The notes under the pieces: model-generated
The model's database searches: none
Told to the model about the DNA's origin: nothing
The model's input: only the letters and a program-made list of their open reading frames with translations
From: Halodesulfovibrio aestuarii DSM 17919 = ATCC 29578
Lineage (GTDB): Bacteria > Desulfobacterota > Desulfovibrionia > Desulfovibrionales > Desulfovibrionaceae
Length of the DNA stretch: 64,000 nt
Direction: 5' to 3'
Assembly: GCF_000384815.1 (NCBI RefSeq)
Contig: NZ_ARQF01000020.1
Coordinates: 558,001-622,000, forward strand
Part shown: positions 1-64,000 of the stretch, piece by piece
Layout: each line of letters starts with the position of its first letter
Numbering within the stretch: position 1 is the first letter of the stretch
Made by a program: the position numbers and the translations under genes

Positions 1-1782
1 GAAGTTCAGCTTATGTACTCTCCTTCCCGTGTTAAACGTCCACTTAAGCATGCCGGTGATGGCGCTTATGTTGCGATTTCATGGGAAGAAGCAGAGAAAA
101 TGCTCAAAGAAAACCTCAGAAGAGCAGGTTCCAAAGTTGCTTATGTATCTGGTGACGAAACCGGTACAATCAACGAACTTCTTTCCGGTATGGCGAAAGA
201 AAGTGGTTCCGAAGACTTCTATGTTATGCCTTCAGAGGTTCAGCCAGCAGCACTTGCTTTTGCTAGCATGAATGGCAAAGGCCAGCTTGGCTACGACATC
301 GAAAATAGCGACTACGTGTTTGCTATCGGTGCTAACATTCTTGAGTCTTGGGGCACAGTGCTTCGCAACCGCGCAGCATTTAAAAAGTCCCACCCCGCTG
401 CAAAAAAACCAACTGTTAAGTTTGTCTACGCAGGCCCAGTGCAGAACAACACTGCTGCAGGCGCAGACGAATGGTTACCAGCAAAATCCGGTGCTGAAGC
501 AATCGTAGCAATGGGCATTGCAAATCTGCTTATCAAATCCGGTGCTACAATTAACGCACCAGACTTTGCAGAGTTCAAAGCGCTTGCCGCTCAGTACACT
601 CCGCAAAAGGTTGCTGCGCTCGCTGGAGTTGCTCCTGCTAAGCTTAAAGCAATCGCAGCAGAGCTTTCAAAAGCTCAGCGTCCTGTTGTTCTTACCGGTT
701 CTGAATTCGGTCAGGGTACAGGCGTTGCAACTGTTCTTGCTGGAACCGCAGTTAACATGCTGCTCGGTAGCTTTGGTCGCGAAGGCGGCGTAAAAGCTCT
801 TCCTTTGGCACCGAAAGTTATTGCTTCCGGCATGGATCGTTCTGAAAGCGCTCAAAAAGACCTCGTGGCCTACCTTTCCCGCATCAGTGCAGGAAAAGTT
901 TCCAAGCCGCGTGCAATGGTCTTCTACGAAGCAAACCCAGTATACGGTCTGCCTCAGCCTGCAGCTATGGCTAAAGTAATGGATAAGGTTCCATTTAAAG
1001 TTGCTTTCACCAGCTTCCTTGATGAAACTGCGAAAGCCTGTGACCTTATTCTGCCTACTCCGCTCGGTCTTGAACGCTTCGATGACGTGGAAACACCATA
1101 TGGAATCGGTCAGGCATTCTACAGTCTCGCTCGTCCTGTTGCGCCTTGCGTAATTGACGGCAAGCCTGCTGCTGACGTGCTTCTGAGTGTTGCTACTCAG
1201 CTCAACATGGATCTTGGTTTCGCTACGTTTGAAGAAATTCTTCAGGCGAAAGCAGAAGCTGCAGGTGCTGATTGGGACAGCCTGATGGAAGGCGAATTCT
1301 TTACAAGTGATGCTGTTGCAGAACAGTCTAATCTGCGCATTGCCGCAGACGTAATAGGTAAAGCACTTGCTGCTGCACCTAAGGCTGCAAAGCTAAGCAT
1401 TGCCCCTGTGCAGAAACTGAGCCTCGGCACCCCGAACACCGCTATTCCACCGTACAACAACAAAACAATTCGTCGTTGGGAACTCCAGAAAAACGAAATG
1501 TATGTTGCGATGAACGGAGCAACAGCGCGTGAGCTCGGCGTGGTAAAACACGACCGTATTAAGCTCAGTAATTCCAGCGGCAGCATCCAGGCCCGTGTGA
1601 ACATTTTTGAAGGCGTTATGCCAAATACCATTGCAGTGCTGATGGGCTTTGGCCACACCGCGTTCGATGAGTTCAGCAAAGGCAAAGGCGAAAACGTCAT
1701 GGAGCTGCTGACTGTTGGTTATGAAGCCGGCACCGGACAATCTGTCTGGAACGTTGCTGGTGTAAACGTCAGCAAGGCATAA
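1..1782 (+). CDS. qrcB: Menaquinone reductase Qrc, molybdopterin-family subunit QrcB (5' partial)
   Basis: The reading frame is open from base 1, so the start lies outside the window; about 594 residues are visible. The protein resembles the large subunit of the molybdopterin oxidoreductase superfamily, with a C-terminal molydopterin-dinucleotide-binding-like domain in roughly the last 120 residues. The two genes that follow are QrcC- and QrcD-like, which fixes the identity. Qrc passes electrons from periplasmic cytochrome c3 to menaquinone in sulfate reducers. In the characterised complex this subunit is reported to lack molybdenum, so it is probably structural or electron-relaying. The multihaem QrcA gene is expected just upstream, off the window. 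qrcC follows after 12 bases, so they form one operon. Confidence 0.88.
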   Translation, partial: EVQLMYSPSRVKRPLKHAGDGAYVAISWEEAEKMLKENLRRAGSKVAYVSGDETGTINELLSGMAKESGSEDFYVMPSEVQPAALAFASMNGKGQLGYDIENSDYVFAIGANILESWGTVLRNRAAFKKSHPAAKKPTVKFVYAGPVQNNTAAGADEWLPAKSGAEAIVAMGIANLLIKSGATINAPDFAEFKALAAQYTPQKVAALAGVAPAKLKAIAAELSKAQRPVVLTGSEFGQGTGVATVLAGTAVNMLLGSFGREGGVKALPLAPKVIASGMDRSESAQKDLVAYLSRISAGKVSKPRAMVFYEANPVYGLPQPAAMAKVMDKVPFKVAFTSFLDETAKACDLILPTPLGLERFDDVETPYGIGQAFYSLARPVAPCVIDGKPAADVLLSVATQLNMDLGFATFEEILQAKAEAAGADWDSLMEGEFFTSDAVAEQSNLRIAADVIGKALAAAPKAAKLSIAPVQKLSLGTPNTAIPPYNNKTIRRWELQKNEMYVAMNGATARELGVVKHDRIKLSNSSGSIQARVNIFEGVMPNTIAVLMGFGHTAFDEFSKGKGENVMELLTVGYEAGTGQSVWNVAGVNVSKA

Positions 1783-1794
1783 GGGACGAGCGTC

Positions 1795-2559
1795 ATGCAA
1801 ACTAAAGAATTCACTATAAAATGGGGCATGGCAATTGACCTCGACAAATGCACCGGTTGTGGTGCCTGCATGGTTGCATGTCAGGCAGAAAACAACCTTG
1901 CACCAATTGCCGATGCTTCCAATAAAATCAAAGTAATGAACTGGATCACAGTCTACGAACTGTCCAACGGTAAACCTTACCCTGAACACGACGTAGCCTA
2001 CCTGCCTCGCCCTTGTCAGCAGTGTGGTCATCCGCCTTGCGTTTCTGTTTGTCCGGTTATCGCGACTGACAAAAACGAAGAAGGCGGAATCGTCAGCCAG
2101 GTAACTCCTCGTTGCATCGGCTGTCGTTACTGCATGGCTGCCTGCCCTTACCACGCACGCTACTTTAACTGGCGTGATCCGGTATGGCCTGGTGGACTTG
2201 AAAAAGCTCTTACTCCTGACGTATCTGTACGTCCTCGCGGTGTTGTAGAAAAATGTACTTTCTGTCACCACCGCTGGATGGCTGCAAAAGATAAAGCTAT
2301 CGTTGAAGGTCGTGATCCTATGGATCTGGCTGAAGGCGAATACGTTACTTCCTGTACCGAGGCATGTCCTAACGGTGCAATCACCTTCGGCGACCTAAAC
2401 AACGAAGAACATGAAGTAGCTAAGCTTGCTAGCTCCAAACACGCTCACAGATTGCTCGAACGTCTTGGTGCCCACACTCAGGTTTACTACGTAAGCCGCC
2501 GTGAATGGGTTCTGCGTCAGCTCGATAACTATCTGGAAGACGAAAAGGTTAAGGGGTAA
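1795..2559 (+). CDS. qrcC: Menaquinone reductase Qrc, iron-sulfur subunit QrcC
   Basis: A 254-residue ferredoxin-like subunit of the DMSO reductase FeS family. Four cysteine groups are visible: CTGCGACMVAC near residue 20, CQQCGHPPC near 78, CIGCRYCMAAC near 108, and a split CTFC / CTEAC pair near 150-195. This matches a set of cubane clusters that wires the QrcB side to the membrane subunit. There is no signal peptide, which is normal because this type is exported with its partner. It lies 12 bases after qrcB and 5 bases before qrcD, in one operon. Confidence 0.9.
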   Translation: MQTKEFTIKWGMAIDLDKCTGCGACMVACQAENNLAPIADASNKIKVMNWITVYELSNGKPYPEHDVAYLPRPCQQCGHPPCVSVCPVIATDKNEEGGIVSQVTPRCIGCRYCMAACPYHARYFNWRDPVWPGGLEKALTPDVSVRPRGVVEKCTFCHHRWMAAKDKAIVEGRDPMDLAEGEYVTSCTEACPNGAITFGDLNNEEHEVAKLASSKHAHRLLERLGAHTQVYYVSRREWVLRQLDNYLEDEKVKG

Positions 2560-2564
2560 CAGTC

Positions 2565-3830
2565 ATGGGAAAGAACTACTCTCTTCCTGCAGATCATGAA
2601 CTCTTCCCGGAAGGCACATCACGCTGCTCTCTGACGAAGTTTTCAATCTGGATGGGACTTGTCGGTGCTGTAGCTCTTTGGGGTCTTTACGCTGCATTCA
2701 GAGTGCTCGCGGAAGGACTTGGCGTTACAGCCCTTGATGACTACTTCGGCTTTGGTCTCTGGATCACCTTTGACCTTGCCGTTATTGCTCTCGGTGCTGG
2801 TGCGTTCTTCACTGGTCTGCTCAGATACATTCTGAATATTGATCCGTTGAAAAACATCATCAACCTCACCGTTATTATCGGCTTTATTTGCTACTCCGGT
2901 GCTATGCTCATTCTCGTGCTCGACGTTGGTCAGCCGATTCGTGCATGGTTCGGTTACTGGCATGCGAACGTACACTCCATGCTTACAGAAGTTATTTTCT
3001 GTATTACTTGTTACTTGATTGTTCTGATCATCGAGTATGTACCGCTGATCCTCGAACAAAAACAACTTAACAAGATTCCAGTGTTGCATCACATCGCGCA
3101 TAACCTGCACGTTTGGATGCCTCTGTTTGCTGGTATCGGTGCGTTCCTTTCCACTTTCCACCAGGGTTCACTCGGTGGTATGTACGGCGTTCTTTTTGGC
3201 CGTCCTTACGTACTCCGTGATGGTTTCTTCATCTGGCCTTGGACTTTCTTCCTCTTTGTTATTTCCGCAGTTGGTTCCGGTCCGGTATTTACCGTGCTTA
3301 TCGCAACTATCATGGAAAAAATGACTGGCAAGAAACTGGTTAGCTGGGAAATTAAAACCCTTATGGGTAAAATTGCTGGTGCAATGCTGCTTGTATACCT
3401 TGTATTCAAGTTTGCAGACACCTACGCATGGGCAATAGATGTATTGCCACGTTCCGGTCTCACTTTTGACCAGAACTTCTACCAGACAATCTACGGCAAG
3501 TGGCTCCTGTGGTCAGAGCTGTTCCTTTGTGGCGTTATTCCGTGTGTTATTTTACTCACACCGAAACTTCGCAACAACCCGGTTCTCTTCTACTCCGCTG
3601 CTTTCCTCGATTGTGCAGGCATTACTATCAACCGTTACGTATTTACGGTTCAGGCTCTCGCGATGCCGGTATTGCCTTTCGACACCTGGGAAACATACGC
3701 ACCAAACTGGGCAGAATGGGGTGCAAGCGCACTCGTACTTGCCTACGGTGCTATTATTCTCAGCCTGTCATACCGTTACCTGCCGGTGTTCCCGCAGGAA
3801 CGTAGTTTGAATGCGACTAAGTCCAACTAG
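2565..3830 (+). CDS. qrcD: Menaquinone reductase Qrc, NrfD-like membrane subunit QrcD
   Basis: A 421-residue polytopic protein of the NrfD/PsrC family with about ten hydrophobic segments spread over the whole length. The N-terminus (SLPADHELFPEGTSR) precedes the first helix. In this family the subunit anchors the complex and carries the menaquinone site. The gene starts 5 bases after qrcC and is the last of the operon; a strong hairpin follows 38 bases downstream. Qrc allows hydrogen- or formate-derived electrons from cytochrome c3 to enter the menaquinone pool that feeds sulfate reduction. Confidence 0.9.
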   Translation: MGKNYSLPADHELFPEGTSRCSLTKFSIWMGLVGAVALWGLYAAFRVLAEGLGVTALDDYFGFGLWITFDLAVIALGAGAFFTGLLRYILNIDPLKNIINLTVIIGFICYSGAMLILVLDVGQPIRAWFGYWHANVHSMLTEVIFCITCYLIVLIIEYVPLILEQKQLNKIPVLHHIAHNLHVWMPLFAGIGAFLSTFHQGSLGGMYGVLFGRPYVLRDGFFIWPWTFFLFVISAVGSGPVFTVLIATIMEKMTGKKLVSWEIKTLMGKIAGAMLLVYLVFKFADTYAWAIDVLPRSGLTFDQNFYQTIYGKWLLWSELFLCGVIPCVILLTPKLRNNPVLFYSAAFLDCAGITINRYVFTVQALAMPVLPFDTWETYAPNWAEWGASALVLAYGAIILSLSYRYLPVFPQERSLNATKSN

Positions 3831-3867
3831 GGCTTAGTTTCAGATAGGTAAGCTTAAAGTCAGTTGA

Positions 3868-3905
3868 GCCCCGGCCGGTCCCCACCCGTGCCGGGGTTCT
3901 TCGTT
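3868..3905 (+). terminator. Rho-independent terminator of qrc operon
   Basis: A 7-bp GC stem, CCCCGGC (3869-3875) with GCCGGGG (3890-3896), is followed by a T-rich stretch. It lies 38 bases after the qrcD stop. Confidence 0.75.
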
Positions 3906-3976
3906 TTGAATCTGCAAGTTTTATCTACAAAAAAAATCGTCAAAAACTTGCCGAAGACATATCCTAATGCGAAAAA

Positions 3977-4954
3977 CTATACCCAGAAATAGTAGGCAAG
4001 TGTGAACAAAACAAGCGAGACAACGCGCACACTCTGATTGCAGAAAATAAGCCATAGGGCGAGGCGTGACGGAAATATCCCCATATAAGTTGCAAGTTGA
4101 TGCCTCAGCGCGCGCATTGGCGACGAAAGTATATTGCCGGCAAGTAAAGCCAGCACAACATCTTTTGCTTGAATCGATCCGTCAGTTAAAAGCGCACCTG
4201 CAGCAGCCATAGAAGCTGTTATTTCTGCTGCTAAGCTAAGAATAAGTACACCCGCAGCTTCTGGATTAATAAACGGCAAAAAACCGTTATCTCCGCCAAT
4301 AACATCATTTAACGCCTCAAACACTCCGAAGCGATTTAACATAAAAACAATTGTGTACACAGGAATTGTTACAAGCAACACTCGCCTGATTCTGCGCATA
4401 AATCGTGAGACTACTCTTTGAAACACCTCTTTGGCATCCTTTGGAGCATTATCATCAAGCTCACAGGTTACGCAGCCCTCAGGTGTTGGAGGAAGGATGA
4501 AACGTCCCGCAATAACGGTTCCGATTGTACGGAACAACGCTGCAGAAACAATTATCCCTACATACCAGAACGCGGCTTTACCAAGAAAAGGTACCGCAAG
4601 AAAGAAAAGTGACGGAAGGTGCAGAAAAAGCACCGGAGTGCTGTTCAGCAAGTTTGAGAAATACAGTTCCTTACGAACAATTTTTCCTTGCTCATACTGC
4701 TCAGCAAGATACGAGTTTGCCGAAATGCTCGAAAAGAAAGCCATAGTAAATGCTGCACCGGAGACATCCTGCAAATGCGCCATGCGTACCAATGGTGATG
4801 ACACCTTTGCGAGAAAACGGCCCCAATGCAACGCTTCAATAATGTTGCCTATAGCCAGACCAAGCGAAATAGAAAGAATAAGTCTCAGTAACGGGCGGCA
4901 AAGCCCATTCCAAAGTACATCGAAGTCCATAAAAGAAAAGAGTTCAGTGTGCAT
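3977..4954 (-). CDS. Nucleoside-recognition (gate) domain membrane protein
   Basis: A 325-residue integral membrane protein with about eight hydrophobic segments and two gate-like halves; the motif NSTPVLFLHLPS and the second-half segment ITASMAAAGALLTDG fit the nucleoside-recognition/gate family. Substrate and function are unknown. The proposed ATG at 4954 sits in the loop of a perfect inverted repeat (4937-4966). An in-frame GTG at 4999 and an ATG at 4930 are the alternatives, and none has a strong ribosome-binding site. It converges on qrcD and is a single-gene unit. Confidence 0.7.
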   Translation of the reverse strand: MHTELFSFMDFDVLWNGLCRPLLRLILSISLGLAIGNIIEALHWGRFLAKVSSPLVRMAHLQDVSGAAFTMAFFSSISANSYLAEQYEQGKIVRKELYFSNLLNSTPVLFLHLPSLFFLAVPFLGKAAFWYVGIIVSAALFRTIGTVIAGRFILPPTPEGCVTCELDDNAPKDAKEVFQRVVSRFMRRIRRVLLVTIPVYTIVFMLNRFGVFEALNDVIGGDNGFLPFINPEAAGVLILSLAAEITASMAAAGALLTDGSIQAKDVVLALLAGNILSSPMRALRHQLATYMGIFPSRLALWLIFCNQSVRVVSLVLFTLAYYFWV

Positions 4955-4966
4955 ACTGAACTCTTT
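4937..4966 (-). promoter_or_regulatory. Perfect 12-bp inverted repeat enclosing the start codon
   Basis: AAAGAGTTCAGT (4937-4948) and ACTGAACTCTTT (4955-4966) are perfect complements around a 6-nt loop. Read on the minus strand the loop is ATGCAC, that is, the proposed start codon of the gate-domain protein plus its second codon. The weak Shine-Dalgarno-like purines lie in the upstream arm. In RNA this would hide the initiation region; its T-rich 3' flank could also make it an attenuator if a later start is used. Confidence 0.6.
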
Positions 4967-5172
4967 ACCATAATTTACTTCAATCACAAATCCAATCACA
5001 AGCTAGCTCAGCCCAAATGGCTGACCTTATCGACGAACGAATTGCCGACAGAGCTTATCTGCGAGCCTTTATGAACTTTTTTTACTGTTCTGCTCCAACG
5101 GCCCTAAAAACAAGCAAAACTCTGTAGAAAGTTTCGTAACCCGCCCATGGAAACCACTCGAGTCATCAAAAA

Positions 5173-5640
5173 CTAAGACTCTTCGTGCCCCTCATCGCGA
5201 GGCAGATCAGACTTGGACGCTTCTGCGCGAGCGAGATCATCACAGCGTTCGTTTTCAGGATGCCCGCTGTGTCCGCGCACCCAGTGCAGGGTAACATCGT
5301 GCTTTTCAAGATACGGGAGCAAACGCAGCCATAGGTCTTTATTCTTCACCGGCTTTTTTGAAGCGTTTTTCCAACCATTCTTTTGCCAGTTTACAAGCCA
5401 TTTTTTCTCTACAGCGTTACGAACGTACTGAGAATCTGTATATAGATCGACTTTGCACGGCTCTTTAAGCGCAGCTAGCCCTTCGATTACAGCAAGAATT
5501 TCCATTCTGTTGTTGGTGGTCAGGGCAAAACCGCCTGAAAGTTCTTTTTCTGTATCACCAAACCGAAGAATACTTCCCCAGCCACCGGGGCCCGGATTTC
5601 CAAGGCAGGAGCCGTCTGTATAAAGCAAAATATGTTTCAT
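5173..5640 (-). CDS. rnhA: Ribonuclease HI
   Basis: A 155-residue protein with all RNase HI landmarks: [14 protein letters not shown] at the N-terminus (first catalytic Asp), [13 protein letters not shown] (catalytic Glu), LYTDSQYV (Asp) and [18 protein letters not shown] (His and last Asp). It cleaves the RNA strand of RNA-DNA hybrids in the cytoplasm. The ATG at 5640 begins [10 protein letters not shown], the usual family start; a GTG 15 bases upstream is also in frame. Length is typical of the bacterial enzyme. It stands alone between two intergenic gaps. Confidence 0.95.
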
Positions 5641-5936
5641 ATACCAAGTTCTCACATATTATGTTGATTGAAAAATTTGTACGTAACGACCATGCCTTTT
5701 AAAAACATGAATCAACGTATGCTCAGTATGAAACATAAAAAATGACGCACGGCTAGCTTTTTTCAGAGCCTCTCATTACACATCCCGTAATGCACTTTGA
5801 AAATGCAGTATGAAAAACATGCATACACCAACCCCTGTTCCGGATATACTCAGGACAAGGTGCATTACTTCGGCTATAATATGCGCCAGTGATTACAATC
5901 ACGCACTCTATGAACAGCAATATCATGAGGAATAGA

Positions 5937-6416
5937 ATGCTTCATACCACAGGACTCATTAAATGGATATTCATCATCTTCTGTGCCTTGCTGCTTGCAA
6001 GCCTTCTCTTTTTCAGAGAACTCGGAACGCGTTCTGCTGATATTACTGAGAAGCTTGGTGTTACAAACGGAAAACTTGCCTCCATGCCTGAGACACCGAA
6101 TGCTGTTTCCAGCCAGACTGATATCGAATCAAAGTATGTCTCCCCACTACCTATGACCGGTTCTGTGCAGGAAACTAAAAAAAAAATATTACAGTGCCTG
6201 CAGGAAATGGGAAACAACTCGATTGTGACGCAAAATGATACCTATATCCATGCAGTCTTCGTTACACCCATTATGCAATATCATGATGATGTTGAGTTCT
6301 ATATTGATACAAAAACACAAAACGTGCAGTTCCGGTCTGCTTCCCGCGTCGGAAAGTCTGACTTTGGAGCCAATAGAGCACGCTACAATTCTTTTAAAAA
6401 ACTATATTTACAGTAA
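5937..6416 (+). CDS. DUF1499 family protein, membrane-anchored
   Basis: About 159 residues from the ATG at 5937, which has GAGGAA 4 bases upstream; in-frame starts at 5889 (GTG), 5910 and 5925 lack a ribosome-binding site. An N-terminal hydrophobic segment (residues about 8-28) is followed by a DUF1499 domain. The C-terminal signature is DDVEFYIDTKTQNVQFRSAS followed by RVGKSDFGANRARY, which is diagnostic. Function is not known for the family. It converges on the TPM gene across a shared bidirectional terminator. Confidence 0.75.
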   Translation: MLHTTGLIKWIFIIFCALLLASLLFFRELGTRSADITEKLGVTNGKLASMPETPNAVSSQTDIESKYVSPLPMTGSVQETKKKILQCLQEMGNNSIVTQNDTYIHAVFVTPIMQYHDDVEFYIDTKTQNVQFRSASRVGKSDFGANRARYNSFKKLYLQ

Positions 6417-6432
6417 CCGGTCTGCACAGAAT

Positions 6433-6468
6433 GAAAAAAGCGGCAAGCCATGTGGCCTGCCGCTTTTT
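6433..6468. terminator. Bidirectional Rho-independent terminator
   Basis: GCGGCA (6440-6445) pairs with TGCCGC (6458-6463), with further GGC/GCC pairing inside. It is flanked by an A-run on the left and a T-run on the right, so it can serve both the DUF1499 gene and the convergent AOR operon. Confidence 0.8.
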
Positions 6469-6501
6469 ATGTCTGATCAATTAGCAGTATGATCTGGCAG
6501 G

Positions 6502-7008
6502 CTATTTCCCGCCCATGTCATCCCATAATTTTTGAAGCGCTGTAGCTAATCCCAGTTGCCATTGGTTCTTTTCAAAATACGGTATGAAGTATTCATTTTG
6601 CAGATGGTACATGTAATCTGCTCCCAACGCCTTACGCAGCAGCGGAGGAAATTCTACAAGCACCTGACGGGTATACGGATTAATGCCGATAAATACAGTC
6701 TTCGTGTCCAGCTTAGCCGGCAGAACCACCGGAGTATTGCGCACCTGAACACGTAACTTTAACCCATGTGTTTCCCGAAGCGCCGAGGCAAACTCACGCA
6801 ATGCCGTTTTTTGGGCTGCCGTCAGCGTTTCTGTCTGATCATACACAGTTCCCCGAGAGCGAATCTCCTTGAAACTATACTCAGTCTGAAACCAAAATGC
6901 TGCGGCTACTACTACGAAGACTGCAACCAGCAACATCGCACGCAAAAAAAATTCACCAGAAGAGTTGGCGCGGACTAACGGGCCGCGTTTATTTCTAAAA
7001 AACCCCAT
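6502..7008 (-). CDS. TPM-domain-like membrane-anchored protein
   Basis: A 168-residue protein with one transmembrane segment (residues about 22-42) followed by a soluble domain. The stretch VYDQTETLTAAQKTALREF and the following beta-strand/helix pattern (LKLRVQVRN ... KTVFIGINPYTRQVLVEFP) resemble the TPM/repair_PSII phosphatase-like fold. The family has scattered roles, so no specific function is assigned. It starts 47 bases after the AOR stop on the same strand and ends at a terminator, so it is probably the third gene of the ferredoxin-AOR operon. That link to AOR is inference. Confidence 0.55.
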   Translation of the reverse strand: MGFFRNKRGPLVRANSSGEFFLRAMLLVAVFVVVAAAFWFQTEYSFKEIRSRGTVYDQTETLTAAQKTALREFASALRETHGLKLRVQVRNTPVVLPAKLDTKTVFIGINPYTRQVLVEFPPLLRKALGADYMYHLQNEYFIPYFEKNQWQLGLATALQKLWDDMGGK

Positions 7009-7055
7009 CTGCTCTCCGGTTCTACTGCAGCGCTATCCGCTCCGCAGGCTGTTAT

Positions 7056-8810
7056 CTACTCTTTGCCATAAGCCATCTCTTTAATGGCCGTGGCATACAG
7101 TGTTGCTACTTCGTCCATGTACCCGGTGTCAATTCCACCCTTCCATGTAACTACTTCGGTAAAACGCTTCGGAATCTTAACTGCATCCACATCAAATCCA
7201 GTTTTACACTTTAACTGCCACCGCAACTTTTGAATATACTTACCAGCAGCTTCAAGGTTATCGGCAATGTTGCCAAAACCTGCGGCAGTCAACGCATCTT
7301 TCAACTTTTCCGGCCCGTAAGTACCACGGGCAAAAAGACACCCCATCATACTGTTAATATAAATTCGGCCACGCTCATCTTCAAGCATAAACTCAACAGC
7401 TTTTCCGGCATTCTTTTCTGTGTTGTTCTGGTCAAATGCATACCCGCCAGTGTCGAGATGCGAATGACGGAAGCCATAGGCAGAGGCAACAAAGAAAACT
7501 TCACCAGTTGCATAACCTGCCATTTCCTGCCCGAGAACGCAGGCAAATTCTTCACCACCATATAGCTTTGCAGCAGCCATAGAACCACGGGAAAGCGCCT
7601 GATAGAATGCATTCTCACCAGTAGCAATAAATTTAAGCCCGTTGAGGAAGCCTTTCATCTCTCCGAACTTGAGATCAACAATGGTTTCTTCTTTAGAAAC
7701 AATACCTTTTTCTGTAGCTTCTGCTGCCCATGCAAGAGCAACACCTGCGCTCATACAGTCAAGACCAAGTTTTTCTGTTTCATCTAACAAGGCAAGTACA
7801 TCAGCGGCACTGGTAATACCAAGCATGCTACCCTGCGCAAATATCGGTTCGTAGTCATAGGACACTTGTTTGTAGAGAAACTCATGCTCATTTGCAAACT
7901 GCTGTCGCAACAGCCCAATATGAATACACCCTACAGGACACCCTGCGCATGCAACCTGCCGGAGCAGAAGCTGCTTTGCAAAGGTTTCACCGGAAATATT
8001 GTCCACACGGTCGTCGTGCGTTTTCTGTAAGTTGTTCCATGGGAGCGCTTGTAATTCGTTCAACGGAATCAAGTTTTGTGGAGTACCTAAGTCATGGTAC
8101 TTCTTCATTTTACCTGTTTCAGTGATATCTTGATAAATATCTTTCATCATATCGGCATAGGCTTTTCCCTCAGGAAGGTCGAAAGCCCCGTCTCCGGAAA
8201 CGACAATACCTTTAAGGTTCTTAAAGCCCATGGCTGCACCGGAACCCAGACGGCCAAAATGACGAAATGAATCTACATTGATACAAGCGTAGGCAACACC
8301 ACGCTCTCCTGCTTGACCTATGCGGATAGCAGAACGATGTCCTGAATTTTTTTTACCAAAACGACGCAAGAACTTACCCGTAGCAAAGACATCTTTTCCA
8401 CGAAGGTATGTCACACCTTCCACTTCACAGGAACGTGAACCAATAATAAGGGCACTTAACTGCTTTGCCTTACCGGTAATCATCAAAGCATCGTATCCCG
8501 CAAAACGAATAGACAAAGCAAGACGGCCACCGGCATGGCTTTCTGCCCACTCTCCGGAGTACGGAGAACGAAAACCACACACGACTTTACTCATTAACGG
8601 GTAAAACCCTGTAAGGGGGCCAATTGCGAAAATAAGCGGTTGGCGCGGGTCATCTGCAGGGGCGTCGAGTACTCCGTATCTTTCATATAAAACAGCCGCA
8701 AGGCCACTGCCACCAATGTGCATATGGCGGTCTTCAATCATTAACACGCTGCTTTTGCCTGTAGTAAGCTCTACATGCAATACACGGGAAAAGTTTGGAT
8801 CCATTTTCAT
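7056..8810 (-). CDS. aor: Aldehyde:ferredoxin oxidoreductase (tungsten/molybdenum bis-pterin)
   Basis: A 584-residue AOR family enzyme. It has the N-terminal domain with IGGSGLAA and SHAGGRLALSIRFAGYD (pterin/cofactor binding), the [4Fe-4S] ligand motif CAGCPVGC near residue 290, and a fourth cysteine near 490 (MMGCLFARG). Such enzymes oxidise aldehydes to acids with ferredoxin as acceptor. The ATG at 8810 has AAGGGAG 8 bases upstream. It follows a polyferredoxin gene by 13 bases, giving the small/large-subunit pairing common in anaerobes. The physiological aldehyde cannot be read from sequence; sulfoacetaldehyde from the distant tpa is only a speculation. Confidence 0.88.
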   Translation of the reverse strand: MKMDPNFSRVLHVELTTGKSSVLMIEDRHMHIGGSGLAAVLYERYGVLDAPADDPRQPLIFAIGPLTGFYPLMSKVVCGFRSPYSGEWAESHAGGRLALSIRFAGYDALMITGKAKQLSALIIGSRSCEVEGVTYLRGKDVFATGKFLRRFGKKNSGHRSAIRIGQAGERGVAYACINVDSFRHFGRLGSGAAMGFKNLKGIVVSGDGAFDLPEGKAYADMMKDIYQDITETGKMKKYHDLGTPQNLIPLNELQALPWNNLQKTHDDRVDNISGETFAKQLLLRQVACAGCPVGCIHIGLLRQQFANEHEFLYKQVSYDYEPIFAQGSMLGITSAADVLALLDETEKLGLDCMSAGVALAWAAEATEKGIVSKEETIVDLKFGEMKGFLNGLKFIATGENAFYQALSRGSMAAAKLYGGEEFACVLGQEMAGYATGEVFFVASAYGFRHSHLDTGGYAFDQNNTEKNAGKAVEFMLEDERGRIYINSMMGCLFARGTYGPEKLKDALTAAGFGNIADNLEAAGKYIQKLRWQLKCKTGFDVDAVKIPKRFTEVVTWKGGIDTGYMDEVATLYATAIKEMAYGKE

Positions 8811-8823
8811 ATATCAGGCTCCC

Positions 8824-9243
8824 TTACCCTTCTTCGCGTGCTGGAATGTCACGCAGCTCTATACAATTATGCGGACAGAAAGGCACACAACGCCCGCAAT
8901 GAATACACAGATATGGCAAATCGCTTTCCGTTTCATAATAAATAGCATCCACAGGGCAGACTTCTGCGCATTTGCCACATTTAATACACTTATCATGCGT
9001 TACAATAACTCCGCCGCCCTTTCGTTGCTTTAGGGCTTCTGTCGGGCACACTTCAGCACAGGGTGCGGGGTCACATGCCACACAAATATGAGCTTCAAAA
9101 CCGGTTGTTAATCCTCCGGCAGAAGAGATACGAATTCCAGCCGTATTCCATGACAATTTTTTATGGACTAGCCGTGCGCAGGCCAATGAACAGGAATGGC
9201 ATCCGATGCATTGCTCCATACGAACTGCTTCAAGTCTTTTCAT
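8824..9243 (-). CDS. 4Fe-4S polyferredoxin, AOR electron-transfer subunit
   Basis: A 139-residue protein with four cysteine clusters: CIGCHSCSLAC at the N-terminus, CVACDPAPCAEVCP, CIKCGKCAEVCP and CIHCGRCVPFCP. It can hold four [4Fe-4S] clusters and lacks a signal peptide or membrane segment. It is the first gene of the unit and sits 13 bases before aor, so it most likely carries electrons to or from the AOR active subunit. It belongs to the dehydrogenase FeS-subunit family seen beside many AORs. Confidence 0.82.
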   Translation of the reverse strand: MKRLEAVRMEQCIGCHSCSLACARLVHKKLSWNTAGIRISSAGGLTTGFEAHICVACDPAPCAEVCPTEALKQRKGGGVIVTHDKCIKCGKCAEVCPVDAIYYETESDLPYLCIHCGRCVPFCPHNCIELRDIPAREEG

Positions 9244-9666
9244 GCTGATTACCTACTTTATTCTTCAGATGGGGTACCATATCCACCTATTACTGCCGGT
9301 TCGATTCATTCAAGCCTTCATATTCTCACAACCGGACCCCGACGTATTCACATGTTATTCTCACATAGTTTTCAAAAGAACATGCCAGTGCATACTGTGC
9401 AGTGTAATGTTGTCTGTTAAACGAAACGGCTTGAAACCAGATATGCAGGTTACCACATTTTTACCATACTATGGTATCTACGCACCGAGATCTGTCTGTT
9501 TTATGTATACACAACTTTCATACAATTTTTTCTTCTACTTTCAGCAACTTATTCTCCTATAACCACACCAACGTAAATCCTATAGTGAAATTTATACAGT
9601 GAGTTATCACTGTTTAGAGGAATGCTGCTTGACCTATTAAGACAACTACCCTAAATTTCAAATATT
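9244..9666. other. Divergent intergenic region, ferredoxin-AOR / hflK
   Basis: 423 bases between divergent operons; it must hold both promoters. No convincing -35/-10 pair, -24/-12 element, riboswitch or small gene was recognised by eye. The hflK start has no clear Shine-Dalgarno sequence. Confidence 0.4.
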
Positions 9667-10746
9667 ATGAATTGGGATTGGGAAAAACTGCAAGAAAAGC
9701 GGCAGAGGCAATCGGGTCATGGCCCAAACTGGGGTGGAACACCTCCAGAGGGAAATGATTCTGACCCGATAGGTGATGGCCTAAAGAAACTCCGGGGAAT
9801 TAACTTTCCTGCGGGCAAGTTCGTTCTTGCCTTAGTAGTTCTTCTTTGGCTCGCATCAGGCATTTACATTGTGCAACCTGACGAAGAAGGTGTTGTGCTC
9901 CAGTTCGGCAAATATGTTGCCACAACAGGACCTGGACCACATTACCATCTTCCTTACCCTGTTGAGACAGTTTATAAACCTAAAGTGTCTCAAATTCGTC
10001 GTGTTGAGGTCGGGTTCCGCTCTACTGGCAAAGCATCATCTTTCCAGCAAGGACAGTCCCGTACCGTCAAGGCGGAGTCACTCATGCTTACTGGTGATGA
10101 GAACATCGTCGATGTTCAGTTCATTATTCAGTACCGCATCAGCAATGCTGTGGATTACCTTTTCAACGTTACTCAACAGTCCGTCACTGTCAAAAGCGCC
10201 GCTGAAGCCGCAATGCGCGAAATTATCGGCCACAACAAAATTGACAACGCTTTGACTGAAGGGAAACTGAAAATTCAGAACGATTGCCGCCAACTGCTGC
10301 AGGATATTCTGAATCGTTACAAAGCAGGTATCCAGATTGTTGCTGTGCAAATGCAGGACGTACATCCACCAAAAGAAGTTGTTGACGCATTCAAAGACGT
10401 TGCCAGCGCCCGTGAAGACCGCAGCCGCATTATTAATGAAGCTGAGGCCTACAGTAACGACATTCTGCCAAAAGCACACGGTGCCGCAGCAGAGATTGTT
10501 AACCAGGCACAGGCATACAAAGAGTCTACCGTTAACAAAGCTCAGGGTGATGCATCACGATTCCTTGCAATCCTTGCTGAGTATAATCAGGCTAAATCTA
10601 TCACCAGAAAAAGAATGTACTTAGAAGCCATGGAAAGCGTTTTCAGCGGTTCCGGAGTCAACAAAGTCATTGTTCCTAACAAAGGCGTCACTCCAACTAT
10701 TCCATTTTTACCACTCAGCGACGGCAGTACGAAGGGGAGTAAGTAA
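9667..10746 (+). CDS. hflK: Membrane protease modulator HflK
   Basis: A 359-residue SPFH/band-7 protein. The N-terminus is glycine/proline-rich (SGHGPNWGGTPPEG), then comes one transmembrane helix (about 56-76). The band-7 domain begins with YIVQPDEEGVVLQFGKY, followed by a coiled-coil rich in Ala/Glu. HflK with HflC forms a large membrane cage that modulates the FtsH protease. The ATG begins MNWDWEKLQ, the usual HflK start, though there is little ribosome-binding sequence. The stop overlaps the hflC start (TAATG), indicating translational coupling. Confidence 0.93.
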   Translation: MNWDWEKLQEKRQRQSGHGPNWGGTPPEGNDSDPIGDGLKKLRGINFPAGKFVLALVVLLWLASGIYIVQPDEEGVVLQFGKYVATTGPGPHYHLPYPVETVYKPKVSQIRRVEVGFRSTGKASSFQQGQSRTVKAESLMLTGDENIVDVQFIIQYRISNAVDYLFNVTQQSVTVKSAAEAAMREIIGHNKIDNALTEGKLKIQNDCRQLLQDILNRYKAGIQIVAVQMQDVHPPKEVVDAFKDVASAREDRSRIINEAEAYSNDILPKAHGAAAEIVNQAQAYKESTVNKAQGDASRFLAILAEYNQAKSITRKRMYLEAMESVFSGSGVNKVIVPNKGVTPTIPFLPLSDGSTKGSK

Positions 10747-11594
10747 TGAATAAAACAACTACTCCAATTCTAATTCTGCTGGTTCTCCTTATCGCTGTAG
10801 TATTTCAATCTGCTTTCATTGTTCAGCAGACTGAAAAGGCGATTGTTCTCCAGCTTGGTAAGCCGGACAACAATGTTTATGCACCGGGTCTGCATTTCAA
10901 AATTCCGTTCATTCAGAACGTCATCTACTTTGATTCGCGCCTTCTGGAATACGATGCACAGCCTGCAGAAGCCCTCACAAAAGACAAAAAAGCTCTTGTG
11001 CTGGACAACTACGCTCGCTGGCGCATCGTGAACCCTCTTCTCTTCTACCAGACCGTGCGAACTATTCCGGGTGCACAGGCACGACTAGACGATATTGTAT
11101 ACTCCCAGTTACGTGCAGCACTTGGTCGTTACACATTGACTGAAATCGTTTCGACTGAACGTGACACAATCATGCAAATGGTTACCAAGCGTTCATCCAG
11201 TTTGATTAAAGCATACGGTATCGAAATTGTTGATGTGCGAATTAAACGTACCGACCTTCCACCAGAAAACCAGCGTGCTATTTTCGGACGTATGCGTGCA
11301 GAACGTGAACGTCAGGCAAAGCAGTACCGTTCTGAAGGTCAACAGGAATCAATCACCATTAAATCTCTTGCAAACAGACAGCGTACAGTCATTATTGCGA
11401 AGGCAAACAAAGAAGCCGAGATCATCCGAGGTCAAGGCGATGCAATCGCAACAAAAATCTACGCGGAATCGCTTGGCAAAGATGAAGAGTTCTACAACTT
11501 CCAGCGATCACTTGAAGCTTACAAAGACAGCTTTAAAAACAACACTCGCATTATCGTGACACCGGACAATAAGTTCCTTCAAGAAATGCAGTAA
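10746..11594 (+). CDS. hflC: Membrane protease modulator HflC
   Basis: A 282-residue SPFH protein with an N-terminal transmembrane helix (about 6-24), the band-7 entry VQQTEKAIVLQLGKPDNNVY, the RLDDIVYSQLRAALGRYTL segment, and a C-terminal coiled coil ending in a prohibitin-like tail. It partners HflK in the FtsH-regulating complex facing the periplasm. The start codon overlaps the hflK stop by one base. A strong terminator follows. Confidence 0.93.
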   Translation: MNKTTTPILILLVLLIAVVFQSAFIVQQTEKAIVLQLGKPDNNVYAPGLHFKIPFIQNVIYFDSRLLEYDAQPAEALTKDKKALVLDNYARWRIVNPLLFYQTVRTIPGAQARLDDIVYSQLRAALGRYTLTEIVSTERDTIMQMVTKRSSSLIKAYGIEIVDVRIKRTDLPPENQRAIFGRMRAERERQAKQYRSEGQQESITIKSLANRQRTVIIAKANKEAEIIRGQGDAIATKIYAESLGKDEEFYNFQRSLEAYKDSFKNNTRIIVTPDNKFLQEMQ

Positions 11595-11601
11595 AAAACA
11601 A

Positions 11602-11652
11602 CAAAAAAAGAGTGTAACAGCAAGGCTTAACCATGCAGTTACACTCTTTTTT
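11602..11652 (+). terminator. Rho-independent terminator of hflKC
   Basis: GAGTGTAAC pairs with GTTACACTC, flanked by A7 on the left and T6 on the right; it could work in both directions. Confidence 0.85.
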
Positions 11653-11969
11653 ATTATTGTTTTTAGTTGAATATAATTTACACATCTTCTTCTCAGCTGC
11701 TCTCAAAATACTTACGTCTTCTTTTTTTCGTAACACAAAGCAAAGCATATTGATAATTCATTGTTAATACGCACCGCATTAATTTACAATTTTTAATGAT
11801 TATCCATAGTCAACCACATTGACAAATCGGTACAAATCCGTCCACAAAGAATGTTTGCATCTACTAAGAGCTATTAATATCTCTTAGCCATCTAGAAATT
11901 TGCTATCGAGATTTTTAGATACTTTTGCATGAAAACAATGTTTCAATTGTTTCGCACACTGCCTTGTTT

Positions 11970-11981
11970 GTTGTTAACAAC
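11970..11981. promoter_or_regulatory. Palindrome upstream of the CI-like repressor, possible operator
   Basis: GTTGTTAACAAC is a perfect 12-bp palindrome about 100 bases upstream of the repressor start. A second dyad, AAACAAT with ATTGTTT, lies just before it (about 11934-11953). Position and symmetry suggest autoregulation, but no second copy proves it. Confidence 0.35.
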
Positions 11982-12082
11982 CATGCTGCAGAGTTTACAC
12001 ACAATACCCAGCAATTTTCAACGACAAGACCTAGCCCCCATAAGCTTAATGCTTATTCTAACGTCTTGGCGGGAGAGACACC

Positions 12083-12790
12083 GTGTCCACCTTTGATGAA
12101 GTTTTTGAACGTATAAAACTGGCTACAAACACCAGAACTCAGGTTGAACTGGCTGAAGTACTTGATATTCGTCAATCAAGCATCTCGGACGCCAAGCGTC
12201 GAGACTCTGTTCCTTCTGACTGGTACATGAAACTATTTGAAAAGTTTGGCCTTAATCCAGATTGGCTTAAGAAAGGCGTCGGCCCTATGTACCTGCGTAC
12301 AGAAGAAGACGGCTACCAGCCAGTTGAAGGCCCTGCTGCAGGACGGGTTTTTGAAAACCCGGCTAAATTTGGTGATCCAGATGCACGCAGCGCTGTTGTA
12401 ACAATTCACTCCATGCAAGATGTTGAAGTTTCTGACGAAGCTGATGAAGCTCGCCGCTTTACCAGTGTTGGCAAACTTTCCATCCCACAATCTTTTGCTG
12501 GTGCGACCATTCAAATTTTCCGAGTTGATGCGTGCAGCATGGAACCTCTCATAAAAAAAGGTGCCTACGTTGGTCTTGATACAGCTCAAACCAACATCCT
12601 TTCCGGAGAGATCTATGGTGTATACGTCCCATACGAAGGAATCTCCATCAAACGTATTTTCCTTGATGCAGCAAACCAGCGTTTTATTCTACGCAGTGAA
12701 AACCCTGTTCACCCTGAGCAGTACCTGCCAATGGATCGTTGTAAAAAAGACGTTGTTGGACGTGTCGTCTGGAACCTTCAGACAATGTAG
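12083..12790 (+). CDS. CI/LexA-like repressor (HTH plus S24 peptidase)
   Basis: A 235-residue transcription regulator. Residues 1-65 are a phage-CI-type helix-turn-helix (TQVELAEVLDIRQSSISDAKRR). The C-terminal half is an S24 peptidase domain: the nucleophile is the Ser of CSMEPLIKKG and the general-base Lys is in GISIKRIF. S24 repressors self-cleave when RecA is activated, so it may be SOS-responsive. GTG start at 12083 with GGGAGAG 5 bases upstream. No phage genes are nearby, so this looks like a chromosomal regulator of unknown target. A clean terminator follows. Confidence 0.85.
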   Translation: MSTFDEVFERIKLATNTRTQVELAEVLDIRQSSISDAKRRDSVPSDWYMKLFEKFGLNPDWLKKGVGPMYLRTEEDGYQPVEGPAAGRVFENPAKFGDPDARSAVVTIHSMQDVEVSDEADEARRFTSVGKLSIPQSFAGATIQIFRVDACSMEPLIKKGAYVGLDTAQTNILSGEIYGVYVPYEGISIKRIFLDAANQRFILRSENPVHPEQYLPMDRCKKDVVGRVVWNLQTM

Positions 12791-12810
12791 TCACACAGAA
12801 TTCTACGTTA

Positions 12811-12839
12811 AAAGGCGGTCATTATGACCGCCTTTTTTT
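12811..12839 (+). terminator. Rho-independent terminator of the repressor gene
   Basis: GGCGGTC (12814-12820) pairs perfectly with GACCGCC (12826-12832), followed by seven T's. It separates the repressor from the signalling operon. Confidence 0.92.
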
Positions 12840-13023
12840 GTATTGTCATATAAAAATTTCCCCCCTCCCGCCTAGACAACCCCGTGCATTTATTGCATAT
12901 AAATCAAGATCTTTACTTAGTTATACTTTCATAACTCTGACAACCTGCTGTTTGAAATCTCATACGCCGCATGCGTTTAACTTGGTACGGCACGCTAACA
13001 CGTGCGGCAGAACGGGGAATAAT

Positions 13024-14982
13024 ATGGCCTCTATCAGTATTCTTGTGGTTGATGATGAACGCATTGTGGCACTTGACATAAAGGGCACTCTTGAGACTCT
13101 CGGATACAATGTCTGTGCTGTCGCCAATACTGCTGAAAGCGCGCTAAAAGCGACTGAAAAAAACTCGCCGGATTTAGTCCTGATGGACATCAACCTCAAA
13201 GGTGAAATGGATGGCATTGCTATTGCGCATGTTATCAACGCAAAACATTCCATCCCTGTTGTATTCCTCACCGCATATTCAGACAGAGACACTTTTGATC
13301 GCGCTAAATCTTCCAACCCGTACGGATTCATTCTTAAGCCCTTTGATGCAAGAAAATTACACTCTGCCATCGAAATTGCACTCATTAAACACTCTGAGGA
13401 AGCACGCCTGACAGAAGCACGACACAAGGCTGAACTGGAAAATAGCGCAAAATCCAGTTTTTTTGCAAATATGAGTCATGAAATACGTAATTCTCTCAAC
13501 GGCATTGTCGGCATGACGGACCTTGCTCTTGAAACAGATCTTGACCACGATCAAAAAGAATACATGACAACGGTGCTGGATTCAGCAGAAAATTTACTCG
13601 ATATTTTAAATGATATTCTAGACTTATCCCGTATTGAAGCTCGTCAAATGCCGTTGACTCCGAAACGATTCAATCTTGAAAACCTGATCAGCAAAATTGT
13701 CCGTACCCATACACCGAAGGCGCATAAAAAAAAGCTTACGCTGTCCTATGATATTCCGGCATTTGTTCCCACACTATTAAAAGGCGACCCAACGCGCCTA
13801 TCGCAAATTATTACCAATCTGCTTTCCAACGCCATAAAGTTTACAGAACAAGGCGGTATCTCACTTGAGATCTCCGACCTCGCAACACTCGGTGCATATT
13901 CAGAACAGCAGCATGAACCTGCACCTAAATACCGTATGCTTCTTTTTTCCATTCGCGACACAGGAGTAGGACTCACAGAAGAAGAACAAAATTATATTTT
14001 TGAACCATATAAACAAGTCCTTGCGGAGGGCAAAACGCCTATTCGCGGAACAGGCTTAGGTCTAGCAATTTGCCGTGATCTTGTGGAGCTAATGAACGGA
14101 ACAATCTGGGTACGCAGCAAACCGGGAGCAGGCAGCACATTCCATTTTACAGCCCAGTTTGAACATGGTGAACTTGAAGAGAATCTCTCCAAGCCGGAGA
14201 TGACTCCCGAATTTCCTCCGGGGTTGCATGTCGCCATTGCGGATAACAACGTTGTCGGCCAAAAGCTTCTTCTTGAATTACTCGAAAAAAAAGGATTTAC
14301 ATGCCACGTTACATCAAACGGGGCTGAATTGCTTGAACTATTGGCCTCAGAGCCCATAGACATGGTTGTGACAGAAATAAAACTGCCCTTCCTTACAGGA
14401 CTGGAAGCGATGAGACATATCCGCTCCGGCACCATTCCCGGTACTCCCACAAACCTCCCTATTATTGCGGTCACAGCTTTTGCCCTAAAGGGAGATAAGG
14501 AACGCTTTATTGAAGCAGGCATGGACGGCTATGTCGCAAAACCAATACATACATCTGAATTTTACAGAGAAATCGCAAAAGTACTTCAACCAGAAGAACT
14601 ACTCGCACAACCGGAAAATGAACTTGAAGAAACAGACATGTCCCAGCTGCTGGATGTTGAAGGAACTCTCCTGCGCCTTGAGGAAGACACAGACCTTATC
14701 TGTAGGCTGTACTCTCTCTTTATAGACGAACTTGCAGAACGTCTGTATGGATTAAGACTCTTTCTTCAAGAAAACGCGTACAGCAACACAGCTCTGCATA
14801 GCCAGTCATTTGCAGCTGCTGCATTCAATATCGGTGCAAATAGTCTGGGCAACGCACTCATGCAGATATACACGGCCGCAACGCATAGGGAACAGCCCAC
14901 CGCAGATCAATTGCAAGAGCTTGAAACGCTCAGCATTAAGACCAAAAACGAAATTATGCGCAATATGGAGAAGCTTTCTTAA
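13024..14982 (+). CDS. Hybrid histidine kinase (REC-HisKA-HATPase-REC-Hpt-like)
   Basis: 652 residues from the ATG at 13024, with GGGGA 5 bases upstream. An intact receiver comes first (phospho-Asp D55 in LVLMDINLK). Then come HisKA (H152 in MSHEIRNSLNG), a HATPase with N box (NLLSNAIKF), DTGVGL and GTGLGLAI, a second receiver-like domain, and an Hpt-like helical tail. There is no membrane segment or PAS, so it is cytoplasmic. Oddities: the second receiver has Glu (E451) where the phospho-Asp should be, and the Hpt helix reads QSFAAAAFNIGA, with Gln594 at the usual His position (a His lies two residues earlier). It is the first gene of a three-gene signalling operon. Confidence 0.87.
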   Translation: MASISILVVDDERIVALDIKGTLETLGYNVCAVANTAESALKATEKNSPDLVLMDINLKGEMDGIAIAHVINAKHSIPVVFLTAYSDRDTFDRAKSSNPYGFILKPFDARKLHSAIEIALIKHSEEARLTEARHKAELENSAKSSFFANMSHEIRNSLNGIVGMTDLALETDLDHDQKEYMTTVLDSAENLLDILNDILDLSRIEARQMPLTPKRFNLENLISKIVRTHTPKAHKKKLTLSYDIPAFVPTLLKGDPTRLSQIITNLLSNAIKFTEQGGISLEISDLATLGAYSEQQHEPAPKYRMLLFSIRDTGVGLTEEEQNYIFEPYKQVLAEGKTPIRGTGLGLAICRDLVELMNGTIWVRSKPGAGSTFHFTAQFEHGELEENLSKPEMTPEFPPGLHVAIADNNVVGQKLLLELLEKKGFTCHVTSNGAELLELLASEPIDMVVTEIKLPFLTGLEAMRHIRSGTIPGTPTNLPIIAVTAFALKGDKERFIEAGMDGYVAKPIHTSEFYREIAKVLQPEELLAQPENELEETDMSQLLDVEGTLLRLEEDTDLICRLYSLFIDELAERLYGLRLFLQENAYSNTALHSQSFAAAAFNIGANSLGNALMQIYTAATHREQPTADQLQELETLSIKTKNEIMRNMEKLS

Positions 14983-15005
14983 TATTGCCTTTGTCCGGAG
15001 ACTCC

Positions 15006-16877
15006 ATGGCGCAGCTACTGCCGATCATTACTTCAGTACATTCAACCCATCGGTTACCAGAAGCAGTTTCCACCTTGTTGCGGCAACTTAGTGACACCTG
15101 TTCTTCAGACCAAAGCCTTGACCTTGATTATGTACGTAGTTTTCTGTCATCATCGTTAGGGTGGGAACGCAAAGATGTTCTTCATAAGTTCAAAAAACAA
15201 CTTCTTGAGCCGGAAAATCTGTCCACAATCACTCACCACATTCAATTACAGACGATGGGAAAAGTGAATTCATTCCCCTTATTTTTTCATGATACCTACG
15301 ACCAACAGGTAACAATCCTTGTACACCCACGTCCGCTGCGCCTGTCTGATGGCAGTAAGCAGATAAGCAGCACACTTTCTTTAGGGTCAGACGGGTACCC
15401 CCTCAAAAAACAATCTGATCGTCAACGGCTTAATCTGTTGGCGATTCTGGATAAGCTTCCGGAATTTATAGCATTAGTAACCCCGCAATTTACACTACGG
15501 TACATCAACAAACCTTTTCGGGATCAAGTACAATTAAAAGCAGGTGATTCCTGCTACTATGCGTTCACAGGGGACACAGAAGCAGCCGAAAAACCCTCGC
15601 ATCCATACTTACCGCCGTTTGATGTCTTTGAAACAGGTTCCCCATCTTTTTCTGCATGGAAAAGCCCTTGTTCAGGGCGATCATATCGTTTTCTAAGTTA
15701 TCCATTTACAGATACAGACGGAGAACCGCTCATTCTACTTATGGGCCTTGATATCACCCAGCTTACCCGCTTTCAGGAAAAACTTGCGATTACAGAACGC
15801 CAGTACCACTTAATCACTAACAACCTTTCATTGGGCATCGCGGTTGTGGATGGTCAACGGAACATTACGGCGGCTAACCGTCAATTCCGCAACTGGTTTA
15901 AATTGCAGAATGAATCATACCCTGTCAGCTGTCCTTTTGTCCTTATCGAACAGGATGAAAACGGTGAATGCCTGCTCGACAAAACCACCAGCCTTACTCT
16001 TCAGGATGGTAAAGAACATGAATACGAGTTTTCTACCCCACTAAATGGAGCAGAAATCACTTTTCGGATCACTGCATGTCCTTTACATCAAACCAAACTA
16101 TTTTCATCAGCGATTATTCTTCTGGAAGATATAACCGAAAAGAAAAAGATAGAGCAACGCACTCAGCAGATGCGTAAGCTGGAGGCCATGAGCACTCTCG
16201 CCGCCGGCATTGCACATGAGATTAACCAACCGTTATCGGCTCTGCGTCTTTATGCCAGCGGACTAGATTTATTGGTTGAGCAACGCGGTTCAGTTCCGAC
16301 CAAGATTTTGCAGGAACGTCTGGGACTAATTCTACGTGAGACCGGCACCATCGAAGACATCATCACACACATGCGATCACTTGTGCGTCATCAAGGGGCA
16401 TTTCCGCTTGAACGGTCCGATGTAAACTATGCAGTCGAGCAAGCAGTCAGCCTACTGCAAAACAAGCTGGCCACCCGGAACATCAACGTACACAATCAGC
16501 TGCAAAATGAACTTCCGCCAGCACTTGCGCTCCCTATTCAACTAGAGCAGATCGTAATCAACATCATGATGAATGCTGCTCATGCTCTTGAACATACCGA
16601 AGGACAGCGGTGTATTACTATTACAACCTGCGAAACCAATGACCACTACATTCAGCTCTGCATTGAGGATAACGGTCCCGGTTTACAAGGACTTGGTGAT
16701 AAAATATTTGATCCTTTCTTTACCACAAAAGAATCAGGAAAGAGCATGGGGCTTGGGCTTGCCCTCGTACACACCTTTGTTACCAGCTGGGAGGGTACCA
16801 TTACTGCTGACTCCCCAAGAGCAGACAACAAAGGCACACTAATTAAAATTCTACTTCCACAAGCTCCGACGACTTAA
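15006..16877 (+). CDS. PAS sensor histidine kinase (NtrB-like)
   Basis: 623 residues. The ATG at 15006 has GGAG 5 bases upstream; an in-frame TTG at 14985 is less likely. The N-terminal ~150 residues are not recognised; two PAS-like regions (about 155-265 and 270-385) precede HisKA with H404 in GIAHEINQPLSALRLYASG. The HATPase domain has NIMMNAAHAL, EDNGPGL and MGLGLALVHT. No transmembrane helices, so it senses an intracellular signal. It lies 23 bases after the hybrid kinase and 9 bases before the sigma54 response regulator, its likely partner. Confidence 0.9.
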   Translation: MAQLLPIITSVHSTHRLPEAVSTLLRQLSDTCSSDQSLDLDYVRSFLSSSLGWERKDVLHKFKKQLLEPENLSTITHHIQLQTMGKVNSFPLFFHDTYDQQVTILVHPRPLRLSDGSKQISSTLSLGSDGYPLKKQSDRQRLNLLAILDKLPEFIALVTPQFTLRYINKPFRDQVQLKAGDSCYYAFTGDTEAAEKPSHPYLPPFDVFETGSPSFSAWKSPCSGRSYRFLSYPFTDTDGEPLILLMGLDITQLTRFQEKLAITERQYHLITNNLSLGIAVVDGQRNITAANRQFRNWFKLQNESYPVSCPFVLIEQDENGECLLDKTTSLTLQDGKEHEYEFSTPLNGAEITFRITACPLHQTKLFSSAIILLEDITEKKKIEQRTQQMRKLEAMSTLAAGIAHEINQPLSALRLYASGLDLLVEQRGSVPTKILQERLGLILRETGTIEDIITHMRSLVRHQGAFPLERSDVNYAVEQAVSLLQNKLATRNINVHNQLQNELPPALALPIQLEQIVINIMMNAAHALEHTEGQRCITITTCETNDHYIQLCIEDNGPGLQGLGDKIFDPFFTTKESGKSMGLGLALVHTFVTSWEGTITADSPRADNKGTLIKILLPQAPTT

Positions 16878-16886
16878 GAGATCTGT

Positions 16887-18356
16887 ATGCGAATACTCAT
16901 TGTTGACGACAATTCTACCAGCCTGCAAAGTCTAAGTGTTGTACTTACAGACTTAGGACACCAGCCAAGTACATTCAGCGATCCGCACGCAGCACTCAAC
17001 CATGCGAAGGAAAGCTATTACCCTCTTATTATTACAGATATAAAAATGCCGACACTGGACGGCCTTTCCCTGCTTGCAGAACTGAAGGCGTGTGAAACAA
17101 GCAAACGCAGTGATGTAATCATCATCACCGGTCATGGAGACATGGAAACAGCTATTACGGCGCTGCGTAACGGTGCTTACGACTACTTAAATAAACCAAT
17201 TAATGCCCGTGAGCTTGCCGCTGCTGTTGAGCGCAGTGCTGAACATCAAACCCTGCTTTTTGAAAATACTGACCTGAAACAGAATATGAAGGAACGCGTT
17301 GCAGAGGCTCAAGAGTCTTTGCAGGGAGATTTAGAAAAGATGCGTTCCCAGCTTCGTAATGTCTCGGGCATTGGAGAAATAATTTCGGGTTCACCCCGAA
17401 TGCAGGAAATAATCCGCGATGCGACCATTTTTCATCATGAACCGGACGTCCCTGTCCTCATTGAAGGGGAAACAGGCACAGGTAAAGAAGTTATCGCGCG
17501 TCTGGTACATCATGGAGAAACCCATTGTGACACTCCGTTTGTTGCCCTCAACTGCTCTGCTATTGCTGAATCTCTTTTTGAAAGCGAACTGTTCGGATAT
17601 GAAGCAGGGGCCTACACCGGATCACGCACTGGCGGCTCTGCCGGCAAGCTTGAGTTAGCAGGGAACGGGACACTTTTTTTGGATGAAATTGCCGAGATGC
17701 CCCTGCACTTACAGCCAAAGCTACTTCGAGTACTGGAAGAAAGAACCTTCTACCGTGTCGGTGGATTGCAAAAAAAGCACTTCACTGCCCGCATTATCGG
17801 AGCCGGTAACAAGAACCTTGAATTAATGGTGGAAGAAGGTCTGTTCCGTCGCGATTTGTATCACAGGCTTACAGTAGGGCATCTACGCCTTCCCCCGTTA
17901 CGTGAACGCCAAAATGACATCGCCAAAATGGCATCGTTATTTCTGCGAAAACAGGTAAAACGGAAAGGAAAACGATTTTCATCAATCGCTCCCGAAACCC
18001 TTACGATGCTCAAAGAGCATTCGTGGCCTGGGAACGTCCGCGAATTAGAAAACATCATTGAGCGCGCCGTACTTATCCACGACGACATAATACTTCGCCC
18101 TGAGCATATTGAATTTACCACTCTTTCTTATTCAACAAATAGAGTTCAGGCAGCAGCTCCGCGACTCGACACAATGCCATTGCCTTCAATTGATATTGCA
18201 TCATCCACTATTGTTTTACCGGATGAGCCTTTCAAACTGGAAGACGTGACACAATCTGTTATCCGCAAGGCACTAAGCAAGTTTGATGGTAACAAAACAA
18301 AGGCTGCAGCGTATCTTGGTATTTCCCGATATGCACTTTATCGCAAAATATCCTAA
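16887..18356 (+). CDS. Sigma54-dependent response regulator (NtrC family)
   Basis: 489 residues: receiver (1-120, phospho-Asp D51 in LIITDIKMP), an AAA+ sigma54-activation domain (about 165-395) with Walker A GETGTGKE and Walker B GTLFLDEIAEM, and a Fis-type helix-turn-helix at the C-terminus (NKTKAAAYLGISRYALYRKI). The sigma54-contacting loop reads GAYTGS instead of the canonical GAFTGA. Phe to Tyr is tolerated in relatives; the final Ser is unusual. It is the last gene of the operon. Three tandem dyads and a -24/-12 promoter lie just downstream, so its first target is probably the adjacent non-coding RNA. Confidence 0.92.
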   Translation: MRILIVDDNSTSLQSLSVVLTDLGHQPSTFSDPHAALNHAKESYYPLIITDIKMPTLDGLSLLAELKACETSKRSDVIIITGHGDMETAITALRNGAYDYLNKPINARELAAAVERSAEHQTLLFENTDLKQNMKERVAEAQESLQGDLEKMRSQLRNVSGIGEIISGSPRMQEIIRDATIFHHEPDVPVLIEGETGTGKEVIARLVHHGETHCDTPFVALNCSAIAESLFESELFGYEAGAYTGSRTGGSAGKLELAGNGTLFLDEIAEMPLHLQPKLLRVLEERTFYRVGGLQKKHFTARIIGAGNKNLELMVEEGLFRRDLYHRLTVGHLRLPPLRERQNDIAKMASLFLRKQVKRKGKRFSSIAPETLTMLKEHSWPGNVRELENIIERAVLIHDDIILRPEHIEFTTLSYSTNRVQAAAPRLDTMPLPSIDIASSTIVLPDEPFKLEDVTQSVIRKALSKFDGNKTKAAAYLGISRYALYRKIS

Positions 18357-18357
18357 C

Positions 18358-18402
18358 GTGCGGTTCCGCACGTCGTGCGAAATCGCACGTGCGTTTTCGC
18401 AC
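18358..18402. promoter_or_regulatory. Three tandem GTGCG-N4-CGCAC dyads: likely activator sites and terminator
   Basis: Three copies of a 14-bp dyad with identical arms and different tetramers stand at 18358-18371 (GTTC), 18375-18388 (AAAT) and 18389-18402 (TTTT). The last is followed by T7, so in RNA it can terminate the kinase-regulator operon. On DNA the array lies about 130-170 bp upstream of the predicted sigma54 start, the classic place for enhancer sites of an NtrC-type dimer. I infer a double role. Confidence 0.7.
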
Positions 18403-18502
18403 TTTTTTTCTTCTTTTAATAAAATTCTAGAATAGCCCAAAATAATAAAAACATAACATACTGTTTTAAAGATCTTTTTTTTATAAAGCAGTTCTTAACA
18501 TT

Positions 18503-18520
18503 TTGGCATGATAGATGCTA
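18503..18520 (+). promoter_or_regulatory. Sigma54 (-24/-12) promoter
   Basis: The sequence TTGGCATGATAGATGCTA has GG at 18505-18506 and GC at 18517-18518 with exactly 10 bases between, matching the TGGCAC-N5-TTGC consensus at both invariant dinucleotides. Predicted transcription start is about 18530. It is preceded by AT-rich DNA suitable for looping and lies just downstream of a gene for a sigma54 activator. Confidence 0.8.
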
Positions 18521-18529
18521 TAAGTCTGA

Positions 18530-18728
18530 CTGACGGTTGGATTGCCAGCGATTAGGCGTCCCCCCCCCCAACGTACCAACCGTCGTGCTTAGGCTCTGAA
18601 TACGGTGCGAACTATAACTGACTTCCCCCCCCTACAGTTATGGTTCTATTTCCGAGGCGTAGATTCAGACCAACCTATCTTTGCCCCCTGTAATCACCCC
18701 CCCCCCGATTACAGGGGGCCATTTTTTG
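18530..18728 (+). ncRNA. Candidate sigma54-driven regulatory RNA with three C-tract loops
   Basis: No plausible coding frame. Stem 1: GACGGTTGG (18532-18540) with CCAACCGTC (18576-18584), a 35-nt loop containing C10 (18560-18569). Stem 2: GAACTATAACTG (18609-18620) with CAGTTATGGTTC (18635-18646), 12 pairs including one G-U, and a 14-nt loop with C8 (18625-18632). Stem 3: GCCCCCTGTAATC (18683-18695) with GATTACAGGGGGC (18707-18719), 13 perfect pairs, a loop of A plus C10, then T6. The predicted start falls 2 bases before stem 1. Exposed C-tracts could pair with G-rich Shine-Dalgarno regions, as C-rich loops do in several known sRNAs, or bind a protein. Size is about 200 nt; function is inferred only. 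Confidence 0.75.
18683..18727 (+). terminator. Rho-independent terminator of the C-tract RNA
   Basis: A 13-bp perfect stem, an 11-nt loop of A plus ten C's, and six T's (18722-18727). It is the third stem-loop of the candidate RNA. Confidence 0.85.
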
Positions 18729-18789
18729 GACACAACAAAGCGCTCAACACCAATGGCGAGAGTCACATTCAGCCGGCTGTTCAATAAAT

Positions 18790-19593
18790 TTAAGTTCCGT
18801 AGAGGCTACAAACGTCTGCTTTAACCACTTCGGAAATATCAAGGCGGGATTCAATGGCAGCGGTAAGCTGACCCATTGCATCAAAAACAGGGGAAACACT
18901 CACAAGCCATAGCGCAGCCGTACCATCAGGGTACATCCCTTCTTCAGTTACGACCACAGGTTCCTGCGAAATAAAGACCTTAGCGACAGGGCAATTACCA
19001 CCGGGAAATTCACGGGTGCAGACATGTCTACAGGAACGCCCTTCTGCAATAGCAAATGTTTCCATAAATGCATTGTTAGCATGAACAATGGTGAAAGAAG
19101 TATCAACAACTGACACATACCCCGGCATACCCTTAAATAACGATTCAAAATAGGAACGACGTTCTGTCGCATTTTGCATTCGCCTGCTAAAGACTTCACC
19201 AGAGCGAACAAGCGCCATTGTCAACGCATCAAGCTCAAACTCTTTAGGGATCTCTGTAGGAAGAGGAGCACTTCCAAGCTCTGTGGCGGTATATGTAAGA
19301 GCCTCAAGAGGACGACACACCATTCCTCTACATAACTTGTTAAACAAGTAATAAAAGCAAGGAACGGTAATAGCGGCACAACAAGCCATGAGCCATAGAA
19401 TGTCCATAGGCGTGAGTGGAGAGCTGGCAGCAAGCGTAAGCAGAGCACAAAGCACTACCAGACCGGAACAACTAAAAAATATAGCTGCGGCAACGGCAAA
19501 CTTTGTTGCTATAGAAAATTTGGCATTACGAAATAATAACAAGAAGTACCCCCCTGTGTGTTCGTTGCGGCACAGTAGCACACAGCGGTTCAT
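18790..19593 (-). CDS. Membrane PAS-domain protein, cysteine-containing
   Basis: About 267 residues from the ATG at 19593 (an in-frame start 12 bases upstream is possible). Two transmembrane helices (roughly 28-58 and 66-86), a short linker, then a PAS domain (about 140-255) starting at YFESLFKGMPGYVSVVDTSF. The PAS carries CRHVCTREFPGGNCP, three cysteines that could bind metal or sense redox state. There is no output domain, so it may be a receptor fragment or work through a partner. It converges on the C-tract RNA and lies beside the sigma54 signalling genes, but a functional link is not shown. Confidence 0.6.
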   Translation of the reverse strand: MNRCVLLCRNEHTGGYFLLLFRNAKFSIATKFAVAAAIFFSCSGLVVLCALLTLAASSPLTPMDILWLMACCAAITVPCFYYLFNKLCRGMVCRPLEALTYTATELGSAPLPTEIPKEFELDALTMALVRSGEVFSRRMQNATERRSYFESLFKGMPGYVSVVDTSFTIVHANNAFMETFAIAEGRSCRHVCTREFPGGNCPVAKVFISQEPVVVTEEGMYPDGTAALWLVSVSPVFDAMGQLTAAIESRLDISEVVKADVCSLYGT

Positions 19594-19633
19594 GTTCAAA
19601 ATCATTATTATAGTACTGTAATACCAGTGTATT

Positions 19634-19677
19634 AAAAAAGCGATCCTATTCTACAAAGAGAACAAAACCGCTTTTTT
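19634..19677 (-). terminator. Rho-independent terminator after rubredoxin
   Basis: AAAAAAGCG (19634-19642) and CGCTTTTTT (19669-19677) form an A/T-flanked stem that, on the minus strand, ends with a T-run just downstream of the rubredoxin gene. Confidence 0.6.
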
Positions 19678-19691
19678 ACCTTTTGAATAAT

Positions 19692-19850
19692 CTACTCGAC
19701 TGGTTCAAAAAATTCTTTTTCTGCTCCGCAAAGTGGGCAAACCCAGTCTTCCGGCAAATCTTCGAAAGATGTCTCTGGTGGAATATTATTTTCAATATCA
19801 CCAAGCTCCGGGTCATAGATATATCCACACGGACATTCATACTTTTTCAT
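19692..19850 (-). CDS. Rubredoxin with shortened CX1C first knuckle
   Basis: A 52-residue protein read directly from the sequence: it starts [18 protein letters not shown] and ends [21 protein letters not shown]. The second iron knuckle is the normal CPLCG. The first is C-P-C-G, one residue shorter than the usual C-x2-C-G. GGAGG lies 5-9 bases upstream of the ATG. Rubredoxins carry one electron on a mononuclear Fe(Cys)4 site and serve oxygen-defence and other redox partners. It is a single-gene unit with its own terminator. Confidence 0.88.
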
Positions 19851-19920
19851 TTGTTCCTCCAGTAACTTTTTTTAGATCATGGAGATACTATGCACATAAC
19901 AAATTAGCTTAGCAAGAGAA

Positions 19921-20766
19921 TTATCCACCGAACTTACAGGCATTTTCTGTGCATATTAATTTAATCTGCTTTACTACATAAGGAAGAATATTGTGCACAA
20001 GCACTCGTACACCGGCGCCATTGGGATGATGTCCATCCTTCTGATTTAATGAATGATCAAGTGCAACACCCTCAAGAAAAAAGGGATAAAAGGACACATT
20101 ATATTTTGCAGCAAGGTCAGGAAAAACCGCATCAAACATCTCAGCATATTTTTTGCCGAAATGCGGAAGCGAATACATACCAGTCAGTAATAAACGAATG
20201 TCCATGTCCTGAATCTCACGGATCATTGCTGCAAGGTCACTCTTCATTCGCACCACATTACGGCGCTGCAACATATCATTCGCACCCAGCTCCATAATAA
20301 TGATATCCGGCTTGGTCAGCAGAATCTTAGACAGACGAACACGCCCTTGTGCTGTTGTATTTCCGGCAATGCCGTCATTATCCACTACAACAGAATACCC
20401 CAGTTCCCGCAGAGAGTCTTGCAAAACCACAGGAAATGCGTCCATTGCATTATCAAGTCCGTAACCGGAAATGAGGCTGTCACCAAAGGCTGAAATAAAA
20501 AAGATTTTTCCGGGGGGCGGCACGAAACCTTGTGCTTCAGGAGTCAAGTGCGCAAGCTCTGTTCCCGGATGCGCAAACTGTATTCTTGAACGAGGCGTAT
20601 ATGCTGCTTGTCGTACATGAAGCGGAGAGGCGTTTTCTTGAACCGCGACGGCAACAAGCTGTGATGAATGCTGAGCACAGTTTCCCCAACTACACACAAC
20701 AAAAAACAACAGAACCAGCACACCTGCATAGATGCGACTGCACCGCATCAGCCGACTATGTTTCAT
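19921..20766 (-). CDS. Secreted GDSL esterase/lipase (TesA-like)
   Basis: 281 residues from the ATG at 20766, with GGAG 6 bases upstream (an ATG three bases earlier is also possible). An N-terminal signal peptide ends near CSWGNCAQ. After a linker, the SGNH hydrolase blocks appear in order: FGDSLISGYGL (nucleophile Ser), a conserved Gly/Asn region (NDGIAGNTTAQGRVRL), GANDML, and DGHHPNGAG (catalytic Asp-His). This matches the TesA/arylesterase family acting on acyl esters in the periplasm. The gene stands alone. Confidence 0.85.
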   Translation of the reverse strand: MKHSRLMRCSRIYAGVLVLLFFVVCSWGNCAQHSSQLVAVAVQENASPLHVRQAAYTPRSRIQFAHPGTELAHLTPEAQGFVPPPGKIFFISAFGDSLISGYGLDNAMDAFPVVLQDSLRELGYSVVVDNDGIAGNTTAQGRVRLSKILLTKPDIIIMELGANDMLQRRNVVRMKSDLAAMIREIQDMDIRLLLTGMYSLPHFGKKYAEMFDAVFPDLAAKYNVSFYPFFLEGVALDHSLNQKDGHHPNGAGVRVLVHNILPYVVKQIKLICTENACKFGG

Positions 20767-21014
20767 CATCTTCTCCACAAGCTGTTTTGAGTGTTATCTA
20801 TGAGTATATTACTCAGTATACACCTGAAGCTATATAAAAAAATGATATGAACGTACGACACTGTCTTTAAAAAAAAAGAAGGAGGAAGAAGAAGCAACAG
20901 ACTGAAAAGGCACTTCGTTGACGCGTTATAACTGCTCTCAACTTATTACAATCAACAAGGCGCGACAGAGAAAAGTACCCCTTCAGCCCTAAAAGGATAG
21001 GATGCGCTACTGAA

Positions 21015-21845
21015 TTACAGATCAACCAATTCTACGTCATTGACTTCAATAGGTAATCCAAGGAACCAGCTGCCGGTTCTTGCAAAACGTGAGATATCAT
21101 CTGTAGTAAGAAAATGAGTTCTACCACAAGACGCTTCTTTACGAAGCAACCCGCGAACTGACAGCATTTTTTTTACTTCCTGTGCTGTAGTTTCAGCAGA
21201 ATCAACAATATGGACGGAGTCTCCAACCACATTGCGGATAGATGACGCAAGCAAAGGGAAATGAGTACAACCAAGGACGATTGTGTCCGGTGCTTTTTTC
21301 TGTGCAGAGTCAAGGGGGGAAGCAAAAAATGGGTTCAGGTAACGTGCGACAATACCTTCAACAAGTTCGCCATCTGTCCAGCCTTCTTCTGCAAGCGGAA
21401 CAAAAAGCGGACACGGCACCCCTGTTACTTGAATATCAGGGCGCAATGCATAAATTTCACGTTGATAAGCATTGCCACGAATAGTTGATTCTGTGGCGAG
21501 CACAACAACACTGCCATTCTCAGTTACTGCACAACTTGCAGCAGCACCGGGTTTCACAACTCCAAGCACTGGAATATCTGGAAACGCCTTTTGCAAAGGC
21601 TCAATAGCCACGGAACTCGCTGTATTACACGCAATAACAAGCATCTTAACACCACGTTCCACTAACTTTCCTGCAGCCTGCACTGCATAGCGGACAATAG
21701 TTTCCTGACTCTTAGTTCCGTAGGGTAACCGCGCAGTATCACCAAGATACAATATTTCTTCGCACGGCAAAGTTGAACGCAATGCTTTAAGCACAGTCAG
21801 CCCGCCAACACCGGAATCAAACAGTCCAATAGGAAGAGAAATCAT
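21015..21845 (-). CDS. murI: Glutamate racemase
   Basis: A 276-residue enzyme that interconverts L- and D-glutamate for peptidoglycan. The N-terminal FDSGVGGLTVL and YLGDTARLPYG motifs and the two catalytic cysteines, in IACNTAS (about residue 74) and LGCTHFPLL (about residue 190), are present. Length is typical. The region between it and the fapA-like gene (about 270 bp) holds the divergent promoters. Confidence 0.95.
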   Translation of the reverse strand: MISLPIGLFDSGVGGLTVLKALRSTLPCEEILYLGDTARLPYGTKSQETIVRYAVQAAGKLVERGVKMLVIACNTASSVAIEPLQKAFPDIPVLGVVKPGAAASCAVTENGSVVVLATESTIRGNAYQREIYALRPDIQVTGVPCPLFVPLAEEGWTDGELVEGIVARYLNPFFASPLDSAQKKAPDTIVLGCTHFPLLASSIRNVVGDSVHIVDSAETTAQEVKKMLSVRGLLRKEASCGRTHFLTTDDISRFARTGSWFLGLPIEVNDVELVDL

Positions 21846-22113
21846 TCTGGTATCTCCAACATCAATCCTTCAATTGATGGTTATATCTGGCCACCAAGGA
21901 TGGCTGCGCTAAAATTACTCCTGCGGCCCAAAAAAGCAAGTATGGTTACAGCACCCAGCATAGAAACACTATTTCCTTTATTATCAACTACTACCAGCCC
22001 AATATATACCATAGCTACATAGAATCGGAGAGCAAAATAGCGCATACTAAAAAATCTACTACTCACTAATATTCTTGCTTTTTTAGCAAAATGCCTGCGG
22101 ACAGGAGAACAGT

Positions 22114-23856
22114 ATGATGCAACACAACAAACCCTCTTTAGCTGAAGAAGAATCCATCTTCTCGCGATATATAGAACTTTCCGGAAATCCCATGATGCCT
22201 GTAACTCCAGGATCCTGCATAGGCAGAGCGTTGCGCTTAAGCCACTTTTTCCTCACCTCGGAAGTCGGAGACGAGAAAGAACAAGATCAGTTGCACAACT
22301 ATTCCATTGATACTGCCACAGACAAAATTTATGCAACAACGCTGGGCGTACTGCATATCCATAATAACAAGATTGTTGTACGCCCCATCCTATATCCTGC
22401 AAATGATGGTATGACCGTTTATGGTGACATCTACCATAAAGACTTTTCCGGAAACTCACTTTTGCTCAGCCACTATGCAGCAGCCCTCTGGCATCTGAAC
22501 GTAAATGCCCCCATAGACACAGCACGCTTCAACGCTGCAATCCGTAAAGCAGAATCGCAAAACACCCCTGTGCGTATGGTTCCAATTTGTAAGGGAAGAC
22601 CTGCCATACATGAAGAGCCTCCCGTCATTATCCCGTTGTTACCGCAACGGAGACGACACACTGTAGAAAAATCATCAACAACCGTTGATTTTAAGGATCA
22701 GGGTTTTTTTGCGGAAGTTCCTGCTAACACACCAGTTGCCGTTAAAATACCATCCGCTGAACCATCTAACGGATTTGACGTATATGGAAATGCTCTTCCT
22801 GTAATGGAGCAGCCAACCCCAGTTGGAGAAAACAAAACGACGACTTTGAATATCGGAAAAAATCTATACGGAATCCTCCAACAGAGCGGGCACACAATTT
22901 ATTACTCATCGTGCAAAGGATTGATGAGTATCCGTGATGACACCTTATCGATCACAGATGTGCTGCGCATTGATGGAGATGTAAACATAAAAACAGGCAA
23001 TATTATTGTGGAACAAGGCTCGGTACATATTACCGGATCGATTACTCCGGGTTTCACAGTCAAAGCCCCACAGCACGTTATTGTAGATGCCAGCGTGGAT
23101 CAGGGTACTATTTCCTGCGGTGGAGATGTGTTTATTTCCGGCGCCATTATCATGAATAAACTAAATACGATACTATCTAAAGGCTCAGTCTACGCAAACC
23201 ATATGCATAATGCAGAAGTTATCGCGGCACACAGCATTGTAACCTCCGGATCTATTGTGAATTCAAAACTCACAGCAGGAAATGCTATCCGCACCTGTAC
23301 AGAAAAAGGCACAGTACTGGGCAGCACGTTAGTAGCAGGAAGCGAAATCAACATTGCCGGAGCCGGCGGCGAAAACGGTAGCCCACCTATACTCATTATT
23401 AGGAATAATGAAGGCACCCAGAATACATTACGCAGAATAACGTCAGAAGCTGAAATGGTCTTATCACAATCAATTTCAAAGCTTGATGACTGGATCAAAA
23501 AAAGTCAGGAAAAAAAACTCACAGGATCAATGTGCCAACATGCAGACACGTTACTTAAGAAAGCCAAGCGGATTCGAAAAAACATCTCCAACAGAGTCAC
23601 ACCGTGCATTGCGCATCCACTTCACCGCGTAATTATCCGCGGTACTGTAGCAGAAGGTACACAGGTTACCATGCACAGACAAACACTGACTATCAAACAC
23701 CCGTTACCCAAATTATCTATGGAGTTAGAAAACCATCATCGAGCTGTCAGATCACAAACTACGGGCACAGGTACCGCTTCCACAGTCGCTTTAAGCCACT
23801 ATGCATCAACCGGACGGGGTGAAATGTTTCCGGCGCAAGCTGAAACGGAAGGATAA
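22114..23856 (+). CDS. FapA/DUF342 family protein
   Basis: A 580-residue protein; the ATG at 22114 has AGGAG 6 bases upstream. The middle holds the FapA beta-helix (about residues 255-430), a ladder of short repeats rich in G, I and V (RIDGDVNIKTGNIIVEQGSV, FISGAIIMN, SIVTSGSIVNSKLTAGN). A helical segment (about 440-490) and a variable tail follow. Proteins of this family are called flagellar assembly protein A or polymer-forming, with unsettled function. The last 98 bases overlap the convergent DUF362 gene. Confidence 0.75.
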   Translation: MMQHNKPSLAEEESIFSRYIELSGNPMMPVTPGSCIGRALRLSHFFLTSEVGDEKEQDQLHNYSIDTATDKIYATTLGVLHIHNNKIVVRPILYPANDGMTVYGDIYHKDFSGNSLLLSHYAAALWHLNVNAPIDTARFNAAIRKAESQNTPVRMVPICKGRPAIHEEPPVIIPLLPQRRRHTVEKSSTTVDFKDQGFFAEVPANTPVAVKIPSAEPSNGFDVYGNALPVMEQPTPVGENKTTTLNIGKNLYGILQQSGHTIYYSSCKGLMSIRDDTLSITDVLRIDGDVNIKTGNIIVEQGSVHITGSITPGFTVKAPQHVIVDASVDQGTISCGGDVFISGAIIMNKLNTILSKGSVYANHMHNAEVIAAHSIVTSGSIVNSKLTAGNAIRTCTEKGTVLGSTLVAGSEINIAGAGGENGSPPILIIRNNEGTQNTLRRITSEAEMVLSQSISKLDDWIKKSQEKKLTGSMCQHADTLLKKAKRIRKNISNRVTPCIAHPLHRVIIRGTVAEGTQVTMHRQTLTIKHPLPKLSMELENHHRAVRSQTTGTGTASTVALSHYASTGRGEMFPAQAETEG

Positions 23857-24715
23857 AACCGTTCCCATCAAACTCTTGTGGAGTAGCCAGAACGTACTCA
23901 AGTTGCTTCTCGAAAGCCCCGGGCACATTTTTTCGTTGCAACTCACCCCACAGTGGTATTTCATCAACGCTACAGTCCAGCACTGAGTACAAAGCTGTAT
24001 CAAGCGATACGGGGTCACCAGCTGCGCCTATAAGTCCTAAGGAATATGGCTCACCGTCGCTCGGCCCTGTCTTATGCATACAGGTAATGCCGTCCACTAC
24101 GCTTACGGATTCAGGTAACGCTAACGCTACATCTACCAACAACTCCCTGAAGGCGTTTGCTTTATCACCATGTGTAGAATGCGCAATAGCTTTTCGAACC
24201 CCACTCACACACCCAAACAAATTTTTAACAGCAAAAGTAGCCCGCATCTGCGTATGCGCTTTCATTCGTGGAACATTCAGCAGCATATCGCACTCCAGAG
24301 CAATGCGTGATATGCCGATAGATGTACCACTTTCAAATCTCACACATTTCGGAGAATCCAGAGTGACAAGCGGAACATTTAGGCGCTCAAGTCCTTCCAG
24401 CAGTCCGATACTCCGTGCAACAGAAACAGCTGAACCGAATGCAGGAGAATCGCCTACAACAACAGAGCAGCCATAGTCCAAAAGGTTCTCGCACACAGCT
24501 TCCACAACAATAGGGTTTGTACAACAAAGCCCATTGCTATCAGCCTTCAGCAAATTAGGTTTCACTAATACTTTTGCCCCTGTTGAAGGTGCAAAATGAA
24601 TGGCCTGCAAACAATCCCTTACCGCCTTATGCACAGCCTTGTACTCATACTCAACACAATGCGTCAGCGCCACAGGGATCAATCCGCCAGAAATTTTCTG
24701 CTCAGGTTTCGTCAA
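23759..24715 (-). CDS. DUF362 domain protein
   Basis: A 318-residue protein of the DUF362 family: KVLVKPNLLKAD, a PIVVEAVCENLLDYG helix, VVVGDSPAFGS, NVPRMKAHTQMRATFAVKNLFGCV and VVDGITCMHKTGPSDGEPYSLGLIGAAGDPVSLDT. Some family members carry an extra ferredoxin domain; this one does not. The family has no settled function. Its 3' end overlaps the fapA-like gene by 98 bases tail to tail, so the two C-termini are encoded on opposite strands of the same DNA. Confidence 0.8.
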   Translation of the reverse strand: MTKPEQKISGGLIPVALTHCVEYEYKAVHKAVRDCLQAIHFAPSTGAKVLVKPNLLKADSNGLCCTNPIVVEAVCENLLDYGCSVVVGDSPAFGSAVSVARSIGLLEGLERLNVPLVTLDSPKCVRFESGTSIGISRIALECDMLLNVPRMKAHTQMRATFAVKNLFGCVSGVRKAIAHSTHGDKANAFRELLVDVALALPESVSVVDGITCMHKTGPSDGEPYSLGLIGAAGDPVSLDTALYSVLDCSVDEIPLWGELQRKNVPGAFEKQLEYVLATPQEFDGNGFILPFQLAPETFHPVRLMHSGLKRLWKRYLCP

Positions 24716-25040
24716 TAGTTACTCCGTTTCCTCATCCCACTCGGTCTATCTCCAGCAATGGGTGCATGTACACATTCACCAGATCCTCCCTGCAGTAACA
24801 TTGTCAGCCCGAATAATGTTCGCTCTACGTAGGGTACAAAAAATATTATTATCCTCCGCTCCTATTCCTTGTCATCAAAAAATACACATAAACGCTTCTG
24901 AATACTTCCGCCCCCATCTCACCAGTATACCCATTTCATCATAACAAACTAAACATATTACAGATACTGACATTGACTTCAATATTAGCTGCTGCTAACT
25001 GGATATAAAATATAATTTAGTGTTACTAAAGGATGACGAC

Positions 25041-25805
25041 ATGAAAAAAAGTATTATTCTGATGTGCCTTGCTTTACTGCTTGCAACAACTTCTCTCGCA
25101 TTTGGTCATGAATTCATATTCGTCCCGCAACAATGGCAATCCTACCATGCAGGGCAACAACTTCCTTTCAGTCTCGCTTCCTCACATGCTTTTATGCACA
25201 GTGAGGAACTGGAAGCAAAAGAAACCGTTGAAGCTTCCTATGACGGAAACAACATAACTCTTTTCCCTAACAAACCATATTTCACATGGGACGGCAGTGT
25301 AAAACTCAAAGGTGGACAAGCTGCAGTTCTCTCGGCACACCGCAAAGGTGTCGTATGGAGCAAAACAACAAAAGGGTGGCAAGAAGGAGATCGTTCCACA
25401 TTAAAGGGAGTTATGCTTTCAACAAAATATGAAAAATTTGCAAAATGCATTCTTCCGGTGGACGGAGAAACCGCGAATTTTGACCGCAAACTTGGCGACT
25501 TGCTTGAAATCGTTCCTGTGGACAACCCGCTCACAGCACGTGTCGGTGACGATATCCGCGTAAAATTTCTGTTCAAGGGCAAAACAGTGGCACCGGAACA
25601 TGTTTTCGCAACTTACAACGGTTTTACCGACGTTGAAAACGCCTATGCGTACACAACCGAACCATACGGTGACGGCATGGCAAAAATTCATATTTCCCAT
25701 CCAGGCCTGTGGATGATCCGCGTACAGCACGTAATAAATGAAAAAAGTGATAACTATGAAAGTCACGCAATCCGTGCTACTCTAACATTCCCGGTTGCGA
25801 AGTAA
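25041..25805 (+). CDS. DUF4198 periplasmic protein, NikK-like nickel uptake component
   Basis: 254 residues from the ATG at 25041 (AAAGGA lies upstream; an earlier in-frame start at 25020 would spoil the signal peptide). The signal peptide is KKSIILMCLALLLATTSLAFG, then HEFIFVP with histidine near the mature N-terminus, as in DUF4198/NikK proteins. Those assist ECF-type nickel/cobalt importers in the periplasm. A NikL-like gene follows after one base, which supports the assignment. No nikM, nikQ or nikO gene is present here. Confidence 0.72.
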   Translation: MKKSIILMCLALLLATTSLAFGHEFIFVPQQWQSYHAGQQLPFSLASSHAFMHSEELEAKETVEASYDGNNITLFPNKPYFTWDGSVKLKGGQAAVLSAHRKGVVWSKTTKGWQEGDRSTLKGVMLSTKYEKFAKCILPVDGETANFDRKLGDLLEIVPVDNPLTARVGDDIRVKFLFKGKTVAPEHVFATYNGFTDVENAYAYTTEPYGDGMAKIHISHPGLWMIRVQHVINEKSDNYESHAIRATLTFPVAK

Positions 25806-25806
25806 C

Positions 25807-26274
25807 ATGCGTAGATACCTGTTTATATTTGCATTAATACTAGCAACAACATGTGCATTAACAACTAGTTCTGCATTTGCCCATGGGGTAGTTGCCAACA
25901 GTATTTCAAGTAAATCAGTTGCGGTACATTTTGGATACGCAGGTGGCGACCCTATGTCATACGCTGAGGTGCTTGTGTACGCTCCGGAAGCAAAAGACGG
26001 AGACCCTGAGTTTCAAAATGGACGTACTGATGCATCAGGCAACTTTGCCTTTATTCCTAATACTCCAGGGACATGGAGCATTTCGGCTTCCGACATGGGG
26101 CACAGAGCGGAAATGCAGATTAATGTTACAGGAGAGGGTATTGCAAAGGCTCAAGTCTCTGCAGGACTTTCTTCCCAAACACTGCGTATCGTGCTTGGAT
26201 TAAGCCTTATTCTTAACCTCCTTGCTGCATGTCTCTTTCTGAAACGTTCGCAACGGAACAAGCGAGCTAGCTAA
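25807..26274 (+). CDS. NikL-like nickel transport component
   Basis: 155 residues from the ATG at 25807, one base after the preceding stop; an in-frame TTG at 25795 is less likely. It has a signal peptide ending AFAHGVV, so His is at or near the mature N-terminus, and then a carboxypeptidase-regulatory-like beta domain (GDPMSYAEVLVYAP, GRTDASGNFAFIP, GTWSISASDMGHR). A C-terminal transmembrane helix (about 122-143) and a basic tail follow. This is the pattern of NikL, which pairs with NikK in nickel ECF systems. The core transporter genes are not adjacent. Confidence 0.7.
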   Translation: MRRYLFIFALILATTCALTTSSAFAHGVVANSISSKSVAVHFGYAGGDPMSYAEVLVYAPEAKDGDPEFQNGRTDASGNFAFIPNTPGTWSISASDMGHRAEMQINVTGEGIAKAQVSAGLSSQTLRIVLGLSLILNLLAACLFLKRSQRNKRAS

Positions 26275-26453
26275 GCACGTGCAGACGTGGAAAGGGTCAC
26301 GGCAAGACTGATGCTTGTCCATGATCCATGAAAACATAACGTGTGTCCTACTAAATATTCCCAAAAGAGTAGCGGTACATATTAGAATAACAGATGTAAC
26401 AACATAACGTTATTGACGAAGTTGTACCTCCACGTTATTTTACCCCTTCACAT

Positions 26454-26530
26454 CGGGATGTAGCGCAGCTTGGTAGCGCACTTGAATGGGGTTCAAGGGG
26501 TCGTGAGTTCAAATCTCGTCATCCCGACCA
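26454..26530 (+). tRNA. tRNA-Pro (anticodon GGG)
   Basis: A 77-nt cloverleaf: acceptor CGGGATG pairs with CATCCCG, then A and an encoded CCA. The anticodon arm CTTGA-ATGGGGT-TCAAG gives anticodon GGG. The T-loop is GTTCAAATC. It is followed by a strong terminator and then by an accessory patch, consistent with a tRNA used as an insertion site. Confidence 0.95.
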
Positions 26531-26537
26531 GAGAATA

Positions 26538-26573
26538 CAAGGGTTTGCAGCGATTCGCTGTAAACCCTTTTTT
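26538..26573 (+). terminator. Rho-independent terminator after tRNA-Pro
   Basis: GGGTTTGCAGCG (26541-26552) pairs perfectly with CGCTGTAAACCC apart from one G-U-type position, followed by six T's. Confidence 0.88.
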
Positions 26574-26577
26574 CGTG

Positions 26578-26686
26578 CGGCTGAACACCGGCTGAACACC
26601 TGAAACTCACTCAAGTCGAAAGATTCAATTAACTGGCTGGAATACCATGACCTGTTATATTTGGAGTGAAGAACACCTAGGTGTTC
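26578..26686. repeat. GAACACC cluster: tandem repeat plus 16-bp palindrome
   Basis: CGGCTGAACAC occurs twice in tandem (26578-26599). About 70 bases on, GAACACCTAGGTGTTC (26671-26686) is a perfect palindrome ending 5 bases before the AbiV stop. The heptamer GAACACC thus occurs three times direct and once inverted within about 110 bp, beside a tRNA. This could be recombinase or regulator binding sites; no integrase gene is visible. Confidence 0.5.
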
Positions 26687-26691
26687 TGCCG

Positions 26692-27408
26692 CTAGCTAGC
26701 CTTCACAATTTTAGCGACTTCTTCTAAGACTACTTCCATCGCATCAAAAGGATTCTCTGGATTTGTATCCATATGTTCTTGAAATTTATTTTCAATATTT
26801 ACGAACACATATTGATAAAATTCTATATCGTCTCTAATTCGACGTAACAGTAAAACTTTTTCCTCTGACATTTGCATAAATTTAGAATTGTTTTGTCTAA
26901 TTTCAGCAAGCATCTCAGGCGTTATGCATTGAACTGGAGAAGAAAAAACACCATCATTATAGTCAACATATAATGCAGCATTTTTGGCTCTGTTGGACTC
27001 CTGATGAAAGTTCTCTTTTTTCTCATCAAATATCTTAGCAGCCTCTTTCAACTCTCCTTTTTCTCGTGCTTTCCTCTCATCATCACTTACTTCTAAGTAA
27101 TAGGCATTCGTTTTATTTTTGTTTGCGTGAAGTGTAGTAATTTTTTTAAACTTTTTCTCATTGAACTCTCCAGTAGTAAGTAAATGCGTTGCATAAACTA
27201 AAATAAATTCTATCTTTCCACACTCCTCCATTGAAATTTGATGCAACAAATACGACCTAGCTATAGCCCCATTCCTCGCAAGTACATCTGCCTCATGAAA
27301 TAACTGATCAGCATTTTGGAAAGTTAAAACTGCCCCCTGCACAAAACTACAAAGCAGTTTTTTTTGGTCATCATCAAGAACCACTTTATTTTCGCTTTCT
27401 TTATTCAC
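26692..27408 (-). CDS. AbiV family abortive-infection protein
   Basis: 238 residues. The GTG at 27408 has GGAGG 7 bases upstream, better than the GTG at 27414. The helical N-terminal half, with NADQLFHEADVLARNGAIARSY followed by ISMEECGKIEF, is the HEPN-like core of AbiV proteins, which block phage translation in lactococci. The family is a known phage-defence group. It is lysine-rich and AT-rich compared with neighbours, sits about 160 bp from tRNA-Pro, and looks acquired. No partner gene is attached. Confidence 0.75.
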   Translation of the reverse strand: MNKESENKVVLDDDQKKLLCSFVQGAVLTFQNADQLFHEADVLARNGAIARSYLLHQISMEECGKIEFILVYATHLLTTGEFNEKKFKKITTLHANKNKTNAYYLEVSDDERKAREKGELKEAAKIFDEKKENFHQESNRAKNAALYVDYNDGVFSSPVQCITPEMLAEIRQNNSKFMQMSEEKVLLLRRIRDDIEFYQYVFVNIENKFQEHMDTNPENPFDAMEVVLEEVAKIVKAS

Positions 27409-27542
27409 AATCACGCCTCCGCTATTTGCTCGCTTATTATCTTTGCAATTATTCCCCTCAAACTATCTGAGCAGCTCGCCACGCCATTAATACTTCAACA
27501 GGGCATTCTCCCTGTAATATTACCAAAAGTGAAGTGTTAGCT

Positions 27543-28086
27543 TTATAACTTCATTACAAACACATCCCTCCACTGAATGCACAGCGGCCTCTGAGTACTA
27601 ACCTTGACGATACTGGCTTCTTTACGAAGGATTGTGCGCATCCCGTCAGAATCCGCTAACCACAGAGCCTCATCATCTATATCCTGAACGACAGTCCAAT
27701 GCGCCCAATCTTCAGAGGCAAAGGACATCACTATCGCGGTATGCGGTTCAGCTAGTACTTCTGAAAAAATCCGCCACATCTGTCCCAGAGAACGCGGTTT
27801 CGCCTTAATGAAAGGCCGAACATGCCTGATGCCAAAAGCGGGTCTGAGAACCTGTCTATTAAGGAATAGTAAATCGCGGAGTGTTAAGCCTGCTATATTG
27901 ATGAAAGGGAACATCCTTCCGATCTTCTAGTGCCATTAAGCAGGTTGCAAACAGTGCATGGCAAGAACTCTCTGTAAGGTTTGGCTCTACTATTCTGGCA
28001 GCATTAAAAAGGCTGTAGATTCCACAAAATCCATCCAAGGCGCCTTGTTGTAAGGGGCGTATTCTCTTCTTTTTAGGTCGTGCCAC
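27543..28086 (-). pseudogene. Frameshifted papain/C39-like cysteine peptidase
   Basis: Two overlapping frames together make one protein of about 180 residues. The first (28086 down to 27859) has the candidate nucleophile in LQQGALDGFCGIYSLFNAAR. The second (27914 down to 27543) carries the candidate His in EDWAHWTVVQD and a following Asp. The frames join naturally at DVPF / INIAGLTL if one base is skipped near 27903-27910, where the plus strand reads AAAGGG. It is probably inactivated, though a +1 recoding event or a sequencing error is possible. It starts 2 bases after the preceding small gene, as in an operon. Confidence 0.65.
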
Positions 28087-28088
28087 CG

Positions 28089-28313
28089 CTATTCCTCACC
28101 GTCTGCAAGAGTGCTTTTTGACACTACCACTTGGAAGCCACTGTTATCGGGAAACACTAGTGAGAGACTAGCCATGTTTTGAAAGACCTGTGGATCACCA
28201 TCCAAATCTGCCAACACCGGAAAATACTCATCTAGCAGTTTAATCCGCTCTTCCGGTGCTATTTCCACAGAAAAAAGCCTTACTATTAGCCGTGCTACGT
28301 CATACTCATTCAT
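28089..28313 (-). CDS. Small hypothetical protein
   Basis: A 74-residue acidic protein (MNEYDVARLIVRLFSVEIAPEE...) of no recognised family, without signal peptide or membrane segment. It begins one base after the DUF2958-like gene and ends 2 bases before the peptidase gene, so the three are co-transcribed. Tight packing supports reality; the role is unknown. Confidence 0.55.
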   Translation of the reverse strand: MNEYDVARLIVRLFSVEIAPEERIKLLDEYFPVLADLDGDPQVFQNMASLSLVFPDNSGFQVVVSKSTLADGEE

Positions 28314-28314
28314 A

Positions 28315-28533
28315 CTATTCCCCCATTATTTCCTTAAGTTGTGAAGCTGGTCGCACATCCCAGTATAGGTCATGGTCGACTTCAACAAAGGCCACCTGAA
28401 TGTCCAAGAGTTCAGATAGGGAAAAATAGCCCCATTCTGCGTTTTGAGTGTCTCCTAAAAGGATTACGTATCCGAAGAAGGTGTCATCGCCATCAGAATC
28501 GCTCCTAGTTTCATAGACACTCTTTTGTAACAA
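28315..28533 (-). CDS. DUF2958-like protein, N-terminally truncated
   Basis: 72 residues visible. The stretch FFGYVILLGDTQNAEWGYFS, then SELLDIQVAFVEVDHDLYW, matches the C-terminal two-thirds of DUF2958, a family of integrative elements and plasmids that is normally about 110 residues. The usual N-terminal 30-40 residues are missing. The only start is a TTG at 28533 without a ribosome-binding site. The truncation point coincides with a direct repeat (28526-28605), so the gene was probably cut by a rearrangement. Confidence 0.6.
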   Translation of the reverse strand: MLQKSVYETRSDSDGDDTFFGYVILLGDTQNAEWGYFSLSELLDIQVAFVEVDHDLYWDVRPASQLKEIMGE

Positions 28534-28605
28534 GATTAGCTATCATATTACTTATTACGCACTAGAAAAGCTCCATAGAGACTTACTCTACGGAGCTTTT
28601 CTTAC
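28526..28605. repeat. Intergenic direct repeat, copy A
   Basis: The unit runs TTGTAACAAGATTAGCTA, then TCATATTACTTATTACGC, then an AAAAGCTCCAT hairpin arm. A diverged copy is at 29140-29222 and a fragment at about 30434-30476. The hairpin part (AAAGCTCCATAGAG with CTCTACGGAGCTTT) also looks like a terminator. Confidence 0.65.
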
Positions 28606-28727
28606 TTTTTTATCAGATCGATATTCTGCTCTAACAAGCCCCCAATTGGGACTACCAGCTAAATGAAAAAAGGGAGGGAGGAAGCTTCATTATTGTCGGC
28701 GAAAATTAAAGCCAATTCTAGTTACAA

Positions 28728-28758
28728 TTGACAGTCCCTCTTCGGTTTGCAATAGATA
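28728..28758 (+). promoter_or_regulatory. Sigma70-like promoter for rubredoxin
   Basis: TTGACA (28728-28733) is followed after 17 bases by AATAGA, or after 19 by TAGATA. It lies about 65 bases upstream of the rubredoxin start. Confidence 0.4.
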
Positions 28759-28819
28759 AATAGTGGATTATTTTCAAAGAAAAGTGCCGCGAAATTTTCA
28801 ATAAGATAGGAGACTGAAC

Positions 28820-29029
28820 ATGGCTGACTTAAAAGATATGTACCAGTGCCAGGTAAGCAACTGCGGATACGTATACGACCCTGACAAAGGAGAGCCAAAA
28901 ACCAACACCCCTCCTGGGACAGCTTTCAAAGACCTTCCTGACGATTGGAAATGCCCTTTTTGCGGTTCTTCAAAAAAAACATTTAGGCCACTAGCAGGCC
29001 CTGGATCAGTAATTGAAGAGGGTAGCTAG
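28820..29029 (+). CDS. Rubredoxin with extended CX4C first knuckle
   Basis: 69 residues; the ATG has GGAG about 7 bases upstream. The first knuckle is [12 protein letters not shown] (CX4C rather than CX2C), the second is the normal CPFCG. Such an expanded knuckle is known from a second rubredoxin class in some Desulfovibrio. The C-terminus is longer than usual ([11 protein letters not shown]). It is a one-electron carrier. The gene lies between two copies of a diverged repeat inside the accessory patch. Confidence 0.9.
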
Positions 29030-29139
29030 AGTCCGTTAATTAAGCCGACAGCATTTCTGATACAATGTCCTTGCTGCCACTCCAGAAACATCATCCAGCA
29101 CAATTTCCAAAACAATGGGTACAAGCTGCTCCTCTCTCT

Positions 29140-29222
29140 TGTAACGGGATTAGCTACCATATTACTCACTACGCGCTAACGAAAAAAAGCTCCATCGGTA
29201 ATTACCCATGGAGCTTTTCTCA
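29140..29222. repeat. Intergenic direct repeat, copy B (with terminator-like hairpin)
   Basis: TTGTAACGGGATTAGCTACC, then ATATTACTCACTACGCGCTA, then AAAGCTCCATCGG. It is clearly related to copy A about 615 bp upstream. AAGCTCCAT pairs with ATGGAGCTT and a T-run follows, giving a terminator downstream of rubredoxin. Confidence 0.65.
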
Positions 29223-29284
29223 TAGTTCAATCTAAAGCGCATGTTATTTTTCGGAACGATTATTACTTAGGGAATAAATGAACG

Positions 29285-29490
29285 CTACATGGCCCAACCT
29301 TCACCGTTGGAGCCGCATGTCAGTACTTCTGCTGCATCAGCAGCAACTGCAATACAGTGCTCAAAATGGGCGGAAGGCTTGCGATCCTTTGTAAAAATTG
29401 TCCAATGATCCTTAAGAGTTTCAGTGGCTTTAACTCCAGCGTTGATCATGGATTCCACAGCAATGACAAGTCCTTGCTTGATCCTGTTAC
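29285..29490 (-). pseudogene. Methionine aminopeptidase C-terminal remnant
   Basis: About 65 residues (CNRIKQGLVIAVESMINAG, then KDHWTIFTKDRKPSAHFEH) match the last third of type I methionine aminopeptidase, including the metal-ligand Glu of the 'IEPMINAG' block and the Glu of FEHTIAV. Upstream sequence in frame does not match and there is no start or ribosome-binding site; the catalytic N-terminal domain is gone. It is a gene fragment left in the accessory patch. Confidence 0.7.
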
Positions 29491-29557
29491 AAACGTGTGG
29501 ACACATGTTTGTTTTAGAATCAGTTTCGACGCAATCTGACACATTAGTTTTCGTAAC

Positions 29558-29591
29558 AAAAAAAGGTGAAGTAAAATACTTCACCCTTTTT
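29558..29591. terminator. Bidirectional hairpin
   Basis: GGTGAAGTA (29565-29573) pairs perfectly with TACTTCACC (29577-29585) around a 3-nt loop, with A7 before and T5 after. It lies just upstream of the aminopeptidase remnant. Confidence 0.7.
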
Positions 29592-29814
29592 CATGTAGAT
29601 TCGATTAACTTCAGGCATCGTAAACATCTTGCTTGATGTGCTTGCTGTGATAAGATGTTATATTTCAGATGATAGATCGATCTTTATAAGACTACTTCAA
29701 TAAGAAGCATAAGCAGTGAATGGTGTGAGCAGGAAAGAAACTTCGCACTACTTTAACTTATGGAAGAACTGAGCACTTTGTGCCAAGCAAGGCTATCCTG
29801 AGCCTGAAATTCCT

Positions 29815-30141
29815 TTATTTTTCCTCTTTAATTTCGCTCTGACCTGCAAGCTTAAGAATATCGTTTGCAGTTTTGCCATTCATGACTGCATAGATTTTCT
29901 TTTCAATTTCCTTCTTAGAGAAAATGCCTTCTGATGCTGCTTCAAGAGTCTTTTTGGCTGTGATCTTAGCAAAGGCAGCCTTAACACGTAGCTTGTCTTT
30001 TTCAGGCACTTCTTTCATTACTTTTTCATAAGAAGAATCAAAGGCTTCTTCAGAAGAACCATCAATTGTCGGAGTGCAACCGATTAAACCAATCAGGAGA
30101 ACAGTGGCAGCGAAAAATGCTATAATATTTTTTAGATTCAT
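29815..30141 (-). CDS. Small lipoprotein, DUF6694-like
   Basis: 108 residues from the ATG at 30141, with AAAGG upstream; a further upstream in-frame start would disrupt the signal. The lipobox LIGLIGC gives a lipid-anchored mature protein starting CTPTIDGSSEEAFDSSYEKV, which resembles the conserved N-terminal block of DUF6694 lipoproteins. The remainder is charged and helical. Function unknown. It lies in the AT-rich patch downstream of tRNA-Pro. Confidence 0.6.
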   Translation of the reverse strand: MNLKNIIAFFAATVLLIGLIGCTPTIDGSSEEAFDSSYEKVMKEVPEKDKLRVKAAFAKITAKKTLEAASEGIFSKKEIEKKIYAVMNGKTANDILKLAGQSEIKEEK

Positions 30142-30914
30142 GATTAACCTTTTTAGAAAATGGGATATGAAATTGCTCACAATCTAAGATTGGTTGCATT
30201 TTCCACCACACGAAGTCAACAACACATTTTTTTACAAAAAAATACCTATAAATCAAACAAGTTAAACACTGAACACCCGGAACAAAAATCAAAGCAACGA
30301 ACCATCAAGTATAACTGCACTAATTAACAATACATACTCAACAGAACTTACAGCTTGGATGTAAAAAAAGTCTTCCGACTCCATTTGAAGACTAAGTGCA
30401 CCTGATTACGTAGACATTATTCTATTCTGACAGGTAACACTGTGCCAGTTACGCGCTAATAAAAAACTCCACAGCAATAGGTTATGCGCTTTTTGTATCC
30501 TTCAGAACAAGTAAACTTTAAAATTTAGACATTATGCACTTGTAATAATATTATTCTAAAGCAGTAACGATCTTTTCCAAAGTAATATATGCAAACCAAC
30601 ATCTTTATATTACTGTAATACATTCTTATTAGATTTTTATAATATGTAGTTATATGATTCCTTACTGTTATATACTAATTTAATATTGGAAAAAAAATTT
30701 ACTAAAACATAATTATGTGACATTAAAATTCTTATCTAATTTTATCATCAAAAAAATGACCTTTTATGAGTAATAAAGAATTATGAAGAGCAATTTTATA
30801 GACAAATAAAATTACAGTTGAAGAACGCAAGTAATTTATCGAAAGCTTACTTTAATAAAAAATAAAATTGTTTTTTAAAATAACTATTGACCATTTGTTT
30901 CAAACAGCATAGTT
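30142..30914. other. AT-rich gene-free region
   Basis: About 770 bases, very AT-rich, with no coding frame I can support. It includes a partial copy of the intergenic repeat near 30434-30476 (TTACGCGCTAATAAAAAACT). The rest may hold the long leader of the RRM gene. Confidence 0.5.
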
Positions 30915-31014
30915 TCTGTTAATCAATTTGAACGAAGTGCATTTTTCTTTTATGATCAATGCACATCTCTTCCCTGTTTTTTTGGGGAATACCTTTTTTT
31001 CGGAGTTTTTTATT

Positions 31015-31278
31015 TTGACTAAGAATATTTATGTTGGCAACCTCTCTTGGGAATGCACTGATCAGGATCTTCGTACCCTTTTTGCTGATTTCGGCGACGT
31101 TACTTCTGCTCGAGTAATCGAAGATCGTGAAACCGGTCGTTCCCGCGGCTTTGGCTTTGTAGAAATGGAAGCCGCAGGTGCCGGACAAGCTATTGAGTCT
31201 CTCAATGGTTCAGACTACCAGGGCCGTAACCTCAAGGTTAACGAAGCCCAGCCTCGTCCTTCTCGCCCTCGCTACTAA
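31015..31278 (+). CDS. RRM-type RNA-binding protein
   Basis: 87 residues from a TTG start at 31015 with CGGAG 9 bases upstream. The reading frame extends upstream, but the family start (M-x-KNIYVGNLSW) fits only here. One RRM domain: RNP2 is IYVGNLSW and RNP1 is RSRGFGFVEM, followed by a short PRPSRPRY tail. It resembles the glycine-poor bacterial/cyanobacterial RNA-binding proteins linked to cold or stress. The upstream AT-rich leader may mediate regulation. Confidence 0.9.
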   Translation: MTKNIYVGNLSWECTDQDLRTLFADFGDVTSARVIEDRETGRSRGFGFVEMEAAGAGQAIESLNGSDYQGRNLKVNEAQPRPSRPRY

Positions 31279-31302
31279 GCGATTGCGATAGCGATTAGAT
31301 AA

Positions 31303-31333
31303 TTAAAAAGCCCGCCATTTGGCGGGCTTTTTT
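31303..31333 (+). terminator. Rho-independent terminator of RRM gene
   Basis: AAAGCCCGCC pairs with GGCGGGCTTT around a 4-nt loop, followed by a T-run. Confidence 0.92.
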
Positions 31334-31680
31334 TTATTGAAAAATGTTTTTCCTGCCAGAACCATACGGCCCCCTGCGGCCGAACACTGGATGTACATCT
31401 GCCTGCTCATCCATATAGAAATATTCAACAAAGACTATAAATCACCGTTTTAAAAATGGAAGATTAAGGTGACATACCATATTCTACACACATAGAAGTT
31501 AAAAAATTGCCCTTAATACGCTAACTTGATACTCACCATATATATTTTTCTGACATATATAAAAAAACTCGCATAATAAATACGTTGATGCCATCAGCTT
31601 AACAGCGGGAAGTTCCGCTTTCCAGTACATTATACATAACTGCATTAACATCGAACCAACCCAAAAAAGAGAACTAGTTT
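31334..31680. other. Gene-free region upstream of GFA gene
   Basis: About 350 bases of AT-rich sequence; no gene, RNA or clear promoter recognised. Confidence 0.5.
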
Positions 31681-32094
31681 ATGCAACACACAGGATCATG
31701 TCTTTGTGGCGAAGTAACTTTTGAAGTCGATGGGGATTTTGAAAATTTCTTTCTCTGTCATTGTGAGCGTTGTCGCAAAGATACTGGCTCTGCTCATGCT
31801 GCAAATCTATTTTCTTCCACAGCCCAATTACGATGGCTATCAGGCAAGGAGAATGTAAAAACATTCAATTTTAAGTCAACTGGGCATATAAAAAGCTTTT
31901 GCTCTGTTTGCGGATCGGCGCTTCCAAATATTCAGATGGATGGAACATTATTAGTTATTCCTGCTGGATGTCTCGATAGTGATGTGCCCATTAAACCTGA
32001 AGGGCATATTTATGTTGCAAACAAGGCCAACTGGGACAATGAGTTGCAGAATATACCCGAGTTCGACCATCTTCCAAACGAGGACAACGCCTGA
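31681..32094 (+). CDS. GFA/CENP-V family zinc protein
   Basis: 137 residues with the GFA fold signature: SCLCGEVTFEV at the N-terminus, CHCERCRKDTGSAHAANLF, then FCSVCGSALP near residue 75. The cysteines bind two zinc ions. The family includes proteins annotated as glutathione-dependent formaldehyde-activating enzymes, but that activity is doubtful for most. No operon partners. The start has only a weak AGAGAA ribosome-binding site. Confidence 0.85.
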   Translation: MQHTGSCLCGEVTFEVDGDFENFFLCHCERCRKDTGSAHAANLFSSTAQLRWLSGKENVKTFNFKSTGHIKSFCSVCGSALPNIQMDGTLLVIPAGCLDSDVPIKPEGHIYVANKANWDNELQNIPEFDHLPNEDNA

Positions 32095-32173
32095 TTAGTA
32101 GTCCCACAAAAATTTCACATTAACACCCCATTATCTTCATATGTTACTCCACTAAGACAATCTATATCACTTC

Positions 32174-32223
32174 AAAAAAATTCGGCCAACTCCCCCGATA
32201 GAATATTGGGAAAAGCTGGCCGA
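32174..32223 (-). terminator. Terminator of purine nucleoside permease gene
   Basis: TCGGCCA (32182-32188) pairs with TGGCCGA (32217-32223); on the minus strand the stem is followed by ATTTTTTTG. Confidence 0.7.
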
Positions 32224-32305
32224 TTATATACATCTAGTTTTTTTTCACCCCGTCTATTGAACGAAGCCCACTACAAAAAGACTACTACCACAAAGAAAGG
32301 TAGGA

Positions 32306-33307
32306 TTATTTTTCAGGAACACCTTTGCTCCAGTCACTCCAATTTGCGATGACATGATCTACAAAACGAATACCAACTTTAGCAACGTTATGAATGCCAC
32401 TAGCAAAGCTGCCAGAAGAGCCTTCTAGAACAGGATCAACGTCCTTCAAAATACTTTCACTCGGAATCCCCTGATCAAAATTAACAGGAGTACGCAGGCT
32501 GATCACGCGATCAGCATGCCCATACTTTTTGATTACGTATGCCACAGCCATGCCTTCCATTTCTGTAGTTGAGTAAGTCCCTGCCTTATACAAATCGCAG
32601 ATATACTGAGCCTCTCTGGAAAGTCCGGGGCCATGAAAAAACGTATCGGCGGTCACACTGGAGCCTATTCCAACAAAAGGATCACGACGGGCCGCCTCTT
32701 CTGGGTATTTCAAACGATACTTTTTCGAATTTTCAGTATCGTTAAGCGGTGTATCTTTTGTCAGTTTATACGCTCTGGCAACAAGTGCAGGATTAACTTT
32801 CAACAATCGAGCCTCTTCGTCACCTTCACGGGGGGCAAACAGGGGGGCACCTGCAGGGACTTCACCAAAAGCCCAACGGTATCCAAGATCGTAATCAACA
32901 AGCCAGTCAGACCAAAAAACGGCTGCAATAGTGCCTACGCTTGGAGGGGTACCCGCACAGCCAGTGATAATGAAGTATGTCTTGGAAAAATCAAAACGCG
33001 GATCTGCCAAAATCGCAGTCATAGAAGAAGAACTGCGAACCTTACCCACACCAAGAACAGAACCCGCCACCCCATCTTTGTTAACAAACAAAGCGTGTTC
33101 GGCACCGGCCACTTTAATTTTTTGAGCGGCAGTGAAGTAACGTTCGTACCAGTGCTGGAATTCACCAGCCTCATCTCCGGTATTGTTACCGATTTCAAAC
33201 TGTGCACCAATAAAAACACGAATTTTTATTTTCTCTTGAGCTAACGCACTACTAACGCTGCAAAGCATTACAACAAGAATTACCATACAGAAAATAGACC
33301 GCTTCAC
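32306..33307 (-). CDS. Periplasmic purine nucleoside permease (NUP family)
   Basis: 333 residues from a GTG at 33307 with GGAGAG 5 bases upstream. Signal peptide: KRSIFCMVILVVMLCSVSSALAQ. The mature part has the NUP block YFIITGCAGTPPSVGTIAA, similar to the nucleoside-phosphorylase fold, and MEGMAVAYVIKKYG near the C-terminus. The family was named after yeast nucleoside permease, but bacterial members look like secreted nucleoside phosphorylases. Single-gene unit. Confidence 0.8.
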   Translation of the reverse strand: MKRSIFCMVILVVMLCSVSSALAQEKIKIRVFIGAQFEIGNNTGDEAGEFQHWYERYFTAAQKIKVAGAEHALFVNKDGVAGSVLGVGKVRSSSSMTAILADPRFDFSKTYFIITGCAGTPPSVGTIAAVFWSDWLVDYDLGYRWAFGEVPAGAPLFAPREGDEEARLLKVNPALVARAYKLTKDTPLNDTENSKKYRLKYPEEAARRDPFVGIGSSVTADTFFHGPGLSREAQYICDLYKAGTYSTTEMEGMAVAYVIKKYGHADRVISLRTPVNFDQGIPSESILKDVDPVLEGSSGSFASGIHNVAKVGIRFVDHVIANWSDWSKGVPEK

Positions 33308-33386
33308 ATTCTCTCCAAATTTCCCGCTCAGGTTATAAGCATACGAACACATGCCGTATAATTTCCCCTGACACCAAGGGGATGCC

Positions 33387-34955
33387 TCACCTCATTACAA
33401 CGAACTTTTCTTTATACAAAACAAAACGTCCAGACTCCCACTTCTGAAAAAAATCTTTCGTTTCTTCAGTTAAGAAGGGGTAGCGCCTTAAATCTTTCTT
33501 TCTCACAAGAAAAATTACATCTTTGTCTTTGAGAGCTTCTTCCAGCTGCTGTTTATTTTCGTAATTCCTTATTGGAACATCCAAATAATACTGCATATTT
33601 TTTATTTCAGCGAAGTTGAAACTAACAACGTTGCTGTTATCATCCTTCAATTTTCTAACTTCATCTGAAACAACGCGCAAGCCAATATCCTGATTAAACT
33701 TAGGAATTTCAGTAATAACCCCAGCACTTACAAACAACATCGCAACAACGATGCACCAACACCCTCTATGATAATTTAACCGCATAAGGCAGTGCAGTCC
33801 AAATCCTCCAGAAATACCGGCAAGGACAAGCGCAATGTAATTATAGGTAGAAATGCTGAAAGGCAGTATTCCTAACATACTGCTGATTATTGCCACCGGC
33901 AGTCCTAGAACAAAAACAAAAGCTACTGGAGAGAGTGTGTTTCGTGCTATTTTCTGTACCGGAATTCTCTTAGAAATTAGTAGGAAATAAAATGGAACAA
34001 GCGGATAAATCGGAAGGAGGTAAATATCTAATTTCCCACTAAAAAGAGACATTGCAAAAAAGTTCAAAACTATTGCACTGCTCAGTAGTGTACCAACTGC
34101 AGTTTCACCTGGGCGTTCCTTCCAGAACACAAAAAATGAACACAGAAAGCATAGAGACCACGGCAACATGGTGTACCATATGTTCCTGCTGTAATAATAG
34201 AAAGGGCGCGCATGATGGAAAGAATTAATACCACGTCCAAGGGTCTGCTTAACAGTTAAAGCGTAGAGATATTCTGTTCCACCCTGCAGGTATGCTCCAA
34301 GAAACCAAAGTCCAAAAAGTAACGTCAACAGCGTGAAACACCAGCGAAGACGGAGTTCTTTGATAATGGAAAACTGCTTAGTTCTGAACACAAATCCCGT
34401 GACAGCCAATGCAGGAAACAGAATACCAACCGGCCCTTTGGTAAAAACGGCAAAAAATATTGAAAGGTAGAAACCGATCCGGTTTTGCCATGAACTTGCG
34501 CCCTGAGCTATCTCGTAAAAAAAGTACAGCGCCAAAAGGATGAACATTGTCATAAGCATATCCATGCGAACAACCAATGCTGCCCCGAAAAAGAATCCTG
34601 TTGTTAGCAGCATCCCGCAAGAAAGTAACTGTTCTTCCTCCGTTAAATCTCTCTTCGTAAGAGCGCACATAACCTCACAGCCGATAATCGCCGGAAGAGA
34701 ACTAAACAATCCCAGAAGAGGCATTGCGTATGTCTTAGTAAATGAAATAATCCCCATCACAAGCCAGATATACAGTGGCGGCTTATCTGGATAGATTTCA
34801 TTATGATTCCAGAATGCAAAAAACCAGTTATTCGCGAGAGCTTCTTTGGCAATACTTAAATATTTTAGCTCGTTTTTAATGGTGGGGTCACGAACAAAGA
34901 AGACTGTCATGGTGACCAAAAGAAAAACAGCATATAGCCAGTATCTTTTTTTCAT
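33387..34955 (-). CDS. ArnT-like membrane glycosyltransferase (PMT superfamily)
   Basis: 522 residues from the second Met of MIMKKRYW; the upstream ATG at 34961 is equally possible. A polytopic GT-C protein with about eleven hydrophobic segments. An early loop has RDPTIKNELKYLSIAKEA, where the acidic Glu corresponds to the catalytic Asp/Glu region, and YPDKPPLYIWL, a hallmark of the ArnT/GT83 group. These enzymes move sugars from polyprenyl carriers to lipid A or other acceptors at the periplasmic face. The acceptor is unknown here. It ends about 80 bases upstream of the NUP gene start. Confidence 0.75.
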   Translation of the reverse strand: MKKRYWLYAVFLLVTMTVFFVRDPTIKNELKYLSIAKEALANNWFFAFWNHNEIYPDKPPLYIWLVMGIISFTKTYAMPLLGLFSSLPAIIGCEVMCALTKRDLTEEEQLLSCGMLLTTGFFFGAALVVRMDMLMTMFILLALYFFYEIAQGASSWQNRIGFYLSIFFAVFTKGPVGILFPALAVTGFVFRTKQFSIIKELRLRWCFTLLTLLFGLWFLGAYLQGGTEYLYALTVKQTLGRGINSFHHARPFYYYSRNIWYTMLPWSLCFLCSFFVFWKERPGETAVGTLLSSAIVLNFFAMSLFSGKLDIYLLPIYPLVPFYFLLISKRIPVQKIARNTLSPVAFVFVLGLPVAIISSMLGILPFSISTYNYIALVLAGISGGFGLHCLMRLNYHRGCWCIVVAMLFVSAGVITEIPKFNQDIGLRVVSDEVRKLKDDNSNVVSFNFAEIKNMQYYLDVPIRNYENKQQLEEALKDKDVIFLVRKKDLRRYPFLTEETKDFFQKWESGRFVLYKEKFVVMR

Positions 34956-34961
34956 AATCAT

Positions 34962-35349
34962 CCGGACTAACCTAAATTATAGTGCATTCATTCATCCTTT
35001 TGCAGATGTAAAATACAAAACTGCACATTACAAAATACTAACCACACACCTATGTGGGCTTGCAATTGCGACACGATAACTATCATGAAATACAATGAGG
35101 TATCTCCACAAAATACATGTACCCAAAAATATTTAGCGATTATATATAAAGCGTAATAACACCATAACTGTCAATAATTATTAGATAACAACACATCTCA
35201 TTATATGATCCTTTAATAAAACAAGATCCGCAGACATTGCTGAGTCTGTGAGCCACAACGCCGTTGTAGATTCTGTATTTGGGTATATCACAGTTGCTAA
35301 AAAAAATCGTAACACGTTGGTTACACTTTGGTAATGTTACTTGAATGAA
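34962..35349. other. Gene-free region, ArnT-like gene / TRAP operon
   Basis: About 390 AT-rich bases holding the promoter of the glycosyltransferase gene. No other feature recognised. Confidence 0.4.
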
Positions 35350-35380
35350 AAAAGACCGCCCTGTCTAGCAGGACGGTCTT
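35350..35380 (-). terminator. Terminator of TRAP operon
   Basis: AAGACCG pairs with CGGTCTT and CCTG with CAGG around a short loop; a T-run follows on the minus strand just after dctM. Confidence 0.85.
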
Positions 35381-35385
35381 AACTT

Positions 35386-36693
35386 TTATGGGCTGAGCCC
35401 GAGTATACGAGGTGTAAATGTTGAGAGTTCGGGGAAAACAATTACTAGCACTAAAGCAAAAAGTGCTGCCCCGATAAGCGGAAGTGCCGGCTTGGTTATA
35501 TCTTCAATTCTTAGACCGCTGATATTGGCACCGACATAAAGGTTTACGGCTACAGGAGGCGTTACTTGCCCGACTGCCAGGTTAATGGTCATCATAACCC
35601 CAAACCAGATAGGATCCCATCCGAAATGTACAATGAGTGGTAACAGTATAGGCAGGAATACGTAATAAATAGAAATCGCATCAAGTATCATACCGGCAAG
35701 AAGCAGGATGATATTGATCATAAAAAGAACTATCCATTGATTTTCGGACACCGCAAGCAGGATTGAGGCAGATTTTTCAACTAATCCAACGGTTGATCCA
35801 ACCCATGAAAAAAGACCGGCACATGTAACAACAATCATGACAATAGCAGTTGCATGAACCGTAGCGGCGAAAATCTCAAATAACTGGCTAAGTGAGGTGA
35901 GAGTACGGTAAATGAACAGGCCCACTACAAGCCCGTAAACAACAGCTACCGCCGCAGCCTCAGTGGGAGTAAAAATACCACCATAGATCCCGCCAAGAAT
36001 AATGACGGGAGTCATCACTCCCCAGAAAGCATTTTTGAAAGCTTTTCCAATTGGCTCCGGATTTTCTACAGGCGCAGCTCTGTATCCTTTTTTATATGAG
36101 ATTATCCAAACAGCAAGCATTATACAGCCAGCAACAAGTAACCCCGGTATAAAGCCCGCAGCAAAAAGAGCAGGAACAGAAACGTTGGCAACCCCGCCGT
36201 ATACAATAAAGGCAATACTTGGAGGAATAACAATCGCCAGACCCGATGTAACTGCCACGGTGGCTGTTGCAAAGGGCTTATCATAACCAGTTGAAACCAT
36301 ACCGGGAATCAAAATCAAACCGAGAGCCGCCACCGTTGCAGGACCGGAGCCGCTTACTGCACCCCAGAAAGTAGCTACAGCAACGGTAGCAATGGCAAGT
36401 CCACCCGTTCTGGAACCAACAAGTGCTTTCATCAGATCAATAATACGCCCGGCTATACCGGCACGTTCCATGATAACACCTGCAAGAATGAAAAAGGGAA
36501 TTGCCAACAGAGGAAATTTCGCAATGCCTGCATAGATATTATACGAAAGCATTTCATATCCCATATCCCACTTGTAAGCCACGACCAGTGCGGAAGAAGC
36601 CAAAGCGATGGCTATGGGAACTCGAAGAAGAAGTGGAATAACGAAAAGAGCTACGGTCCAGAAAGCAGGATCTTGAAGAAGTTTTTCAATCAT
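35386..36693 (-). CDS. dctM: TRAP transporter large permease (DctM)
   Basis: 435 residues with about twelve membrane segments and typical DctM motifs (IPFFILAGVIMERAGIAGRIIDL, AVSGSGPATVAALG, FTPTEAAAVAVVYGL, NLAVGQVTPPVAVNLYV). It forms the sodium-coupled channel part of a tripartite TRAP importer. It starts 11 bases after dctQ in the order dctP-dctQ-dctM. Substrate is presumably an organic anion but cannot be read from sequence. Confidence 0.93.
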   Translation of the reverse strand: MIEKLLQDPAFWTVALFVIPLLLRVPIAIALASSALVVAYKWDMGYEMLSYNIYAGIAKFPLLAIPFFILAGVIMERAGIAGRIIDLMKALVGSRTGGLAIATVAVATFWGAVSGSGPATVAALGLILIPGMVSTGYDKPFATATVAVTSGLAIVIPPSIAFIVYGGVANVSVPALFAAGFIPGLLVAGCIMLAVWIISYKKGYRAAPVENPEPIGKAFKNAFWGVMTPVIILGGIYGGIFTPTEAAAVAVVYGLVVGLFIYRTLTSLSQLFEIFAATVHATAIVMIVVTCAGLFSWVGSTVGLVEKSASILLAVSENQWIVLFMINIILLLAGMILDAISIYYVFLPILLPLIVHFGWDPIWFGVMMTINLAVGQVTPPVAVNLYVGANISGLRIEDITKPALPLIGAALFALVLVIVFPELSTFTPRILGLSP

Positions 36694-36704
36694 TCAACTG
36701 TTCC

Positions 36705-37175
36705 TTATATGTTGTCGGAACGCATATCAGTCCATGCGCGTTGAAGTATTCTAACAATAATAAGGAGTGAGAACATAGGGGTCGCAATTGTGTACCACCA
36801 CACAGGAATAGCTAATGACTCCGTTGTTACTTCAAGATCAATTTCATCCATAACCTCTATCCATCCAAGATGGAAAAGAGTGCAGAAAAAGCCGATGGAA
36901 AGAACAAGAAAAATTCCGTAACAGATCATTCGACATTTTTTAGGCAGCTTATCGTAAAAAAGGGACACGCCGAGATGATCTCCCTTACGAAAGGCATGTG
37001 CTGTACCAAGAAGAACAACCCAGACAAAAAGATTAACGGTAAGCTCTTCTGTCCATGAAAAGGAAAGCTTAATAAAGTAACGGGTAACCACGTTTGAAAA
37101 CGCGATGGCGACCATTACAAATAACAAAAACGAGGCAATAAGCTCCTCGAATCTGTTGAAGATAAATTTAATCAT
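36705..37175 (-). CDS. dctQ: TRAP transporter small permease (DctQ)
   Basis: 156 residues, four membrane helices; the signature SWTEELTVNLFVWVVLLG is typical of DctQ. It docks with DctM. It is separated from dctP by a 116-base gap that holds a long hairpin. Confidence 0.9.
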   Translation of the reverse strand: MIKFIFNRFEELIASFLLFVMVAIAFSNVVTRYFIKLSFSWTEELTVNLFVWVVLLGTAHAFRKGDHLGVSLFYDKLPKKCRMICYGIFLVLSIGFFCTLFHLGWIEVMDEIDLEVTTESLAIPVWWYTIATPMFSLLIIVRILQRAWTDMRSDNI

Positions 37176-37232
37176 AAATAGGCCCGTACCTACGCGCTAT
37201 TAATGGTATTTACGCGTTGTTAGTCTTTCACA

Positions 37233-37279
37233 ATAAACGGCATATGCCGGGGCTTTTCCCTGAAACATATGCCGTTTAT
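37233..37279 (-). promoter_or_regulatory. Long intercistronic hairpin between dctP and dctQ
   Basis: ATAAACGGCATATG (37233-37246) pairs perfectly over 14 bp with CATATGCCGTTTAT (37266-37279). No T-run follows on the minus strand, so it is more likely an mRNA-stabilising or partial-termination element that lets dctP be expressed more than the permease genes. Confidence 0.65.
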
Positions 37280-37291
37280 ATTCTGTTTCAC

Positions 37292-38365
37292 TTACTTGCT
37301 TGCAGCAATATCAGCTTTAGCTGCATTAACCAGATCTTCTCCAATAATTGGAATCCATTTTTCACGAACACCGGCAGTTGCGTCATAGAAAACTTTGGTT
37401 TGCTCAGGAGTAAGCTTGGTTACGGTCATTCCTTGCTCTGCAAGGAATACCAATGGAGCAGCAGGCGTTGGAACCATGTTAATTGACTCAAGGTAAGCAA
37501 GAGCACTGCCGTCATCAAGTCCTACACGGGAAATTGCTTTTGAGTACAGTTCTGCTTCCTTGGCGCATTCAAGAATAATTGCCTGATCTTCTTTAGAGAA
37601 TGATTTCCAGACTCTTGGGTTCACACCAGTAATCAGTGGATCAATGATGTAGTGCCACTCTGTGATAAAATTATGATAATTCCATATTTTTACGGGAATG
37701 TTGATGCCATTGGTTGGATTTTCCTGTCCATCGACAACGCCTTGCTGGAACCCGGTAGTGGCTTCTGCCCAGTTCATGTTAACTGGATTTGCTCCAAGGG
37801 CTTTAAATGCATCAATGAAAATAGGGCTACCCACAACGCGAATTTTCAACCCTTTAATGTCTGCAGGGCTGGCAACTGCACGTTTAGAGTTTGTAAGCTC
37901 TCTGAATCCATTTTCTGCCCAGCCGATAGGTTTAACACCTTTCTTTTCAATGGCAGCAAACATCATCTTACCGGCTTCTCCGGCGCTTAATGCATCAAGA
38001 GCCTTGTAACGATCATCCTGCATTGCAAGGAAAAATGGGAGAGCTGTAAGGTTGAGCGGCTTGATCTGAGGGGACCAGTTGATTGTGGAGGCCATAGCAA
38101 AATCAATCGCGCCATTTCTGAGCATGAGAAATTCTGAAGTCTGCTTTCCGGCAAGGAGCTGACTTGAAAAGTAGCATTTAATGTTGATTCGACCATCAGT
38201 GCGTTCGCGTACCAGATCAGTAAAATACTGGGCAGATTTTCCCCAGCCGGAAGCTGCACCTGGAACTACGCTCAGCTTGTACTGTGATTTATATTGAGCG
38301 AATGCTGGTAAGGATGTAACCACGAGAGTAAGTGCTATAATAAGCAACGTACACAATTTTTTCAT
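37292..38365 (-). CDS. dctP: TRAP transporter solute-binding protein (DctP)
   Basis: 357 residues from the ATG at 38365, with GGAG upstream. Signal peptide KKLCTLLIIALTLVVTSLPAFA, then a DctP-family domain with GLKIRVVGSPIFIDAFKALG and NWAEATTGFQQGVVDGQENP, where the Arg of the first motif normally binds a carboxylate or sulfonate. First gene of the operon. The missing classical 'R-x-x-x' context does not allow the ligand to be named; sulfonates such as isethionate are possible in this kind of organism. Confidence 0.92.
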   Translation of the reverse strand: MKKLCTLLIIALTLVVTSLPAFAQYKSQYKLSVVPGAASGWGKSAQYFTDLVRERTDGRINIKCYFSSQLLAGKQTSEFLMLRNGAIDFAMASTINWSPQIKPLNLTALPFFLAMQDDRYKALDALSAGEAGKMMFAAIEKKGVKPIGWAENGFRELTNSKRAVASPADIKGLKIRVVGSPIFIDAFKALGANPVNMNWAEATTGFQQGVVDGQENPTNGINIPVKIWNYHNFITEWHYIIDPLITGVNPRVWKSFSKEDQAIILECAKEAELYSKAISRVGLDDGSALAYLESINMVPTPAAPLVFLAEQGMTVTKLTPEQTKVFYDATAGVREKWIPIIGEDLVNAAKADIAASK

Positions 38366-38846
38366 AACAGAGTCTCCTGCTCTCAATACAGTTGTCGGAA
38401 TAGAATATAGCATCACAAACAGTACAATATGCTTGGTGGCATAAAGATCCGCACGCCTGGTTCGGCAAATTACAAATCATTGGTACGTTATCCGTGCTCT
38501 TTGTATACATTTTTGTACAATCGCGCAATATTATGCCTTTGTTTGTTTTCATTGTTTTTTAAGCAGGTTATACTTTGAAAAACAAGGATCACACAAAATA
38601 CAAAGCTACCACCACCTCTATTTTGACAAAAAAGTTACATACAAACGCTGTAATATTCACACATCAGTCTTCCAAATAGTTGTCAGTGACTGTTGGCAGA
38701 TTTTTCTAGCTTTGCCTGACTGATGTTTCTATTTCCCAACTACATCCTGACAGCTGATGAACCTGATCAAGCCGAAAGAAGTGTATTTGGAAGCCAACGG
38801 CCGGAATACAGCGCTTCGTAAAGTCCCCCTTCCCCGTCAACCCAAA
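38366..38846. other. Region upstream of TRAP operon
   Basis: About 480 bases containing the dctP promoter region; no specific operator, small gene or RNA recognised. Confidence 0.4.
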
Positions 38847-38890
38847 AATAAAGGGTAAGCTGGCCTCTGTGCCCGCTTACCCTCTTTATT
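38847..38890 (-). terminator. Rho-independent terminator of rsgA
   Basis: GGGTAAGC pairs with GCTTACCC, followed on the minus strand by TTTATTTTT. Confidence 0.85.
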
Positions 38891-38903
38891 ATCTGCCTAT
38901 TGC

Positions 38904-40013
38904 TTACCTACGCTTCTTTATTGCTTTAACGATCTGCGCAATATCCTTCCAACGTTCCTTTTCAAGTCTCTCGGCACTCTTGTGTTGCCTCTCGGCCGCG
39001 TAAGACAATTCTCGCTTCATCTTATGGTAGCTGACAAGACGTTCTTCTGAAACAGTTCCTGTTGCCACTGCTTCCAACACACGACAGCCTGGCTCGGAGG
39101 TGTGGGAACAATCATGAAATCGACATCCAGCAGCTAGTTCTTCAATATCCCCAAAAGACATCGATACACCGTCGCCTGCATCCCAAAACGCAATCTCTCT
39201 GATTCCCGGGTTATCAACAATCATCCCACCATCAGGTAACATTATCAAATCGCGCTCTGTCGTTGTGTGTTTACCTTTCACAACAGCACTGCTCACGGCA
39301 CCGGTTCGCTGGATGTCTTTTCCAACAAGACGATTCAATAACGTAGACTTACCGGCACCGGAGGAACCAATCATTGCAGCTGTTTTTGTACTGCCATCAA
39401 GGTGTGCTTTTAGTTTCATCAGTCCTGTATCATCTTGAAAGCCAAGTAAATGTACAGACACACCAAAAGCAATAGCCTCAACCTCACACACAAATGTTTC
39501 TGGAACCACCTGCGTGTCTGCTTTTGTCAGCACAACGACAGGAGTTAAGCCGCAGTTGTATACGAGGGTTATATATCTCTCTATCCGGCGCAAATTAAAG
39601 TCCCGATCAAGCCCGCAAACAATAATTACAATATCAACATTAGCAGCAATAACTTGCTGTTGTCTTGCTGCATCCTCATGCTTGCCTCGCCCGCCAGAAG
39701 CACCGCGAGACAACGTTTTTTCACGAGGAAGAACTGTTGTAATTACTGAATCCTTCACCAGAACCCAGTCACCCACTGCCGGAAACACTTCCTGCTTTTG
39801 ATGCAATAACCTGCCGGATATGGTCGTTAGCCATTCTCGTTGGCCATTAGTGACTAAAAACGAATGCCTTCTCACACCACTTACTCTCACAGGAGACCCC
39901 GAAGGATTATCCATCCCGTCAAAAGAAGCCTGAAAAAAACTATTCCACCCTAACAGCACTAAACTGGATGTCGAACAATCGATGTTGCTCTCACTACTAC
40001 GTTGTTTATTCAT
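38904..40013 (-). CDS. rsgA: Ribosome small subunit GTPase RsgA
   Basis: 369 residues from the ATG at 40013 (GAGAAT upstream); the frame is open further up but unlike the family. OB-like N-terminal domain, then circularly permuted GTPase motifs: LTKAD (G4) before GSSGAGKSTLLN (G1), KGKHTTTERD (G2) and DNPGIRE (G3). The C-terminal zinc knuckle is CRFHDCSHTSEPGC. It assists maturation of the 30S subunit. The order G4-G1-G3 is the hallmark of this family. Monocistronic with its own terminator. Confidence 0.93.
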   Translation of the reverse strand: MNKQRSSESNIDCSTSSLVLLGWNSFFQASFDGMDNPSGSPVRVSGVRRHSFLVTNGQREWLTTISGRLLHQKQEVFPAVGDWVLVKDSVITTVLPREKTLSRGASGGRGKHEDAARQQQVIAANVDIVIIVCGLDRDFNLRRIERYITLVYNCGLTPVVVLTKADTQVVPETFVCEVEAIAFGVSVHLLGFQDDTGLMKLKAHLDGSTKTAAMIGSSGAGKSTLLNRLVGKDIQRTGAVSSAVVKGKHTTTERDLIMLPDGGMIVDNPGIREIAFWDAGDGVSMSFGDIEELAAGCRFHDCSHTSEPGCRVLEAVATGTVSEERLVSYHKMKRELSYAAERQHKSAERLEKERWKDIAQIVKAIKKRR

Positions 40014-40678
40014 TGTATTCTCATCGTTAAGAAAACACTGCCTCAGCTTATCAAATAATCCCAAGCGAATGCTCAGAAAATTGCGGCAGATATACAAACT
40101 ATGTTCAATATCTTTAAGTTCATCTACCGACGGTAAGGCAATGCATATAATAGAAACGGGAAGTTTTTACCGGTCATTAATCAGACACAACAAAAGACTC
40201 CACCAATACGACTAGTTTCGTAGTGAAGAGTGGCTGCTGATGAGAAGGCAAGCCTTGAGACGTGCACCTGAACAGCTGCACGGGATAGCATGTGCTATGT
40301 TGTAATACGTTGCTCCTCAGAAACAGGAGCAACACGATTCAGTGCTAAACTGGCTACTTTCTAATCAACAGCCAGAAACACATCATCCATCGAACCTGTG
40401 AACACAAAAACTCCTTTAATTATCTGTTAAAACAATGAATTCGATAACCACACATAAGCGAACTGTCAATTATTCCGCCAGAGCTATCTACCCAAGACTA
40501 TCTTAGTAATATTTTAATATCATTAATATATTTTCTATATTGCCGAGTCTCTCAGCATCAGGTAATCGTTAGAGATAAAAATCAACAACGTTATTATTAT
40601 GACATTGAAAGTATAATTTATTTCCCAGAACAAAAATGCATATCAATATGAAATTGTAAGGAATATTACCAACCTCAC
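40014..40678. other. Divergent rsgA/pqiA intergenic region with hairpin array
   Basis: 665 bases. It holds three adjacent dyads: CGTGCA/TGCACG (40261-40282), ATAGCA/TGCTAT (40285-40298) and GTTGCTCCT/AGGAGCAAC (40310-40333). None is followed by a T-run. They could be a structured RNA or binding sites. The remainder is AT-rich. Confidence 0.5.
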
Positions 40679-41905
40679 ATGGACACGCAAACACCTACGA
40701 CAGCCACGTGCCACGATTGCGGATTGACGCAAGCACTCCCTGAAATGAAAGAGGGAACAAAAGCAATCTGTACGCGTTGCGGTTCGTTACTGTTCCAAAA
40801 AACAAAAGATACCACCCAACGCACATTATCGCTTGCTATTACCGGACTTATTCTTTTTGCCATTGCTAATGCATACCCATTCCTTTCCATGCAAGTAGAA
40901 GGAAGAGTACAGGAAACAACCTTAGTTACGGGCATTATCTGGCTCTTTACCAATGGAATGCAAGGATTGTCCGCCCTTGTTCTTTTTACAAGCATCATTG
41001 TGCCGCTGCTTCAGCTTATTGCATTAATTTTTATACTCACCCCTATTCAATTCGGACAACTGGCTCCTAAGACCGGAGTAATTTTTCGGACAGTACGCCA
41101 CCTTATGCCATGGAGCATGATGGAAGTGTTCTTACTGGGTATTCTGGTCTCCATGATCAAACTCGGTAAAATGGCTACCATTATTCCGGGTACTGCAATC
41201 TGGGCATATACGGGATTAATTCTTATCCTCGTCACTGCGTTTTCCGGTTTGAATCCGCATGACATATGGAAAAGGCTCCCTATTAAATCGGCAGATACCC
41301 ATTCAGACATATGCACACAGTCTGCCACATGTCATAGCTGCTCACTTGTAAGCGGCATACCGGAAACACACCATACAGCCTGCCCCCGCTGCGGTGCAGG
41401 ACTGCATCTGCGCAAACCGAACAGCATTCAGCGAACAACAGCATTGGTTGTTGCCGCTGTCCTTTTGTATCTTCCGGCCAACATGCTGCCCATAACGATT
41501 ACACAAGCACTCGGCAGCACTCAGGCAGATACCATTATGAGCGGAGTCATATATTTCATGTTCTCAGGATCATGGCATATTGCACTCATCATCTTTATAG
41601 CCAGCATACTCATCCCCCTTTTGAAACTCATCACGCTGGTATATCTGCTTATATCTGTAAAATTTAGCCATCAATGGAAACCGGAAACCCGCACTAAGAT
41701 GTACCGCTTAACAGAAGCCGTTGGCCGCTGGTCTATGGTAGACGTATATGTAGTCACTGTGCTGGTCGCCCTGGTACAGCTAGCCCCGTTTGCCTCCATA
41801 CAGGCAGGGCCGGGAGCTGTGTATTTTGCTGCTGTCGTGGTTATAACCATGTTTGCAGCAGAAAGCTTTGACCCCAGACTTATATGGGATCAGAAGGAAC
41901 AATAA
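40679..41905 (+). CDS. pqiA: PqiA family membrane protein
   Basis: 408 residues made of two homologous halves, each starting with a zinc-ribbon-like CxxC pair (CHDCGLTQALPE ... CTRCG; CHSCSLVSGIPE ... CPRCG) and followed by four membrane helices. Together with PqiB and PqiC it forms an envelope-spanning lipid-transport system. It abuts pqiB directly. No close ribosome-binding site; AAGGAA lies about 18 bases upstream. Confidence 0.9.
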   Translation: MDTQTPTTATCHDCGLTQALPEMKEGTKAICTRCGSLLFQKTKDTTQRTLSLAITGLILFAIANAYPFLSMQVEGRVQETTLVTGIIWLFTNGMQGLSALVLFTSIIVPLLQLIALIFILTPIQFGQLAPKTGVIFRTVRHLMPWSMMEVFLLGILVSMIKLGKMATIIPGTAIWAYTGLILILVTAFSGLNPHDIWKRLPIKSADTHSDICTQSATCHSCSLVSGIPETHHTACPRCGAGLHLRKPNSIQRTTALVVAAVLLYLPANMLPITITQALGSTQADTIMSGVIYFMFSGSWHIALIIFIASILIPLLKLITLVYLLISVKFSHQWKPETRTKMYRLTEAVGRWSMVDVYVVTVLVALVQLAPFASIQAGPGAVYFAAVVVITMFAAESFDPRLIWDQKEQ

Positions 41906-43501
41906 ATGTCAGAAGAAAACACTGCCCCATCATCTGAAACGCTGCCACAAGCCTCCATCTGCAAGAAAAAAAGCTTTTCCTTGATTTGGATTGTTCCCCT
42001 TGTAGCGCTGATCATAGGCGTCGGGCTAATCTATACAACTATGATGAAAAAAGGCCCGACAATTACCATCACCTTTGCTTCTGCGGATGGACTCGAAGCC
42101 GGAAAAACAAAAGTTAAATATAAAGATGTGGAGATAGGCAAGGTTGAATCTGTTGAACTTGCCGAAGACTTTAAGCACGTTGAGGTAACTGTTTCGCTCG
42201 TTAAAAAGGCTGATGCATATTTAAACGAACAGACACGTTTCTGGGTTGTCCGCCCGCGGCTTAGCGGAGGGACTGTTACAGGGCTAGGCACCTTGCTCTC
42301 CGGTGCGTACATTGCGGTAGATCCGGGCAAGGCGGGTGAATCGCAATACGAATTCAAAGGATTAGAAATTCCTCCGGTGGTAACGGAAGGCACCCCCGGT
42401 AAACTATTCAGACTTGAAGCAGGTGACCTTGGCTCTTTGGACTACGGTTCCCCCATCTACTACCGTGGTATTAAAATAGGACAAGTTGTAGGGTACGGGT
42501 TACGAGAGAATGGCGAAGGCGTTATTATTACAGTCTTTGTTGATGCTCCATATGACGCCTACGTCAAAGACTCCTCCCGCTTCTGGCTGGCATCCGGTAT
42601 GGATCTAGAAATGGGTACAGACGGCATCCGTTTTAATACAGAATCACTGGTGAGTCTGCTCATTGGCGGCATATCCTTAACAAATCCTGATCACCTCAAG
42701 AATACGCCTATTGCTGATGCAGAAGACGTATTCCAGCTATTCCCGACGCGCGAAGCCGCGATGACAGAACAATTTCTCGAAAAAGAGTACTATGTACTTA
42801 AATTTGCACAGTCTGTCCGGGGACTTTCCATCGGTGCTCCAGTAGAATTCAAAGGATTCCCGGTTGGACATGTTGTTGATATCGGAATTGAATTCGACTG
42901 CAAAAGCAACAAGGTGCTTGTACCCGTTCGCATTGAAGTTGAACAGAAACGTTTGCAGCGCATAGCATCACAGACTGGGAAGGTGGACACTGACGCAATA
43001 CTTAAGCTTCTTGTTAAGCAAGGTTTGCGTGGTCAGGTTCGTACTGGAAACTTACTCACAGGTAAGCTTTACGTAGCGTTGGATTTCTTTAAAAATGTCG
43101 AACCGGCAAAAATTATTGCCGAAGATGGTGTTATTCAAATCCCAACTACACCGACACCTATTGAAGAGCTTACCAGCAACCTGTCCGCTCTACTTGAAAA
43201 ATTGCAAAAAATACCAATGGAAAAAATCGGAAACAATGCCATTGAGACCTTACAAGGTATTAAACAGGCAAGTAACAAATTAGAGTCTCTCGCAGAATCA
43301 AACGAAATCCGCCTTGCCTTCCAGAAAACCCAAAAAACTATGGAAGGTGCGCACCAGTTGTTATCAAAAGATTCCGCAACAGTTGTAGAACTACAGCGTG
43401 CCCTTCGTGAAATGAGCGAAGCTGCTAGAGCCATCCGTTCGCTGGCTGACCAGCTGGAGCGTCATCCAGAATCATTACTTCGAGGAAAAGAGAGAAAATA
43501 A
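41906..43501 (+). CDS. pqiB: PqiB family MCE protein
   Basis: 531 residues: one N-terminal transmembrane helix (about 25-45), three MCE/MlaD domains (starting near GPTITITFASADGLEAGKT, KLFRLEAGDLGSLDYGSPIYYRG and YYVLKFAQSVRGLSIGAPVEF), then a C-terminal coiled coil. MCE domains stack into a tube for lipid transport across the periplasm. Its start directly follows the pqiA stop and its stop overlaps the pqiC start. Confidence 0.92.
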   Translation: MSEENTAPSSETLPQASICKKKSFSLIWIVPLVALIIGVGLIYTTMMKKGPTITITFASADGLEAGKTKVKYKDVEIGKVESVELAEDFKHVEVTVSLVKKADAYLNEQTRFWVVRPRLSGGTVTGLGTLLSGAYIAVDPGKAGESQYEFKGLEIPPVVTEGTPGKLFRLEAGDLGSLDYGSPIYYRGIKIGQVVGYGLRENGEGVIITVFVDAPYDAYVKDSSRFWLASGMDLEMGTDGIRFNTESLVSLLIGGISLTNPDHLKNTPIADAEDVFQLFPTREAAMTEQFLEKEYYVLKFAQSVRGLSIGAPVEFKGFPVGHVVDIGIEFDCKSNKVLVPVRIEVEQKRLQRIASQTGKVDTDAILKLLVKQGLRGQVRTGNLLTGKLYVALDFFKNVEPAKIIAEDGVIQIPTTPTPIEELTSNLSALLEKLQKIPMEKIGNNAIETLQGIKQASNKLESLAESNEIRLAFQKTQKTMEGAHQLLSKDSATVVELQRALREMSEAARAIRSLADQLERHPESLLRGKERK

Positions 43502-44103
43502 TGCGTAAAATCGTATCAAACGCCTTACTGTTCGCAACACTGTCTATCATATTAGTTGGTTGTGGCGCAGGGTCCCCACCATCTTCGTACTATATTCTTA
43601 CAAGTTCCAACCAACAGACTTCGCAGGTTCAGCCGCTTAACAACATCAGTGTCGGCGTCGGGCCAGTACTTGTCCCCGGACATCTTGATCGCTCACAAAT
43701 TGTGACAAGCACAGGCAAAAACAGCATCACAATCCACGAATACCAACGCTGGGGTGACTCATTTAAAACACAGGTTGAAGAGACACTCGCAGAAAACATT
43801 TCTATCCTGCTTCAGACTCCAAAAGTTGCCATATATCCATGGGAACGTGCTCAACGTCCAGAATACCAAGTTTACGTTACTATACGAAGATTTGAAGGCA
43901 AAACAGGTATGAATGTTACACTGGATGCCATCTGGCAAATTGTACGTGTAGACACGGACAATTCGTTACTCACGCGCCATTTTGTCGAAACCTTTCCAGT
44001 TGCCGAAAACAACATAAGTTCCTACGTCCAGACGCAAAGCAATGCACTTGGAACACTAAGCCAAGAGATTGCAAAAGGGCTGCACTCAGTAGTCGCACAA
44101 TAA
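43501..44103 (+). CDS. pqiC: PqiC family outer-membrane lipoprotein
   Basis: 200 residues with a lipobox (SIILVGCG), then the PqiC/ABC-transport auxiliary domain: SSYYILT, VGPVLVPGHLDRSQIVT, YQRWGDSFKTQVEETLAENI. It closes the PqiB tube at the outer membrane. The ATG overlaps the pqiB stop (TAATG). A near-perfect terminator follows. Confidence 0.88.
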   Translation: MRKIVSNALLFATLSIILVGCGAGSPPSSYYILTSSNQQTSQVQPLNNISVGVGPVLVPGHLDRSQIVTSTGKNSITIHEYQRWGDSFKTQVEETLAENISILLQTPKVAIYPWERAQRPEYQVYVTIRRFEGKTGMNVTLDAIWQIVRVDTDNSLLTRHFVETFPVAENNISSYVQTQSNALGTLSQEIAKGLHSVVAQ

Positions 44104-44147
44104 AAAACAAGGCAGATTGAATACATTCAATCTGCCTTGTTTTTTAC
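44102..44147 (+). terminator. Rho-independent terminator of pqiABC
   Basis: CAAGGCAGATTGAAT pairs with ATTCAATCTGCCTTG, flanked by A6 and T6; it can work in both directions and is shared with the convergent HxlR gene. Confidence 0.92.
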
Positions 44148-44163
44148 CATTACTATCTGCCTG

Positions 44164-44562
44164 CTATTTTGGATCTTCCACAGACTCATACGTGTCACCT
44201 GTTATCACTTCGCCGGCTATCTGTTCTTCATACCTGATACCCCATTGCTTCATCTCCAGAAAAATAGGGATAAGCGACTCGCCTAACTCTGTGAGAGAAT
44301 ATTCTACTCGGGGTGGCACCTCATTATACGCAGTACGGGTAACAAGTTTGTCCGCCTCAAGCTCCCGTAATTGTTTTGTCAGCATCCGCTGGGTAATTCC
44401 ATGCAGCGTTTTTTGTAGGACGCCAAACCGCAATACTTTTGCCTGAGACAAATGATACAAAATGACAGGTTTCCATTTTCCACCAATCACCTGCATAGTA
44501 AGCTCAAAAAAGCACCTGTAGCTCCTGCCATCCACCTCTTTAACGTCACATCTGCGAATCAT
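44164..44562 (-). CDS. HxlR family transcriptional regulator
   Basis: 132 residues from the ATG at 44562 (GGAG 5 bases upstream; another ATG adjoins it). Winged-helix HxlR domain: VIGGKWKPVILYHL, LRFGVLQKTLHGITQRMLTKQLRELEADKLV, and VEYSLTELG in the wing. Members sense reactive electrophiles or redox state, often through an N-terminal Cys; here a Cys lies early in MIRRCDV. It is divergent from a flavoprotein gene, a common regulator/target arrangement. Confidence 0.9.
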   Translation of the reverse strand: MIRRCDVKEVDGRSYRCFFELTMQVIGGKWKPVILYHLSQAKVLRFGVLQKTLHGITQRMLTKQLRELEADKLVTRTAYNEVPPRVEYSLTELGESLIPIFLEMKQWGIRYEEQIAGEVITGDTYESVEDPK

Positions 44563-44723
44563 CATATCTCCAACGGTACCCTGCGTGATACTTACGCACA
44601 AAAAAAACCGTACTTGTACATTTTCAAAAATATGTCACTATCACCAAATCTAGCCACTTTCTTCCTATTGTCGAGGCCGGATATCTAATAAGAAAAATAC
44701 AACCCCCAATAAGGATTAAATCA

Positions 44724-45341
44724 ATGTACGCACTCGCCATTAACGGCAGCCCACGTAAAGGCGGCAACACAGAAATTTTATTGCAGAACGCACTAGCCCC
44801 ACTAGATGCAAAAGGGTGGGAAACAGAACTTATTCAGGTTGGTGGTAAAAAACTTCGTGGTTGTACCGCATGTAGCAAATGTTTTGAAACCCGGGATAAT
44901 TCCTGCATTATTAAAAACGATATCTTCAACGAACTATTTGAAAAAATCCTTCGTGCTGACGCTATTATTCTTGGTACACCAACCTACTTCACAGATGTAT
45001 CCGCTGAACTGAAAGGTCTTCTCGACAGAATGGGGCTTGTTGCCATTGCCAATGGCCGTGCACTGGCCGGAAAAATTGGTGCTGCTGTTGTTGCAGTTCG
45101 ACGCGGCGGCGCAACCCATGCTTTTGACAGCATTAACCACATGTACCTGATGTCTCAAATGATCGTTCCGGGGTCAATCTACTGGAATTTCGGTGTGGGC
45201 CTTGCGCCGGGTGATGTCAAAAACGATGAGGAAGCTATGGCGAATATGGAAAACCTTGGCCAGACTATCCACTGGCTTGGAACTGCTATGCACCCACATA
45301 AAGCAACCTTCCCTGTTTCATCTTTTGGCAGACAGGAATAA
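44724..45341 (+). CDS. NADPH-dependent FMN reductase / iron-sulfur-flavoprotein family
   Basis: 205 residues with the flavodoxin-like start MYALAINGSPRKGGNTEILL, a GCTACSKCFETRDNSC segment that resembles the cysteine motif of iron-sulfur flavoproteins, and GTPTYFTDVSAELKGLLDR. Probably an FMN-dependent oxidoreductase. It is divergent from hxlR with 160 bases between, so it is likely under HxlR control. A terminator follows. Confidence 0.85.
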   Translation: MYALAINGSPRKGGNTEILLQNALAPLDAKGWETELIQVGGKKLRGCTACSKCFETRDNSCIIKNDIFNELFEKILRADAIILGTPTYFTDVSAELKGLLDRMGLVAIANGRALAGKIGAAVVAVRRGGATHAFDSINHMYLMSQMIVPGSIYWNFGVGLAPGDVKNDEEAMANMENLGQTIHWLGTAMHPHKATFPVSSFGRQE

Positions 45342-45362
45342 CACTCCGTCTCCATAAAAGAA

Positions 45363-45400
45363 AAAGCGGCATGTTGAAATTCAACATGCCGCTTTATATT
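45363..45400. terminator. Bidirectional terminator
   Basis: AAAGCGGCATGTTGA pairs with TCAACATGCCGCTTT around a 2-nt loop. It is shared by the flavoprotein gene and the convergent gap-pgk genes. Confidence 0.85.
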
Positions 45401-45466
45401 TTTTGCACAACCAGCCGTTCTGTTTCCGGAAACGACACTACAAGGCTTGATATCCAGCTTAGTGGA

Positions 45467-46663
45467 TTAAGCTTCAGTCAGTGCTTCTACACCCGGAAGA
45501 GCTTTTCCTTCAAGGAATTCGAGGGAAGCTCCGCCGCCAGTAGAAACATGGGAAACGGCTTCGGAAAGACCAGCTTTCTCAATGGCAGATGCAGAGTCAC
45601 CGCCACCGATAACGGTGATGCTACCTTTTGTGGTTGCTTCAGCAAGTGCTTCAGCCACAGCAAAAGTACCTTTTGCTGAAGCATCAATTTCAAAAACTCC
45701 CATCGGGCCGTTCCATACAACAGTGCCGGACTTTTCGATGATATTTTTGAAAGTTTCCATGGTCTCATGACCAATATCTACAGCCATAAGACCTTCAGTA
45801 ATGGCATCCTCTGCTACAATTGCTTCGCTGCCGATTTCGCGTGCATCAAAATCGAGCTTATCAGTTACGAGGTAGTCAGAAGGAAGAAGAATTTTTCCTT
45901 TGCCAAGCTCAAGAAGTTCTTTAGCTAATGGCAATTTTTCATCTTCACAAAGAGAATTACCAATTTCGCGTCCCATAGCTTTAAGGAACGTACAAGCCAT
46001 GCCGCCGCCGATAATCAAGTTATCTACTTTAGGCAGAAGTGCTTTAATTACGTCAATTTTACCGGAAATTTTTGCACCGCCAATAATGGCAGTAAATGGA
46101 CGTTTAGGTTCTGCGAGCGCACCACCGAGGAAATCAAGTTCCTTTTTAAGCAGGTAACCGCATGCACAGGTATCCATGTGATGAGTAATACCTTCGGTAG
46201 AAGCATGAGCGCGGTGCGCGGTGCCAAATGCGTCGTTAACGTACAGTTCTGCAAGCTCCGCAAGCTGTTTTGCAAATTCAGGATCGTTGTCAGTTTCAGC
46301 TTTGTGGAAACGAAGGTTTTCAAGAAGAAGCACTTCACCGGCAGCAAGTTTTGCCACTGCTTTTTTAGCCACATCACCAACACAATCATCTGCAAAAGCA
46401 ACAGGCTTGCCCAACAGCTCAGCAAGACGGTCTGCAACAGGTTTAAGGCTCAAAGCTTCAACGCGCTGTCCTTTAGGACGTCCAAGGTGAGACATTAGAA
46501 TAACTTTTGCGCCCTCATCTACCAAATGGGTGATGGTTGGAAGAGCTGCACGAATGCGTTTATCGTTATCAACTGCACCATCTTTAAGTGGCACGTTGAA
46601 GTCTACGCGTACGATTACAGTTTTCTCTTCACAATTGAGATCGTTAATAAAAAGTTTGTTCAT
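45467..46663 (-). CDS. pgk: Phosphoglycerate kinase
   Basis: 398 residues with all PGK landmarks: VRVDFNVPLKDG, HLGRPKGQ, LLLENLRFHKAE, IIGGAKISGKI, NGPMGVFE and VIGGGDSASAI near the C-terminus. It converts 1,3-bisphosphoglycerate to 3-phosphoglycerate with ATP formation. Preceded by GAGG. It lies downstream of gap on the same strand. Confidence 0.97.
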   Translation of the reverse strand: MNKLFINDLNCEEKTVIVRVDFNVPLKDGAVDNDKRIRAALPTITHLVDEGAKVILMSHLGRPKGQRVEALSLKPVADRLAELLGKPVAFADDCVGDVAKKAVAKLAAGEVLLLENLRFHKAETDNDPEFAKQLAELAELYVNDAFGTAHRAHASTEGITHHMDTCACGYLLKKELDFLGGALAEPKRPFTAIIGGAKISGKIDVIKALLPKVDNLIIGGGMACTFLKAMGREIGNSLCEDEKLPLAKELLELGKGKILLPSDYLVTDKLDFDAREIGSEAIVAEDAITEGLMAVDIGHETMETFKNIIEKSGTVVWNGPMGVFEIDASAKGTFAVAEALAEATTKGSITVIGGGDSASAIEKAGLSEAVSHVSTGGGASLEFLEGKALPGVEALTEA

Positions 46664-46719
46664 ATGCTATGCCTCGTAAGGTATGATAATTTTATTGTAA
46701 AACCCTCCAGCACGAAATC

Positions 46720-46754
46720 ACTGCGGCTCACCTTATCCAAGGAGAGCCGCAGTG
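46720..46754 (-). promoter_or_regulatory. Intercistronic stem-loop gap-pgk
   Basis: CACTGCGGCTC pairs perfectly with GAGCCGCAGTG. It has no T-run on the minus strand, so it is probably a processing/stability element or weak terminator between gap and pgk. Confidence 0.6.
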
Positions 46755-46772
46755 TATACTTCATACTAGAGA

Positions 46773-48282
<1,510 letters not shown>

Positions 48283-49101
48283 CTATATAAAGAAAGATTG
48301 GTATTGTTTTGGAGTGATGGCCAGGCGCTTTTTGAAATTACGCTGGAAATGAGCCTGATCTGCGAAGCCGAGCTGCGCAGATGCGTCTGCAATAGTTTCG
48401 CCCTGCTTAAGTAACTTTTTTGCTCGCTTTATACGCTCATCAATCTGCAATGCATGTGGAGAAAGGCCGTAAACTTCTTTAAATTTACGGATAAGATGAT
48501 AGCGACTTAGTCCGGCATCCATGGCCAAATCATGCAACGAATGATTTGTCGCCAGCTGATCAAATAACTTTTCTCTTACCCTGTGCACACAGGAAGAAGC
48601 AATTTTCTGGCACGTGGCAGCAGCCTGATCTTCCTGCCCAAACCAACGTTGAATATACTGTAACAAGTATGTTTCCGCAGCCAGCGGATTAACATCCTGA
48701 ATTAACACATTGTAAAGCGCGTTGAATCTGGTAAAAAGCGCCTTTTCTGACTCATAGTCTTGTAAAAAACCTTGATAGTCCGTTATATGCTTTTCACATA
48801 GTTCCGCCTGAGCAGATCCTATCCACGCAGTATCAACAAAAAGCATCCGGTACGACCATTCTGACGAATCAGGATTACATGAATGCACATCGCCCGGATT
48901 AATTGTCACAGTATCTGTTCTATAAACCCGATGTGTTGACTTGCGGTTCTTGTATTTCGCCGTGCCATTATCAATCACGCCGAATGAAAATTCATCATGT
49001 GAATGGGTATGATAGCAGACAGAAGAATTCAATGCAGTTCGCACTTCTACAAACGGCAACCCCTTGCATGTACTCAAATAAACAGAACTGTCCTGCTTCA
49101 T
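48283..49101 (-). CDS. AraC family transcriptional regulator
   Basis: 272 residues. N-terminal cupin-like sensor (CYHTHSHDEFSFGVIDNG ... TVTINPGDVHSCNP), C-terminal double helix-turn-helix (LHDLAMDAGLSRYHLIRKFKEVYG, then IADASAQLGFADQAHFQRNFKKRLAITPKQY). It starts 9 bases after a LysE-type exporter gene on the same strand; AraC/LysE pairs with this sensor domain are common, and the regulator probably controls the exporter. Confidence 0.9.
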   Translation of the reverse strand: MKQDSSVYLSTCKGLPFVEVRTALNSSVCYHTHSHDEFSFGVIDNGTAKYKNRKSTHRVYRTDTVTINPGDVHSCNPDSSEWSYRMLFVDTAWIGSAQAELCEKHITDYQGFLQDYESEKALFTRFNALYNVLIQDVNPLAAETYLLQYIQRWFGQEDQAAATCQKIASSCVHRVREKLFDQLATNHSLHDLAMDAGLSRYHLIRKFKEVYGLSPHALQIDERIKRAKKLLKQGETIADASAQLGFADQAHFQRNFKKRLAITPKQYQSFFI

Positions 49102-49110
49102 TTTCTACCT

Positions 49111-49710
49111 CTATCCAACCAGCATACAAATAACAGCCACGCTTAGCAGGGTTCCCATTGTGTGATTAAAACCAGTCTGCCGCTTTGGCGTAGATAAAAA
49201 CTGTCCGATATATCCACCTAACACGCCCCATACAGAAACGCCAATAAAGCAAAGTATGAAAGAAGCAAAACTAAAAACAATGAAATACAACGTAGCGTCG
49301 CCCCGCCCTAATGCGAATAAGCTCACACCGGACATGGCAAAAAACCATGCTTTTGGATTAAGCACTTGTACCAGAAAACCTTCCCAGAAACCGGGAAGAG
49401 AATCACCATCCGCATTATGGGTCAGATCAAAGCCTTTTGACATGGCAATCTTATACGCCACGTAGAGTAAAAACGCTCCACCAACTACCTTAAGAAACCA
49501 TGTAATTTCAGGTAAAATTTGAGAAACCTGCCCGAGACATACACCGCTTATTACAACAACAAGAGTATAAGAAATGGTTGCGCCCAAAATGTAGAGCACT
49601 GTTTTTTTATACCCGCCCCTCGCTCCCGTGCTTGCAGCAATAAAATTAACTGGCCCCGGCGTGACAGCTCCGACAAACGTAAAAGCAAACATTGAAGCAA
49701 AAATAGACAT
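49111..49710 (-). CDS. LysE/RhtB family exporter
   Basis: 199 residues with six hydrophobic segments and the family N-terminal motif FTFVGAVTPGPVNFIAAS plus VQVLNPKAWFFA. These proteins export amino acids or related small solutes. It precedes the AraC-type regulator by 9 bases. Confidence 0.88.
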   Translation of the reverse strand: MSIFASMFAFTFVGAVTPGPVNFIAASTGARGGYKKTVLYILGATISYTLVVVISGVCLGQVSQILPEITWFLKVVGGAFLLYVAYKIAMSKGFDLTHNADGDSLPGFWEGFLVQVLNPKAWFFAMSGVSLFALGRGDATLYFIVFSFASFILCFIGVSVWGVLGGYIGQFLSTPKRQTGFNHTMGTLLSVAVICMLVG

Positions 49711-49884
49711 GTAGCAAGCCCTCCATATGAATTATGAAGTCATACTACATAAAACAACAAAACGAATATTGAACGATATTGCTATCAGTGCGTACTAAGC
49801 ACGGCAGATGAAAAACAGCGCAACGTAATAACTATCCCTCAGACGTAAATAGAACATACCGTTGAAGTTCTGGAAATACAAAAA

Positions 49885-49920
49885 AAACAGCAGCATGAAG
49901 TATTTCATGCTGCTGAATAA
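49885..49920 (-). terminator. Terminator of APC permease gene
   Basis: CAGCAGCATGAA pairs with TTCATGCTGCTG (49888-49915), followed on the minus strand by a T-run. Confidence 0.9.
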
Positions 49921-49981
49921 AAAAAAGAGCGTGCTGTTACGTCGAACTTCTTGCCCTTAAAGCCACACAAGTATCAATGTG

Positions 49982-51442
49982 CTATTTAAAAAACACCGGA
50001 CGGGATGAGCAACCCAGAATCAGTTCTGTCTGTTCCTTACGGCTCATTGATGTAAATTCACCAATCTTTGTTTTGTAGAATATGCCGCCAAGCGCACACC
50101 ATACAAGCAATGCTATCCAGGATTCAGAACCGATTGCACCGGGAGACCCGGGGATGGTCAAAAGACAAAGGCAGATGACAGAGCTTAAGGAACCAAGTGC
50201 AGCATTGATTTTACCTTTTTTGGAGCCATCTTCAAACGGGTGTGCAGCCATATATTTATACGCTGCAAGACACGAGTAGAGGTACGCCACCACAGTCCCG
50301 ATTGCAGACATGTCTACAACCCAGTTGAGTACTTCACGACCGAAGAATGGCGCAGAAACTGCGATAACAAGTACGAACAGAATAGCATTATGCGGAGTCT
50401 GATGCTTAGGATGAATCTGCGCAAACCATGCTGGAAGCACTTTTGCACGCCCCATACTGAACAGCAAACGGGAAGAAGCAATAAAAAAGCCATTAATACC
50501 GGTAAAGATTGCAGCAGAGACGGCAATTGCCAGAATCACACTACCTACGTTACCAAGACTCATTTTCGCTACAGAACCGGTTGCCCACGGGACGTCCAAC
50601 TGAAGCAACTCCGGATACGGCATAACAACTGCAACAGCTATTGTTACGAGTGCGTATAAAAGCACACCCCATGAAATAGCTGAAAGCATCAAGCGCTGAG
50701 CATCCTTATGTGGAAAGTCAAACTCTTCTGCCGCCTGTGGAATGGTATCAAAGCCAACATACAGCCAAGGTGCAATAGCTGTAATCGCCATAACGCTAGC
50801 GATAGGCCCTTTATTTTCCGCATATAACGGAAACAGGTTTGAAATAGATGCCGTATCTGTCAGACAGGAACCTGCGAAGAGGGCAAATACTCCTGAAACC
50901 AAAGCAAATGCTAAGAAAACTTGTATCTTACCTACAAGATCGGCACCACAATAGTTCAAAAAGCCACAGCCTGCGAGAATAGCAATAAGCATTGCCAATT
51001 CACCTGCGTAAACTTTCCAACCTACAATCGTATACAGGTACCCGACCTCAAATACACCCGGTAATAAAAAGCGCGACAATAACGCGAGGGCTGTTGCGTT
51101 AAGTGCAATAATACAGATGTATCCAAGAACGAGTGCCCAGCCGCAGATAAACGCTGCGGTCGGCCCGAAACCGATGTAAGCAAAAGTAAATGCGCCTCCT
51201 GCTACAGGATACTTGCTCACCATGTTACCATAGCTAATGGCTACAAAGAATAACATCCCTCCACCCAAAACAAATCCGATGCAAGCTGCCAATGGCCCTG
51301 CTGAAGGCAAAAAGCGCAATGCAGGCAAAACAAATGCACCCCATCCAAGTATAGCCCCTAATGCTAGAGCCCATGCCTGAGATGGTTTAATAGATTTCTT
51401 TAACGATGAAGTGTCGTCTGAATTCGTTGAACTACCACTCAT
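49982..51442 (-). CDS. APC family amino acid permease
   Basis: 486 residues with about twelve membrane helices. The N-terminal ALALGAILGWGAFVLP corresponds to the substrate-binding unwound helix 1 of the APC superfamily, and AIAPWLYVGFDTIPQAAEEF to helix 6. Substrate not determined, probably an amino acid or amine. Monocistronic with its own terminator. Confidence 0.85.
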   Translation of the reverse strand: MSGSSTNSDDTSSLKKSIKPSQAWALALGAILGWGAFVLPALRFLPSAGPLAACIGFVLGGGMLFFVAISYGNMVSKYPVAGGAFTFAYIGFGPTAAFICGWALVLGYICIIALNATALALLSRFLLPGVFEVGYLYTIVGWKVYAGELAMLIAILAGCGFLNYCGADLVGKIQVFLAFALVSGVFALFAGSCLTDTASISNLFPLYAENKGPIASVMAITAIAPWLYVGFDTIPQAAEEFDFPHKDAQRLMLSAISWGVLLYALVTIAVAVVMPYPELLQLDVPWATGSVAKMSLGNVGSVILAIAVSAAIFTGINGFFIASSRLLFSMGRAKVLPAWFAQIHPKHQTPHNAILFVLVIAVSAPFFGREVLNWVVDMSAIGTVVAYLYSCLAAYKYMAAHPFEDGSKKGKINAALGSLSSVICLCLLTIPGSPGAIGSESWIALLVWCALGGIFYKTKIGEFTSMSRKEQTELILGCSSRPVFFK

Positions 51443-52420
51443 AGTAAGCCTTTCTCCTAAATTAAGAAAATAACCGAAGTCATTTCCAGTTTACCTTTTA
51501 ACCATAGCGTCGTTACTGGCAGAAGAACTAAATCTTGGGGACAGGTTACATACACCCAATAGCAACGATGAGATTACTCATGCAGAGGGGTTTCTGTTTT
51601 ATCAAAGGATAGCACAGCACCCATGCCTAAGGTTTTGGTACTCTTTAGGAGCGCCTATCCATATGCATTTCATATGCCAAAAAACACACCAACAACAACC
51701 ACCTGCTTTAACTATATAAAAAAGAACAGTCTTGTTTCTTCACTCAACTTTGATTCATTTTTGAATTAATCTATGGCCATTTCGAGTCGTTTTAGACTTA
51801 GCCTTATCTATACAACATCTAATTAAGAAAAAAAAACACCACAGCGCGGTAAGTGAACCTATTAAAACTCAGCCAGAATCCCTACTCACTGTAGCAATAA
51901 CCATAATTTTTCGAGCACTAGAGAAAATGACTCATTTATTTTTACTAGTTGGCATATGAATAATTCATTATTGCATCACAGCAACATCTTATTAAAAAAA
52001 GCCAAGTGACGAACAAGCAAAACATTGTAAAAAGTGTGCTCAACTCAAAAATATATTTCGTTTTTTAGGGTAGTTAATGAAAATTGCTGACTCACTTCAT
52101 TTTGTCGAATCACAGCACTCATCAACAAAAGCGCCAGAACATCACGCTTTATTAAAGAGGTCTTTCTGTATCTAACAATATATTCTAATTCAACAAGGCC
52201 ACCTCTGTTCCGCTTAACCACAGCCAATCGAAGCAGGCACCCACTTCTCACACGATACACCAACATAAAGTAATTCAGCCCCCCCAGCCCCATCAACAGG
52301 TGCAAAAAAATTAAAAAAATGCATTTTACCTCTTTACAACGTTAGTGTTTTTGATATTGTTTGGTCGCTCAATCAAGAACAATTTTATTCAACCTCTTTT
52401 GCGGAACAAAAGGGAATACA
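51443..52420. other. AT-rich gene-free region
   Basis: About 980 bases. It includes the APC permease promoter and, near the right end, a TTGRTTGAGC-type site at 52361-52376. Short open frames here are not credible. Confidence 0.45.
52361..52376. promoter_or_regulatory. TTGRTTGAGCRAYCAA-type site 1
   Basis: Read on the minus strand it is TTGATTGAGCGACCAA, a 14/16 match to the site at 55972-55987. It is 45 bases upstream of a small-protein start. Confidence 0.4.
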
Positions 52421-52576
52421 ATGAATCTGTTTTTCAATGTTGACGACACTAAGTTCAATGCTGGTTCTACAAAACACGCAACACTGCTCACCATGGCAAT
52501 TCTAATTACTGCTTTTTCCATCAAAGCACATGCCGTGGGCGCTAATGTTTTGCAACTTGCCCAGTACATTAAGTAA
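52421..52576 (+). CDS. Small single-helix membrane protein
   Basis: A 51-residue reading frame starting MNLFFNVDDTKFNAGSTKH. It has one hydrophobic helix (LLTMAILITAFSI) and ends VLQLAQYIK. AAGGGA lies 6-8 bases upstream of the ATG. A hairpin terminator lies about 75 bases after the stop and a repeated operator-like site is just upstream, so the unit looks complete. No family recognised. Confidence 0.5.
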   Translation: MNLFFNVDDTKFNAGSTKHATLLTMAILITAFSIKAHAVGANVLQLAQYIK

Positions 52577-52648
52577 GACAGCGATTACTTAATCAGGCTG
52601 ACCAACCTCTCCACCATACAGGTCATGCCGACATACCTCCTTCATACA

Positions 52649-52675
52649 AGAAAGGCCCTGTTTTACAGGGCCTTG
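52649..52675 (+). terminator. Hairpin after the small membrane protein
   Basis: AAGGCCCTG pairs with CAGGGCCTT around a 5-nt loop; the T-run is weak. Confidence 0.55.
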
Positions 52676-52676
52676 T

Positions 52677-53054
52677 ATTGTATGACTTCAGTACCACCCA
52701 CACAACATTGTTGTTTAAACAACAAACACTCTGAGTAATAGGCACTGCCCATTTCACAGAGTGAATACTTACGTCCTAAAAAAGGTTTATGTATTTCATA
52801 TTTTCTTTAATTACTCAAAGAGGATATAAAAGCCAATTTAAGTTAACTTTTTAAAATAGATGCGCTTTGCCGAGACTCAACATTTTAAACTGTTTGAAAG
52901 CACAACTAGTAAATAGAACTTGAAAACATAAAAAAAAATCTGCAATACTATCCCCAGCATTGTACACAACGTGTCGACATCGTCCTGTTTCTAACTTGCG
53001 TGTTACCTCATTCACAAGGAACGATCCGTCAACACAGTACCAAGGGGAAACGTT
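52677..53054. other. Gene-free region
   Basis: About 380 AT-rich bases before the next membrane-protein gene; nothing specific seen beyond its AAGGGG ribosome-binding site. Confidence 0.4.
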
Positions 53055-53591
53055 ATGAACCGCTGGTTACGGATTCTGCTCGAGTTACTGCCGCTTCAGG
53101 TATTTGCATTTTCTTTTCGATATGTTGATGTATCCCACCCCGGCAGTTGGATGATGCCATTTTATGTGGCAGCAATAACCGCTCTGGTGACACTTGGCGT
53201 TTTTCTGAAAAAAAAGGCTATTCCGGATCCCGTAATTGTCGGGATTGATATGTATATTTTACTGAGCGCTGCATTGCTTAGTGGAGGCACCGCTGGTTTT
53301 CCGGTTCTGCTTGCGGATTTAAAGGCTGCTGGAATTCTTGGTGTAGTTTTTCTGGTTTCTCTCTTTTTGTACGGGACTAAGCCGCAATGGCTGCTTGTAT
53401 CCCATGACAAGGTACCGGAAAAATTTGCTCAAATTCAGCTTGCAGTAACAGCTGTATGTTTTGTTGTATCTTTTGTTTTCCGTGAAAACATTTTTGTTTC
53501 CGGATTAATTATGCTCGGAGTCCTGTATCTTGCACGGCAAATGCTGTGCGACCAGCTTTCAAAGTTTGGTTTTGCAGAACAGGCTCTGTAG
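53055..53591 (+). CDS. Polytopic membrane protein, unknown function
   Basis: 178 residues with five or six hydrophobic segments, starting MNRWLRILLELLPLQVFAFSF; reminiscent of septation-protein-A-like small membrane proteins in layout but not assignable. AAGGGG lies 8 bases upstream of the ATG. It converges on the lactate permease gene. Confidence 0.6.
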   Translation: MNRWLRILLELLPLQVFAFSFRYVDVSHPGSWMMPFYVAAITALVTLGVFLKKKAIPDPVIVGIDMYILLSAALLSGGTAGFPVLLADLKAAGILGVVFLVSLFLYGTKPQWLLVSHDKVPEKFAQIQLAVTAVCFVVSFVFRENIFVSGLIMLGVLYLARQMLCDQLSKFGFAEQAL

Positions 53592-53642
53592 CCTCGACAA
53601 AAAACGGCAAAGCATTGCTGTATGCGTAATAGATAGAAAATT

Positions 53643-53684
53643 TCAATGCGGGGAGGCGCTATGCGCCTCCATCGCATTGCGAAT
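53643..53684. terminator. Stem-loop between convergent genes
   Basis: GGAGGCGC pairs with GCGCCTCC around TAT, extended outward by CAATGCG with CGCATTG. The T-run is weak on both strands, so termination is likely but not certain. Confidence 0.6.
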
Positions 53685-53687
53685 AAT

Positions 53688-55205
53688 CTAGTAGATTGCG
53701 TGCAAGTACGGAATAAGTCCGTACACAAGGGTACCCAAAACAAGTACATAGCCACAGCAAACAACGATGGTCTTATTCATAATACGACCTTCGCTACCGG
53801 TAATACCGGTTGCTGCTGTTGCAATGGCAATAGATTGTGGAGAGATCATTTTACCTGCTGTAGCACCAGCTGCGGAAGCTGAAACCAGCCAGGCCTGATC
53901 TACACCAATCTTTGCTGCAACCTGCATCTGCAACTGCCCGAAGAGCACATTTGAAGATGTATCGGAGCCTGTGACAAAGGTACCAAGCGCACCCACCATT
54001 GGAGAGATGAATGGGTAGAAGGAGCCGGTAAGCTCGGCAATGACCATTGCAATGGTGTTAATCATACCACTGTAGGACATTACCTTCGCAAGCGCGACAA
54101 TGGCCACTACTGTGATAGCAGACTTGGTGAGCTGCTTTGCAGTATTGGCCAGAATTTTTGTGATTTCTGCAATTGAGACGCCCTGAATCAAACCACCCAC
54201 GTATGTGGCGAGAATGATGAGAACCCCCGGAGTGGCAACCCACTTAATAGTGAACGGTTTATCACCGTAAATAGTGATAACAGACTTAAGGGAGCCAGCC
54301 GCGTCTTTAATTGCTGGAAATAAGTTACTGCAAAGAACAATGAACGTGAGGATTAACATGTAAGGAACCCACGCCAAAAACTTGCTCTTTGCAGTAAGAG
54401 CTTCTTCCGCTTCGGCTGCGGTGCTGCGATGTGCCATACGGGTGTATGCTATGGTTGCCGCCATACTACAGATACTACCGACAAGACACGGAAGTTCTGC
54501 ACCCATAAATTTGGCAACATACAGCTGCGGAAGGGCGAAGCTAAAACCGGAAACAAGACAAGCGCCAATAACGCCTTTCAAACCTTTGAAGCCATCAACA
54601 AGGCCGACGACCAGAAAGGTAATAAGAACAATGAATACAGAGAGCTGGAGTGCTGTGAGATAGCTTACAATCTCAACAGGGATACCGGTTACGCTCGCCA
54701 TTGTAGTAATTGGAATACCAATTGCGCCGAAAGCTGTCGGCACGGTATTGGCTACCAGACAAATCACAGCTGCATGCATAGGTGCAAACCCCATTGCAGC
54801 AAGGATACTTGCAGGAATTGCTACCGCGGTACCGTAGCCTGCTACACCTTCAAGAAAACCGCCAAAGCCCCATGCTACAATAAGCACGAGTAAACGGCGA
54901 TCTGTGGTGATGCTGGAAAGCATTTTAGTAATTACGCTCATGCTGCCAGTCTGGGTAGACAAGTTGTATGTAAATACTGCAGCAATAATAACGATCATAA
55001 TAGGCCAAAGTGCTAAAGCACCACCTTCGGCAGCAGCAGAAACAGCTTTAAATGCCGGCATGTGCCATTCACCGAATACAGCAATAGCAAGCGTTGCAAC
55101 TAAAGTTGCAGTACAAGTTTTATGTGCTGGGAGCTTGAGAACAACAAGCGAAAAGATAAGCCACGCAATTGGCAGCAACGCCAATAGAAAAGACAAGTAT
55201 TCCAT
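53688..55205 (-). CDS. lldP: L-lactate permease (LctP family)
   Basis: 505 residues from the ATG at 55205 (AGGA upstream; a GTG immediately precedes it). About twelve membrane helices with family motifs GFLEGVAGYGTAVAIPASIL, TVPTAFGAIGIPI, GTFVTGSDTSSNVLFG and SAAGATAGKMISPQSIAIA. Imports lactate, the standard electron donor of these bacteria. No lactate dehydrogenase gene is adjacent. A long upstream region contains an operator-like repeat at 55393. Confidence 0.93.
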   Translation of the reverse strand: MEYLSFLLALLPIAWLIFSLVVLKLPAHKTCTATLVATLAIAVFGEWHMPAFKAVSAAAEGGALALWPIMIVIIAAVFTYNLSTQTGSMSVITKMLSSITTDRRLLVLIVAWGFGGFLEGVAGYGTAVAIPASILAAMGFAPMHAAVICLVANTVPTAFGAIGIPITTMASVTGIPVEIVSYLTALQLSVFIVLITFLVVGLVDGFKGLKGVIGACLVSGFSFALPQLYVAKFMGAELPCLVGSICSMAATIAYTRMAHRSTAAEAEEALTAKSKFLAWVPYMLILTFIVLCSNLFPAIKDAAGSLKSVITIYGDKPFTIKWVATPGVLIILATYVGGLIQGVSIAEITKILANTAKQLTKSAITVVAIVALAKVMSYSGMINTIAMVIAELTGSFYPFISPMVGALGTFVTGSDTSSNVLFGQLQMQVAAKIGVDQAWLVSASAAGATAGKMISPQSIAIATAATGITGSEGRIMNKTIVVCCGYVLVLGTLVYGLIPYLHAIY

Positions 55206-55208
55206 CAC

Positions 55209-55934
55209 AGGTCCTAGTTCAGGTATGTGTAGGTAGAGACCAGGCCAACGGAACGCTACCTACATGTGTCTAACTCTCTGTCATACTGCCTGGCTGTACC
55301 AGAGCTCAGGCAGTATGACAGTCCACCACCCTTTTTGTGCAGGAAAAGGCAACATCCTGCATAAGGGCCCACAGAGTTGTTACTCAACATGATTGGTTGA
55401 GCAATCAACCGGATGAATTATCACGATGTAAAGATTTAGCAAAGCCCTCCATCACCCTATTATACTGAAGTGCGTGCTATATTTTCAGATGTGATATTGT
55501 ACAAATAAGAACATACGCTGCATTAAACGAAACTGTTCTTACATTTTTTGGCAACACTGCACTCTAACAACTCTTGCTATTTTCCCAAAAAACACTACGT
55601 AACAAAAACAGATAATATTTTAAAAATATTATCTATTTTTGTATTTCACCTTTTCCTTTCACTTTCTTCCTGATTATTTTTTCTTTCTTATCATGATATG
55701 TTATGCTGTAAATTAATTTTACCTTGCTTTCGAGTTTGTACATTTATTCATATAATATTTTTTGCAGGAAAATTTTTTGTACAAAAACAAAGTCGCACGT
55801 AAAAAGCACCTTGTAGACAGTTTCAACATTTTTCTACCGCCACAAGACAACTATTAACATACTTATTTTATTAACTTATATTTTAAAATAAATGTTCGAC
55901 ACCTCATTTTTTCGTAATTCCATTTTTTTTTACG
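55209..55934. other. Long promoter region of lactate permease
   Basis: Over 700 AT-rich bases with no gene. It includes the site at 55393-55408. The right part leads into the candidate small RNA unit. Confidence 0.45.
55393..55408. promoter_or_regulatory. TTGRTTGAGCRAYCAA-type site 2
   Basis: TTGGTTGAGCAATCAA, with GGTTGA/TCAACC arms around GCAA. It lies about 190 bases upstream of the lactate permease start. Confidence 0.5.
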
Positions 55935-55962
55935 TTGACATAGGCAGCGTGAATATTTAAAA
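55935..55962 (+). promoter_or_regulatory. Possible sigma70 promoter of sRNA locus
   Basis: TTGACA (55935-55940) with a TTTAAA/TTAAAA -10-like element 15-17 bases on. A repeated operator-like site follows at the expected start. Confidence 0.35.
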
Positions 55963-55967
55963 AAAAG

Positions 55968-56130
55968 CATATTGATTGAGCAATCAATTTGTTCTGGTAC
56001 CAAAGTAACTATTCCGCAGGTTACTTTCATGCACCACCATTCATGCTGGTACCTTCTAAATAAATTTTTAGAATTAGAACGCTCTTCACTCGTGTGCCTC
56101 CCTCTCACCAAGGGAGGCACACTTATTTTC
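55968..56130 (+). ncRNA. Candidate small RNA with intrinsic terminator
   Basis: No plausible gene. Stem-loops: AAAGTAAC (56002-56009) with GTTACTTT (56020-56027); TTCTAAA (56054-56060) with TTTAGAA (56067-56073); and a terminator GTGTGCCTCCCT (56092-56103) with AGGGAGGCACAC (56111-56122) followed by TTATTTT. GGTACC occurs at 55996 and 56048 and could pair to enclose the first stem. An upstream promoter-like TTGACA and an operator-like site at 55972 complete the unit. Confidence 0.5.
55972..55987. promoter_or_regulatory. TTGRTTGAGCRAYCAA-type site 3
   Basis: TTGATTGAGCAATCAA; close copy of the site at 55393. It would overlap the start of the candidate small RNA. Confidence 0.5.
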
Positions 56131-56157
56131 CCCTTAGCATACCCCCCCCAAAAAAAA

Positions 56158-56221
56158 AGACCACACTTGTGGTCTTAGACTATGACTAAAAAAGCAGCCG
56201 CGTATACGCGGCTGCTTTTTT
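56158..56221 (-). terminator. Double terminator of TauE gene
   Basis: Nearest the gene, a fully palindromic 22-bp stem centred on GCAGCCGCGTA/TACGCGGCTGC (56194-56215) has A6 and T6 flanks. A second stem, AAGACCAC/GTGGTCTT, lies at 56158-56177, next to a C8-A10 tract. Confidence 0.88.
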
Positions 56222-56239
56222 ACCTATCGAAACTAGCTA

Positions 56240-56995
56240 TTATATAAAAATAATATCGAAAAGAATACGCAAGGCCACCAGAAAAAGAATCACTCCCAAA
56301 AACTTTTTCACCGCTGACGGCGGCATCCGCTTATGCATAACACTAGTCCCCAAATACCCGCCAAGACAGGCCGCTACACCGGCAACTATCCATATGTCCC
56401 AAGCAACTGAGCCCATAAGGGCGTACGTCGCAAATCCGGCTACAGAAGAAAATGGTACTGCAAATGCCGTAATGGCAGCAATTTTTTTAGGATTAAACCC
56501 TTGCAAAATAAGTAAGGGAGAAATAAGTCCACCGCCTCCGACCCCTAGCAAACCAGAGCAAAATCCTGCAAGAACTCCGACAAAAGCAGGTCCGACAAAA
56601 GGATGATCCTCGCGATATTCCACCTCTCCTTTCATTCCCTTAAAGAACAACATCATGAAAGACGCAAACATCAGAAAAAGAACAAGGGCGATCATAATAT
56701 ACTGCGTGGGAAAAAAGTGGCCGCTCCATGCACCAATAGGTGCCATGACCAAAGAGGTCACAATGACTGGAAGACCTAATTTAAAGTCAACCCTACCGCC
56801 TTTAATGTTCGAATAGGTTGCTCCCCCCATACTTAATGTATTGATGAACAGCCCAGTCGGACGTGCAATATTAAAGGGAACACCAATCCATGTCAGTACA
56901 GGAATAATTGCCGCAGCAGACCCAATGCCACCTAGCGCAAACACAAAGCTAAAACTAAATGACAAAACAAATACGAGTACAATAAGTAAATTCAT
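56240..56995 (-). CDS. tauE: TauE/SafE family sulfite/sulfonate exporter
   Basis: 251 residues, about eight membrane helices; the two repeats carry FALGGIGSAAAIIPVLT and GFCSGLLGVGGGGLISPLL, the family glycine-rich motifs. Members export sulfite or sulfonates. tpa-ald for taurine breakdown lies 5 kb away, so sulfite or sulfonate export is plausible, but there is no operon link. Confidence 0.82.
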   Translation of the reverse strand: MNLLIVLVFVLSFSFSFVFALGGIGSAAAIIPVLTWIGVPFNIARPTGLFINTLSMGGATYSNIKGGRVDFKLGLPVIVTSLVMAPIGAWSGHFFPTQYIMIALVLFLMFASFMMLFFKGMKGEVEYREDHPFVGPAFVGVLAGFCSGLLGVGGGGLISPLLILQGFNPKKIAAITAFAVPFSSVAGFATYALMGSVAWDIWIVAGVAACLGGYLGTSVMHKRMPPSAVKKFLGVILFLVALRILFDIIFI

Positions 56996-57607
56996 AACTA
57001 TATGCCTTAGTTGTATTTTTTAGGAACAGTATCACGCTTTTCTCTGTAATGCACTGCTTCTAAAACCTACAAATAAGCTCTTGAATGTTGTTACATAAAA
57101 CAAACCACTCAACACGGCTACGTTTGCTCTGTACTATTATCTCTATCTTTTAGAACAATTATCTCAGCGGGTAAGGGTTATTTATTTACCTCATAACACA
57201 AATTTTTTTTCAATAGACATCAAGGACATAATACAAAGACCAGACAATAACCCGTTACAAGAATCTTCTATAACTATTTGCTATTATTGCTTTTTATGCA
57301 AAAAGAACGAAAACATTAATAAAAAAACATGAACTGTCCCTCTGCGAATAATGCAAGTATTTTCCTTTACGTAACCAAATGCCCGTCCTTAAAATATTTC
57401 AACTAATTGTTTTTACGAAATAAACGATGTATGTCTGAATATATTTCTTTTGTTTGCGCAAAACACCATACCATCTCTTGCATACTACAGCCGCTAATCA
57501 CACAGAGATATGCTTCACATTGCGCCTTGCCAGCCAGAGCAACTACATTCCGGAGAATAGGGGGGGATGGGTTGTGCATATTGCACTTATTTCTGGGGAG
57601 TTAGTTC
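56996..57607. other. Divergent intergenic region with G-tract
   Basis: 612 AT-rich bases holding the tauE and GGDEF promoters. It includes a G7 run (57560-57566) about 42 bases upstream of the GGDEF start, and the ribosome-binding site GGGGAG at 57595-57600. Confidence 0.5.
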
Positions 57608-58540
57608 ATGGATCAAATGTTTTATCAAACTCTGCTCAACTCTATTACAGACGGCATCTACTTTATTGATGCAAAACGTCACATTACGTATTGGAACAAG
57701 GCAGCAGAAAGACTTAGCGGATACACAGCAGATGAAGTGATGGGGGAACTGTGTTCAAACAACCTGTTACGCCATGAAGACGAAAACGGATGCTCTCTGT
57801 GTAAAAAGGGATGTCCGCTAACAACGGCACTAAGCAACAGCGAGGCAAGACACAAGAAAGTATATATGCGCCACAAACTTGGGCATAAAGTTCCTGTGAC
57901 GGTACAAGCTTCACCAATACTTGATTCCAAAGGAACTATTATCGGCGCTGTTGAAGTTTTTGCAGAAATTAATGAATCCGTTAATATCCGCAAAGAAATG
58001 GAGCTACTCCGCAAAGAAGTTTTAACGGACAAACTCACCGGCATAGGTAACCGGCGTTATGCAGAAATAACTATGCGTAACCTCGACCATGCTATGGAGC
58101 AAAATCTAGCCCCGTTTGGTGTCCTGTTTATTGATATCGACGATTTTAAATTGGTAAACGACACCTTTGGGCACCATACCGGAGACAAAGTTATTCAGAT
58201 GGTCGCACAGACTTTAACAAAGTCATTACGCTTTCTGGACGTCATCTGCCGATGGGGTGGGGAAGAATTTGTAGTTTTTGTGCCAAACACAACGCTCGAT
58301 AACCTGACAAAGATGGCAGAACGCTTGCGTCGTCTGGTACAGCACTCATGGCTTCTGCATAATAATCAACGAGTCAGTGTCACCGCCTCATTCGGTGGAG
58401 CTATTTCACAACACAATGAATGCTGCCGCGCTGTTCTGGCCCGCGCAGACAACCAACTATATCTCAGCAAACATGCAGGGCGCAATCGAACTTACATAGA
58501 CATCATTAATGAAGAAGCTGAACTATGCCGCAACGCTTAA
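57608..58540 (+). CDS. PAS-GGDEF diguanylate cyclase
   Basis: 310 residues. PAS domain (1-125) with a cysteine group CSNNLLRHEDENGCSLCKKGC, then a GGDEF domain with DKLTGIGNRRY, FIDIDDFKLVNDTFGH and the active motif WGGEEF. The RFLD five residues before it matches the inhibitory I-site RxxD. It should make c-di-GMP with product feedback. GGGGAG lies 7 bases upstream of the ATG, and a G7 tract further up. Confidence 0.9.
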   Translation: MDQMFYQTLLNSITDGIYFIDAKRHITYWNKAAERLSGYTADEVMGELCSNNLLRHEDENGCSLCKKGCPLTTALSNSEARHKKVYMRHKLGHKVPVTVQASPILDSKGTIIGAVEVFAEINESVNIRKEMELLRKEVLTDKLTGIGNRRYAEITMRNLDHAMEQNLAPFGVLFIDIDDFKLVNDTFGHHTGDKVIQMVAQTLTKSLRFLDVICRWGGEEFVVFVPNTTLDNLTKMAERLRRLVQHSWLLHNNQRVSVTASFGGAISQHNECCRAVLARADNQLYLSKHAGRNRTYIDIINEEAELCRNA

Positions 58541-58759
58541 CTATTTATTAATTCAGCACAGCAACTCGTATTCACCATGAGATAAAATCCCCCACACCAG
58601 TTGCTTTACGTATAAAAGCGTACAGGCGCATCCTGAACAAAGGATACCAACGGTCTTCAGTGTCCTAGAGATACACAAAAAAGGCCTACAAAACTTGTTG
58701 CACCTAAAAAGGCGCCGCCCTCTTCTGTGCAGCTTTTTTTCCCACACATCATCATTTTG

Positions 58760-59156
58760 AATAAAGAAGTAATAAAACCAAATAGATCTATCGGAAAAAA
58801 GATATTAGACGGTTCCCAAAAGGAACTACTGCGTGTCGCATGCGAAACAGCCCACCAGCATCACGAGAGCTGGGACGGCAACGGATACCCCAGTGGTTTA
58901 CATGAACACGCAATCAGCATTTTTTGCGCGGATCACTATGCTGGCTGATGTCTACGATGCGCTTTGCTCAAAACGTTGCTACAAGGAGCCGTGGCATCAG
59001 GAGCGTATTTTTGAATATATTATGTCCGAGCGAGCAAAAGCGTTCGACCCGATTCTTGTCGATATCTTCACCAAGCACGAAAAAGACATCCATCAAATTC
59101 GCGAACGTTACCTAAACACACCGAATTTTCATCAACAGAATTTTTTGAAAAATTAA
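58760..59156 (+). pseudogene. Truncated, frameshifted HD-GYP phosphodiesterase
   Basis: The C-terminal half of an HD-GYP domain: IGKKILDGSQKELLRVACET, HHESWDGNGYPSGLHEHAIS, then in another frame FARITMLADVYDALCSKRCYKEPW and AFDPILVDIF. The HD metal-binding N-terminal half is missing. The frames join if one T is removed from the T6 run at 58920-58925. It directly follows the diguanylate cyclase, so an opposing c-di-GMP hydrolase has decayed here. Confidence 0.75.
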
Positions 59157-59195
59157 AAAAAAGCCGAAAAATGTATTAATACACTTTTCGGCTTT
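59155..59195. terminator. Bidirectional terminator
   Basis: AAAGCCGAAAA pairs with TTTTCGGCTTT around a palindromic loop; A- and T-rich flanks. Shared by the HD-GYP remnant and the convergent chemoreceptor gene. Confidence 0.85.
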
Positions 59196-59241
59196 ATTAC
59201 TTCACAACATACTATATTTGTTAAGAACTTCTAAAAAAAAA

Positions 59242-60828
59242 TCATGACCCGACAGACTGAATTATTTCCCGTAACCGTCCTGCCATAAGCGAAAGCTCTC
59301 GAACTCCGTCTGAAGCGAGTACAATCTCGTCTGCTGACTGTTCAGAGATTGTCCGTACTTCGTCTACTGAACGGTTAATATGATCACTCGTCGCAGCCTG
59401 TTCCTCTGCTGCTGTCGCAATTGCCTGCACCTGATCCGTTGAATCATTTACCAGTTCAACAATAACGTCGAGCACTTCACCTGAGGCGCCGGAAAGCTCT
59501 CTGGAACGGGCTACAGCCGTGGTTGCAGCTTCTACACTTTCAAGATTACGCTGCGCACCAGCCTGAATTGCATCAATGGCTTCACCTACTTCCTTTGTTG
59601 CCTGCATGGTTTTTTCTGCAAGCTTACGGACTTCATCCGCAACTACAGCGAACCCTCGACCAGCGTCCCCGGCCCGCGCTGCTTCAATCGCTGCATTTAA
59701 CGCAAGTAAGTTTGTCTGATCTGCAATATCAGTAATGACATTCATAACCGTACCGATACCTTCAGCCTGCTGGCCTAACGAGGCCATATCATCATGTAAT
59801 TGCCGTGATAAACGGGCTACATCATCAATAGCTTCAATAGCCTGTCCGACAACTTTAAAGCCCTGTTCTGCTTTGTCACGGGCAGAGGTGGCCTGTTCGG
59901 CAGCGTTTGAAGCATTCTGCGCAACTTCAGTCACGGCTACATTCATCTGCTCCATCGCAGCGGCTGTCTCCATAGCGCGCTCAGTTTGACGAGACACGGC
60001 GAGGCTTGTTCCTTCCATCTGCGTGGCAATCTCCTGCGCAACTCGTGCGACCTCATGGGAAACACCTTCAGAATCGCGTACAGCAATAGCAATCTGCTCA
60101 TTTGTTTTCAGAATTTCTTCCTCACGCTGGCGCAAAGCGGTTAAATCCTGATAAATGCAAAGCGCCCCCATCAACTCACCATTCAAGTCAAACAGGGGGG
60201 AGGCATTAATAAAAATTTTTCGCTGCCCGCCCTTACGTCCTGTAAGAATGACTTCACGCTTTGTGACAATATGTTTTTCAAGACTATCTGCCAAAACCGT
60301 ACGACGGGAAGCATCCCCATAGAAAAAGTACGCTACATTCTGTCCATAATAATCTTCCGGCTTTCCTTCCTGCTCAAGGATGGTAAGCAGAGAATCGTTG
60401 GTATAGGTCAAAACTTCATTTGTATCGACAACGACAAAAGGAGTGTCAATACCGGTAAGCACTCCCTGAGCAAAGCCAAGCCGATGCTTCAGGCTGGCAA
60501 ACATTGTCTCAATGTCCTGCTCCACAGCCGCAAGGTCCGCAACTGTCGAAGAAGGAAAAACAACCGAAAAGTCTCCGTCACAAACCTGTTTACTTTTAGT
60601 CCGGATAACGCTGAATGCAGTACGCAGCGTACTTATCGTTATAAAAACCAGCGGCAATACTAACAAGGTAAACAAGCCGACTGTCACCAACAACGCAGTG
60701 CCAACACACCCCATTGAAACAGTGGCACCATCGGAACCGGAATATAAAAAAGCATACCCAACCCCAAGCGATATCAGCGCACTTGCGGCAATTAAGAAAA
60801 CCTGCAACTTCAGGGAAAATCTTCCCAT
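59242..60828 (-). CDS. Methyl-accepting chemotaxis protein with cytoplasmic PAS
   Basis: 528 residues: two transmembrane helices (about 8-28 and 38-66) with almost no periplasmic domain, a HAMP-like linker, a PAS domain (about 115-230) and the MCP signalling domain with the hairpin tip [40 protein letters not shown]. It therefore senses an internal or redox/energy cue. The leader AAGGAGGGGGTA directly precedes the ATG, an unusually G-rich ribosome-binding site. Confidence 0.93.
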
Positions 60829-60840
60829 TACCCCCTCCTT

Positions 60841-61157
60841 ACAATATCAACACACGGTGCATGCATACAAAATAGTCATGACAATACGATCCTCAACAGT
60901 CGTATTCCTCATACATCAAAACTTTATTGTTGCGTAGCGGAACAGGGCATACAAAAAACACCCTTACGCAATTACCTATTCGTCAATTTAGCACAAACCA
61001 ATATAATATAATAAAAGAATATAACGGGGCTCAACCACACTTTGTAAAATGAGCACCTTACTTTTCATTATGCTGCTCATCCTAAAATGGTAGAAGCATA
61101 CTTGTTAACAAAGGCCGAAAGCCCCTCTTTCTACGCAGCACCCTGCACACAAAACAA
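60841..61157. other. Gene-free region between chemoreceptor gene and ald terminator
   Basis: About 315 bases upstream of the chemoreceptor; presumably its promoter. No specific element recognised. Confidence 0.4.
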
Positions 61158-61195
61158 AAAAGCAGCAGCATGAAAAAACATGCTGCTGCTTATAT
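61158..61195 (-). terminator. Terminator of tpa-ald operon
   Basis: AGCAGCAGCATG (61161-61172) pairs perfectly with CATGCTGCTGCT (61179-61190), followed on the minus strand by T6. Confidence 0.92.
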
Positions 61196-61315
61196 TTTCA
61201 AATAGCTTTCGCTACTTAGATGCGCTTACGCGCACTTGTAAGAATAAATCTTACATTACCTATTGCTTTCGGATTAAAGAGTTATGCTGAGCCGAAAGCA
61301 GGTGGGCAATCAGAC

Positions 61316-62428
61316 TTATAATACGTCTTCAACCGGAGTGTATTCGAGGCCGAATGCATCACAAACAGCTTTGAATGTAAGTTTGCCTTCGTGAACGTTA
61401 AGACCCAGTTTAAGAGCTTCGTTTTCCTGACAAGCTTTCTTCCAACCTTTGTTAGCAAGCTCGAGAGCGTAAGGAAGAGTTGCGTTAGTAAGAGCCATGG
61501 TGGAAGTTGCTGGAACTGCACCAGGGATGTTAGCTACGCAGTAGTGAACTACGCCTTCTACTTCGTAAGTTGGGTTTTCGTGAGTGGTAGCTTTAGAAGT
61601 TTCGAAGCAACCACCCTGGTCGATAGCAACGTCAACGAGTGCTGCGCCTTTTTTCATGAGTTTGAGGTCTTCACGAGTAATTACGGAAGGAGCTTTTGCA
61701 CCAGGAATAAGAACTGCACCTACAACGAGGTCCATTTCTGGAAGCATGCTCTGGATCGTGCCTTTGGAAGACATGAGAGTAGTGCAGTTAGCTGGCATTA
61801 CGTCGTCGAGGTAACGGAGACGATCAAGGTTGATGTCCATGAGGTAAACCTGTGCGCCAAGGCCACAAGCCATTTTAGCAGCCTGAACACCTACAACGCC
61901 GCCACCGATAACCATAACTTTAGCTGGTTCTACACCAGGTACGCCACCGAGGAGTTTACCGAGGCCACCGTTGGTGGATTCGAGAGCTTTTGCACCCTGC
62001 TGAATAGCCATACGGCCAGCAACTTCAGACATAGGAGTAAGAAGTGGAAGGGAACGGTCAGCTTTCTGAACGGTTTCGTATGCGATGCAAGTTGCGCCGG
62101 ATTCCATAAGACCTTTGGTCTGTGGCTCGTCAGCAGCAAGATGAAGGTAAGTAAAGAGGATCTGGCCTTTACGGAGCATACCGTATTCGGAAGGCTGTGG
62201 TTCTTTAACGTGCATTACCATTTCAGCTTTGTCGCAGATTTCCTGCGGGGTATCGATGATGGTTGCACCAGCAGCTACGTATTCTTCATCAGAAAAACCG
62301 GAACCGACACCAGCGCTTTTCTCAACGAGGATTTCATGACCGTGTGCTACCATGGTGGTAACGCCAGCAGGGGTCATACAAACGCGGTTTTCTTTAACTT
62401 TAATCTCTTTAAGTACACCTACGATCAT
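61316..62428 (-). CDS. ald: Alanine dehydrogenase
   Basis: 370 residues: MIVGVLKEIKVKENRVCMTPAGV at the N-terminus, MHVKEPQPSEYG (catalytic Lys), NAD-binding GGGVVGVQAAKMACGLGAQV, and HYCVANIPGAVPATST. It deaminates L-alanine to pyruvate, NH3 and NADH. It lies 34 bases after tpa and regenerates the pyruvate that the transaminase consumes, as in the Bilophila taurine pathway. Confidence 0.96.
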   Translation of the reverse strand: MIVGVLKEIKVKENRVCMTPAGVTTMVAHGHEILVEKSAGVGSGFSDEEYVAAGATIIDTPQEICDKAEMVMHVKEPQPSEYGMLRKGQILFTYLHLAADEPQTKGLMESGATCIAYETVQKADRSLPLLTPMSEVAGRMAIQQGAKALESTNGGLGKLLGGVPGVEPAKVMVIGGGVVGVQAAKMACGLGAQVYLMDINLDRLRYLDDVMPANCTTLMSSKGTIQSMLPEMDLVVGAVLIPGAKAPSVITREDLKLMKKGAALVDVAIDQGGCFETSKATTHENPTYEVEGVVHYCVANIPGAVPATSTMALTNATLPYALELANKGWKKACQENEALKLGLNVHEGKLTFKAVCDAFGLEYTPVEDVL

Positions 62429-62462
62429 TGTCTTATCTCCTAAGAATATCGTGTTATTTTAC

Positions 62463-63839
62463 TTATGCAGAAATAGATGCAAAGGATTTATCAAGTGCAT
62501 CAATAATTTCATCAATTTCAGATTTACCAGCAATCAGTGCAGGGCTGAAACAAAGAGTGTTGTTGAACTCTTTAAAAGAGCGGTTTGTGCGGCCGATGAT
62601 AACACCTTCTTTCCCACAATTGCCAGCAACACCAGCTGCAACAGATTCGTCCACAGGTTCTTTGGTAGCACGGTCTTTAACGAGCTCAAGCCCCTGGAAG
62701 AGACCTTTACCGCGAACGTCGCCGATAATGGAGTACTTGTCTTTCAGTTCAAAGAGACGATCCTGGAAATAGTCACCCATTTTGACGACGTTGTCGAGCA
62801 GGTTTTCGCGAATGATAATTTCCATGTTAGCGAGTGCTGCAGCAGGACCAGCAGTACAACCACCGAAGGTGGAAATATCGCGGAAGTAATGCATACGATC
62901 GGAAGGATCCGCTTTAAACTGATCAAAAACTTTTTCAGTGGTTACGGTACAGGAAATACCTGCGTAACCGGATGCAACACCTTTCGCCATGGTTACCATG
63001 TCCGGGGTGAAGTCAAAATGCTGGTAACCAAACCATTTACCGGTACGACCAAGACCGCATACAACTTCGTCAATGTGAAGAAGAACGTCGTAACGATCAC
63101 AAATTTCACGGATAATCGGGAAGTACTCAGGTACAGGAACGATTACGCCACCACCAGCAGTGATCGGTTCAAGAACTACACCGCCAACGTTTTCAGGTCC
63201 TTCATTCTGAATGAGAGACTCAAGAGCGTGAGCACATTCAATGTCACAGCTACCGTATTCTTTACCGAATGGACAACGGTAACAGTTACAGTTTGCGAGT
63301 TCTACAAAGCCAGGAGCAAACGGACCGTACTGGTTTTTACGTTCAAACTGTCCAGTGGAGGAAAGAGCACCAATGGTAGTGCCGTGGTAGTCACGATCAC
63401 GGAACACGATTTTGTGTTTAGAGCCGTCACCTTTAAGGTGTGCGAGCTGACGTACGATTTTGTATGCTTTTTCGTTAGCTTCAGAACCGGAGTTAGAATA
63501 GTAAACACGGCCCATGCCAGGCATTTTATCAAGAAGAGCTTCAGCGAACTGTGCACCCGGAATGCTACCGGCGGAACCAGCAAAGTAACAAAGCTTTTTA
63601 AGCTGTTCATAAACTGCTTTTGCAATTTCTTCACGGCCGTAGCCTACGTTAACAGTCCAAACGCCACCGGAAACAGCGTCGAGGAACACTTTGCCGTTTG
63701 CGTCTTTGATACGCATGCCTTCACCTTCAACAACAACCATCGGGTTTGCGTCACCGTCGAATGGTTTGTGCTGGGTGAGATGATGCCAACAATTTTCTTT
63801 ATCCTGCTGTACAGCTTTTGTAATTTCTGCATTGCTCAT
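62463..63839 (-). CDS. tpa: Taurine:pyruvate aminotransferase
   Basis: 458 residues, class III PLP aminotransferase: NSGSEANEKAYKIVRQ (cofactor phosphate contact), EPITAGGGVIVP, HIDEVVCGLGRTGKWFG (PLP Asp) and MVTMAKGVASGYAG (PLP Lys). The N-terminus KENCWHHLTQHKPF and overall pattern match Tpa, which converts taurine and pyruvate to sulfoacetaldehyde and L-alanine. AAGGG precedes the ATG. Pairing with ald supports the call over other omega-aminotransferases. The next enzyme (sulfoacetaldehyde reductase and isethionate lyase in Bilophila) is not in the window. Confidence 0.92.
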   Translation of the reverse strand: MSNAEITKAVQQDKENCWHHLTQHKPFDGDANPMVVVEGEGMRIKDANGKVFLDAVSGGVWTVNVGYGREEIAKAVYEQLKKLCYFAGSAGSIPGAQFAEALLDKMPGMGRVYYSNSGSEANEKAYKIVRQLAHLKGDGSKHKIVFRDRDYHGTTIGALSSTGQFERKNQYGPFAPGFVELANCNCYRCPFGKEYGSCDIECAHALESLIQNEGPENVGGVVLEPITAGGGVIVPVPEYFPIIREICDRYDVLLHIDEVVCGLGRTGKWFGYQHFDFTPDMVTMAKGVASGYAGISCTVTTEKVFDQFKADPSDRMHYFRDISTFGGCTAGPAAALANMEIIIRENLLDNVVKMGDYFQDRLFELKDKYSIIGDVRGKGLFQGLELVKDRATKEPVDESVAAGVAGNCGKEGVIIGRTNRSFKEFNNTLCFSPALIAGKSEIDEIIDALDKSFASISA

Positions 63840-63898
63840 TTTTTTACCCTTCTACTAGATCAAAGTATAATAAAATAAAATATAATAAACATTTAAGA

Positions 63899-63951
63899 GG
63901 GGGGAACCCCTTAGTCGCGACGGTGATAACGGCTCCGGCGCTGCTAAGGGG
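63899..63951 (-). promoter_or_regulatory. Leader hairpin upstream of tpa
   Basis: CCCCTTAG (63907-63914) pairs with CTAAGGGG (63944-63951). A G6 run (63899-63904) adjoins. The stem is 60-110 bases upstream of the tpa start; no T-run follows on the minus strand. It could be a terminator of an upstream gene, an operator or an mRNA leader structure. An AT-only stretch (63865-63895) lies between it and the gene. Confidence 0.45.
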
Positions 63952-64000
63952 ACCCCTATGCGCTAAAATGTTTTCTGCAAATGGTCGAGAAGCTGTTTCT

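Follow-up and report, generated by a model that had tools for sequence, protein, structure and literature searches.

A predicted sigma-54-driven small RNA with three C-tract stem-loops in Halodesulfovibrio aestuarii and a candidate target in G-tracts at adhesin ribosome-binding sites

Downstream of a kinase/regulator cassette in Halodesulfovibrio aestuarii DSM 17919 lies a predicted small RNA gene of ~199 nt (18530..18728, + strand, in positions of the 64,000-nucleotide stretch analysed, hereafter the window), which folds well below shuffled sequences, covaries and has homologues in relatives. Conservation, covariation and synteny back the original prediction of a sigma-54-driven RNA with C-tract stem-loops, and the gene position and neighbouring regulator of this RNA make it probably a homologue of Dv_sRNA2 of D. 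vulgaris. We consider it likely, from comparative evidence, that this sigma-54-dependent, Dv_sRNA2-type RNA acts by Hfq-independent C:G pairing at the ribosome-binding sites (RBSs) of giant LapA-like adhesins, which would lower adhesin synthesis and surface attachment. Both the candidate target, the G-tracts at the adhesin RBSs, and a wider RNA family with three to five C-tracts, present as tandem copies in one genus, are new here.

Reading the RNA letter by letter confirmed three stems (9, 12 and 13 bp) that carry runs of ten, eight and ten Cs, all on the + strand. Stem I (18532-18540/18576-18584, span 18532..18584) holds a C10 tract at 18560-18569, the inner stem II (18609-18620/18635-18646) a C8 loop at 18625-18632, and stem III (18683-18695/18707-18719) a C10 loop at 18697-18706; the tracts are read directly from the letters, and all three stems are backed by letters, fold and covariation. 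The description of the C-tracts as loops holds in that all three stems display them, but the first C10 is not a plain apical loop, as it sits 3′ of a GCC/GGC hairpin (18544-18546/18555-18557, from the fold) inside stem I. Stem II, in a refinement of the first description, is enclosed by an outer helix (18595-18601/18663-18669, from the fold), giving a domain II at 18595..18669 that is backed by fold and covariation. A linker, ACCAACCUAUCUU (18669..18682, +), nearly invariant within the genus, leads to stem III, which together with U6 at 18722-18727 forms the terminator (element 18683..18728) that had been proposed and that the letters bear out. The folding energy is -73.5 kcal/mol vs -53.0 (sd 4.3) in shuffles (z -4.7), and 0 of 200 shuffles were as low. 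Tracts of eight or more Cs are scarce in this genome, with 42 distinct ones on both strands of 3.5 Mb, the RNA's three included, and ~3e-5 triplets within 150 nt expected, so three per 150 nt are not accidental. The statement that the region has no coding frame was nearly right: a 60-aa GTG frame (18605-18787) overlaps the RNA, it runs across the stems and terminator, and no support for coding was found. Two other C-tract places were observed. At one, G000:C15:11632-11705 (L038 1500-1574), a C11 is separated by 66 nt from a C8 of the same strand; such pairs within 100 nt are expected ~0.025 times in the genome, and the gene just before them has a QueD-type look. The other is a C8 on the + strand at 56142-56149 of the window, the minus strand of which (GGGGGGGGTATG) is a G-tract just before an ATG.

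The -24/-12 sigma-54 promoter (TTGGCAT-N5-ATGCT, GG-N10-GC; 18503..18519, +) is read in the letters and recurs in relatives. As sigma-54 elements lie 11-12 nt from the start, transcription is predicted to begin near 18530, 2 nt 5′ of stem I, in agreement with the original prediction. Three TGCGNNNNCGCA palindromes (18359-18370, 18376-18387 and 18390-18401, unstranded and together 18359..18401), a motif that recurs in relatives, are probable activator binding sites, and the last of them with its T-run (18390-18415) may double as an intrinsic terminator of the regulator gene. Downstream of the regulator this motif was found in 17 of 23 loci with a C-tract RNA vs 1 of 32 other loci read (12 of the 32 being from g20), and a promoter-like site lay 121-213 nt past the regulator stop in 22 of the 23 C-tract-RNA loci, one of them weak. 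These promoters were near-perfect (TGGCAC-N5-TTGCT) in genera g43 and g9, good in g1 and g16, lesser in g15 and weak in one g11 genome; in the second g11 genome no promoter-like site was found downstream of the regulator.

The cassette itself, all on the + strand, opens with a hybrid histidine kinase with receiver domains (12838..14982; Pfam HisKA, HATPase_c and two Response_reg stretches), a homologue of which occupies the same place in 12 of 14 regions compared, some of them partial. It is followed by a PAS histidine kinase (14985..16877; PAS, HisKA, HATPase_c), presumed to be the regulator's partner, which adjoins the regulator in relatives too, and by an NtrC-type sigma-54-activating response regulator (16887..18356; Response_reg, Sigma54_activat, HTH_8) with a GAYTGS loop. 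The regulator was the RNA's upstream neighbour in 12 of the 14 regions examined by simple ORF calling; of the two remaining regions, L086 contained a partial regulator only and L087, where ORF calling chose wrong frames, has it directly before the RNA according to the regulator search. GAYTGS was present in the window regulator and in the orthologues read in g1, g43, g15, g16 and g11, which are the genera with long C-tracts, and the regulators of g9, g20, g18, g3 and g55 carried GAFTGS, with one GSFTGS. Genes downstream of the RNA differ between the groups. In group A of the genus the RNA gene is faced by a PAS-domain protein (18790-19605, - strand), which may be part of the signalling system and in group B is 4-5 kb off.

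By DNA search, five further genomes of the genus gave near copies of the RNA and the other four gave diverged copies. Of 348 genomes of the order searched with a covariance model built from ten sequences of the genus, 15 had the RNA, these being 10/10 of the genus and five of g43, and two extra g43 copies were found by position (L104, L106). In the alignment of these 17 sequences, which was fitted to the model and so favours structure, 94.0% of cells were paired and 23 of 43 pairs had changed on both sides; the covariation score was 0.381 vs 0.163 in shuffles, 0 of 500 shuffles scored as high, and the signal was lost on sliding the partners. A sequence-only alignment of the first ten already had 18 of 43 pairs changed on both sides. 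Loss of stem covariation in relatives had been set beforehand as refuting the proposal, and so had absence of the C-tracts from close relatives: covariation was retained, and so were three C-tracts of 6-10 Cs each in 17/17 rows. Outside the C-tracts, UGCCAGCGAUNAGGCGU, UCUGAAUAC and GGCGU...UUCAGACCAACC are invariant across the ten sequences of the genus, and in g43 a fourth C-tract stands where the linker ACCAACC was.

The covariance search reached two genera only, and more diverged RNAs were sought by position, downstream of regulator orthologues of at least 53% identity; the regulator search had matched 56 of the 348 genomes at E <= 1e-115. Multi-C-tract RNAs were found at this position in g15 (C10, C10, C10 and C7) and in g16 and g11 (four to five tracts); in the last two a short reading frame, seen by eye, lies between promoter and C-tracts, so the RNA there could belong to a longer transcript. 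In g9 two or three tandem copies have tracts of C5-C6, with three copies at L105 and two at L108, each behind a near-perfect sigma-54 promoter of its own. In g20, where loops were inspected by eye in 8 of 12 loci, six loci have a same-strand promoter-like site followed by C/U-rich loops (five CCUCCUC and one CCUCCCCC), and two more have such a site and loops on the opposite strand. No multi-C-tract RNA was seen within ~1 kb downstream of the regulator in g18, g3, g55 or the relatives of 43-46% identity, and a genome-wide search for the promoter-plus-C6 pattern was swamped by chance matches in high-GC genomes. Another TGGCACGCGGGTTGCT promoter with a C6 within 30 nt was observed away from the studied regulator at G110:C24:166072 and G111:C1:649801 (g43).

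The closest published counterpart is in D. vulgaris, where the target of DVU0679 is Dv_sRNA2, an expressed sRNA downstream of the regulator's own gene, of which it is written that "its function is unknown" (PMC3333781); for D. vulgaris Miyazaki and strain G20 orthologues have been predicted (PMC3333781, PMC4641369), and the sigma-54 regulome lists DVU0679 with a GAYTGS loop and "ncRNA downstream" (PMC4641369). As the window regulator, judged on sequence, likewise has GAYTGS and a sigma-54-promoter sRNA gene directly downstream, we infer from regulator loop and gene position that the window RNA is probably a Dv_sRNA2 homologue, although the passages of the published account that treat this RNA give no C-tracts, structure or target. 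A full-text literature search of main texts found no description of Dv_sRNA2 C-tracts or targets, and "C-rich" is not mentioned in the available passages of an O. alaskensis ncRNA survey (PMC11124144).

With this probable homologue, and with sX13 and the 6C RNAs, the original remark that the pattern belongs to no recognised named family was too strong. The Xanthomonas RNA sX13 combines three stems and three C-rich loops and represses, independently of Hfq, mRNAs with G-rich motifs near the start (PMC3771888); the window RNA also has several stems with C-rich loops, and the adhesin RBS G-tracts described below are co-conserved with it. The likeness proposed is one of mechanism. sX13 is 115 nt long with 4C/4C/5C loops and has other targets, and the passages on it describe no sigma-54 link. 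The actinobacterial 6C RNA (RF01066) also has C-rich stem-loops (PMC9569102). On that model the window RNA scores 23.6 bits vs a gathering threshold of 47; Rfam at gathering found one tRNA only in the 64-kb window, and weak look-alike matches to sau-6072 and 6C were rejected as below threshold. The 6C RNA is reported by Mai in 2019 to bind mRNAs via its C-rich loops without chaperones. In the CbrAB-CrcZ system of Pseudomonadaceae, an sRNA just downstream of a kinase and NtrC-type regulator is transcribed from a sigma-54 promoter activated by that regulator (PMC8871633), a layout equal to that of the window, but CrcZ binds the Hfq/Crc complex and no Hfq was found in the H. aestuarii genome. GsrN of Caulobacter, as proposed here, places a C-rich loop on a G-rich mRNA-leader site, but with one loop and other targets, and it activates katG (PMC5869019). 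RepG of Helicobacter (HPnc5490) likewise uses a C-rich loop on a G-rich leader site, and differs in its single loop and its regulators and targets. In the LuxO-Qrr system of Vibrio, a sigma-54 regulator adjoins an sRNA present in several copies, which pairs via other sequences. Qrr is moreover Hfq-dependent (PMC3771888), whereas Hfq was not found here.

Among genes read with G7 directly before the start, two families recur across species, a giant adhesin and a dCache sensor. The adhesin has VCBS/cadherin-type repeats, its best large-adhesin model is BapA/Bap/LapF, below cut-off, and of the 12 rows of its N-terminal module 11 have TAAG and one, L336, has TASG, giving it a LapA-type cleavage motif ([T/A/P]AAG in LapA-like adhesins; PMC13090378). 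Its RBS reads atttcccataGGGGGGGaatcATG with small changes, despite protein identity of only 52-73%, and a G-tract of G6-G9 is present in 10/10 genomes of the genus. Five of the six group A adhesin genes had been picked for their G7, and protein homology was the only criterion for those of G001, group B, g9 and g20: G001 has G6, and four group B genomes, whose adhesins are only 28-37% identical to the query, have G9, G7, G7 and G8. Profile searches gave G5-G8 in all ten genes read (of 12 places) in g9 and G5-G7 in all nine read (of 15 places) in g20; in all, 62 adhesin places were found and 50 read, the unread 12 including two of the g9 places and six of those in g20.

Taking the genus, g9 and g20 together, and setting aside g43 (12 of 13 places read) and g55 (5 genes read), G>=5 stood at the adhesin RBS in 29 of 30 genes vs 2 of 43 from lineages in which no RNA was found, a label that means a negative covariance search and no close regulator orthologue, both of which miss diverged RNAs; g18, counted among these, has the regulator and no RNA was seen. 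The 43, mostly with plain AGGAG-type sites, comprise 14 control adhesins in g5, g2, f4 and g18, none with G5, and 29 with a start, from 30 loci read, in further lineages (G5 in 2/29). Background genes had G>=5 near the start in 15 of 312 across six RNA-bearing genomes (two G6, no G7), or 11 of 261 without g43, a generous estimate, as the best of up to three starts was chosen for each of 44-64 genes taken from parts of each genome. For genes not picked for a G-tract the contrast was 24/25 vs 2/43 (Fisher, p 5e-15, relatedness ignored), and with g43 added 31/42 vs 2/43 (p 1e-11); these p-values are overstated because the species are related. The original guess that the C-rich loops bind G-rich RBS regions thus gains specific comparative support from the adhesin G-tracts, which make the adhesin RBSs a candidate target.

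The RNA's own loop 2 (UUCCCCCCCC) is complementary to its own adhesin RBS across 9 nt, and in groups A and B cognate loop 2 complementarity was 8-11 nt (the 11 nt including stem bases) vs 7-9 nt with the other group's loops, although in G003 the cognate loop brought no gain over the other group's. By duplex energies calculated with flanks, adhesins were well separated from background genes in the genus (1/44, 0/48 and 2/55 background genes binding as well), partly in g9 (0-11/64) and poorly elsewhere, the measure not being discriminating for two of the four g20 cases (21, 37, 0 and 8 of 50) or in g43 (25, 10 and 49 of 51). A GGGGAAG motif was also observed upstream of the G-tract in adhesin leaders L262, L325-L328 and L330, in several of them in a hairpin loop (CUUGGGGAAG), and is possibly a second docking place for a C-loop. 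The dCache-domain sensor gene, with an RBS G7 that recurs in four genomes of the genus (G000:C19:173592 = L263, L304, L311 and L316), ranks as a weaker second candidate target because it was picked for its G7.

Several results run against adhesin targeting. Across six genomes G7 upstream of ATG occurred 111 times vs 118 for the reversed pattern, and with no genome-wide enrichment either the targets are few or the pairing is not general. Genus g43 has the RNA, yet its adhesin RBSs are G4 in six genes, G6 in two and plain in four, so that G>=5 in 2/12 is not above background (p 0.32). In g15, g16 and g11 C-tract RNAs are present and a profile search of five genomes returned no LapA-like adhesin match, and g55 has a G5 adhesin RBS in at least 2 of 5 genes read, though no C-tract RNA was found next to the regulator there. 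A second adhesin of G007 (L336) has the RBS GGGGAGG.

The C-tracts could instead serve a broader purpose, pairing as a general anti-Shine-Dalgarno RNA with many purine-rich RBSs or competing with 16S rRNA, the adhesins being the strongest of many targets. The g20 loops, UCCUCCUCCC, are a full anti-Shine-Dalgarno match, 15 of 312 background genes likewise have G>=5, and the dCache sensor keeps its RBS G7 in four genomes. The genus, however, has pure C8-C10, a poor fit to GGAGG, and not CCUCC; we regard this broader role as an unlikely reading. Slightly less probable in our estimate is a protein sponge, with the C-tracts sequestering a protein that binds C or pyrimidines (Rho, S1, KH or cold-shock), each loop being one site and the stems serving for display only. 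Poly(C) is a classic Rho ligand, and three to five similar sites per RNA are typical of sponges; such a role would leave the adhesin RBS G-tracts of the same genomes unexplained and sits poorly with loops that are C8, C5 or CCUCCUCC depending on the genus, and Hfq, the sole candidate protein searched for, was not found. The sponge nevertheless remains a main rival, beside the broader anti-Shine-Dalgarno role, because the kinase-regulator-sigma-54-sRNA layout is shared with CbrAB-CrcZ, where CrcZ titrates Hfq/Crc (PMC8871633).

Two further readings seem to us more remote. The adhesin G-tracts might vary translation by slipped-strand changes in length, with the RNA unrelated and directed at other targets. 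Homopolymeric G-tracts are classic contingency loci, and tract length does differ between species, from G6 to G9, but plain AGGAG-type sites prevail in the adhesins of lineages with no RNA found (G5 in 2/43), and all ten adhesins read in g9, with differing N-termini, have G5-G8 where the RNA loops are C5-C6; we hold phase variation to be improbable. The last reading, in which the element is not trans-acting at all and its C-tracts, arising from assembly or mutational drift, sit in a structured leader or 3′ element, is very improbable given the covariation, the retained C-tracts, the RNA's own promoter and the expression of the D. vulgaris RNA, even though in g16 and g11 a short frame, seen by eye, precedes the C-tracts, which perhaps belong there to the 3′ part of a longer transcript.

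The preferred reading, pairing at adhesin RBSs, would operate as follows. As anatomy, conservation and the findings in D. vulgaris suggest, the cassette's kinases and regulator would sense a signal, upon which the phosphorylated NtrC-type regulator would bind the palindromes at 18359-18401 and activate the promoter at 18503-18519. The folded RNA, its structure shown by covariation, would present three C-tracts, and these, to judge by co-conservation, would pair without Hfq to RBS G-tracts, above all those of the LapA-like giant adhesins. From the position of the tracts and the sX13 precedent, pairing would block ribosome entry, giving less adhesin and less surface attachment, with activation also possible. 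An Hfq model found no Hfq in 59 of 59 genomes of the order (the same model matches 5 of 14 control genomes), which is in keeping with chaperone-free C:G pairing. More broadly, one RNA with several C-tracts might control the whole LapA-like adhesin class through a homopolymer "address code", each adhesin having its RBS G-tract, and RNA copies, tract length and paralogues co-evolving without Hfq; we give this extension an even chance. One g9 genome carries three RNA genes in tandem, their loops being C5-C6, and 9/9 of its adhesins read (of eleven places) have G5-G8.

For an RNA known since 2011 as "function unknown", a target now becomes testable. If the pairing is real, it would exemplify homopolymer C:G regulation in an order that yielded no Hfq (0/59 genomes), with the target-side mark kept across genera. 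The two adhesin transcripts of D. vulgaris did not change significantly in biofilm transcriptomes (PMC5646257), which leaves room for post-transcriptional control; antibodies against the D. vulgaris proteins DVU1012 and DVU1545 have been raised (PMC5646257). The RNA would then be a candidate control layer for the surface attachment of sulfate reducers, and so for corrosion and biofilms, beside the known c-di-GMP/protease release of LapA-like adhesins.
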